Positions 1 through 30,497 of a DNA stretch of 30,497 nt are shown here, one piece after another. This DNA is from a virus: positions 1 through 30,497 of IMG/VR virus record IMGVR_UViG_3300030104_004124. One strand, 5' to 3'. Positions within the stretch are counted from its first letter, which is position 1; each line of letters begins with the position of its first letter. A program made the translations under genes and the position numbers. The notes under the pieces were generated by a model, which ran no database searches, had not been told where the DNA came from, and saw only the letters and a list, made by a program, of their open reading frames with translations.

Positions 1-1
1 T

Positions 2-505
2 TTAGCCTCAGTTCTTACAAATATAGACTTTACAAATATTATAGAGAATGAAAGTATTGAACGTATAAAGCGAGTAGCTGATGATATATTAGAATTTGAC
101 AATCCTGACAAAGGAACATTTGGTCTTATGGGTGAGTTTACAGGGCCAACTTTAGGTACTATCAAGCATCTTATGGTAGCTAGTGAGATTATAGATATAG
201 ATGAAAGTGATTTAAATAAAGTCTTATTTGGTAATGTAGACTTTTCTGACGAATCAGATAAATTATCACAACTATATTCTGCTTATCAATACTCTACTGC
301 ATGGGGATTTGCTAAAAACAAATTAGTGCCTGCAGTTCAATCGGGTAGAGGTAGAGATCTTATAACTCATTGGTTAAAGCTATATCCTAATCAATGGACT
401 AAGACAGGTCATGAAAAGATATTTGGAAAAAAGTCTAAAAAGAAGCGAAAGTCTAAAAATACTAATGAAAGAGCTTTAGCTATACTTGAAAGTATGCGTA
501 GATAA
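2..505 (+). CDS. C-terminal part of a late phage protein (5' partial)
   Basis: The reading frame is open from the first bases of the window to TAA at 505, so the gene starts outside; the first internal ATG is at 128. About 167 residues are visible. They are mostly helical and end in a strongly basic stretch (KKSKKKRKSK, about 25 residues from the end). It lies on the late-gene strand and converges with the early block, which fits the last gene of the late operon, where podovirus-like phages often keep a very large internal virion protein. I do not recognise a domain in the visible part, so the virion role is inferred from position. Confidence 0.75.
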   Translation, partial: LASVLTNIDFTNIIENESIERIKRVADDILEFDNPDKGTFGLMGEFTGPTLGTIKHLMVASEIIDIDESDLNKVLFGNVDFSDESDKLSQLYSAYQYSTAWGFAKNKLVPAVQSGRGRDLITHWLKLYPNQWTKTGHEKIFGKKSKKKRKSKNTNERALAILESMRR

Positions 506-535
506 CAATGGAGATAAATTACCTACGCCTCTTCC

Positions 536-712
536 TTACCTAAATAAAGTACGATTTATTCCAATTCCTATCGTTAGTTTAGCAGGCCATATAGTGAAGT
601 TTATTTCAAAATCTTCTCTTAGGCAGAATAATTCAATACCAACTGGAAATAAGAATAAAGCACAATAATCTGCACTTATATCAATACCAAAATATTTGTT
701 ACCAAACTCCAT
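536..712 (-). CDS. small hypothetical protein, last gene of the early block
   Basis: This 58-residue protein starts MEFGNKYFGIDISADYC. The ATG at 712 overlaps the stop of the resolvase gene by one base (TAATG), and an AGGAGAG ribosome site lies five bases upstream. A longer version starting at 736 would run deeper into the resolvase gene and lacks that site. The middle is hydrophobic (CALFLFPVGIELFCL). No family is recognised. It is the last gene before the convergent late-gene end, with only about 30 bases between the two stops and no clear terminator hairpin there. Confidence 0.6.
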   Translation of the reverse strand: MEFGNKYFGIDISADYCALFLFPVGIELFCLREDFEINFTIWPAKLTIGIGINRTLFR

Positions 713-1038
713 TATCTCTCCTCTGGCATTGAACAAATAAACTTATTTTCTAACCAATCTTCAAACCTTAATATTATCAAAGTTTCACCTCTATCTTGTT
801 TACATACTACAGCATCAACATGTTCGGTTGGTTGAAGAAATGATGCAAGACTTTTTCTGCATTTAGCTTGTATTTTAATTACAGGGTCTTTACCTATAAT
901 TAAATCTACTTCTTCATGCATACCTAGAGAAGCTCCATTGCTCCCCCATGCCCTTTTTGCTGACAGCCCAGACTGGGTTGCTTTATTTACTATTTCTCTC
1001 TCAAACCGATTGCCTTTTGCTTTGCTTGGACTTGGCAT
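712..1038 (-). CDS. Hjc-like Holliday junction resolvase (PD-(D/E)XK nuclease)
   Basis: The 108-residue protein has the layout of the archaeal Hjc and phage resolvase group. It has KGNRFEREIV at residues 8-17 (Glu13 as the first acidic residue), a Trp-Gly-Ser-Asn-Gly loop at 31-35, EEVDLIIG at 42-49 (Asp45) and the catalytic QAK at 57-59. Such enzymes cut four-way DNA junctions with Mg2+ and clear branched DNA before packaging or during recombination. Length is normal for a minimal single-domain resolvase. The gene overlaps the coiled-coil gene upstream by 38 bases and is coupled to the small gene downstream. Another small PD-(D/E)XK nuclease role is possible, but the motif order and size favour a resolvase. 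Confidence 0.75.
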   Translation of the reverse strand: MPSPSKAKGNRFEREIVNKATQSGLSAKRAWGSNGASLGMHEEVDLIIGKDPVIKIQAKCRKSLASFLQPTEHVDAVVCKQDRGETLIILRFEDWLENKFICSMPEER

Positions 1039-1291
1039 TTGGAAACTCCTTATTTAAAAATTGTTTATATCTTTCTATAGCTTCTTCAGCTCCTTTTGTT
1101 ATTTCATAAAGTCTTTCACTGTTATTAGTAGGCTTTATAGGATGGTCTTTACTGACTGAATGCTTAGATTGAGTTAACCTATATTCTAAGTCTGCAACTT
1201 TATCCATTAACTTTTGATTATGTTCAGTCAATATATCTACTTTCTCCAGAGCTATTTCAAAGTTTTCCTGTAAAGTTCCACTTTTAATCAT
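1001..1291 (-). CDS. coiled-coil hypothetical protein
   Basis: This 96-residue protein has a long N-terminal coiled coil (about residues 8-40, heptad-like LEKVDILTEHNQKLMDKVAD) and a basic C-terminus (KSKQSKRQSV). Its ATG overlaps the upstream stop (ATGA) and a GGAAGG-type ribosome site precedes it. The last 38 bases overlap the resolvase gene in another frame. Function is unknown. Its place between two other small proteins and the resolvase suggests a DNA-metabolism accessory, by position only. Confidence 0.65.
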   Translation of the reverse strand: MIKSGTLQENFEIALEKVDILTEHNQKLMDKVADLEYRLTQSKHSVSKDHPIKPTNNSERLYEITKGAEEAIERYKQFLNKEFPNAKSKQSKRQSV

Positions 1292-1497
1292 AGCCCCATC
1301 CTTCCCATAACTCTATTAAGCTTTTGATTCATATCTTCTATAGTAAGTTCTAATTCATTAACTCTAGTACTTACATTAGCCAATTCATTCCCAATATATT
1401 CAACATCTTTATCTTTCTTGGGAGATTTAGGTGGTGGAGGAGTTTCTACCACTGTACTTTTAGGTTTTTCTTTTACTGTTTTTGCTTTTCCAGCCAT
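1288..1497 (-). CDS. Lys/Pro-rich protein with C-terminal coiled coil
   Basis: The first 30 of 69 residues are rich in Lys and Pro (TPPPPKSPKKDKD) and probably disordered. Residues 35-65 form a short coiled coil (NVSTRVNELELTIEDMNQKL). The start overlaps the end of the zinc-ribbon gene by 25 bases, and the stop overlaps the next start as ATGA. Such small disordered-plus-coil proteins are common in phage early blocks. No specific role is recognised. Confidence 0.6.
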   Translation of the reverse strand: MAGKAKTVKEKPKSTVVETPPPPKSPKKDKDVEYIGNELANVSTRVNELELTIEDMNQKLNRVMGRMGL

Positions 1498-1709
1498 TGT
1501 TTTGTCCTTTCATCTATTATTGTTTCTAATTTTACACGTTTACTTCCATGCTCTCTTACAGCACATTTCTTACATATCCTATATTCTTGATATGGATGCT
1601 TTGGTAGTATCTGAAAATTACCCCATATGTACACATCTTGATTCTTAAAAGAATGACACATGTGACATTTAAAATCAGCTTTTGGCAACTTTGCATTTAC
1701 ACCATACAT
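1473..1709 (-). CDS. zinc-ribbon hypothetical protein
   Basis: This 78-residue protein has two Cys pairs, CHMC at residues 15-18 and CKKC at 46-49, spaced as in a zinc ribbon, and a basic helical tail (TKQWLEKQKQ). The start overlaps the Nmad1 gene stop as TAATG, so the two are probably co-translated. Zinc ribbons of this kind bind nucleic acid or protein partners. It could also be the metal-binding half of an HNH-like protein, but no catalytic HNH residues are visible. Confidence 0.6.
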   Translation of the reverse strand: MYGVNAKLPKADFKCHMCHSFKNQDVYIWGNFQILPKHPYQEYRICKKCAVREHGSKRVKLETIIDERTKQWLEKQKQ

Positions 1710-2059
1710 TATTTACCCCATAACTTTCTATTAACAATCAAAGCCATTACAGCATAGTTAGCTATATCTATAAAAGTATCCTCTAAACTCTCATTCTTAG
1801 GATCTTTATTATTCATAGTAAGATTAATCAATCTTTGAGTTTTATCGTTAATTCTAACAGAAAGGGCTAGTAAAGAGCGTTTTACCTTCTCATCAGTGTC
1901 TACCACGTCAGAGCCCATTCCTATGTTTGTAGGGCCATAATCAGACTGTTTCAAGCAAAAAAGCTGTAACATGTCATGTGTTATATGTTCAAATTCACTT
2001 ATCATTTCAGGATATATTTTCTCCATCTGTATAAAAGTATCTGCACATTCGTATTTCAT
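1709..2059 (-). CDS. Nmad1/DUF1599-type protein (nucleotide modification associated domain 1)
   Basis: The 116 residues match the small all-helical Nmad1 family as I know it. There is a KQSDYGPTNI motif near residues 37-46, a central R.NDKTQRLINL motif near 89-98 and a C-terminal ESLEDTFIDIANYAVMAL motif with the paired acidic residues (Glu-Asp..Asp) typical of MazG-like metal-binding folds. The family is common in phages and is thought to act on nucleotides or modified bases, but its biochemistry is not settled. A good AAGGAGA ribosome site sits seven bases before the ATG. The gene is preceded by the structured element at 2078-2156. Confidence 0.7.
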   Translation of the reverse strand: MKYECADTFIQMEKIYPEMISEFEHITHDMLQLFCLKQSDYGPTNIGMGSDVVDTDEKVKRSLLALSVRINDKTQRLINLTMNNKDPKNESLEDTFIDIANYAVMALIVNRKLWGK

Positions 2060-2077
2060 TTGTTTCTCCTTTAATAT

Positions 2078-2156
2078 TAAGGGGGCAGCTAGTTGGATCA
2101 GTGTGAATACACTATGCTATGATCTGTTCTTATCAAGGTTGAAGCGTACCCCCTTA
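2078..2156. other. intergenic element closed by an 8-bp helix
   Basis: TAAGGGGG (2078-2085) is perfectly complementary to CCCCCTTA (2149-2156) and closes a 79-base element that fills almost the whole gap between DUF932 and Nmad1. Inside are a second pairing (GATCA 2096-2100 with TGATC 2120-2124) and a small AGTGT/ACACT hairpin. Read on the minus strand it lies just upstream of the Nmad1 ribosome site. It is not followed by a T-run, so it is not an ordinary terminator. It lacks the T-arm consensus expected of a tRNA. Confidence 0.55.
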
Positions 2157-2162
2157 TAGTTA

Positions 2163-2951
2163 TTATGCTACAGCTTTACACAAGCCATCTACAATTATCT
2201 GATTTTGATTATAAGATGCAACTGTAGGATTCTCTTTATGCCAAAGTATATCTGTTCCAGCATTTAAGAGTTCCCATCCATTGTAGTCTACTTTCTTAGA
2301 TGTATATTTATCAATCAATTGACCCCATAGTCCTACAGGTAAGTCAGATAAATAGGAATGTCTTAATTCAGAAAGCTTTTTCATATCTATATTAAGATTG
2401 TTTAACTTTCTAAGACTAGATATAAATTCATCTATCTTGTAACTTCCATTAGATATATTATTAAGATTAGTAACGATTTGCTGTAAATTCTCATCCCAAT
2501 TCTCAGATGTAGGTTCATGCTTAAATCTATATGTACTGAAATGATCTTTACTCATCATTCCATTAGTGCATACTAATCTAAATAACATTAGAGAATATCC
2601 AAAGGATCTGCTTCCATCATAACTATTCCAGAATTGCATTCCTAAAGCTACATCATCATTAACATCTATACTTCCAACGACTTCAGGTGATCTCATAGAA
2701 TATATATACTGCCTTCCATTAAAGAAAGTTTTATCATGTACAAATTCTATATCACATTCTTCAGCTACTTGCTTCGCAGCTTGTTTTACTTCTTCATTTG
2801 GTAATAACATATAGCTATTCCCAACAACACCACATTCTTTCCAGTCAGCAACCATAGTTGGACTTGGATGGTTCATTTGAACTGCAAATGCAGATGATTT
2901 TACGCCATTATAATCTAATGGTACTTTTCTTATTGGTAAATAAGGGTTCAT
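2163..2951 (-). CDS. DUF932 family protein
   Basis: The 262 residues carry the hallmark centre of the DUF932 phage/plasmid family: FWNSYDGSRSFGYSLMLFRLVCTNGMM at about residues 107-133, followed by a helical C-terminal half. DUF932 proteins are found in many phages and plasmids near recombination genes. Their molecular role is not established. The start overlaps the stop of the 48-residue gene upstream (ATGA), with a GGAGAT ribosome site in front. Length is somewhat short for the family but the core is complete. Confidence 0.75.
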   Translation of the reverse strand: MNPYLPIRKVPLDYNGVKSSAFAVQMNHPSPTMVADWKECGVVGNSYMLLPNEEVKQAAKQVAEECDIEFVHDKTFFNGRQYIYSMRSPEVVGSIDVNDDVALGMQFWNSYDGSRSFGYSLMLFRLVCTNGMMSKDHFSTYRFKHEPTSENWDENLQQIVTNLNNISNGSYKIDEFISSLRKLNNLNIDMKKLSELRHSYLSDLPVGLWGQLIDKYTSKKVDYNGWELLNAGTDILWHKENPTVASYNQNQIIVDGLCKAVA

Positions 2952-3094
2952 GGGATCTCCTTTATTAATTGTTTAATTTTACTTATTTCTTGCTCTAATA
3001 GCTCTATTGTTCGTCTAGTATTTTCTCTAAAAGCATTCATACCTTCTTTCCAATCAGCTTCAGCAGCCATTTTATTTGATCTATCATGTGACAT
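2948..3094 (-). CDS. small coiled-coil protein
   Basis: This 48-residue ORF (MSHDRSNKMAAEADWKEGMN...) starts within the stop of the upstream gene (TGATG) and ends inside the DUF932 start (ATGA), so it exactly fills the gap. The C-terminal half is a heptad-like helix (TIELLEQEISKIKQLIKEI). Tight coupling on both sides and sensible composition support a real gene. Function is unknown. Confidence 0.55.
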   Translation of the reverse strand: MSHDRSNKMAAEADWKEGMNAFRENTRRTIELLEQEISKIKQLIKEIP

Positions 3095-3282
3095 CATCTT
3101 AATTTCTCCCTAAAGATAGCTTTATATCCATCTTCATCAGTTTCTATCACTACCCTTTTATTGATTGCCTTAGAGAGCCGTTCTTTCTCAATAAGTAACC
3201 ATTCAAGAGTAGTGATATATTTGCCTTTAAACCATGTTTCATCTTCAGGATTGAGCCATATTGTTACCTGTATCATATTCAT
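3094..3282 (-). CDS. small hypothetical protein
   Basis: This 62-residue protein (MNMIQVTIWLNPEDETWFKG...) has an alternating strand-helix-strand pattern and a basic C-terminus. The first ATG overlaps the end of the primase-helicase gene; an in-frame ATG two codons later is equally possible because neither has a strong ribosome site. It is probably translated by coupling to the primase-helicase. No family is recognised. Confidence 0.55.
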   Translation of the reverse strand: MNMIQVTIWLNPEDETWFKGKYITTLEWLLIEKERLSKAINKRVVIETDEDGYKAIFREKLR

Positions 3283-5015
3283 CCTATACTTGCTCCATTT
3301 ACGTTAAGTTCTAAGTTTAAGCTTTCTTTTTCTCTATTTGCTGTACATTGAATCTTTAAATACTTGATCAAGTTCTTTTCATCCTTATAAGGAGTTAGAG
3401 ATAAAACTTTATTAGCGTTATAGCCTACACGAAATGAGCCTTTAGCTGATGTAATATCCATACCTTCATGAAATGCTTGCTTTGTTATTTCAGATACTGC
3501 AAATACTACTACATTATTCTGAATCGCAAGTTCCATTAAGGCTTGTGATACTTCTTCTACCTTCATATTGTTATCTGATTTCTGAGATCTAAATAATCCC
3601 ATATGATCAACAACAATTATTTCAGGCTTATATGGTAACATCATTATACGTTTATTTAATTCATGCGCATAACATGGACTATAATCTATGGTTAACCATT
3701 GTTGAAAGTCTTCAGTTATACTCTTAGCATGATCCATATAATGAGCTTTAAGCTCCTCTTCAGACCAACCTTTTTCCATCATTACAAATCTCATCCACAT
3801 CTGCCTAGCAGACATTTCCATCTCTATAAAATATGTTTTTCTTTTGAGCTTATTAACCCAATTTTGTAATAACATAGTTTTCATAGATTTAGGTGGAGCT
3901 TGTAGTATCACAACTTCACCTGGATATATAGGAAAAGATTGATTATAGAATTTACCTATATCTATAGGATCATGGTCTCTTGTGAGAAATTCCATCAACT
4001 CTTTATCCATAGAATTTGCATCCATTAGATTTTGTGACTTCTTTGATTTGTATAATCTACAAGTGGATTGACAATGATTGTCCATATGTGTATCAGTACA
4101 GCCATAGTTATAACCGTTACCATTATGTCCTTCATAGCAATCAGTGACTATCTTATCCATTTCAGACTTATTGAAAGGATGAGATGCCATATCTACTCTT
4201 TGTCGCCAATCCTCCATGATAAGTCTAACAATATGTTCAGGATATCTCCATCTTAAATAGCCTGATATTCTTAAAGCTATTTGATGTCTTGATCCTTGAG
4301 CTGTTCCACTCATCATAGTTTGTATACACGGGTACCAGATAGGGTCTGGGTTTCTACCAAGTGTTACCTCTTCAAACTTCTTATCACTAGCTACAGCTTT
4401 ACGATTCAATACATCAAATACAGGTTCACATTCTAATGTAGTCCACTTATATGTAGATCTTTGAGTTTTTGCTGTTTTCTGTATATTTGTTATTGAATTA
4501 TGTAATTCACTATGTTCTAATGGTATCTTAAAAAGTCCTGACTTACTATTCTTAGTATTAACTACTCTAATAAGTCTTGTTTTATCAGACACAGATACAT
4601 CTGCATATTCATATATACCTCTAGCCTGTAATTCATCTTTAACTTTTAAATGTAAATCAGGTGAGGGGTTCCATCTAAATGCAGATCCAGGTATTCCTAT
4701 ATGAAATCCAGTTCCTGAGAAATAGATTTGATATGGTATACATAAATCATCTAATAATATTGTTAAGCCAATTGCTTTTTGTTTAGCTTTATCGGGGTTC
4801 TCTCCATCGACATCAAGAAGAAATTCATCAGGCATGTATAACATACCATCATATGATGCAAGAGTTCCTTTTTCTTTTACATAGTCAACAACGTGACCAT
4901 CATAATCCCATAAGGACATAAAAGTATCTTGCTCCATACCTATCCACTTCTCTACATCTTGAACATCACCAAAATGGTGTCTATTAGACAAGCCAAATGC
5001 GTATTCTTTTATCAT
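3279..5015 (-). CDS. primase-helicase: AEP primase, PriL-like Fe-S domain and RecA-like helicase fused
   Basis: This is the central replication protein (578 residues). The N-terminal third looks like an archaeo-eukaryotic primase. It has the metal-binding LLDVDGE (Asp68, Asp70), the FSGTGFHIG motif (His105) and the RLIRVVNTKNSKSGLFKIP nucleotide-binding strand (147-165). Residues about 226-322 resemble the C-terminal part of archaeal/eukaryotic PriL: a YPCIQTMMSG start, a SRHQIALRISGYL helix and Cys230, 306, 315 and 319 as possible Fe-S ligands. The C-terminal third is a RecA/DnaB-like ATPase with Walker A APPKSMKT (373-380) and Walker B IIVVD (466-470). The protein would prime and unwind DNA at the fork. 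The ribosome site AAGGAGATAAA before the ATG is strong. The primase and helicase calls are firm; the Fe-S assignment is inferred from Cys spacing. Confidence 0.8.
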   Translation of the reverse strand: MIKEYAFGLSNRHHFGDVQDVEKWIGMEQDTFMSLWDYDGHVVDYVKEKGTLASYDGMLYMPDEFLLDVDGENPDKAKQKAIGLTILLDDLCIPYQIYFSGTGFHIGIPGSAFRWNPSPDLHLKVKDELQARGIYEYADVSVSDKTRLIRVVNTKNSKSGLFKIPLEHSELHNSITNIQKTAKTQRSTYKWTTLECEPVFDVLNRKAVASDKKFEEVTLGRNPDPIWYPCIQTMMSGTAQGSRHQIALRISGYLRWRYPEHIVRLIMEDWRQRVDMASHPFNKSEMDKIVTDCYEGHNGNGYNYGCTDTHMDNHCQSTCRLYKSKKSQNLMDANSMDKELMEFLTRDHDPIDIGKFYNQSFPIYPGEVVILQAPPKSMKTMLLQNWVNKLKRKTYFIEMEMSARQMWMRFVMMEKGWSEEELKAHYMDHAKSITEDFQQWLTIDYSPCYAHELNKRIMMLPYKPEIIVVDHMGLFRSQKSDNNMKVEEVSQALMELAIQNNVVVFAVSEITKQAFHEGMDITSAKGSFRVGYNANKVLSLTPYKDEKNLIKYLKIQCTANREKESLNLELNVNGASIG

Positions 5016-5024
5016 TTTATCTCC

Positions 5025-5318
5025 TTATAGAGCGTATTTCCAACAATAATTTGATTTTCCATATTTTCCTTTTCTTTTAGTTGAAGTTTTTTCTAATGCT
5101 TCTATTTCTGTTAGGTTGCTTATGGATCTTCTAACTGATGTTATTGGATAGTCTTTATCATAATCATTTTTAAGAATATTCTGTATGTCAAATGGTGTAA
5201 ATGTCATATCTTTATTTCTTGCAAATAATAATAATACTATTTCATCTTGCTTTGCTGTCTCAACCCAAGAGCATTTAAGCTCTTCTCCTGATTGATTTGT
5301 TGTATTGTAAAACGTCAT
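5025..5318 (-). CDS. winged-helix-like DNA-binding protein
   Basis: In this 97-residue protein the centre (KQDEIVLLLFARNKDMTFTP, then ITSVRRSISNLTEIEALEK) follows the pattern of a winged helix: a first helix, a turn, a recognition helix with the SVRRSISNL signature, and a wing containing a Lys/Gly-rich hairpin (TKRKGKYGKSNYC). Similar small proteins next to phage helicases can act as replication initiators or loaders, or as regulators. It ends nine bases before the primase-helicase start and overlaps the upstream gene by four bases (ATGA), so it is co-expressed with the replication genes. The fold call is from pattern only. Confidence 0.6.
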   Translation of the reverse strand: MTFYNTTNQSGEELKCSWVETAKQDEIVLLLFARNKDMTFTPFDIQNILKNDYDKDYPITSVRRSISNLTEIEALEKTSTKRKGKYGKSNYCWKYAL

Positions 5319-5488
5319 GATTTGTCTCCTAAAAATTTCCTACATCTATTTACGAGTATTTCTTCAGCTTCTGTTAAGTCACTATCCATGTATTCAACCC
5401 ACATTTTTAACAATTCAGTAGCATATTCTAGCCTACTTAAAGCTCTATATAGTTCATTTGCTATTTCTTTTGATACTTCAGTTGCCAT
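5315..5488 (-). CDS. small acidic helical protein
   Basis: This 57-residue ORF begins MATEVSKEIANELYRALSRL and is predicted to be almost entirely helical. A clear GGAGAT ribosome site precedes the ATG at 5488, and the stop overlaps the winged-helix start (ATGA). The structured element at 5506-5588 sits directly upstream of its ribosome site. No family is recognised. Confidence 0.6.
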   Translation of the reverse strand: MATEVSKEIANELYRALSRLEYATELLKMWVEYMDSDLTEAEEILVNRCRKFLGDKS

Positions 5489-5505
5489 AATATCTCCAAA
5501 TTAAA

Positions 5506-5588
5506 TGAGAGAGACCACGCTCTAGGTTGGGCTAGCCTTTAAGATTATCCCCTATTAACGAATGGTGGTTTTAGCCGTAACTCTCTCA
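5506..5588. other. intergenic element closed by an 8-bp helix
   Basis: TGAGAGAG (5506-5513) pairs perfectly with CTCTCTCA (5581-5588) and closes an 83-base element filling the gap between two minus-strand genes. The interior holds GC-rich pieces (AGGTTGGGCTAGCC at 5525-5537). On the minus strand the 3' arm is followed at once by the ribosome site of the 57-residue gene. The 7-8 bp closing helix and the length recall a tRNA, but I find no T-loop or anticodon arm on either strand. Confidence 0.55.
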
Positions 5589-5594
5589 ATTGGT

Positions 5595-5873
5595 TTACTT
5601 AAGAGTTAATACATTCTTAGAAGCAGTCTTAGATGTAGTTGTTTGCATCTTTGCAGCTTCAAGCTTAACTTTAGTAATAGATATAAGGTTATTACATATT
5701 TTGCTTATAGCACTAGCTTCCTGTGTAGTAAATCTTCCATCTTGATAGATTAAAGATCGTAACACAGTAGAAACATCTGAACCCATCTCATCAACGCCAT
5801 TGTATGCTAAAGGCTTTATTACTCTTTTAGTTGTAGTTTTAGGCCTACCTGCCTTCTTTGTTGTTTTACTCAT
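5595..5873 (-). CDS. basic hypothetical protein
   Basis: The N-terminus of this 92-residue protein is strongly basic (KKAGRPKTTTKR, with a GRP core reminiscent of an AT-hook). A helical middle follows (TTQEASAISKICNNLISITKVKLEAAK) and then a Thr/Ser/Lys-rich tail. An AGGAGA ribosome site lies upstream. It sits between the SSB-like protein and the replication genes, so a DNA-binding accessory role is plausible but not shown. Confidence 0.6.
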   Translation of the reverse strand: MSKTTKKAGRPKTTTKRVIKPLAYNGVDEMGSDVSTVLRSLIYQDGRFTTQEASAISKICNNLISITKVKLEAAKMQTTTSKTASKNVLTLK

Positions 5874-5886
5874 TACTTCTCCTTGA

Positions 5887-6426
5887 TTAAAATATTGGAG
5901 CAGGACTACTTTCTGTAGGTGCTTCAGTATTTGTTGGTTGTTTTGCTAAAAATGCGTCTAAGCCTTTCTTAATACCAGCCTGTAATACTGCTACTTCTTC
6001 AGCAGTAAAAGATAAATGCTCTCCTTGCTGCTCAACTGGAGCAAACATATCATGCATTCTAGTATATCCTTTTCCAGTCTTCTTTTCTTTATAGAATAAG
6101 ACATTAATTTTCTTTGAAACTAAGTTCTCTGCTTCATCATCATACTGAATTACTGGATGCTTACCACTAGGATCATTAAGAACTCCCATAATACCTGCGT
6201 TTGCATTCTTGAACAAGCTAGATATTTTAAATTCTTGATTATCTTTCTTTGTAAAAGCTTCATATACTCTTAAATCCATATTATCAGGATATCCTTCAAA
6301 TGTAAGAGTTATTATTTTCTTACCTGCGCTTTCACCATACTCAGCAGTTTTAATAGTTAATTCATGCCAACCTTCAGCAAACTTATCATTGCCACCACTA
6401 CTTACAGACATTGTTTTTACAGCCAT
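5887..6426 (-). CDS. probable single-stranded DNA-binding protein
   Basis: The first 125 of 179 residues look like a beta-rich OB-type domain (GWHELTIKTAEYGESAGKKI, then TLTFEGYPDNMDLRVYEAF). The linker is rich in Gln/Pro/Thr/Ser and the protein ends in PAPIF, an aromatic C-terminal tip as in SSB proteins. It lies directly downstream of the ERF annealing gene, where phages commonly place their SSB. It would coat ssDNA during replication and recombination. The call rests on domain style, tail and neighbours rather than on a diagnostic motif. Confidence 0.6.
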   Translation of the reverse strand: MAVKTMSVSSGGNDKFAEGWHELTIKTAEYGESAGKKIITLTFEGYPDNMDLRVYEAFTKKDNQEFKISSLFKNANAGIMGVLNDPSGKHPVIQYDDEAENLVSKKINVLFYKEKKTGKGYTRMHDMFAPVEQQGEHLSFTAEEVAVLQAGIKKGLDAFLAKQPTNTEAPTESSPAPIF

Positions 6427-6436
6427 TATTTACTCC

Positions 6437-6919
6437 TTATTTATTAGTTGTTAAACCTTTTTTATTTGATGCCAAATTACCATCATCATCATATTGTGAT
6501 ATACCTGCTATTGCAGACAAGCCATATCTACGACCATATGTAATAGTAGAGCCAATACTTTGAGCAGTAGCTTTTTCTATAGGCATTCTAAGTTTTGATT
6601 TTATCCATTGCCCAGATTCATGTAATAACATTGTAGTCACATAAAACTCTCCAGGCTTTTCGCCATCATTTCCCTGTATAACTGCTATACCATGCTTATT
6701 TAAATAAGGTACAGATGCTTCTATTACAGTATGTAAGTCAGCATAACCAGAGTTAAAGAAAGGATTAGTAGATTTCTTTTCTGCACCTTTCATTTCTGAT
6801 TGAGCTTTACATAGAGCAACTGCTAACTTGTCTAAATTATCTGACATTAGAACAGTAGGACTTTCTATAACAGGGGATTCTTGGGGGACAGCATTCCCGT
6901 TGGGAACATTCTCTTCCAT
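6437..6919 (-). CDS. erf: ERF-family single-strand annealing protein
   Basis: The 160 residues match the ERF superfamily closely. Helix ALCKAQSEMKG (36-46) leads into STNPFFNSGYADLHTVI (50-66), followed by the LNKHGIAV strand, LLHESGQWI, the conserved MPIEKATAQSIGSTITYGRRYGL stretch and DDDGN near residue 147. ERF proteins anneal complementary single strands and drive phage recombination and genome circularisation. The first 25 residues are Pro/Ser-rich and variable. The AAAAGGAG ribosome site is good. It is the first recognisable gene after the promoter at 7103-7132, ahead of SSB and the primase-helicase. Confidence 0.85.
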   Translation of the reverse strand: MEENVPNGNAVPQESPVIESPTVLMSDNLDKLAVALCKAQSEMKGAEKKSTNPFFNSGYADLHTVIEASVPYLNKHGIAVIQGNDGEKPGEFYVTTMLLHESGQWIKSKLRMPIEKATAQSIGSTITYGRRYGLSAIAGISQYDDDGNLASNKKGLTTNK

Positions 6920-6941
6920 TGTTACTCCTTTTATTTTATAT

Positions 6942-7097
6942 TTATTGGTTTCTCAGCTGTTTCCGCTTAATGAGTTCAAGCAATCTCTTTTTTATTCTTG
7001 TTATAAACTTATGAGAGCGTGATTCATTCAATGAACGTAAATAAAGCTCTACATACGACTTAATAACTGTATCTTCTAGATTTGACTCACTAACCAT
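6942..7097 (-). CDS. small basic protein, possibly from a leaderless start
   Basis: This 51-residue ORF (MVSESNLEDTVIKSYVELYL...) ends in a strongly basic helix (ITRIKKRLLELIKRKQLR). The frame can be extended upstream to a GTG at 7124, but that lies inside the promoter. The ATG at 7097 falls about where transcription from the 7103-7132 promoter should begin, and neither start has a ribosome site. If the gene is real, it is probably read from a leaderless mRNA. It is the first ORF of the ERF operon. Confidence 0.45.
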   Translation of the reverse strand: MVSESNLEDTVIKSYVELYLRSLNESRSHKFITRIKKRLLELIKRKQLRNQ

Positions 7098-7102
7098 TAG
7101 CA

Positions 7103-7132
7103 AATATAATGTGACGAATATCACATTGACAA
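7103..7132 (-). promoter_or_regulatory. sigma-70-type promoter with a palindromic operator filling the spacer
   Basis: On the minus strand TTGTCA (-35, 7132-7127) and TATATT (-10, 7108-7103) are separated by exactly 18 bases, and those bases are the palindrome ATGTGA-N6-TCACAT (7109-7126). The hexamers match consensus at 5 of 6 positions each. The palindrome also matches the CRP/FNR-family half-site pattern TGTGA-N6-TCACA. A protein bound there would block RNA polymerase, so repression is the simplest reading. It would control the small ORF at 6942, ERF, SSB and the downstream replication genes. Confidence 0.65.
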
Positions 7133-7133
7133 G

Positions 7134-7173
7134 AAAATAATAGGGGAAATTTGATATAATCTAATCTCCCCTA
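7134..7173 (-). terminator. hairpin terminator-like element before the ERF promoter
   Basis: On the minus strand TAGGGGA (7173-7167) pairs with TCCCCTA (7147-7141) across a 19-base AT-rich loop and is followed by TTATTTTC. It sits after the stop of the 74-residue gene and just before the 7103-7132 promoter, where it would separate the right-hand and left-hand early transcripts. The T-rich tail is interrupted, so termination may be partial. The stem also resembles the closing helices of the other intergenic elements. Confidence 0.5.
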
Positions 7174-7183
7174 CATCCTCCAA

Positions 7184-7408
7184 CTAACTAAAAGTAAGAT
7201 TTGCTTCAGTACTAATAGTTTTTAATTGATCAGCAATGGCTATAATTTCTTCAAAACTATAGTGAAAGTCATGAAATTGAACAGTATTTTCTTCAAGTTC
7301 AATAGTTACAGACTCTTTTTGCCTAACAGCTATAGTAGATCTGTCAAGCGTACTAGGTTTTGGATCAATTATAGTTAACTTATCCTTACTTATGTCATCA
7401 TTCTTCAT
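7184..7408 (-). CDS. small acidic hypothetical protein
   Basis: From the ATG at 7408 (MKNDDISKDKLTIIDPKPST...) the protein has 74 residues. A GGAG site lies seven bases upstream and the start overlaps the previous gene by 11 bases. A TTG seven codons earlier would also work but overlaps more. The C-terminal half (VTIELEENTVQFHDFHYSFEE) is beta-then-helix. It is the last gene before the terminator-like hairpin at 7134-7173. No family is recognised. Confidence 0.55.
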   Translation of the reverse strand: MKNDDISKDKLTIIDPKPSTLDRSTIAVRQKESVTIELEENTVQFHDFHYSFEEIIAIADQLKTISTEANLTFS

Positions 7409-7547
7409 CTTTAATCTCCGTGATTTCAATTCCTAAGTCAGCTGCATTTTGCAAAGTTTTACTTCCCATGATAATTTCTTTAACATGAGTTTCATCTTCT
7501 GCATTTACTTCTATTGGATATGAGAGTACTACCTTATACTTTCTCAT
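7398..7547 (-). CDS. small hypothetical protein
   Basis: This 49-residue ORF (MRKYKVVLSYPIEVNAEDE...) starts inside the stop of the DUF6745-like gene (ATGA) and ends 11 bases inside the next gene. The pattern is strand-helix-strand with a long helix (ETHVKEIIMGSKTLQNAADL). It looks like the small 'hypothetical' phage proteins that begin with a RKYKV strand. Coupling and composition support it. Confidence 0.55.
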   Translation of the reverse strand: MRKYKVVLSYPIEVNAEDETHVKEIIMGSKTLQNAADLGIEITEIKDEE

Positions 7548-8662
7548 TTCAATACTATTGGAATAACATAATCATCACTATCTCCACTTCTACCATCACC
7601 TATCCAGTTTGAGCCAGATTTAATTGATGAATCTCCATCACGCCAAGTTAAAGCTGCTTTTACAGTTGCTTGTTTTAATCTGAGACCCCAACCTCCACTG
7701 TCTACATTAGGAACACCTTCAAAATGACTTTCTCCTGTAGAAGGATTAATCATTTCTAGATATAAACCTTTATAAGTACTATCTGCAAGACTAGTATCAG
7801 AGAAATCAGGAATAGTAACATCTAATAGCTTATAATATCTGCCATCAATAGTATCTTCATCAACAACATCATAATCTAATTTTTCAATTATAGTATTCAT
7901 ACCATAATGTTCAATTATATTACTTCTTAATGTTGCATTACGATGTCTAAATACATCTTCTACAGGTATTTTAGACCAATCCATTTGAGCCATGTTAAGA
8001 GCCACTTCAGCTTCATCAACATTCCATCTTCTAGCTAACTCAGTATCACCGCCTGCATCTTTATATCTTTTAAGAGCTGCAGAATTTTCTTTATTAGCTA
8101 TATAATTACGCTTTCTTTGAACTTTATCTCGTTCTTTAGCTTTATTATACTCTTTAATAGAATGTTTAGGTGTCTTTTGTATTACTTTAGCTGTTTTAAG
8201 ATCCATTTTCATACCATTCCAAGGAGTTAAGCTAATGTTATGATCTTTTACTTCAAGAAAATATGCACATCTGCAATACCTTATTTTCATAGTATGCTTT
8301 CTACAACAGACACCCTGTCTCATTAACTGTTTAACATCTTCAGCAGTAGATCTATAAAACCATGAACTTGCTCTATCATAATGTAAAGAATTATATTCAA
8401 TAACATAACCTCTAATAGTTGCAATTCTAGACCCTTCTTGCGTACCATGATCGTATTGATTATATACTTTAAACACTTCAACTTTATTTTTAGCGACTTT
8501 TGTAAATACATATATACTATATCTATCACCAGTTTCACCTTTGAAGAATACAGATTGATTTTTTACACCAAATTCAATAAGATATTCAACTTCTTTATTA
8601 TTTAGATATTGAGGCATATATTCTTTAAAATGATCATTATTATGATGATTAATCTGCAACAT
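7544..8662 (-). CDS. DUF6745-like protein of unknown function
   Basis: The N-terminal half of this 372-residue protein is a mixed domain with Cys-rich spots (CCRKH, YCRCAYF near residues 119-133) and a basic linker (KERDKVQRKRNY). The C-terminal half carries GMNTIIEKLDYDVVDEDTIDGRYYKL, then LYLEMINPSTGESHFEGVP and TVKAALTWRDGD. I associate this 'NPST.E.H.EGVP ... ALTWR.G' pattern with DUF6745-type proteins of bacteria and phages, usually next to a short 'QGDV' protein like the one encoded immediately upstream. Their function is not known to me. The two genes overlap by 14 bases, implying joint action. The family name is tentative; the pairing is seen. Confidence 0.55.
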   Translation of the reverse strand: MLQINHHNNDHFKEYMPQYLNNKEVEYLIEFGVKNQSVFFKGETGDRYSIYVFTKVAKNKVEVFKVYNQYDHGTQEGSRIATIRGYVIEYNSLHYDRASSWFYRSTAEDVKQLMRQGVCCRKHTMKIRYCRCAYFLEVKDHNISLTPWNGMKMDLKTAKVIQKTPKHSIKEYNKAKERDKVQRKRNYIANKENSAALKRYKDAGGDTELARRWNVDEAEVALNMAQMDWSKIPVEDVFRHRNATLRSNIIEHYGMNTIIEKLDYDVVDEDTIDGRYYKLLDVTIPDFSDTSLADSTYKGLYLEMINPSTGESHFEGVPNVDSGGWGLRLKQATVKAALTWRDGDSSIKSGSNWIGDGRSGDSDDYVIPIVLK

Positions 8663-9053
8663 ATTGGGCTCTCCTTGTTATATGGTTAAATTCTCTTACA
8701 ATTCTTACAACATAGTTACCTGGAGGTAATACCACATCATCATGTTCTTCATGTATTAAAGTTACATCTGCACCTTCAACACTGAATGATTTAGGTATAT
8801 CTTTACCTGCAGTATCTCGACTAGACATATGCAATGTTACACCAGCTTCTTTAAGCATATCATTCATTTCAACTCTATGAGTATGTCCAGTTACTTCACC
8901 AAATGCTAATATAGCTCTAGTTCCTGTTTTACCTACATATTTAGTACAATGTTCACTTGAGCTTGCAAATTTAGCAAAATGACCATCATCAACTCTATAC
9001 ATAACAACATCACCTTGTTGATATTTAGTATACGTTACTTTTTCTTTTGACAT
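8649..9053 (-). CDS. 'QGDV' partner protein of the DUF6745-like gene
   Basis: The 134 residues are mostly beta. YQQGDVVMYRV (11-21), a long loop, GEVTGHTHRVE (52-62) with two His, DVTLIHEEHDDVVLPPGNYVVRIVREF (96-122), then a short Arg-rich end. The His-rich GHTHR and HEEH motifs could bind a metal. Proteins of this layout commonly accompany DUF6745-type proteins. Start is ATG 9053; the upstream gene overlaps it by 19 bases and the downstream start lies inside its end, so translation is coupled on both sides. Enzymatic role unknown. Confidence 0.55.
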   Translation of the reverse strand: MSKEKVTYTKYQQGDVVMYRVDDGHFAKFASSSEHCTKYVGKTGTRAILAFGEVTGHTHRVEMNDMLKEAGVTLHMSSRDTAGKDIPKSFSVEGADVTLIHEEHDDVVLPPGNYVVRIVREFNHITRRAQYVAD

Positions 9054-9214
9054 TTCTTTACTCCTTTTTTAATTACTTTTACAGTTAGTTGTCCTTCTCT
9101 TTCGAGCATTTCTTCTAGACGGCATTGTGTCCAGAACTCTTCTTCAGCATGACCATTATACAAATTAGAATCAAGCTTTTCTCTTTCTTCAAGATATCTT
9201 TTCATTTTACCCAT
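9035..9214 (-). CDS. small helical protein
   Basis: This 59-residue ORF (MGKMKRYLEEREKLDSNLYN...) is preceded by a strong GAGGAGG ribosome site and rich in Glu, Lys and Arg. The middle EEEFWTQCRLEEMLEREG looks like one amphipathic helix and the tail is basic (KKGVKKCQKKK). It overlaps the zinc-ribbon gene upstream by eight bases and the QGDV gene downstream by 19. No family is recognised. Confidence 0.6.
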   Translation of the reverse strand: MGKMKRYLEEREKLDSNLYNGHAEEEFWTQCRLEEMLEREGQLTVKVIKKGVKKCQKKK

Positions 9215-9329
9215 TGTCTTCCTCCTCTATAAACAAAGCTCCTCTCCCACATTTAGAACAATAGCCTATATTATCAGTCATTTCATAAGAGGGTGGCCAT
9301 CCACAACAATTACTTATCGGATCTTCCAT
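9207..9329 (-). CDS. tiny zinc-ribbon protein
   Basis: The 40-residue protein has CCGWPP at residues 8-13 and CSKCG at 24-28, a knuckle arrangement seen in many very small phage proteins. Ribosome site GGAGA lies before ATG 9329, and the stop overlaps the next start. It probably binds one zinc ion. The role is unknown; such proteins are often missed because of their size. Confidence 0.6.
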   Translation of the reverse strand: MEDPISNCCGWPPSYEMTDNIGYCSKCGRGALFIEEEDNG

Positions 9330-9347
9330 ATATATCTCCTTTATTAA

Positions 9348-9590
9348 TTACATTATATGATCTCTTGTATAGGGCATACCAAATTTAAATTTAGTATCTT
9401 TTAAAGATAGGCCTGAAGGTGTATATCCCCAAGCATGGCCTATGTATAAAAAAGGTAAGAATATTCTAATTTGACCAATACATTCTTGATCATCATTATT
9501 ACGATCATAAAATCCATCAATACCAAATAATATTTTGCTTTTAACTATAAGATATGCATCAATACTCCATATTCTATCTAATATTTTCAT
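9348..9590 (-). CDS. hypothetical protein
   Basis: The 80-residue protein (MKILDRIWSIDAYLIVKSKILFG...) has a hydrophobic N-terminal half with aromatic residues and no clear transmembrane segment. A short IGHAWGYTPSG segment is followed by a basic, strand-like end. The AAGGAGATATAG ribosome site lies inside the end of the upstream gene. No family is recognised. Confidence 0.55.
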   Translation of the reverse strand: MKILDRIWSIDAYLIVKSKILFGIDGFYDRNNDDQECIGQIRIFLPFLYIGHAWGYTPSGLSLKDTKFKFGMPYTRDHIM

Positions 9591-9753
9591 CTATATCTCC
9601 TTTATCTATTTTAAGTAATTTATACCAAACTGGGCCTGTTACTTTATTACCTAGCCTTATAACTTTAGCATTTTCTATAATATCATATAGTTTCTCAGTT
9701 AAAGCTCTTTGCTTTTCCATCTTTTTTATAATCTTTTTAATCTTCTCTTGCAT
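9574..9753 (-). CDS. small basic protein
   Basis: This 59-residue ORF begins MQEKIKKIIKKMEKQRALTE, a basic amphipathic helix, followed by a short strand region (NKVTGPVWYKLLKI). TAGGAG lies seven bases before the ATG, and the last 17 bases overlap the next gene. It is the first gene after the two stem elements at 9773-9889. No family is recognised. Confidence 0.6.
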   Translation of the reverse strand: MQEKIKKIIKKMEKQRALTEKLYDIIENAKVIRLGNKVTGPVWYKLLKIDKGDIDENIR

Positions 9754-9772
9754 TTATACTCCTATAATATTT

Positions 9773-9889
9773 GGAGGGAAATTATACTGCTTACGTTTCT
9801 CGGTGTCCACAGTCTCCAATTAATCTCCCTCCGCCATTTAGGCTAATCTAACCCTTAGAGAGGAAATTATTATTTCCATAGATTAGTCC
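9773..9889. other. two adjacent stem elements (60 and 49 bases)
   Basis: Element one is 9773-9832: GGAGGGA and TCCCTCC form a perfect 7-bp closing helix. Element two is 9841-9889: CTAATCTA (9843-9850) pairs with TAGATTAG (9879-9886), extended by GG/CC with one bulged base, and encloses a 6-bp hairpin GGAAAT/ATTTCC (9862-9877). Together they fill the gap between two minus-strand genes. The interior of element one, read on the minus strand, shares a CGTAAGCA word and nearby GGAC/GAG words with the element at 10527-10610. Confidence 0.5.
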
Positions 9890-9894
9890 CAAAA

Positions 9895-10089
9895 TTAGTC
9901 ACAACTATTACTACTAACCCATCTAGCTATACCATTTATATATGTAAATGATCCAAAACCATAACCTGCAGGATGATAACCTGCCTTCTCTTGCAAAAGC
10001 ATAGCACCATCCTCGGTTATCTCACCAACATATTCAAAATCTATAACATTATTTTCATAATCCTTTTTATACAACAGTTTCTTCTCCAT
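9895..10089 (-). CDS. small hypothetical protein
   Basis: The 64-residue protein begins MEKKLLYKKDYENNVIDFEY and contains a Gly-rich centre (AGYHPAGYGFGSF) and C-terminal NGIARWVSSNS. The short beta-strand pattern suggests a compact domain. A CAGGAGATAT ribosome site lies inside the end of the 39-residue gene, which it overlaps by 23 bases. No family is recognised. Confidence 0.6.
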   Translation of the reverse strand: MEKKLLYKKDYENNVIDFEYVGEITEDGAMLLQEKAGYHPAGYGFGSFTYINGIARWVSSNSCD

Positions 10090-10186
10090 ATATCTCCTGT
10101 ATCATATCGTTAATTGCTATATCTTTAGCGTATTTCTCTTGCACTTCTTCAGAAATGCACATTTCATCTAGTGTTGGAAGAGTCAT
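10067..10186 (-). CDS. very small acidic protein
   Basis: This 39-residue ORF begins MTLPTLDEMCISEEVQEKYA. ATAAGGAGA lies five bases before the ATG at 10186 and the stop falls inside the next gene. The 16 bases covering its ribosome site are repeated exactly before the 59-residue membrane gene at 11719-11898. It is the first gene after the non-coding block at 10187-10644. Confidence 0.5.
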   Translation of the reverse strand: MTLPTLDEMCISEEVQEKYAKDIAINDMIQEIYGEETVV

Positions 10187-10644
10187 TCATTCTCCTTATG
10201 TTGGTTGTTGTTAGTGAAATTTATGCCACAGCAGGTCTAGACAATGCATAAGCTATGGCAATGGTTATCAGATCTATGTGTGGTCTAGAAATTCCACCGA
10301 ATGCTTAGATAACCATATCAAACAGGGATTTTACACTTAATATTGGGACGTGATTTAGCTAATCAAGATCTACCAAGCTCAATACAGAGGTGTTATGATT
10401 GATATATTTAATTTTGTGGAGCTCATCTGGTGCTATTCATGATTATCCAGTTTTCCCAGTTTCGACACTGCAGCTACGTTGGTTTTATCTCCCTGTTTAC
10501 TGTTGCTCCTTGGTAACCAATTTATTGGGGAGAGTTAGCAGACACTTTTGCCTTGCTTACGCTCCCTCGTCCTGAAATCATGGGGAAGTAACCTCGAAGT
10601 TAGACTCCCCCTATCGTAGTATAGTTATTATGAATGGACTTATA
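10187..10644. other. 458-base non-coding block with several helices
   Basis: No ORF with a ribosome site is seen on either strand. Visible complementary pairs are TGCCA 10224-10228 with TGGCA 10256-10260; a perfect 9-bp ATGGTTATC 10261-10269 with GATAACCAT 10308-10316; a TTGGT-A-ACCAA hairpin at 10510-10520; and GGGGAG 10527-10532 with CTCCCC 10605-10610. The last encloses about 70 bases. The block is therefore probably structured RNA or regulatory DNA rather than a decayed gene. No canonical tRNA was found in it. Confidence 0.5.
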
Positions 10645-11010
10645 CTACAATTTCTTAAGAGCACGCTTTAGTTTAAGCGCTTCTCTTGTAAATTTGACAA
10701 GATCATCAGTTATATCCTCAGGCTTGAGAGTGGTTGATTTTTTAGTTAATAATGAGCGTATATACATATCACTCATCTCATCACGATGCCTTTGAGATCT
10801 TTTTCTATTAGTCTCTCTTTGCTGTGGATCTTTTACAAATCTATCTCTTTGCCTAGCAAGATATCTAGCCATATTATTATACCTCCAAGCATCAGTCTTT
10901 GCATTATCACATGTTTTACACAAAGATCTTATCTTAGACTTTTTACTATTATCTTTATAAAACATACTAGTATCTTTAGTTGTCTTACATTTGTTACAAA
11001 ACTTATCCAT
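10645..11010 (-). CDS. zinc-finger protein with a basic helical region
   Basis: Residues 5-8 (CNKC) and 31-34 (CKTC) of this 121-residue protein form a two-knuckle zinc site, with SMFYKDNSKKSKIRSL between them. The rest is a long, very basic helix (RYLARQRDRF, RKRSQRHRDEM) and a helical tail. Phage HNH endonucleases often begin with this kind of Cys module, but no HNH catalytic core follows here, so DNA or RNA binding without cutting is more likely. TTGGAGG precedes the ATG. The structured element 11021-11087 sits just upstream. Confidence 0.6.
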   Translation of the reverse strand: MDKFCNKCKTTKDTSMFYKDNSKKSKIRSLCKTCDNAKTDAWRYNNMARYLARQRDRFVKDPQQRETNRKRSQRHRDEMSDMYIRSLLTKKSTTLKPEDITDDLVKFTREALKLKRALKKL

Positions 11011-11020
11011 AATACCTCCA

Positions 11021-11087
11021 ATAATAACAAGGGAATTGCTTAAGCAAAATGAGGTTTAGCAAGAAAACCTAACAACCCCCTTATTAT
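11021..11087. other. branched stem element upstream of the zinc-finger gene
   Basis: ATAATA..AGGG (11021-11033, one three-base bulge) can pair with CCCTTATTAT (11078-11087). It encloses a 12-base palindrome TTGCTTAAGCAA (11036-11047) and a perfect 6-bp hairpin AGGTTT/AAACCT (11052-11070). This gives a compact branched structure filling the space between the secreted protein and the zinc-finger gene. On the minus strand its 3' arm is followed by a GGAGG ribosome site. Confidence 0.5.
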
Positions 11088-11102
11088 CTGTCATAGTATA
11101 AA

Positions 11103-11582
11103 TTAATCAAATAACCCTAAGTCTACTGTATTACCAGTTGTATTTGGATTATCACAAGACTCTATATACTCTCTGTGGTCTCCAAGACCATCGCCATCTT
11201 TGTCTCTCCACCAGGTTATCTTTCCAGGGCCATTACATACTCCACAAATGTCACGCCTGTTATAATAACAGTCATCATCTGCATCATCATTGTTTAATAC
11301 CCATTGCATCTTATCATTAGACGATCCTGAGTGCATTACTACAAACTCATCTACTGTCTCTGCTAGATTAGTGCTATATAAGCTACCATTCCACCAGAAT
11401 GTACGACCTTCTCCTTTAGCACGATGCTCTATTGCAAATGCTTCATCAAAGGTCATATCATCTAAGTCAAGTACTATTGGTGTTTCATTCTTTACCACTA
11501 CATACTTACCTAGCTTGCTTTCTGCTTCTACTTCGCCACAACATACTAATAATAGTATTACTATTGACATTGTCATTCTCAT
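11103..11582 (-). CDS. secreted protein with a thrombospondin-type-3-like calcium loop
   Basis: The first 20 of 159 residues form a signal sequence (MRMTMSIVILLLVCCGEVEA), cut after VEA by signal peptidase I or possibly processed as a lipoprotein at the Cys pair. A middle domain holds TFDEAFAIEHRAKGEGRTFWWNG. The end is DICGVCNGPG, WWRDKDGDGLGDHREYI and a final Cys. DKDGDGLGD is a calcium-binding loop of the thrombospondin type 3 kind, and 'CGVCNG' modules are common in secreted proteins of marine bacteria. It would act outside the cytoplasm, which is unusual within a DNA-replication block. A host-acquired surface or exclusion factor is the best guess. Confidence 0.65.
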   Translation of the reverse strand: MRMTMSIVILLLVCCGEVEAESKLGKYVVVKNETPIVLDLDDMTFDEAFAIEHRAKGEGRTFWWNGSLYSTNLAETVDEFVVMHSGSSNDKMQWVLNNDDADDDCYYNRRDICGVCNGPGKITWWRDKDGDGLGDHREYIESCDNPNTTGNTVDLGLFD

Positions 11583-11605
11583 TGGTGATTCTCCTTATTT
11601 ATTAT

Positions 11606-11719
11606 TTAATATTTCCAGTACCACATGTAACACTCTTCTGCTACACGTATAAATGCGTATAACATGATGGCTATTGACACCATGTATATAAACACTGCAG
11701 TCCAATTTATCTTGTACAT
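11606..11719 (-). CDS. tiny single-pass membrane protein
   Basis: This 37-residue ORF (MYKINWTAVFIYMVSIAIML...) contains one hydrophobic helix at about residues 7-25 and ends in an aromatic tail (CYMWYWKY). Its ATG overlaps the stop of the other membrane gene as TAATG. Together with that gene and the secreted protein it forms a small envelope-directed cluster. Confidence 0.5.
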   Translation of the reverse strand: MYKINWTAVFIYMVSIAIMLYAFIRVAEECYMWYWKY

Positions 11720-11898
11720 TACATTACTCCTTTATATGCTAGTATAAACAAACATATTGCTGTAGATATGGCTATATTCATAAAGAATAGATATATGAAC
11801 CCCATTGGAGCTCTCTCTTCCTCTGTGAACAACCATTCCTCAACAACTATTGCTTTCTTTGCTAGCCACCTTAATGGTAGTGTTAGTGATTTTATCAT
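11719..11898 (-). CDS. small membrane protein
   Basis: This 59-residue ORF begins with a basic amphipathic segment (MIKSLTLPLRWLAKKA), has an acidic middle (EEWLFTEEE) and one hydrophobic helix at about residues 33-53 (GFIYLFFMNIAISTAICLFI). ATAAGGAG precedes the ATG at 11898. Its leader shares 16 identical bases with the leader at 10192-10207. Function is unknown; a membrane role early in infection is inferred. Confidence 0.55.
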   Translation of the reverse strand: MIKSLTLPLRWLAKKAIVVEEWLFTEEERAPMGFIYLFFMNIAISTAICLFILAYKGVM

Positions 11899-12157
11899 TA
11901 TTGCTCCTTATGTTGGTTGAGTTAATAAGAGAGTAGTCTTCAACACCGTTGATCAGCACCCGGTACTGTATTCCCCTGTCTGAACCCCAATTCAAACTAC
12001 TCTCTTAAATTATACATAGTAGAGGTGAAGTTGGGTTTCGCCATCATACAAGGCTCCGTTCCCTTTCGCTTGCCAGCTAATCGTTCACTACCAAGTATTT
12101 TTACCTCTTACAGGGTTTAACCTGATTCCTTACCCACAAAAAGACTATGTAATGGTA

Positions 12158-12249
12158 ACGAGCTATGGATTTGCACCATACTTTAAGAATGGACAGGCCA
12201 TCTCAACTTTACTCGAGTTAGTGAGAATTAAATCCCCCAAACAGCTCGT
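12158..12249 (-). ncRNA. tRNA-like element with T-arm
   Basis: On the minus strand ACGAGCT...AGCTCGT closes the element. A perfect 5-bp arm TATGG/CCATA with a seven-base loop TGCAAAT (12180-12164) lies directly before the 3' closing strand, exactly where a tRNA T-arm would be. A four-bp arm ATGG/CCAT with a five-base loop sits where a long variable arm would be. No anticodon arm with a normal seven-base loop and U33 can be drawn. It is therefore called tRNA-like, not a tRNA; it may be a decayed or specialised tRNA. Confidence 0.35.
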
Positions 12250-12269
12250 GTTAGTATTATAAGACAGTC

Positions 12270-12286
12270 CCCTGACTTGAACAGGG
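12270..12286 (-). ncRNA. isolated T-arm-like hairpin
   Basis: On the minus strand CCCTG-TTCAAGT-CAGGG is a perfect five-bp stem with a seven-base loop beginning TTCAA, the tRNA T-loop signature. GACTGTC follows it, where a 3' acceptor strand would be. Upstream, spacing allows a D-like CATC/GATG arm and a 17-base anticodon-arm segment with loop CTAATAA, but two of five anticodon-stem pairs and part of the acceptor mismatch. It may be a broken tRNA. Confidence 0.3.
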
Positions 12287-12410
12287 TGTGTGATAATTAT
12301 TAGACAACTCATCAGTGTTCAGCAGATGTTAACCTATCTATATTGTTACTTACCTGTTGTCAAACTAGTATTCTCATCACAGAGCTATACGAAGACTATC
12401 TTAATTGTTG

Positions 12411-12483
12411 TTGCGGTGACAGGAGTCGAACCTGCTATCTTATGGTTATGAGCCACACGTGTAAACCGTTTCACTCCACCGCT
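12411..12483 (-). tRNA. tRNA with CAU anticodon (Met, or Ile2)
   Basis: The minus strand folds as a cloverleaf. The acceptor is AGCGGTG/CACCGCA with the last pair A1-A72 unpaired. A three-bp D-arm carries a GG-containing loop. The anticodon arm TGTGG-CTCATAA-CCATA gives anticodon CAU. The variable loop has five bases, and the T-arm is GCAGG-TTCGACT-CCTGT. Discriminator A is followed by CAA, so CCA would be added by the host. The unpaired 1-72 position is an initiator feature, but the three stacked G-C pairs of initiator anticodon stems are missing. Position 8 is G rather than U. Elongator Met or lysidine-modified Ile2 are the alternatives. Confidence 0.8.
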
Positions 12484-12691
12484 ATAGAATTGTTTGATAG
12501 GTAGCCTAGCACTAAGGGGAAGCCTAGTACAACGTGGTTCATTACTCCACTATAGACCACCATATCAGGTCGAAGAGGTATTACCCTCTCAAGTTGTTGT
12601 TTGGTATAAGTTGGTATATATATCTCACACACACGCACACAGTAGATGGTAATGTATAATACTAAGGGGACACGTTAATGCCCCCATAATA

Positions 12692-12955
12692 CTACGATCT
12701 CCAAAGGTTTACTTGAAACTCTGCCTTTGCCTCACCTAACCTGTCCAACATCTGCTGCAATCTATTCATTGGATCCTTCCACTTACGTACTACACATAAC
12801 TTCATAAGCATCTTGATGTCAGCCTCAGCACGGTTGATCTTGTTACGCTTGTTAACCATAGCTTCAGTAGCTTCAATAGCTTGTACTTCTAACTCAGGTA
12901 CTGCATTCATTGCTTGGGTCTCATCTTTTACATCTTCTAAGTATAACATATACAT
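12692..12955 (-). CDS. helical hypothetical protein, first gene of the early block
   Basis: The protein has 87 residues from the ATG at 12955, or 85 from an ATG two codons later that is better spaced from the GGAGAT site. It is almost wholly helical (LEVQAIEATEAMVNKRNKINRAEADIK; NRLQQMLDRLGEAKAEF), probably a coiled-coil dimer. It is followed by the hairpin at 12666-12685. No family is recognised. Its place nearest the divergent control region means it would be transcribed first. Confidence 0.6.
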   Translation of the reverse strand: MYMLYLEDVKDETQAMNAVPELEVQAIEATEAMVNKRNKINRAEADIKMLMKLCVVRKWKDPMNRLQQMLDRLGEAKAEFQVNLWRS

Positions 12956-13024
12956 ATCTCCATTAATTAATATTTAAAATCAATTGAAAATAATCAAATC
13001 AAAAATAACTAAAAAGTGATAACT

Positions 13025-13041
13025 AAAAACCCTATTTAGGG
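13025..13041 (-). terminator. weak minus-strand terminator
   Basis: Read on the minus strand, CCCTA-AA-TAGGG (13041-13030) is followed directly by TTTTT (13029-13025), the layout of a rho-independent terminator. The stem has only five pairs and a two-base loop, so strength is doubtful. It would stop minus-strand transcripts coming from the control region before the early block's own promoter. Confidence 0.35.
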
Positions 13042-13117
13042 GTACACCATTGTATAAAACACCACATACCAAAATCCTATAATTTTTGAAACTTTTTTCA
13101 TTTTATTCTAATTTCCT

Positions 13118-13145
13118 TTGCATATACTATTAACAATGGTATATT
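13118..13145 (+). promoter_or_regulatory. extended -10 promoter for the late operon
   Basis: TTGCAT (13118-13123) and TATATT (13140-13145) are 16 bases apart, and TGG directly precedes the -10 hexamer, giving the extended TGn motif that can compensate for a weak -35. Expected initiation near 13151-13153 coincides with the first bases of the closed-helix element at 13150-13263, so the transcript would begin with that structure. The -35 matches only three of six consensus bases. Confidence 0.45.
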
Positions 13146-13149
13146 ACTA

Positions 13150-13263
13150 TATCGGTAGTGTAATGCTATCACCCAGATAGTACCCCTGTGTAGGTTCTGC
13201 TAAATGGGTCAGACGTTGGGTTGCCCCATCATATAGATGTAAGGATTCCCCCGATAACCGATA
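13150..13263. other. 114-base leader element closed by a 7-bp helix
   Basis: TATCGGT (13150-13156) pairs perfectly with ACCGATA (13257-13263). Inside are the hairpin CTATC-ACCCA-GATAG (13167-13181) and, at 13215-13233, a 19-base motif that matches 17 of 19 bases with 12030-12048 in the same orientation. On the + strand the element starts where the promoter at 13118-13145 should initiate and is followed by six A residues. It could be a 5' leader RNA of the late operon; minus-strand transcription is not excluded. Confidence 0.5.
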
Positions 13264-13388
13264 AAAAATGCTTAATTATAAGCTTAAGATATGGGAGAAC
13301 ATTACTGGTCTTAAGTGAAGTTTTGAGTTAAAGATCCAAAAAAGTTCCTCTGGTGCTCAGGGGATAGCTCTATCTAATTGGAGATAAT

Positions 13389-13550
13389 ATGGCGAAAAAA
13401 GAATACAAGTTAGTTATAGATTACGATTGTGAAGATTATGACGAAACTGGTATGGATCGTGTTTGGCTTGATACTGGTGAACATGTAATAGAATTACCTA
13501 TAGAATTATTACCTTATTTAGAAGATTCTGAAATACTTGGAATTGCCTAA
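13389..13550 (+). CDS. small acidic protein, first late-strand gene
   Basis: This 53-residue ORF (MAKKEYKLVIDYDCEDYDET...) has a strong net negative charge and a beta-then-helix pattern. A GGAGAT ribosome site lies four bases before the ATG at 13389. It is followed by a GC-rich hairpin before the small terminase. Small acidic proteins in this position may be DNA mimics or regulators, but nothing specific is recognised. Confidence 0.6.
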   Translation: MAKKEYKLVIDYDCEDYDETGMDRVWLDTGEHVIELPIELLPYLEDSEILGIA

Positions 13551-13557
13551 TAGACCA

Positions 13558-13574
13558 AACCCCCTGGCGGGGTT
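13558..13574 (+). terminator. GC-rich hairpin between the first two late-strand genes
   Basis: AACCCC-CTGGC-GGGGTT forms a perfect six-bp stem with a five-base loop. It lies after the first late-strand stop and 13 bases before the small-terminase ATG. No T-run follows, so full termination is unlikely. It could protect the upstream mRNA or tune terminase translation, which otherwise has only a weak ribosome site. Confidence 0.35.
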
Positions 13575-13587
13575 CGGATAGATTTAA

Positions 13588-14340
13588 ATGAGACATTATA
13601 AAGTTAATAAAATACAACATACGGTTTTTGACTCTGAAGATGAAGTACCTTCAAATATACATTATTTGCGGGAGTGGCGGGAGTGCGTCTTGTCAGATTG
13701 GGTACTTGCAGATGATGGCTGTGTAATACAAATTTTACGTAAAGGCAGTATGACTAAGCCTAAAGGAAAGGTGCGTAAAGTAGACTATATAGGTACCTGT
13801 ACGGGTACTTTTGTAGTATCGAAAAAGACAAAGATGGATACATCTAAAAGGACTAACATATATTCAATTGGAGGTGATGTTGAAAGAAATCAAAGACTGG
13901 ATGAAAGAGAAAGCTTATCCACACGTGAAGAAATATTTGTTAAATACTTGGCAGGGGGGATGGATCATAGGGAAGCGTATCTTAAAGCGTTTCCTACAAA
14001 TGATCCTCACTATGCTGGAATACGTTCGGGCCAACTTGTCAAAACTGCTAGAATAAGGAGTGCTATGAAGGATGAATTGAAACCATACATGGAAGCTTTG
14101 GGATTAGACGAGAACTATGTTCTTGCTAATATAAAGGAGGTAATCGACTCTAGCGAAAAGGATGATACGAAGTTAAAAGCTTTGTTCAAGTTAGCGGACA
14201 TTTTAGATATGGAAGATAAAAACAAAACACAGGTAACTACCGTTACTGGAGCAATGTTCCAAGGATTTACTCCAGATAAGATAGAGGCGGCAGAAAGACC
14301 TAAAGAAATACAACAATCTCATGGAGATGAGCCAATATAG
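13588..14340 (+). CDS. terS: terminase small subunit with N-terminal extension
   Basis: Residues about 108-165 of 250 hold the helix-turn-helix of small terminases: ESLSTREEIFVKYLAGG, MDHREAYLKAFP, HYAGIRSGQLVKTARIRSAM. Helical oligomerisation segments follow (LDENYVLANIKEVIDSS, DTKLKALFKLADIL) and a disordered tail. The protein recognises the packaging site and feeds DNA to the large terminase. The first 85 residues form a separate beta-rich domain (DWVLADDGCVIQILRKG; YIGTCTGTF), so the protein is longer than a minimal small subunit. An internal ATG at residue 54 has a better ribosome site and could give a shorter form. The large subunit follows six small genes later. Confidence 0.7.
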   Translation: MRHYKVNKIQHTVFDSEDEVPSNIHYLREWRECVLSDWVLADDGCVIQILRKGSMTKPKGKVRKVDYIGTCTGTFVVSKKTKMDTSKRTNIYSIGGDVERNQRLDERESLSTREEIFVKYLAGGMDHREAYLKAFPTNDPHYAGIRSGQLVKTARIRSAMKDELKPYMEALGLDENYVLANIKEVIDSSEKDDTKLKALFKLADILDMEDKNKTQVTTVTGAMFQGFTPDKIEAAERPKEIQQSHGDEPI

Positions 14341-14348
14341 GAGGCAAT

Positions 14349-14414
14349 ATGCCAAGTAAGAAGAAAAAGAAAATGCCAGCAAAGACTAAGCCAAAAAGAA
14401 GGCCTGGCTATTAG
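14349..14414 (+). CDS. 21-residue Lys/Arg-rich peptide
   Basis: MPSKKKKKMPAKTKPKRRPGY is coded after a good AGGAGG ribosome site, and its stop overlaps the next GTG start (TAGTG). Twelve of 21 residues are Lys or Arg. It may bind nucleic acid, or serve mainly to couple translation to the next gene. Such tiny peptides are normally left out of annotations; the ribosome site and exact overlap are the support. Confidence 0.45.
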   Translation: MPSKKKKKMPAKTKPKRRPGY

Positions 14415-14725
14415 TGAGATCGGCTTTAATGGAAAAAGATTTCTTAGACTGGTATTCTGAAATAGCAGAAAAAACTGGAATTAGTGCAGATCCTAATGAT
14501 CCTAGGCATTACTATGATTATAGGTCTGCATATAAGTCTGGAGCTACTACAAATAAAGAAGGTCATTTACCTTCTAGGTTTAAACACGACTTACATCCAA
14601 ATAGATATATTGTCGATAAAAAGACTTTAGATATTCGTGATAGTAAGTATAATAAAAAAGCTAAGCTTGAAGATATGATAATGCAATCTTTTAAGCGTAA
14701 AGAGTATGAAGAGAGCTTGTTCTAA
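14414..14725 (+). CDS. hypothetical protein with GTG start
   Basis: The 103-residue protein starts at a GTG overlapping the previous stop. The N-terminus MRSALMEKDFLDWYSEIAEKTG is helical; the middle is polar (DPNDPRHYYDYRSAYKSG) and contains a LPSRFKHDLHPNRYI segment. This polar 'YDYR.AY..G...' stretch resembles short segments I know in phage internal virion and peptidase-like proteins, but I cannot assign it. The first 21 bases are nearly repeated at the start of the next gene. Confidence 0.6.
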   Translation: MRSALMEKDFLDWYSEIAEKTGISADPNDPRHYYDYRSAYKSGATTNKEGHLPSRFKHDLHPNRYIVDKKTLDIRDSKYNKKAKLEDMIMQSFKRKEYEESLF

Positions 14726-14832
14726 TGAGATCAGCTTTAATTGAAGCTATGCTTTCAAAGGTTAACCATTCTCAGGTGTGGAGGTGGATTGCTTTTGTTA
14801 GCATTGCTTTACATATATATAGGAGTTTTTAG
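14725..14832 (+). CDS. small membrane protein in the lysis region
   Basis: This 35-residue ORF (MRSALIEAMLSKVNHSQVWRW...) starts in the stop of the previous gene (TAATG) and has one short hydrophobic segment (WIAFVSIALHIY). It lies directly before the cell-wall hydrolase and ends two bases before its ATG. Size and place are compatible with a holin-like or lysis-accessory protein, though the single helix is short. Confidence 0.4.
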   Translation: MRSALIEAMLSKVNHSQVWRWIAFVSIALHIYRSF

Positions 14833-14833
14833 T

Positions 14834-15490
14834 ATGGCTTCAAAAGAAAGCGATTACAATATATTAAAAAGAGTTGCTGAAGAAGAGTCTTATGATTTTG
14901 ATAAATTAATTAACTTATGGACTGTTGAATCCTCACGTGGTACAGACCCTAATTGGGATAAAGGGGACTATATAGGTCATTTTCAATTTGGAACTTTGGC
15001 AGCAAAAGATGTAGGCTTTAACTTAAGTGATGCTTATGATTTAGAAAAAAGTGCTCGTGCAGCAATAAAGTTAAGTAAAAAAAATACTAAAGATATGCCT
15101 AATTCGTCTAGAATATTAAAAAGTCTTGGCATAGATAATGATGGAGATGAAAAAGGATTAATTGATTATATAGCTCATCAGCAAGGAAGGGCTGGTATGC
15201 TAGATATAATTAGCACTACAGAGAGTGGTAAATTTGGAAGCGCATCTACTAGATCTAATATTCTTGATAACTTAGGGCTTTCAGATATCCAAAAAAAAGA
15301 AATGGATATTATTGGGCCTCCTACTGTGCAAGATAATAAAAATTTAGCTAAAAATTACTTGAATTTTTGGAAAGCAAGATATAAAGATAAAAAGGCAAAT
15401 GCAGAGCAATGGAAAAAGTCTCAAGTTAAAAACAATGATACTAGCTTCTTTTTTCCAGATGAAAATGTAATGAATGAAGCTCTCGGATAA
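14834..15490 (+). CDS. lysozyme-like cell-wall hydrolase (lytic transglycosylase fold)
   Basis: The 218-residue protein has a probable catalytic Glu32 in LWTVESSRGTDP, followed by YIGHFQFG (47-53), the ES-GH-Q-G layout of lytic transglycosylase/goose-lysozyme domains. Later helices include LIDYIAHQQGRAGML. The ATG at 14834 has an AGGAG site eight bases upstream. The same frame stays open to an ATG at 14741, which would add a hydrophobic segment (LLLLALLYIYIGVF) but lacks a ribosome site. The enzyme may act as endolysin, or as a virion muralytic protein that opens the wall at entry; its place among packaging genes does not decide. Confidence 0.65.
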   Translation: MASKESDYNILKRVAEEESYDFDKLINLWTVESSRGTDPNWDKGDYIGHFQFGTLAAKDVGFNLSDAYDLEKSARAAIKLSKKNTKDMPNSSRILKSLGIDNDGDEKGLIDYIAHQQGRAGMLDIISTTESGKFGSASTRSNILDNLGLSDIQKKEMDIIGPPTVQDNKNLAKNYLNFWKARYKDKKANAEQWKKSQVKNNDTSFFFPDENVMNEALG

Positions 15491-15587
15491 GGACATTGAA
15501 AGAGCAAAGAAATTTGCACAAAGAATTAGAGATTACTTTAAACAGCCTAAATGGCTAAAGAAAAAGGAAAGAAATGGCAAACTATGA
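15474..15587 (+). CDS. small basic helical protein
   Basis: This 37-residue ORF (MKLSDKDIERAKKFAQRIRD...) spans the short gap between the hydrolase and the next gene, overlapping both ends. It is highly basic with an amphipathic helix (RIRDYFKQPKWLKKK). The ribosome site is poor, so it would depend on coupling to the hydrolase. Confidence 0.4.
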   Translation: MKLSDKDIERAKKFAQRIRDYFKQPKWLKKKERNGKL

Positions 15588-16017
15588 TAATTATGCATTT
15601 GATGCAATGAATGAAAACAATCCAGATAGAGATATTACAGGTGGTGCAATAGCTTATTCTGAATATGAAATGGATATGACTCCTAAGCAACAGGAGAAGT
15701 ATCGTAAAACTCTTATGGGAACTTTAGAAGGCGCTTATCGTAGCGATCCTCATAAGGGTAAGCTAGATTTTAACAAATGGTTAGATAATTTAAAGCCTGA
15801 ACTTGTTATGGAAAGAGCTCGTAAGTGGAGAGAGTTAAGAGAAGAAGGGAAAGGGCAAGAGCAGGAAGATTATCGTCAACTTGAAGATGCTGGTTTATTA
15901 GAAGGTCTTCTTATGAAGCATACAGGAAGATTAGAAGATGTTAGAGAGATTATTGGGAAAGATACTCCTAGACCTCTTGAAGAATTTGTTCCTACACCTA
16001 TGGAGTTTCGTAAATAA
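15574..16017 (+). CDS. hypothetical protein before the large terminase
   Basis: The 147-residue acidic, helical protein has a polar N-terminus (NYDNYAFDAMNENNPDRD), helical middle (MTPKQQEKYRKTLMGTLEGAY) and a Pro-rich end. AAGGA precedes the ATG, and its stop overlaps the next start (TAATG). Genes of this size next to the terminase are often minor virion proteins. No family is recognised. Confidence 0.65.
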   Translation: MANYDNYAFDAMNENNPDRDITGGAIAYSEYEMDMTPKQQEKYRKTLMGTLEGAYRSDPHKGKLDFNKWLDNLKPELVMERARKWRELREEGKGQEQEDYRQLEDAGLLEGLLMKHTGRLEDVREIIGKDTPRPLEEFVPTPMEFRK

Positions 16018-16298
16018 TGGCTGATAAAGATAAAGGCTCTATACAGGACACCTTGTCTACGGCAGCTAGTAAGTTTAGCGTTTCACATAATCTTTATGAT
16101 GTATTGGGGCAAACCTTATTAGATGGTGTTAAGTCTGGTCGTCTTAATCCAAAGAGAGCTGAGGACTTATTAAGGAATATGGGTACTGCAAATATTGGAG
16201 TAGATCTAGGAAAAGGTTATGGATTAGATGTTGGATATAATCAATATATAGGTAATAGAAGGCAAGATTTAAAACTGAATATTAGTAAAAAGTTTTAA
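16017..16298 (+). CDS. small hypothetical protein with beta-rich C-terminus
   Basis: Residues 1-58 of this 93-residue protein are helical (DTLSTAASKFSVSHNLYDVL; RAEDLLRNMG). Residues 60-93 alternate polar and hydrophobic residues like an amphipathic beta-hairpin (GVDLGKGYGLDVGYNQY, then DLKLNISKKF), ending in Phe as outer-membrane barrel strands do. It overlaps genes on both sides by one base. The role is unknown. Confidence 0.6.
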   Translation: MADKDKGSIQDTLSTAASKFSVSHNLYDVLGQTLLDGVKSGRLNPKRAEDLLRNMGTANIGVDLGKGYGLDVGYNQYIGNRRQDLKLNISKKF

Positions 16299-17851
16299 TG
16301 GCTAATATTAATACTCAGAATGTTTCAAAGGTTGAAGAAGAGTTAAGGTTGGCTAATAATGATTTAATAGCATTTGGAAAGCTTTTTCTTCCTGATGATT
16401 TTATGCGTTCTGAAACTCCCTTTTTTCATTATGAGGTAGCAGATGCTTTATCTAATATGGATTTTAGACAGCTTGCTGTTATTCTACCAAGGGGTCACGG
16501 TAAAACAGTTCTTACTAAGTGCAACATATTGCATGACTTCGTATTTGCGCAAGAACCTTTGTTCTATGGATGGGTGGCTGCAAGCTCTAAGATCTCAGTT
16601 CCGAACTTAGACTATATTAAGTATCATATAGAATATAATGATAAAATTAAATATTACTTTGGCGATTTAAAAGGCAAGAAATGGACAGAAGATGATATTG
16701 AGCTTAAAAGTGGTTGTAAACTTATTTCTAAGAGTAACCTTTCTGGTATTCGTGGTGGTGCCAAGCTTCATAAAAGGTATGACCTTATTGTGCTGGATGA
16801 TTTTGAAGACGAGAACAATACTATTACTCCTGAGAGCCGCTCAAAGATATCCAATCTTGTTACCGCTGTTGTCTTTCCTGCCCTGGAGCCGAAAACAGGA
16901 AGATTAAGGATTAATGGAACGCCAGTTCACTTTGATGCTTTTATTCAAAAGATATTAATAGGGCATGAGCAAGCTATAAAAGAAAAAGAAGATTATTCAT
17001 GGAAGGTTATTACATATAAGGCTTTAATGGATGATGGCGAAGTGTTATGGCCTTCATGGTTTGGTCACAAAGAAATGGCTCGTAAGAAGAAGTTCTATGC
17101 AGATAGTGGAACTCCTCAAAAGTTTTATCAAGAGTATATGATGGAAGTACAGAGCGAGGAAGACTCTATATTTAATAGAGATCATGTCAAGTATTGGGAT
17201 GGTAGTTTTACTAAAGATGAAGAGACTGGACTTACATATATTATTCCTGATGGAGATGATCCAAAGCCTTGTAATATATTTGTAGGGGTTGATCCTGCTA
17301 CAGACTCTGCTAGAAGAAACTCTGACTATAGTGTTATATTAGCTATAGCAGTTACCCCAGATAATAACATATATATATTAGATTATATAAGGAATAGGAC
17401 TCTTCCAGTGCTAGGAATACCTGGAACTGATAAAAAGGGAATAGTTGATTATATATTTGATTATGCTAAATTTTACAAACCGACATTGTTTACAATTGAA
17501 GATACATCAATGTCTAAGCCTATATTCCAAGCTATAAGAGCTGAGATGAGAAGGCGAAATGAATTTACTATACCATTTAAAGAAGAAAAGCCTGGAAATA
17601 GAATGAGCAAGAGAGATAGGATTCAAGAGATTTTAGCTCAAAGATTTTCAGTAGGGCAGGTTCATATAAAGAAAACTCAATATGATTTACATAGAGAGAT
17701 AATGACATTTGGCCCTCGTATGGCTCATGATGATACTATAGATGCTTTAGCTTATGCATGTAAGTATTCTCACCCTCCACAAGGAATGCAGCAATCTAAG
17801 GATGGATGGTATAAACAAAAACCTCAAGCAAAAAATTGGATAACCGCATGA
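16298..17851 (+). CDS. terL: terminase large subunit
   Basis: This is the packaging motor, 517 residues, a usual length. The N-terminal ATPase has Walker A PRGHGKT (64-70), Walker B LIVLDDFE (163-170) and the coupling motif INGTP (205-209). The C-terminal RNase H-like nuclease has Asp332 in FVGVDPATDS, Glu401 in FTIEDTS and the AHDDTIDAL acidic cluster (476-484, Asp478, 479 and 482). It pumps DNA into the prohead using ATP and cuts the concatemer. The start overlaps the previous stop (TAATGG) and the stop overlaps the next gene (ATGA). Confidence 0.9.
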   Translation: MANINTQNVSKVEEELRLANNDLIAFGKLFLPDDFMRSETPFFHYEVADALSNMDFRQLAVILPRGHGKTVLTKCNILHDFVFAQEPLFYGWVAASSKISVPNLDYIKYHIEYNDKIKYYFGDLKGKKWTEDDIELKSGCKLISKSNLSGIRGGAKLHKRYDLIVLDDFEDENNTITPESRSKISNLVTAVVFPALEPKTGRLRINGTPVHFDAFIQKILIGHEQAIKEKEDYSWKVITYKALMDDGEVLWPSWFGHKEMARKKKFYADSGTPQKFYQEYMMEVQSEEDSIFNRDHVKYWDGSFTKDEETGLTYIIPDGDDPKPCNIFVGVDPATDSARRNSDYSVILAIAVTPDNNIYILDYIRNRTLPVLGIPGTDKKGIVDYIFDYAKFYKPTLFTIEDTSMSKPIFQAIRAEMRRRNEFTIPFKEEKPGNRMSKRDRIQEILAQRFSVGQVHIKKTQYDLHREIMTFGPRMAHDDTIDALAYACKYSHPPQGMQQSKDGWYKQKPQAKNWITA

Positions 17852-18003
17852 TAAAGTTTCTTATATTTACAGCATTGCTGAATCCCGAATTTTCGGAATC
17901 AGAATATATAAAGTCCGAATTTTCGGAATTACAAAAAACTTATAGAAAGCGTAGAGGCAAAGGGAGTAAAGGTCGAAGGCGTGGTGGGAAAGGATTAAGA
18001 TAA
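17848..18003 (+). CDS. small protein with duplicated EFSE motif and basic tail
   Basis: This 51-residue ORF starts within the terminase stop and ends TAATG with the next gene. A hydrophobic N-terminus (MIKFLIFTALL) is followed by two copies of EFSE(S/L), encoded by a perfect 15-base direct repeat (17885-17899 and 17915-17929). The end is an Arg/Lys/Gly tail (RKRRGKGSKGRRRGGKG). The tail looks nucleic-acid binding. The arrangement fits no family I know. Confidence 0.5.
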   Translation: MIKFLIFTALLNPEFSESEYIKSEFSELQKTYRKRRGKGSKGRRRGGKGLR

Positions 18004-18140
18004 TGAAAAAAGTAAAAGAGGTTATGGCTGAGATGTTAACAGAATGGTTGTTTAGAGACTTTGGTCTTTTGATTGACGAGCCTACACCAGAAGATATAGA
18101 AAAGAAATTAGAAGAGAATAAAGAAGAACCCGCACAATAA
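18003..18140 (+). CDS. small acidic protein
   Basis: The 45-residue ORF (MKKVKEVMAEMLTEWLFRDF...) has a helical N-terminal half, then DEPTPEDIEKKLEENKEEP. The ATG overlaps the previous stop. It lies 18 bases before the portal gene. It may be a small virion or assembly factor; unassigned. Confidence 0.5.
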   Translation: MKKVKEVMAEMLTEWLFRDFGLLIDEPTPEDIEKKLEENKEEPAQ

Positions 18141-18158
18141 CATAACAGAGGATATATA

Positions 18159-20462
18159 ATGGCAAAAGCAAAAAAGAGAGTAGATCAGGTAAGGCAGTTA
18201 TTTCACTTAGCAGATAATACTACTAGAAGGCAATGGCAAAAGATAAATCAAAAAGGATATGAGTTTGCCCATGATGAGCAGTTAGCTGCTAATGACAAGG
18301 AAGCTTTAGAAGAACAAGGCATGCCTACATTTACTATTAACAGGATATTGCCTGTAGTAGAGATGCTTAATTTTTATGCAACAGCTAAATCTCCTAGGTG
18401 GCAAGCTATTGGAGTTGAAGGTAGCGATACTGATGTAGCAGCTGTATTTTCTGATTTAACAGATTATGTATGGCACAATTCAAATGGATCTACATTATAT
18501 ACTAATGCTATTAACGATTCTGTAACTAAAGGTATTGGATATTTATTAGTTACTGTGGATAAAGATGCTGACAATGGATTAGGGGAGGTTGTTATACAGC
18601 AGCCAGAACCATTTGATGTTTATATTGACCCTAAGTCAAGAGACATGTTGTTTAGTGATGCAGCATATATAATGGTTAGAAAGGTTCTTCCTAAGAATCA
18701 TTTAATGAAGATCTTTCCTGACCATAAAAGAAAAATATCTCAATCTAATAGTAATGAGCAACATAATAGTAGCTACTCTACAAGATCTGTAGGAGATGAT
18801 GATCAGAAGTTATTTGCTTATAACGATACTCAAGATGAAGATTGGGCAATAAAGCCTACTGGTGAAATGGATCAACTGGTAGAGTTCTTTGAAATATATG
18901 AAAAGATTAAGATGTCTTATATAAGCTTATTCTATCGTATACCACCAGATCCAGAGCAATTAAAGCAATTAAAACAGCAATGCGATGTTATGGTTCAGGA
19001 GATGCAAGCCGAAGCTGAAGTTGAAATGCTAGAACAGCAAAGACAAATGCAAGAGGCAGTTCAGAAAGGTGAAATGTTACCTGAGCGTTATGAGCTTGAA
19101 ATGCAAAAAGCACAACAAATGATGCAACAGCAATTAGCAGCATATGCACAAGAGTGTATGAGTAAGTTACAAGCAGAAGCATCTAAGATTGAAAATAAGA
19201 TAATTACTGAAAAAGAATTTAATATATTAATGAAGGATCCACAGATAGCTAAGAATGTTGTGGATAAAGTTCAATTTTATTCTTCAAGAATTAAGCAAAC
19301 TTGCGTTGCGGGCGATAAGCTGTTATATGAAACAACTCTCCCCGATACAATCACTGAGTACCCTATTATTCCATTTCATTTCAAATGGACAGGTACTCCT
19401 TATCCTATATCAGCTGTATCGCCCTTAATTGGAAAGCAGCAAGAGATTAATAAGGCACATCAGATAATGGTGCACAATGCTTCATTAGGATCTAGTTTAA
19501 GGTGGATGTATGAAGAGGGATCTATTGATGCAGAGACTTGGGAAAAATATTCTTCAAGTCCTGGAGCTTTATTACCTATCAGACCTGGAGTTGAAAGACC
19601 TACTCCTGTTATGCCTGCTCCGTTATCAAGTGCATTTTTCCAAATAGTTCAACAGGGAAAAAATGATATGGAATATTTAGCAGGGATATATAGCTCTATG
19701 ATGGGAGACAGCTCTCAAGCAGGTGAAACATATAGAGGAATGTTAGCTTTAGACGAATATGGTACTAGGAGGATAAAGCAATGGATGACCACTTCAATTG
19801 AACCTGCATTGAGGCAATTAGGTAAATCAGTATTGCAGTTTTCACAATCTACATATACTGCTTATAAAAGATTTAGACTTATACAGCCTAATGCTATTCA
19901 AGCAGAGCAAGAACAAGAAATTAACATACCAGTTTACAATGATATGGGAGAAGCTATTGGTAAGTCAATGGATATTGAATCTCTTAAATATGATGTAAGA
20001 GTTGTTCAAGGATCTACATTACCAGTCAATAGATGGGCTTATTTAGAAGAGCTAAAACAGTTAATGCAACTTGGAGTTGTAGATGATATAGCTGTATTAG
20101 CAGAAACAGATATAAAGAACAAGGAAAACATTGTCAAAAGAAAATCATTATACTCACAACTACAAGGCCAAGTACAACAATTATCCGAAGCTGTTAAGGA
20201 TAAGGAAGGTACTATTGAAACACTTGAAAGACAGCTGGTACAGGCTGGCATCAAGCAAAAAGTAATGCAGGCTGATGTAGAGATAAATAAAAAGAAAGAA
20301 GAAGTTAAGTCTCAAATGGGTAAAGAGTTTGTTGAGACTGAAGGAAAACAAAAATTATTGCGGAATGTAATGTCTAATAATGTAGAGTCTCAAAAGCAGC
20401 AAGCGGCTAACATGTTACAGTCTGCAAAAAATAGTTTGGATAGTAAGAACAACAATAGTTAA
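18159..20462 (+). CDS. P22-type portal protein
   Basis: The 767-residue length and layout match P22-like portals. Features include an N-terminal RRQWQKINQKGYEFAHDEQ segment, GMPTFTINRILPVVEML (52-68), AKSPRWQAIG (74-83), a GIGYLLVTVD strand and EPFDVYIDPKSRD (148-160). A Gln/Glu-rich coiled coil lies at about residues 266-355, followed by the conserved ITEYPIIPFHFKWTGTPYP and a long C-terminal helix (barrel). Twelve copies form the ring at the capsid vertex through which DNA passes. GAGGATATATA before the ATG is the ribosome site. The large central coiled coil is longer than in P22 itself. Confidence 0.85.
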   Translation: MAKAKKRVDQVRQLFHLADNTTRRQWQKINQKGYEFAHDEQLAANDKEALEEQGMPTFTINRILPVVEMLNFYATAKSPRWQAIGVEGSDTDVAAVFSDLTDYVWHNSNGSTLYTNAINDSVTKGIGYLLVTVDKDADNGLGEVVIQQPEPFDVYIDPKSRDMLFSDAAYIMVRKVLPKNHLMKIFPDHKRKISQSNSNEQHNSSYSTRSVGDDDQKLFAYNDTQDEDWAIKPTGEMDQLVEFFEIYEKIKMSYISLFYRIPPDPEQLKQLKQQCDVMVQEMQAEAEVEMLEQQRQMQEAVQKGEMLPERYELEMQKAQQMMQQQLAAYAQECMSKLQAEASKIENKIITEKEFNILMKDPQIAKNVVDKVQFYSSRIKQTCVAGDKLLYETTLPDTITEYPIIPFHFKWTGTPYPISAVSPLIGKQQEINKAHQIMVHNASLGSSLRWMYEEGSIDAETWEKYSSSPGALLPIRPGVERPTPVMPAPLSSAFFQIVQQGKNDMEYLAGIYSSMMGDSSQAGETYRGMLALDEYGTRRIKQWMTTSIEPALRQLGKSVLQFSQSTYTAYKRFRLIQPNAIQAEQEQEINIPVYNDMGEAIGKSMDIESLKYDVRVVQGSTLPVNRWAYLEELKQLMQLGVVDDIAVLAETDIKNKENIVKRKSLYSQLQGQVQQLSEAVKDKEGTIETLERQLVQAGIKQKVMQADVEINKKKEEVKSQMGKEFVETEGKQKLLRNVMSNNVESQKQQAANMLQSAKNSLDSKNNNS

Positions 20463-20500
20463 GCTATCCACATTGACGTAAAGCTAAATAAGGAGAAAAG

Positions 20501-21412
20501 ATGACAGATACAACAGAAAGTCAAGGTAACCCTGAGATTGGAATGCAAGCAGATTCTTTTGAAGCTGTAGAAGCACAGTCCAATGAAGGCTCTGAGACTT
20601 TTTTTAATGATCTAGAACAACAAGTCAATGGTGGTATCATAGATGAAACCGCTGAGGTAACCCAACAAGAAATAAGTGGCTCCGAACAGGTAACCCACAA
20701 TACACAAAGCGTTGGCTCCGAGAATGTGGAACCTCCAACAGATAACGGCACTGATTGGAAGAAAAGATACGAAGACTCTAGTAGAGAGGCCGTTAAGTTG
20801 TCTGAACAGTATAGAAGCGTTGAACCTTTTGTACCTGTTTTAGAGGCAATGAAAAACGATAGTGGATTAGTGGATCATGTACGGGATTACTTGAAAAATG
20901 GTGGAAAACCTGCACAATCAGTTCAAGAGCGATTAGGCCTTGATGAAGATTTTGTGTTTGACGCTAACGATATAACAGACCCTGATTCTGACAGTGCTAA
21001 AGTAATGAATGCACATGTTGACTCAATGGTACAACAGAGGGTTGGACAAATGCTTAATGTTGAAAAACAAAGAGCACAAAAAATCCAGCAATCTCAAGCC
21101 AGAGTTGCAGAAGAAAGAGCATTTATGCAAAAGAACAATATGTCAGAGGATCAGTTTAACTCTTTTAAAGAAAAGGCACAACAGCATGTTATGACTTTAG
21201 ATGATGTAAATTATTTACTGAATCGAAATCAAAACAATACTAATGTAGCTAATTCTACAAAAGCAGAAATGTTAAATCAAATGAAGAATGTCCGTAATAT
21301 GCCTACTTCCGCATCGGGAGCGAACAGTCAAGGTCAGCAGAGATCACAATCAGACGAAGTGTTTGATTTGATAAATGGCTTTGATAATGATGTAGATAAC
21401 TTGTTCGGTTAG
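20501..21412 (+). CDS. capsid scaffolding protein
   Basis: The 303-residue protein is acidic. The first 85 residues are disordered and rich in Glu, Gln, Ser and Thr, followed by WKKRYEDSSREAVKLSEQYR. A helical core includes MVQQRVGQMLNVEKQRAQKIQQSQARVAEERAF (about 178-210), and the C-terminus is short and acidic (FDLINGFDNDVDNLFG). Lying between portal and major capsid protein with this composition, it is almost certainly the scaffold that guides prohead assembly and then leaves. Ribosome site AAGGAG. Confidence 0.75.
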   Translation: MTDTTESQGNPEIGMQADSFEAVEAQSNEGSETFFNDLEQQVNGGIIDETAEVTQQEISGSEQVTHNTQSVGSENVEPPTDNGTDWKKRYEDSSREAVKLSEQYRSVEPFVPVLEAMKNDSGLVDHVRDYLKNGGKPAQSVQERLGLDEDFVFDANDITDPDSDSAKVMNAHVDSMVQQRVGQMLNVEKQRAQKIQQSQARVAEERAFMQKNNMSEDQFNSFKEKAQQHVMTLDDVNYLLNRNQNNTNVANSTKAEMLNQMKNVRNMPTSASGANSQGQQRSQSDEVFDLINGFDNDVDNLFG

Positions 21413-21467
21413 GCTTATAAAAAATTTATAGTCTATCCGATTTAATAAATAAATAGGAGATAGACAG

Positions 21468-22934
21468 ATGTCTGATATTCTGAATGTAACCGGTAGTAAT
21501 TATACTGCCGAACCTGCAGAACAATACGGGCCAGATGTCAATACAGGTGCTCTTCGTAGAAAGTATAACTTTGGCGATAAAGTATCTGAATTAAGTTTGG
21601 CACAAGATCCGTTTTTTCGTTTTGTATCAATGGTTTCTAAGAAACCGACTGATGATCCAACTTTCAAATTTACTGAAAAGCGTGAATCATACACAAAAAG
21701 ATATGTTTATATTAATAAGCATGATAATAATACAGGAACAGCTAACGTAGCAAATTCAACTGCTATTAACGCTTCTGCTGATGCGGCTGGAGATTCAATT
21801 TCTCTTGAAGTTGGAACTGACTGGATGAGCAATGGTAATAGGAGAAAGGCGTATGGCCAAACTGCTGATGGTATAGGTGATAGCGGTACTGAGCCAGAAT
21901 TTCTTTTTCCAGGCCAGTTATTAAAGCTTCCTATAACAACTGCTAACAATGCTTCACATGATCAATCTGTTTCTGATTATTTAGTTGTTAAGATTGATAC
22001 TGTTAAGGCTGGTATAACTTCCAATTATAAGATTGTAGACTGTAAAGTAGTAAAAGGTGAGTCTACCGCAGCTACAACTTATTTTATGGGCGCTCCAAGC
22101 GCAGCTTTACTTGCAGGATCCAATGAAGGGCTTGAGCCATATCGTTGTTATGTTGTTGGTACTGCCTTTTCTAAAGGAAGTGGTTATCCAGAAACTTGGA
22201 ATGATCAGCCATATTCAACAGCTACAGGCCAAACTCAAATATTCAAAACATCATGTGTAATGGATAATACTGATCGTGCTACTGTATTGAAGTACGAAGG
22301 TAATGAGTGGGCTCGTATCTGGAAGCAAAAGTTGATTGAGCATAAATGGGATATTGAAAATGCATTATTATTTGGCCAGCAAAATGCAACTTACAACACT
22401 ACTCAAGGTGCTGTAGATTGGATTAGCCAATATGGAAATGCTTTTTCATTAGATATTGCAACAAAGTCTCAAGATGATTTTCTTGATGATATGTCTGCAA
22501 TGTTGGATCCAAGATATAACAATTCAGCTTCAACTGTATTCTTCTGCAACACAGCAGTTTACAATTGGTTGCATAAATTATCTGGATACTTTAGAAATAA
22601 TGTAGAATCATCTGCTAACTATAGAGCTGATTTTTCATTAGCTGGAAAGAAAAAAGTATTTGGTATTGATATTACTACTATATCAACTGTATACGGTGAT
22701 ATGAACATTGCACGTAATGTGCATTTAGATGGTACTAATGTTAAGATTCTTGGAATCAACATGAAGTATTGTGCATATCGTCCATTAGTTGGTAATGGTA
22801 TTAATCGTGATACTGGAATCTACGTAGGAGTTCAAACTTTAGAGAACTCTGGGGTCGATCGTAGAGTAGATCAAATCTTAACTGAAGCGGGAATGGAATG
22901 GTGTTGTCCAGAAACTCACGCTTTATGGACATAG
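21468..22934 (+). CDS. major capsid protein
   Basis: The 488-residue protein follows portal and scaffold, as a major capsid protein does. Segments such as LSLAQDPFFRFVSMVSKKPTDD (40-61), the EGNEWARIWKQKLIEHKWDIENALLFGQ helix (about 275-302) and a conserved-looking C-terminus (GVDRRVDQILTEAGMEWCCPETHALW) are consistent with an HK97-fold capsid protein, perhaps of the SU10-like group. It would form the icosahedral shell. A strong TAGGAGATAGACAG ribosome site fits high expression. The exact subfamily is not determined. Confidence 0.8.
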   Translation: MSDILNVTGSNYTAEPAEQYGPDVNTGALRRKYNFGDKVSELSLAQDPFFRFVSMVSKKPTDDPTFKFTEKRESYTKRYVYINKHDNNTGTANVANSTAINASADAAGDSISLEVGTDWMSNGNRRKAYGQTADGIGDSGTEPEFLFPGQLLKLPITTANNASHDQSVSDYLVVKIDTVKAGITSNYKIVDCKVVKGESTAATTYFMGAPSAALLAGSNEGLEPYRCYVVGTAFSKGSGYPETWNDQPYSTATGQTQIFKTSCVMDNTDRATVLKYEGNEWARIWKQKLIEHKWDIENALLFGQQNATYNTTQGAVDWISQYGNAFSLDIATKSQDDFLDDMSAMLDPRYNNSASTVFFCNTAVYNWLHKLSGYFRNNVESSANYRADFSLAGKKKVFGIDITTISTVYGDMNIARNVHLDGTNVKILGINMKYCAYRPLVGNGINRDTGIYVGVQTLENSGVDRRVDQILTEAGMEWCCPETHALWT

Positions 22935-22945
22935 GGAGATAAATT

Positions 22946-23452
22946 ATGGCAAATCCTTTATACGGACAAAATAAGACTGATGATGTATTAGATCTTGTAT
23001 CTGATGGTAAAAAAGACGTTTTAACGTTAACTGCCGCACATACACTAAGCGCATCTGATGCAGGAAAGTTAATAGTTGTTAATTCTGCTGCAATTGAAAT
23101 CACTTTACCTTCAGCTGCAGCTGGAATGGTTTTTGACTTTGTGTTTATGATAGATACTACTGCTGGAGCTACTATTCTAGCATCTTCTGGCGATTGTTTC
23201 TTTGGAACAGTAACTGTCAATTCAACTACTAAGACTAAATCTAGTGCTCAATCTATTGATCATGCTACAGCTATTGGTACAGTAGCTAGTTATGATAATC
23301 TAGACTTTGTTCACGATTCTGATACTCTGGGTGGCAAGGCTGGTGATAGTGTAAGATGTATTGCTGTAGATGATACTGCTTGGATGGTTAATGGAGCATT
23401 AGTATCTGATGGTACTGATCCAGATGGTATAGCTGCAATTAATGCAGGTTAA
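22946..23452 (+). CDS. capsid decoration-type protein A
   Basis: The 168 residues are beta-rich. LTLTAAHTLSASDAGKLIVVNSAAIEITLPSAAAGMVFDF (about 26-65) is the start of the short beta-barrel found in many phage decoration and surface proteins. It directly follows the capsid gene and is a divergent copy of the next gene (shared S.SDAGKL..V...I.LP pattern). It probably binds the outer capsid surface to stabilise the head; that role is inferred from position. Confidence 0.6.
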   Translation: MANPLYGQNKTDDVLDLVSDGKKDVLTLTAAHTLSASDAGKLIVVNSAAIEITLPSAAAGMVFDFVFMIDTTAGATILASSGDCFFGTVTVNSTTKTKSSAQSIDHATAIGTVASYDNLDFVHDSDTLGGKAGDSVRCIAVDDTAWMVNGALVSDGTDPDGIAAINAG

Positions 23453-23463
23453 GGGGGTGACTA

Positions 23464-23910
23464 ATGGCTAATGCAAAAATAGGAAGTTATCCTTCTCACG
23501 GTCTTCAAGTTGTAGAGAAAATTGATAGTGCAAAACAATTAACTAGAAGTGATTCTGGTAAGTTATTTTTTGTAGAACAAGCAGGGAGTACATATGTTAT
23601 AAATCTTCCAGAGCTTTCTACAAATATGGCTGGCTGGCAAGCTAAGTTTATTTGTAGTGCTATTGATGGATCTGTAGAACTAAATGGTTATGGAGTTGTC
23701 GCTGGTGGTGGAACCACTGGCGATAATGACGTGATGAGATTTGTTGAGATAGGACATACTGAAGCGACAACTGCTGATGTCGATGGTATATCATTCGGCG
23801 CATCTGCAACTACTGTAGGAGCTACAATCGAAATCTATACTGATGGAACTTATTGGTTTGCGTATGGATTTGGAGCTATAGCTAACGATATAGTTGCTGT
23901 TGACGCTTAA
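23464..23910 (+). CDS. capsid decoration-type protein B (paralogue of A)
   Basis: In this 148-residue protein, KQLTRSDSGKLFFVEQAGSTYVINLPELSTNMAGWQAKF aligns with the same region of the gene before it, and the C-termini are both beta-rich with a conserved aromatic pair (AWMVNG versus YWFAYGFG). Ribosome site AAGGGGGTGA. The two genes probably arose by duplication and may form mixed surface trimers or different surface layers. Confidence 0.6.
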   Translation: MANAKIGSYPSHGLQVVEKIDSAKQLTRSDSGKLFFVEQAGSTYVINLPELSTNMAGWQAKFICSAIDGSVELNGYGVVAGGGTTGDNDVMRFVEIGHTEATTADVDGISFGASATTVGATIEIYTDGTYWFAYGFGAIANDIVAVDA

Positions 23911-23926
23911 ATAAACTAAAATCGTT

Positions 23927-23968
23927 CACTCCCTCTGTAGAGATGTGGGGTCTCTTCTAGGGGGAGTG
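23927..23968 (+). other. nested hairpin between decoration and adaptor genes
   Basis: CACTCCC (23927-23933) pairs perfectly with GGGAGTG (23962-23968) and encloses AGAGA/TCTCT. It lies in the only sizeable gap of this part of the late operon. No strong T-run follows, so partial termination or an RNA-processing site are both possible. It resembles the closed-helix elements of the early block in its GC-rich closing arms. Confidence 0.45.
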
Positions 23969-23987
23969 GACACCTTAGGAATAATAA

Positions 23988-25421
23988 ATGGCAACTTTTC
24001 AAGAACAAGTTCAAGATTTAACTTCGCTCACAGTATCTGATACTGATGAGCTTTCGCAGTTTTTAAAAGATGGTGTAATAGATGTTACTAATAAGTGGTT
24101 AGCTATTAGACCTCAAGATGCAGACATGTTTATGGCTTCTACAGCTGAACAAGCATCTAATGGTGCTGATTTAAATGGAGCTAAAATTGTTACTGTTGTC
24201 CGTGAAGATGGCACTAATAATCAATGGAGAAAGTGCAGAAAAATATCTTTAGGATTACAATATGATGTTACAGATCCAGATAGTTTAAATTATGCCTCTG
24301 CAACAAATCCTGCATACATGCAAGATGAAGATGGAAAGATTAGTGTATTTCCAGTGCCTGGATCAGATCCAAATGCTTATAAGATATATTATGTAAATAA
24401 TACTCCTGTAGATGCAAGTGGAACAGCATTAGCTTATAATGATACTGATATAAAATACTTTCCAAGTGATAAAATTTATTTAGTAACAATTTATGCATCA
24501 ATGAGATTGGTGCAAGCAACTATAGGTGGGATAGCTAATTTATCAATTACAGCTGTACCGCCTGATGTTCCTTCTGCGCCTAGTTTTTCAGGAGCAACTG
24601 TAACATTGCAAACAGCTGGTAGTTTAGGAACTGCTCCTACTTATACTTCTCCAACTACAACTGTATCTGGAACAGCATGGGCTACAGCTTACCCTGATCA
24701 ATATAGTGCTATAACTACTGCTTGGACAGCTTTAAATGCTGCTGTTGATAATATTAAAACAGGAGTATGGGATGATTCTGGTAACTATTCTAGCGGAGAT
24801 TTTACAAAAATAAAAAACGCTTTAGATAATGCTCAAAATATTATAGACGATGGAGCAACTCTTACTGGAGGAGCTGCAACACATGATGCTATTTCTTTAC
24901 TTACTACAGAAGAAGACTTAGAAATGGTTCAGGCAGCTATTGGTATTGCAAGTTCTGAATTACAAAGAGCTTCATTGCATGTTCAAGAAACAGATCTTAT
25001 AACAAAAACAGCAATACAAGAAGCTCAAGGATTTGCTCAAGAAGTTCAATCTAGACTTTCTAATGTTTCTGCTAAAACTTCAGAGTATCAAGTTAGAGTA
25101 CAAGATGCTTTAAATACTTTTAATAAAGAAAATGTTGCATATCAATCTACAGTTCAAGAAGCTTTACAAGAACTTCAAGTAGCGTCAGCAAAAGCTCAAA
25201 AAGATGCTGATTTGTCTCAACAGAAAGAATTAGCTGAATATAGTAATAGATTGCAAAGATTTCAAAATGAAATAACTGCATATCAAGCAGATATTGGAGG
25301 ACAAGTTCAAGAGCATGGTGCAAAGATGCAAGGATTACAAGCTCAGTACAATACATTGAGACAGCAGTATACTGAAGCATTTGGTATAGCTGCCCCTAAG
25401 CAACCTCAAGGAGCTAGGTAA
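23988..25421 (+). CDS. head-tail adaptor-like virion protein with C-terminal coiled coil
   Basis: In this 477-residue protein, residues 1-180 look like a connector domain: FQEQVQDLTSL, FLKDGVIDVTNKWLAIRPQD, then strands and the DKIYLVTIYASMRLVQATIG helix. A Pro/Thr/Ser-rich linker follows (190-230). Residues about 310-470 are a long coiled coil (SELQRASLHVQETDLITKTA; KENVAYQSTVQEALQELQVA) rich in Gln and Ala. Adaptors ending in a coil are known in marine podovirus-like phages. It would attach below the portal. The domain match is by pattern, not by a signature motif. Confidence 0.55.
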   Translation: MATFQEQVQDLTSLTVSDTDELSQFLKDGVIDVTNKWLAIRPQDADMFMASTAEQASNGADLNGAKIVTVVREDGTNNQWRKCRKISLGLQYDVTDPDSLNYASATNPAYMQDEDGKISVFPVPGSDPNAYKIYYVNNTPVDASGTALAYNDTDIKYFPSDKIYLVTIYASMRLVQATIGGIANLSITAVPPDVPSAPSFSGATVTLQTAGSLGTAPTYTSPTTTVSGTAWATAYPDQYSAITTAWTALNAAVDNIKTGVWDDSGNYSSGDFTKIKNALDNAQNIIDDGATLTGGAATHDAISLLTTEEDLEMVQAAIGIASSELQRASLHVQETDLITKTAIQEAQGFAQEVQSRLSNVSAKTSEYQVRVQDALNTFNKENVAYQSTVQEALQELQVASAKAQKDADLSQQKELAEYSNRLQRFQNEITAYQADIGGQVQEHGAKMQGLQAQYNTLRQQYTEAFGIAAPKQPQGAR

Positions 25422-25813
25422 TGGCTACTACTTATAGAGTAAGATATAAAAATCATGCTACACCTCAAGAACAGCATAGTGCTGGAGATAGATATTATTT
25501 AGATAGTGATGCTGGTAAAAAGTTTTCAGGAACTGGAGATATAGGAGGAGCTACATTAGGAGGTTCAAGATCTTTGGTAGAAAATTTTGCAGTAACTGAT
25601 AGCGCATCTATTACTTTAACAAGTTCTACTGACTTTTTTTATATTAAAAATACAGGTGACAGCGATGTGCTACTATGTGTTGATGGAACGACTTATATTA
25701 TTATATTATCAAGCAGTGAAGCATTTGCTTCTCAACTATCTAATTCTGCAGTAATTAAGGTTAAATGTACGTCTGGAGAAACCTCAACAGTAGAATATTA
25801 TAAGGCTAATTAA
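25421..25813 (+). CDS. small beta-rich virion protein A
   Basis: This 130-residue protein ends in a beta-sandwich-like repeat: SASITLTSSTDFFYIKNTGD, VLLCVDGTTYIIILSSSE, VIKVKCTSGETSTVEYYK. The next gene ends in the same order of strands, so the two are paralogues. Overlaps of one base on both sides (TAATGG) show tight coupling. Probably a minor tail or surface component. Confidence 0.55.
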   Translation: MATTYRVRYKNHATPQEQHSAGDRYYLDSDAGKKFSGTGDIGGATLGGSRSLVENFAVTDSASITLTSSTDFFYIKNTGDSDVLLCVDGTTYIIILSSSEAFASQLSNSAVIKVKCTSGETSTVEYYKAN

Positions 25814-26358
25814 TGGCAAACGCAAGAAAAGTAATATTTAGTACTTATGTAATACCAACTCAGATTAAAGAGATGGAAGAAGCAAATGTAACACATGAAG
25901 AATTTCAAAGTGAAGTGGGAAAAACATTAGGTGGAAAAGGAACTGCTATTATAGATGCTTCTCAATGGGGCGATAAATGGACTTCAACTACTCATGGAGA
26001 GATAAATAAATGGGAAGAGTTTACAGATGTAAATTGGGAAGATGTATTATTATATCCAACTAAAAGTGGAAGAGTTGCATTAACTGATAGTGCTACGCAA
26101 TTATCAACTGATAGTAATGATTGTGCATTTTTATATATAAAGAATTTAGGGTTAACAAACGAAGTATTATTATCATTACAAGGCAATGACAACAGTAAGT
26201 ATTTGATTATTATTCCTCCTGAGGGAAGTATAAATATTAGAGGTGCTGCTGGAGACGAGAGATCGGGTATATCTGCCCCTATTGATTGTAATGATATTTA
26301 TGTAAAGTGTAGTGCAAGTGAAACTACAGAAATAGAATATTTAATAGCAAAAGGATAA
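25813..26358 (+). CDS. small beta-rich virion protein B (paralogue of A)
   Basis: The 181-residue protein has an N-terminal half that is unique (KVIFSTYVIPTQIKEMEEAN; WGDKWTSTTHGEINKWEE). The C-terminal 90 residues repeat the layout of the preceding protein (CAFLYIKNLGLTNEVLLSLQ, KYLIIIPPEGSINI, DIYVKCSASETTEIEYLIA). The extra N-terminal part may form a base or attachment domain. Confidence 0.55.
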   Translation: MANARKVIFSTYVIPTQIKEMEEANVTHEEFQSEVGKTLGGKGTAIIDASQWGDKWTSTTHGEINKWEEFTDVNWEDVLLYPTKSGRVALTDSATQLSTDSNDCAFLYIKNLGLTNEVLLSLQGNDNSKYLIIIPPEGSINIRGAAGDERSGISAPIDCNDIYVKCSASETTEIEYLIAKG

Positions 26359-26380
26359 CGCATTAGTAAGGATATCTGAA

Positions 26381-28126
26381 ATGGCAACTTTAACAGGAAA
26401 GACAATAGCATCAACATATACAAGCTTATTAAAACTTGAAGGTAATAGTGGAAGTACAGTAGCTGGAGCAGATGGAAATGCTGTACAAGTAAAAACTGGA
26501 GACAATGATGCAACTCCATTATATTTAAATACAGATAGAATTGGTATTAATACTGCTGCTCCAGATAAGCTTTTACATTTATATGCAGCTAACTCTGGAG
26601 TAACTCCACATGCAAATACAAATTTATTTATTGAAGATAGTGCTAATAATTACTTAGAACTTGGAGTCCCAAATGGTGAAACAGCTGGTATTTATTTTTC
26701 AGATGTAGCTGGAACTCCTGGCTCAATTAATTACAACCATAGCTCAAACCTTATGACTTTTAGTACTGATAGTCTGTTTTCTTTTTCTGGCGGAAATGTT
26801 GGTATTGGTACAGTTAGTCCTCAGGAAAACTTAGATATTTGGAATAATAATACTACAAATGCTAATTGTACTCTTCGTATAGTAAATGATTATAATGGTG
26901 CAGATTCAGAAATTAAGCTTCAAGCTAAAACTGATTCTGGGGGTTCACATTATGCTGTGCTAAAACTAGATGGTACGACTGAAGATTTTGTAATAAATAT
27001 GGAGGATACATCAGGTGCTTTTAGTATTTTACAAAATGGAAATGTTGGTATAGGCACTATTGAACCAACCTATGCTTTACATATAAAAAGTGGCCATAGT
27101 ACAGATGATCAAACTACTGGAGGTGGAACTCTAGCTTTACAAGGGTCAGATACTACTGTAGGTGCTGATACAGATTTGGGAACAATTTATTTTCTTGGTT
27201 CTGATTCAAGTATATCGAGTCCTCCAACAGTTGGAGCTAAAATACTTGCTGAAGGTGCTGGAACATGGGATGACAGTAGTGCAAATGATGCTCCTACTAA
27301 TTTAAAGTTTTTTACCTGCGATGATAATGCTTCTAATACAATTGCGCAAAGAATGGTTATTAGGCACGATGGTAAAATTGGTATTGGAGTTACTATTCCA
27401 AATTCTAAACTTCATATAAGTAAAACGGTAAATAGTGCTACTTTTAGTCCCTTTGAAGACCTTTTGATAGAAAATTTAGGTGATACAACTGATGGCAATG
27501 CTACTGCACGTTATACTGGAATAGGATTCAGAACTTCTGGTGGTGGAACTGCTGCTACAGAAAGAGTAAAATGTTGGTTTGGAGCAGTACGAAGTGCAAC
27601 ATATGGAAGGTCAGATTTTATATTTCTAACTGATGGTTCTGCCGATGCTGGTTCTGTAACGACATCTGAAGAAGTTATGCGTATTAAGGCAGGTGGAAAT
27701 GTTGGTATAGGTGTATCTAATCCACAACACAGTTTACATATTGCAACCAATGAATCTATTTTCTGGGGAGCAACTACTGAATATTCAAGAATAGTTTCTT
27801 ATGTAGGAGAATGGAACGCTGCATCTTCAACAACTCATGAGTTAACTCTTTGTGATGATGCTCAAGATTATCATGTTGTTGCAATGGAGTTATTGGTAGT
27901 TTTAAGAAATTCAGCTAATAATTCTGGGTATTCTTGGAGTGTAAGAGGTTCTTTTACCCATGGAGGGACACTTGATGTAGCTACGTTATGGGAACAAGGA
28001 ACAACTGACATAGCTGATCCTGTACTTTCAGATAATGGAGGTAGTATAATATTAACAATGACAAGTCCTGTTGCTAGCCATACTTGTGGTTATACAGTAC
28101 AATTAAGAGAAGTTAGAACATCATAA
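26381..28126 (+). CDS. fibre or spike protein with 'GNVGIGT' repeats
   Basis: The 581-residue protein has five copies of a G-(N/K)-(V/I)-GIG-x4-P-x4-LH-I motif at about residues 53, 138, 220, 331 and 438, separated by beta-rich stretches. This is the repeat found in long tail fibres and spikes of aquatic phages and in bacterial surface proteins, where it forms a trimeric beta-helix. Many such fibres end in an S74 self-cleaving chaperone; none is seen here. Instead the last 110 residues form a compact beta domain (HELTLCDDAQDYHVVAMELLV), which could be the receptor-binding tip. Confidence 0.7.
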   Translation: MATLTGKTIASTYTSLLKLEGNSGSTVAGADGNAVQVKTGDNDATPLYLNTDRIGINTAAPDKLLHLYAANSGVTPHANTNLFIEDSANNYLELGVPNGETAGIYFSDVAGTPGSINYNHSSNLMTFSTDSLFSFSGGNVGIGTVSPQENLDIWNNNTTNANCTLRIVNDYNGADSEIKLQAKTDSGGSHYAVLKLDGTTEDFVINMEDTSGAFSILQNGNVGIGTIEPTYALHIKSGHSTDDQTTGGGTLALQGSDTTVGADTDLGTIYFLGSDSSISSPPTVGAKILAEGAGTWDDSSANDAPTNLKFFTCDDNASNTIAQRMVIRHDGKIGIGVTIPNSKLHISKTVNSATFSPFEDLLIENLGDTTDGNATARYTGIGFRTSGGGTAATERVKCWFGAVRSATYGRSDFIFLTDGSADAGSVTTSEEVMRIKAGGNVGIGVSNPQHSLHIATNESIFWGATTEYSRIVSYVGEWNAASSTTHELTLCDDAQDYHVVAMELLVVLRNSANNSGYSWSVRGSFTHGGTLDVATLWEQGTTDIADPVLSDNGGSIILTMTSPVASHTCGYTVQLREVRTS

Positions 28127-28136
28127 AGGAGAGACA

Positions 28137-28337
28137 ATGAGTAAAGCGAAAATAAAAGATGCAGAAGTAGTAGAAGAGTCTAAAAAGCTAGAATGGAAAG
28201 AAGTTAGAGAAAATCTAGTAGCACAACATCAAGAAGCTTTGAAGCAAATAGATCATTATACTAAAATGTCTTTAAAAGCTGAAGGAGCTATTGAGGTTGG
28301 AGATCAAATGAATCCAAAGGAGTCTAATGAAGGTTAA
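28137..28337 (+). CDS. small helical protein
   Basis: The 66-residue protein (MSKAKIKDAEVVEESKKLEW...) is a charged coiled coil (ENLVAQHQEALKQIDHYTKM) with a Gly/Met-rich tail. AGGAGAGACA precedes the ATG, and the stop overlaps the next gene by 11 bases. Placed between the fibre and connector genes, it may be a small tail assembly factor; unassigned. Confidence 0.5.
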   Translation: MSKAKIKDAEVVEESKKLEWKEVRENLVAQHQEALKQIDHYTKMSLKAEGAIEVGDQMNPKESNEG

Positions 28338-28608
28338 AGAAATAATGGAAAGAGCAGGCATGACCCAAACAGGTCGTGCCGTTGCTTATATAAAAGACGC
28401 TTTAGATGAGATTAATATTAGCTCAGAGACCCACGTAACTACACAAAGAATTGACATAACTGCAGATCAAAGATTTTATGATCTACCAAACGATTGTTTA
28501 AAGGTGCTTGATATTAGGTGTAAGCATCATAACAATGAAGATGAAAAGTATAGATCAATACCAAGGTCTATATATGAACCTGCAATAGTGGATGAAGATG
28601 GCAACTAA
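28327..28608 (+). CDS. tail connector, N-terminal part
   Basis: In this 93-residue protein, residues 1-30 (KVKEIMERAGMTQTGRAVAY then IKDALDEINI) are followed by TQRIDITADQRFYDLPNDCLKVLDIRCK and RSIPRSIYEPA. This is the N-terminal half of a connector/adaptor protein that in related phages, as I recall, is a single chain of about 250-300 residues. The stop at 28608 comes 17 bases after the start of the second half, in another frame. See the findings on a split or frameshifted gene. Confidence 0.55.
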   Translation: MKVKEIMERAGMTQTGRAVAYIKDALDEINISSETHVTTQRIDITADQRFYDLPNDCLKVLDIRCKHHNNEDEKYRSIPRSIYEPAIVDEDGN

Positions 28609-29224
28609 AAGAAAATACGCATATTATATAAAAGGTAACAAGCTAGCTATAATACAAAGAGAAGATGCTTTAGCTGGATCTAGTAATGATGAATATGGAA
28701 TGTATAAAAGTCCTACTGAAAGTGTTACAGATGGCTTAGAAATACAATACGCATATACTCCATCATATAGAATAAATGATGCAGATGATTCTCTTGCAGT
28801 AAGTGCATATACAGAATCTTTAGGATTATTGTCTTTAACAATACCATCTTCTAGTTTTGCAATAAATACACCTATTGTTATTACTGGATCAGAAAAATGG
28901 AACGGATTACATATAGTTAATGCTGCAACATCTAGCTCTACATCTTTAGTATTAAAAACTAAATACAATGGAGGATCTGTTACTGAGGCATTTACATTAT
29001 TAAAAGATGTGTCTGTTTTGCAAGATGAGACATTTGAATTAGACCTTAGTAGATATCATGCTAACGCTGTAGTTTACTATTTAAAGGCCAAAATGGCCGA
29101 AGATGCAGGAGATTTTGATAGAAGGCAGTTCTTCATGAGAGAATTTAAAAAACAACTAGAGAAGGGCAGTTCTGCTCTTAAACGTGGGCCTTATATAGTA
29201 CAAGGCTTTAAATCAATGACATAA
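28592..29224 (+). CDS. tail connector, C-terminal part
   Basis: The 210-residue protein starts KRKYAYYIKGNKLAIIQRED after a few residues. Its end is RYHANAVVYYLKAKMAEDAGDFDRRQFFMREFKKQLEKG, the helical end typical of podovirus adaptors that bind the portal. Two ATGs (28592, 28598) are possible; neither has a ribosome site, so translation must come from coupling to, or a frameshift from, the preceding ORF. Together the two parts have the length of one adaptor. Confidence 0.55.
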   Translation: MKMATKRKYAYYIKGNKLAIIQREDALAGSSNDEYGMYKSPTESVTDGLEIQYAYTPSYRINDADDSLAVSAYTESLGLLSLTIPSSSFAINTPIVITGSEKWNGLHIVNAATSSSTSLVLKTKYNGGSVTEAFTLLKDVSVLQDETFELDLSRYHANAVVYYLKAKMAEDAGDFDRRQFFMREFKKQLEKGSSALKRGPYIVQGFKSMT

Positions 29225-29276
29225 CACCCGTTCACGCACAGCCAGTGCTTAGGGGAAACTCAAAAAGGAGATAAAA

Positions 29277-29771
29277 ATGGCAAATAAAGATTTACATAGA
29301 TATTCTGTTCAGCAAGCATTAAATAGAACATTTGATGTTTTTACAGTAACTCCAACATTGGATACCAGTACTTACGCAGATGCAGATGTATTATTTAATC
29401 CAGTATTAATTGAAGGAATATTTGGGCATAAAAATGATGCATGTATGATAAGAAGTATTACTATGATTGATGCTGATGATCAAGGGGTTCCTTGTGAAAT
29501 ATATTTTACGACAAATAGTACTGATTTTGGAACTATTAATGCCACCGCTAATATAGCTGATAATACTGGAATAGCGGGAGGTGTTACAATGACATATTTT
29601 GATACAGCTAATGATATTGATAATCATAGAATATCAAGCATTAAAGATATTAATATGGTAGTAAAAGCTAATGGAGTAAATGAAAATTTATATATAGCTG
29701 GCATTACCACAGGGACGCCTGATCATACCGCTTCTGGATTAAATATTAAGATAGGCGTTCAATACTTATAG
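29277..29771 (+). CDS. virion structural protein of unknown type
   Basis: The 164-residue protein is beta-rich (TFDVFTVTPTLDTSTY; GVPCEIYFTTNSTDFGTI; ENLYIAGITTGTPDHTASGL). AAAAAGGAGATAAAA upstream is one of the strongest ribosome sites here, suggesting an abundant product such as a minor capsid, tail-tube or second decoration protein. No family is recognised. Confidence 0.6.
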   Translation: MANKDLHRYSVQQALNRTFDVFTVTPTLDTSTYADADVLFNPVLIEGIFGHKNDACMIRSITMIDADDQGVPCEIYFTTNSTDFGTINATANIADNTGIAGGVTMTYFDTANDIDNHRISSIKDINMVVKANGVNENLYIAGITTGTPDHTASGLNIKIGVQYL

Positions 29772-29779
29772 GAGAGATA

Positions 29780-30136
29780 ATGGCATATTCTTTGTTTGAC
29801 AAATTAGGACAACATATAGATATTACAGCAGGTAGGAATGCTAAAGCTCCAATGCATCCACCTAATACACCTGCACAACATACACCTGAATTAGAGGATG
29901 TAGCTAAGACTAAAGCTCCTACTAATATGACTGGTATGAAGTTTACACATTCTTTAATAAAGCATTTAGATCAGCTTTATAGCAAGATGTTGGCAGGTGA
30001 GGTTGCAGATATAGCTTCAGAGCCTAAATATAGTCCAAAGACTAGGGTTATACAAGGTCAAACAGATGCTTTAATATTAGAAGAAAAGGAAGCTTATTAT
30101 AATCCTGGTAATAGTAATGTAACAGAGAGCTTCTAA
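29780..30136 (+). CDS. hypothetical virion protein
   Basis: The 118-residue protein has a Pro/Lys-rich first third (KAPMHPPNTPAQHTPELED), then a helix (HSLIKHLDQLYSKML) and an extended polar end. GGAGAG precedes the ATG and the stop overlaps the next ATG (TAATG). No family is recognised; the late-operon place suggests a tail or internal protein. Confidence 0.6.
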   Translation: MAYSLFDKLGQHIDITAGRNAKAPMHPPNTPAQHTPELEDVAKTKAPTNMTGMKFTHSLIKHLDQLYSKMLAGEVADIASEPKYSPKTRVIQGQTDALILEEKEAYYNPGNSNVTESF

Positions 30137-30330
30137 TGCCATCGCCTAAGGTAATAGCATTAAGCGCTCTAACTCCTGAGAAGTATGACTATATACATCT
30201 TGCATATAACTCTGATGGAGATATACAGACAGTAACCTATAAAACTGGTGGAGCTAGTGGAACAACTATAGCTACATTAACATTAGCATACGATTCTGAT
30301 AAAAACTTACAAACGGTGACTAAATCGTAA
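30136..30330 (+). CDS. small protein with two similar beta repeats
   Basis: This 64-residue protein has a lead helix (KVIALSALTPEKYDYI) followed by LAYNSDGDIQTVTYKTGG and LAYDSDKNLQTVTKS, two copies of one strand-turn-strand unit, each 'LAY.SD...QTVT'. The stop overlaps the next start. Such mini-repeats resemble single blades of tail-associated beta folds. Role unknown. Confidence 0.6.
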   Translation: MPSPKVIALSALTPEKYDYIHLAYNSDGDIQTVTYKTGGASGTTIATLTLAYDSDKNLQTVTKS

Positions 30331-30497
30331 TGGCATACAAGTTTAATCCATTTACAGGTACATTTGATGAGAAGCTTGATGTAGGCTCTAATATAAAAGA
30401 GAATATAGCTTTAAATGATAATTATATCTCTAATGATGGTGGAAATGAAGGTGTTCTTATTCAAGATGATGGCTCATCTAATTTTGTAAGTGCATCA
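30330..30497 (+). CDS. late gene, N-terminal part (3' partial)
   Basis: The frame opens at ATG 30330, overlapping the previous stop, and runs past the window end, giving 56 residues (MAYKFNPFTGTFDEKLDVGS...). It is polar and low in hydrophobic residues, like the start of a tail fibre or structural protein. It cannot be joined to the partial gene at the left end because the frames differ, so the genome continues outside. Confidence 0.65.
   Translation, partial: MAYKFNPFTGTFDEKLDVGSNIKENIALNDNYISNDGGNEGVLIQDDGSSNFVSAS

Follow-up and report, generated by a model that had tools for sequence, protein, structure and literature searches.

What kind of RNA occupies the spaces that separate early genes in an uncultured marine phage, and is it one RNA or many? 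In the window, the whole 30,497-nucleotide stretch of viral DNA analysed here, the original prediction had singled out ten gap segments as a family of closed-helix elements. All ten are present with arms complementary at their termini, and nine close through pairing of their own termini on the minus (sense) strand, whereas the tenth (13150–13263) folds better on the plus strand. Further elements exist beyond these ten (for example 12260–12403), and no fewer than ten small folded RNAs, each self-closed and 33–144 nt long, occupy the early-gene gaps, mostly spread between protein genes and fitting snugly between a stop codon and the next ribosome site.

Closing helices, strand and the number of families

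When the longest closing helix of each gap is compared with those in 100 dinucleotide shuffles of the same gap, five helices are exceptional: 10 bp at 2078–2156 (p = 0.01), 10 bp at 7140–7174 (p = 0.04), and 12 bp at 9773–9832, 18 bp including G-U at 11023–11088 and 14 bp at 11926–12007, each with 0 of 100 shuffles as high. The prediction is upheld in large part. The 8-bp helix at 5506–5588 is borderline (p = 0.07), and another helix in the gap beats the segment's own at 12158–12249 and 13150–13263; in the two-element gaps (9754–9894 and 11899–12160) the test covered the best helix alone, at 9773–9832 and 11926–12007. In single-element gaps, the minus strand gives the stronger minimum-energy z-scores (minus vs plus: −3.9 vs −1.5 for 7125–7183, −3.4 vs −1.6 for 11011–11102, −2.4 vs −1.2 for 2060–2162). 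Among 228 non-redundant early-operon gaps from 80 related IMG/VR loci, 29% have a closing helix exceeding all 30 dinucleotide shuffles, where about 3% are expected; these helices favour the sense over the antisense strand by 60:8, and their G-U pairs are biased to the sense strand. Upstream of gene 5315–5488 the gap sequences are unrelated, and a closed helix is kept in every relative examined there.

The proposal of a single family does not survive a gap-versus-gap comparison, in which similarity within the genome is almost nil; the sites hold several unrelated RNA families. The different arms at different sites had been read as pairing kept while sequence changes, an argument that lapses because those sites are not homologous. 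Compensatory arm changes between homologous sites of related phages are nevertheless found, and together with the sense-strand G-U bias and the lack of any non-tRNA Rfam match in the window and close relatives they support the prediction of functional RNA. The elements are likewise, as proposed, neither classic terminators nor canonical tRNAs: at least five T in the next 8 nt follow 14 of 88 strong helices (~16%, against a background of 6%), so that some are probably terminators, but the 84% without a U-tract exclude intrinsic termination as the general answer, and a tRNA is scored (ARAGORN, Rfam RF00005 cloverleaf) at 12411–12483 alone in the window. No U-tract directly follows the hairpin in elements A, B, D1, E or F1.

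Covarying families behind exchangeable helices

Family A (2078–2156, minus strand) lies directly 5′ of the ribosome site of gene 1709–2059, with closing helix P1 AAGGGGG/CCCCCUU and core UACGCUUC...AUAGCU. Across 16 aligned members pairing is kept in 191 of 192 cells while the closing helix is swapped (AAGGGGGU, GAGCAGGU, GAGUAGGU, GAGCAAAU, AAGGGGAG), a count that is partly circular because the search pattern is loose, most matches in the collection being chance, and matches were filtered by closing helix. The junction is the same in many relatives and different in locus L025; in L101, A and B stand in tandem. Family B (5506–5588, minus) combines P1 GAGAGAG/CUCUCUC, core UUACGGCUAAAACCACCAUUCGUUAA...AGCGUGGU and P2 ACCAC/GUGGU with an apical payload of 2–63 nt in relatives, nearly empty (2 nt) in L012, L099, L104 and L108. 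It occurs in 37 contigs, always co-directional with the flanking genes, and five of eight P1 pairs have changed on both sides in a set for which the core was the sole selection criterion. B can also be drawn as a pseudoknot, UUACG pairing with CG-U-UAA across ACCAC/GUGGU; this pairing is invariant and hence without covariation. Neither the 84,980 genomes scanned nor cultured phages contain the B core, and a covariance model found no diverged cores except one 20-bit match in two overlapping loci.

The tRNA-Met (CAU) gene (12411–12483, minus), also present in L003, L004, L006, L009, L012 and L025, stands in the middle of an RNA array that includes elements F1–F4, whose order differs between relatives. 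Family F1 (11926–12007, minus; P1 AAGAGAG-UAGU/ACUA-CUCUCUU, core GUUUGAAUUGG...GUUGAAG, variable payload) has 11 members, retained by a fuller core since most matches to its loose pattern are chance; their inner five closing pairs are paired in 11 of 11, with changes on both sides. Element F2 (12021–12108, minus; AAGAGGU/ACCUCU) has homologues in L003, L006 and L009 with the closing helix unchanged, at ~74% identity in L006 and L009. Family F3 (12158–12249, minus), its core present in 8 contigs, joins an acceptor-like ACGAGCU/AGCUCGU to an adjacent T-arm-like UAUGG-UGCAAAU-CCAUA around a variable middle that is ~30 nt shorter in L012; P1 becomes GCAAGCU/AGCUUGC in L004. Element F4 (12260–12403, minus), missing from the earlier list, has a 10-bp closing helix UAAGAUAGUC/GACUGUCUUA, a T-arm-like CCCUG-UUCAAGU-CAGGG that changes to UCAUG-UGCAAAU-CAUGA, and an inner helix GUGAU/AUCAC that is replaced by AUAAU/AUUAU in L006 and AAUAU/AUAUU in L009.

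The remaining minus-strand elements are simpler. C (7140–7174) is a plain hairpin between genes 7184–7429 and 6942–7124, with a homologue in L002/L003; at this junction L004, L005, L009, L012 and L013 carry different closed hairpins. Family D1 (9773–9832) encloses the inner hairpin ACUG[UGGACACCGAGAAACGUAAG]CAGU in its 12-bp closing helix; its core GGAYACCGAGAAACG recurs in L002, L009 and L012, where in L012 ACUG/CAGU has become ACGCU/AGCGU. The hairpin D2 (9841–9889; CUAAUCUA/UAGAUUAG) has a homologue in L002/L003 only, and E (11023–11088), whose 18-bp helix with G-U precedes the ribosome site of gene 10645–11010, has none among the first 81 related loci. Comparative support for C, D2, E and F2 extends little or not at all beyond near-identical relatives.

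Element G (13150–13263) stands apart. Its plus-strand fold has 28 pairs at −22.4 kcal/mol against 17 pairs at −14.6 on the minus strand, and in the consensus of 57 contigs 13 of the 28 plus-strand pairs have changed on both sides, against 9 of 17; with more pairs, lower energy and more two-sided changes on the plus strand, we reject the minus-strand reading. Judged from these comparisons, G is a separate plus-strand leader RNA of the rightward operon, lying just 3′ of a conserved TATATT box and unlike the other elements, so that the suggestion of leader RNAs applies here and fits no other element. Put-type leaders are promoter-proximal structured RNAs that make RNA polymerase pass terminators; the position and conserved structure of G fit a candidate antitermination leader of this type.

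Six families (A, B, F1, F3, G and I) retain pairing as their helices change, and A, B, G, I and F1 show the compensatory changes between related genomes that mark conserved structured RNA in general; the B, I and F1 sets were chosen without a helix filter, the A set with one. In family I, pairs 7–10 are paired in 17–20 of 21 members where 10–12 would be expected if the sides were independent, with 9 GU and 0 AC combinations. The phages sharing these changes have helicases that differ by up to ~33%, and the persistence of compensatory changes and invariant cores over that distance requires selection.

The RNAs are modular. Conserved "carrier" cores lie inside closing helices that can be exchanged, and the carriers' apices hold "payload" hairpins that recur across unrelated carriers. 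Payload M1 is found in no fewer than seven carriers (B, I and J plus four or more others), and a search for it with a strict outer helix missed true members because that helix is offset; M6 lies inside F1, I, J and one more carrier, and F1 in L003 holds nested M5 and M6. Carriers shift gene junction and order between phages, and copies number one per locus for B (43 of 43), M1 (20 of 20) and I (31 of 32, one locus having two).

Possible roles of the modules

We hypothesize, with a probability of about one half, that the elements are self-closed modules co-transcribed with the leftward mRNA, in which the outer helix punctuates the early message and the cores and payloads bind factors. Each gap RNA would fold independently on that mRNA, an exchangeable outer helix with a purine-rich 5′ arm sealing it off from the rest; this helix usually ends within ~20 nt of the next start codon. 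In many families (A, B, F1, I) a conserved carrier core lies just inside it, and the variable apex can house a further closed-helix module (M1, M5 or M6 as payload). Since a helix closes each of these parts, modules could be moved between junctions, arrayed beside a tRNA or nested without disturbing their neighbours. From this structure we infer that the outer helix may punctuate and stabilise the polycistronic early mRNA at cistron borders, and that cores and payloads are putative binding sites for host or phage factors, working wherever they are transcribed.

One copy per genome argues against purely generic punctuation, for which the same element should recur at many junctions. Single copies, context-independent placement and patchy presence would instead suit small RNAs cut from the early transcript as tRNAs are and acting in trans on host factors of RNA handling or defence, whether by mimicry, as decoys or as regulators, their carriers and payloads being separate binding motifs under arms-race turnover. 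The arrays around tRNA-Met, the invariant cores with unconstrained periphery, the T-arm-like domains of F3 and F4, and a 77–78-nt tmRNA-like domain in two relatives, in L086 right after B, point the same way; we regard this as possible though doubtful, since many elements (C, D2) are plain hairpins and one junction has kept a hairpin in all lineages seen, a sign of a role in cis. That the cores are self-cleaving ribozymes of a new kind, or folds that resist nucleases, cutting or protecting polycistronic RNA at cistron borders, seems unlikely to us: the small-ribozyme pattern is indeed one of invariant nucleotides left unpaired, helices that covary and peripheral loops free to vary, B can be drawn as a pseudoknot and the elements lie between unrelated genes, but no Rfam ribozyme family matches at gathering scores, the B pseudoknot is invariant and no cleavage-site signature was identified.

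Strong stems after stop codons, the T-runs after 14 of 88 strong helices and a hairpin with U-tract in L011, L013 and L020 at one of the same junctions could all be claimed for intrinsic terminators or attenuators with enlarged loops. Against this improbable account stand the U-tract missing in 84%, loops of 20–100 nt with conserved cores, tandem arrays and the ribosome site that comes at once after the element. Hardly credible, finally, is functionless debris, hairpins copied between phages by template switching, even though rapid turnover, nesting and hypervariable apices are what it would leave: the selection deduced above contradicts it, and a sense-strand G-U bias is not expected at the DNA level.

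Co-transcribed, self-closed modules also invite a broader and more tentative proposal, plausible to us but short of probable: that the phage lineage carries a combinatorial library of outer helix, carrier core and nested payload, recombining like protein domains and acting early in infection, in trans or on each carrying mRNA, as binders, mimics or ribozymes against the host RNA machinery. Several uncatalogued structured RNA families within one marine phage lineage, swapped and nested like domains, would show that shuffling can shape RNA modules as it shapes protein domains, and that the cargo of phage early operons can include RNA besides proteins. The invariant cores are short and well delimited, suited to in vitro tests.

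Relation to known RNAs

Scanned with Rfam 15 at gathering threshold, the window, 15 of its near relatives and a further 29 loci yield tRNA only; the one exception, a tmRNA-like hit in L099, did not recur in a scan restricted to that stretch. The same set gives no ribozyme, riboswitch, GOLLD or ROOL match. HDV-like ribozymes likewise give no gathering match, though theta ribozymes may lie outside Rfam coverage. The helicase has no relative in 84,980 genomes, and the literature searched, with subscription papers mostly outside it, holds no description of these elements. By this evidence the RNAs appear uncatalogued, most families being absent from Rfam, all six covarying ones among them, and the majority of elements do not belong with terminators, tRNAs, known ribozymes or GOLLD. 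L086 and L099, outside the window, carry a 77–78-nt tRNA domain, in L086 directly after a B element, that resembles tmRNA in its acceptor with G3-U70, D-analogue and T-arm; lacking the tag reading frame and tmRNA pseudoknots, and with no space for a tag region, these are not tmRNAs.

GOLLD and ROOL, single ornate phage RNAs of ~660–800+ nt, are alike in being structured, encoded by phages close to tRNA genes and of unknown function; GOLLD has both conserved and variable regions, and GOLLD env-38, from a marine sample, lies downstream of a Met-tRNA (PMC12286853). Each of those is one long RNA, in contrast to the at least ten separate closed modules of 33–144 nt found here, which match neither in Rfam. 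The HDV-like theta ribozymes of gut phages are also small structured RNAs in phage tRNA neighbourhoods, built as nested double pseudoknots (PMC10879173). Here, by contrast, a single nested helix joins the 5′ and 3′ ends, and the elements occupy protein-gene junctions.

The T4 tRNA cluster includes the stable RNAs C and D, phage small RNAs of unknown function, to which our elements may be likened, by description only, as small stable phage RNAs next to tRNAs; we know of no module nesting or swapping in them. BOX, REP/BIME and ERIC are intergenic transcribed stem-loops at cistron borders, BOX being modular; a genome holds many copies of them, and their termini are conserved. With one copy per locus and almost no similarity between gaps of one genome, the phage elements are not repeats of this type: they usually occur once per genome, and it is their termini that vary and their inner cores that are conserved.

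Closing helices in the gaps of the early block

The ten segments with complementary ends that the original prediction placed in the gene-free spaces of the early block are all present as described. Its expectation that their closing helices exceed those of shuffled controls held at 2078-2156 (element A), 7140-7174 (C), 9773-9832 (D1), 11023-11088 (E) and 11926-12007 (F1), was borderline at 5506-5588 (B), and failed at 12158-12249 (F3) and 13150-13263 (G), where the segment's helix is not the best of its gap; 9841-9889 (D2) and 12021-12108 (F2) each lie beside a stronger element in a common gap, and the shuffle result there belongs to that element. The case for C, D2, E and F2 is drawn from shuffles or from few relatives only. 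Across 228 non-redundant gaps of 50-200 nt in related loci, with genes called by a simple ORF script that may have missed small genes in some gaps, 29% contain a helix that outscores every one of 30 shuffles, against about 3% expected. The 88 strongest helices score higher on the sense than on the antisense strand in 60 cases and lower in 8, in line with what G-U pairing demands; purines make up 64% of their 5' arms, and a median of 20 nt separates the end of the 3' arm from the following start codon.

G is better read as leader of the rightward operon than as an early-gap element. Conserved in 57 contigs, it gives a far better consensus on the plus strand (28 pairs, 13 double changes, -22.4 kcal/mol) than on the minus (17 pairs, 9 double changes, -14.6 kcal/mol), and a TATATT located a few bases ahead of it is conserved as well. 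The divergent intergenic region immediately ahead of G contains an inverted repeat (13043-13143; TATACCATTGT and ACAATGGTGTA on the minus strand) that may frame two promoters.

Elsewhere on the minus strand, 555 nt lacking an evident gene (10090-10644) are conserved in L002/L003 and, to some extent, also in L004, L009 and L006; the shuffled-control test of window gaps found no exceptional helix there. A hairpin with a conserved loop (GGGGGCAUUAACGUGUCCCC, 12666-12685, also minus strand), just past the stop of gene 12692-12955 and kept in at least nine relatives, is possibly a protein-binding site.

Conserved cores and changing helices

This incomplete IMG/VR record carries, in its left 13 kb, a leftward block of many small genes, with a primase-helicase (3279-5015, minus strand) and an Erf-like annealing protein (6437-6919); the genes of its right part run rightward and include those for terminase, portal, head and tail. 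The helicase is DnaB-like, and its N-terminal part matches primases, among them Thermus phage ones annotated as eukaryotic-type primase small subunit. Its type is common in marine IMG/VR contigs and nearly absent from cultured phages, which give weak matches only; 84,980 bacterial and archaeal genomes held no relative. From 190 candidate IMG/VR stretches encoding one we fetched 80 loci for comparison, many of them fragments, so that copy numbers are lower bounds. At the DNA level L078 is identical to the window at 89% of positions in 2163-3097, 69% in the helicase and 82% in 6437-6953, a sign of strong mosaicism.

Family B, gathered by its inner core alone, comprises 37 contigs; across the 31 aligned members, 95.6% of closing-helix cells are paired, with both-side changes at 5 of 8 pairs against 2.5 in column shuffles. 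Its inner helix ACCAC/GUGGU does not vary, and its apex spans 2 to 63 nt, being almost empty in L012, L099, L104 and L108. A covariance model returned no diverged B cores over 1.66 Mb, and exact-pattern scans may make the cores of B and of the apical module M1 seem more invariant than they are. In family A, collected first by synteny and then by motif, AAGGGGG/CCCCCUU is swapped for GAGCAGG/CCUGCUC, GAGUAGG/CCUACUC or GAGCAAA/UUUGCUC while UACGCUUC and AUAGCU stay unchanged; pair counts here are partly circular, members having been filtered on the closing helix, although L012 and L061 were reached through synteny. The window has no copy of family I, which was gathered by its inner core; 17-20 of 21 members keep outer pairs 7 to 10 intact (10-12 if columns were independent), with nine G-U and no A-C, and L397 has AGGGGGC/GCCCCCU in place of GAGAGCC/GGCUCUC. 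The inner five closing pairs of F1 have changed, yet pair in 11 of 11, and the acceptor-like and T-arm-like helices of F3 and F4 (12260-12403) change with pairing kept (only four sequences each).

Shared modules and tmRNA-like domains

The junction occupied by B varies from phage to phage, and B always runs in the direction of the flanking genes, whether in tight gaps (about 5-6 nt past a stop and 17-23 nt ahead of the next start) or in arrays beside tRNA-Met (L004). A and B stand in tandem in L101, A lies at another junction in L025, and the order of F1-F4 differs between the window, L004, L006 and L009. The variable apices are modules in their own right, shared between carriers. M1 (AGCCUCAUGGGCAAGUCCCRUGGACRA) occurs within B (L070, L082), I (L072, L074, L390, L397, L398), the further carrier J (L391, L394) and additional carriers (L051/L073, L388, L392, L396); the module M6 occurs within F1 (L003), I (L051, L401), J (L400) and one more carrier (L399). 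M1's own helix CAUGGG/CCCRUG becomes CAAGGG/CCCUUG in L036 with pairing kept, and a module, where present, usually occurs once in a locus. At the level of comparative sequence, these data show that the transcribed strand is structured, that helices and cores are under selection, and that modules are exchanged and nested.

Scanned against Rfam, the window and 44 related loci gave nothing beyond tRNA and one tmRNA-like match in L099, absent when its stretch was scanned alone; cultured phages matched at the tRNA only. L099:7692-7768 (minus strand; GGGGCUGAAUGGUUUCGA...GUGAGUUCGAUUCUCACCAGCUCCA) is a tmRNA tRNA-like domain with G3-U70, D-analogue and T-arm, and a second such domain, L086:3050-3127 (plus strand), begins a few bases downstream of a B element. 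Both, 77-78 nt long and oriented as B, have no room for a tag reading frame and are possible phage-borne mini-tmRNA decoys.

Possible roles and known RNAs

We suggest, with a probability of about 0.5, that the outer helix would provide insulation or stabilisation at cistron borders and that the RNA motifs would bind a factor, perhaps in trans, as their single copies, their independence of context and the tRNA/tmRNA-like domains suggest. The same observations would favour purely trans-acting RNAs, a reading we consider less probable. Upstream of gene 5315-5488, every relative whose gap was printed has some closed hairpin despite unrelated sequences, an argument for a cis role at that junction. 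New ribozymes appear improbable, and terminators more so; the four readings are not mutually exclusive, and their probabilities may add up to something other than one. Literature searches turned up the GOLLD/ROOL RNAs (PMC12286853) and theta ribozymes (PMC10879173) as the nearest ideas.
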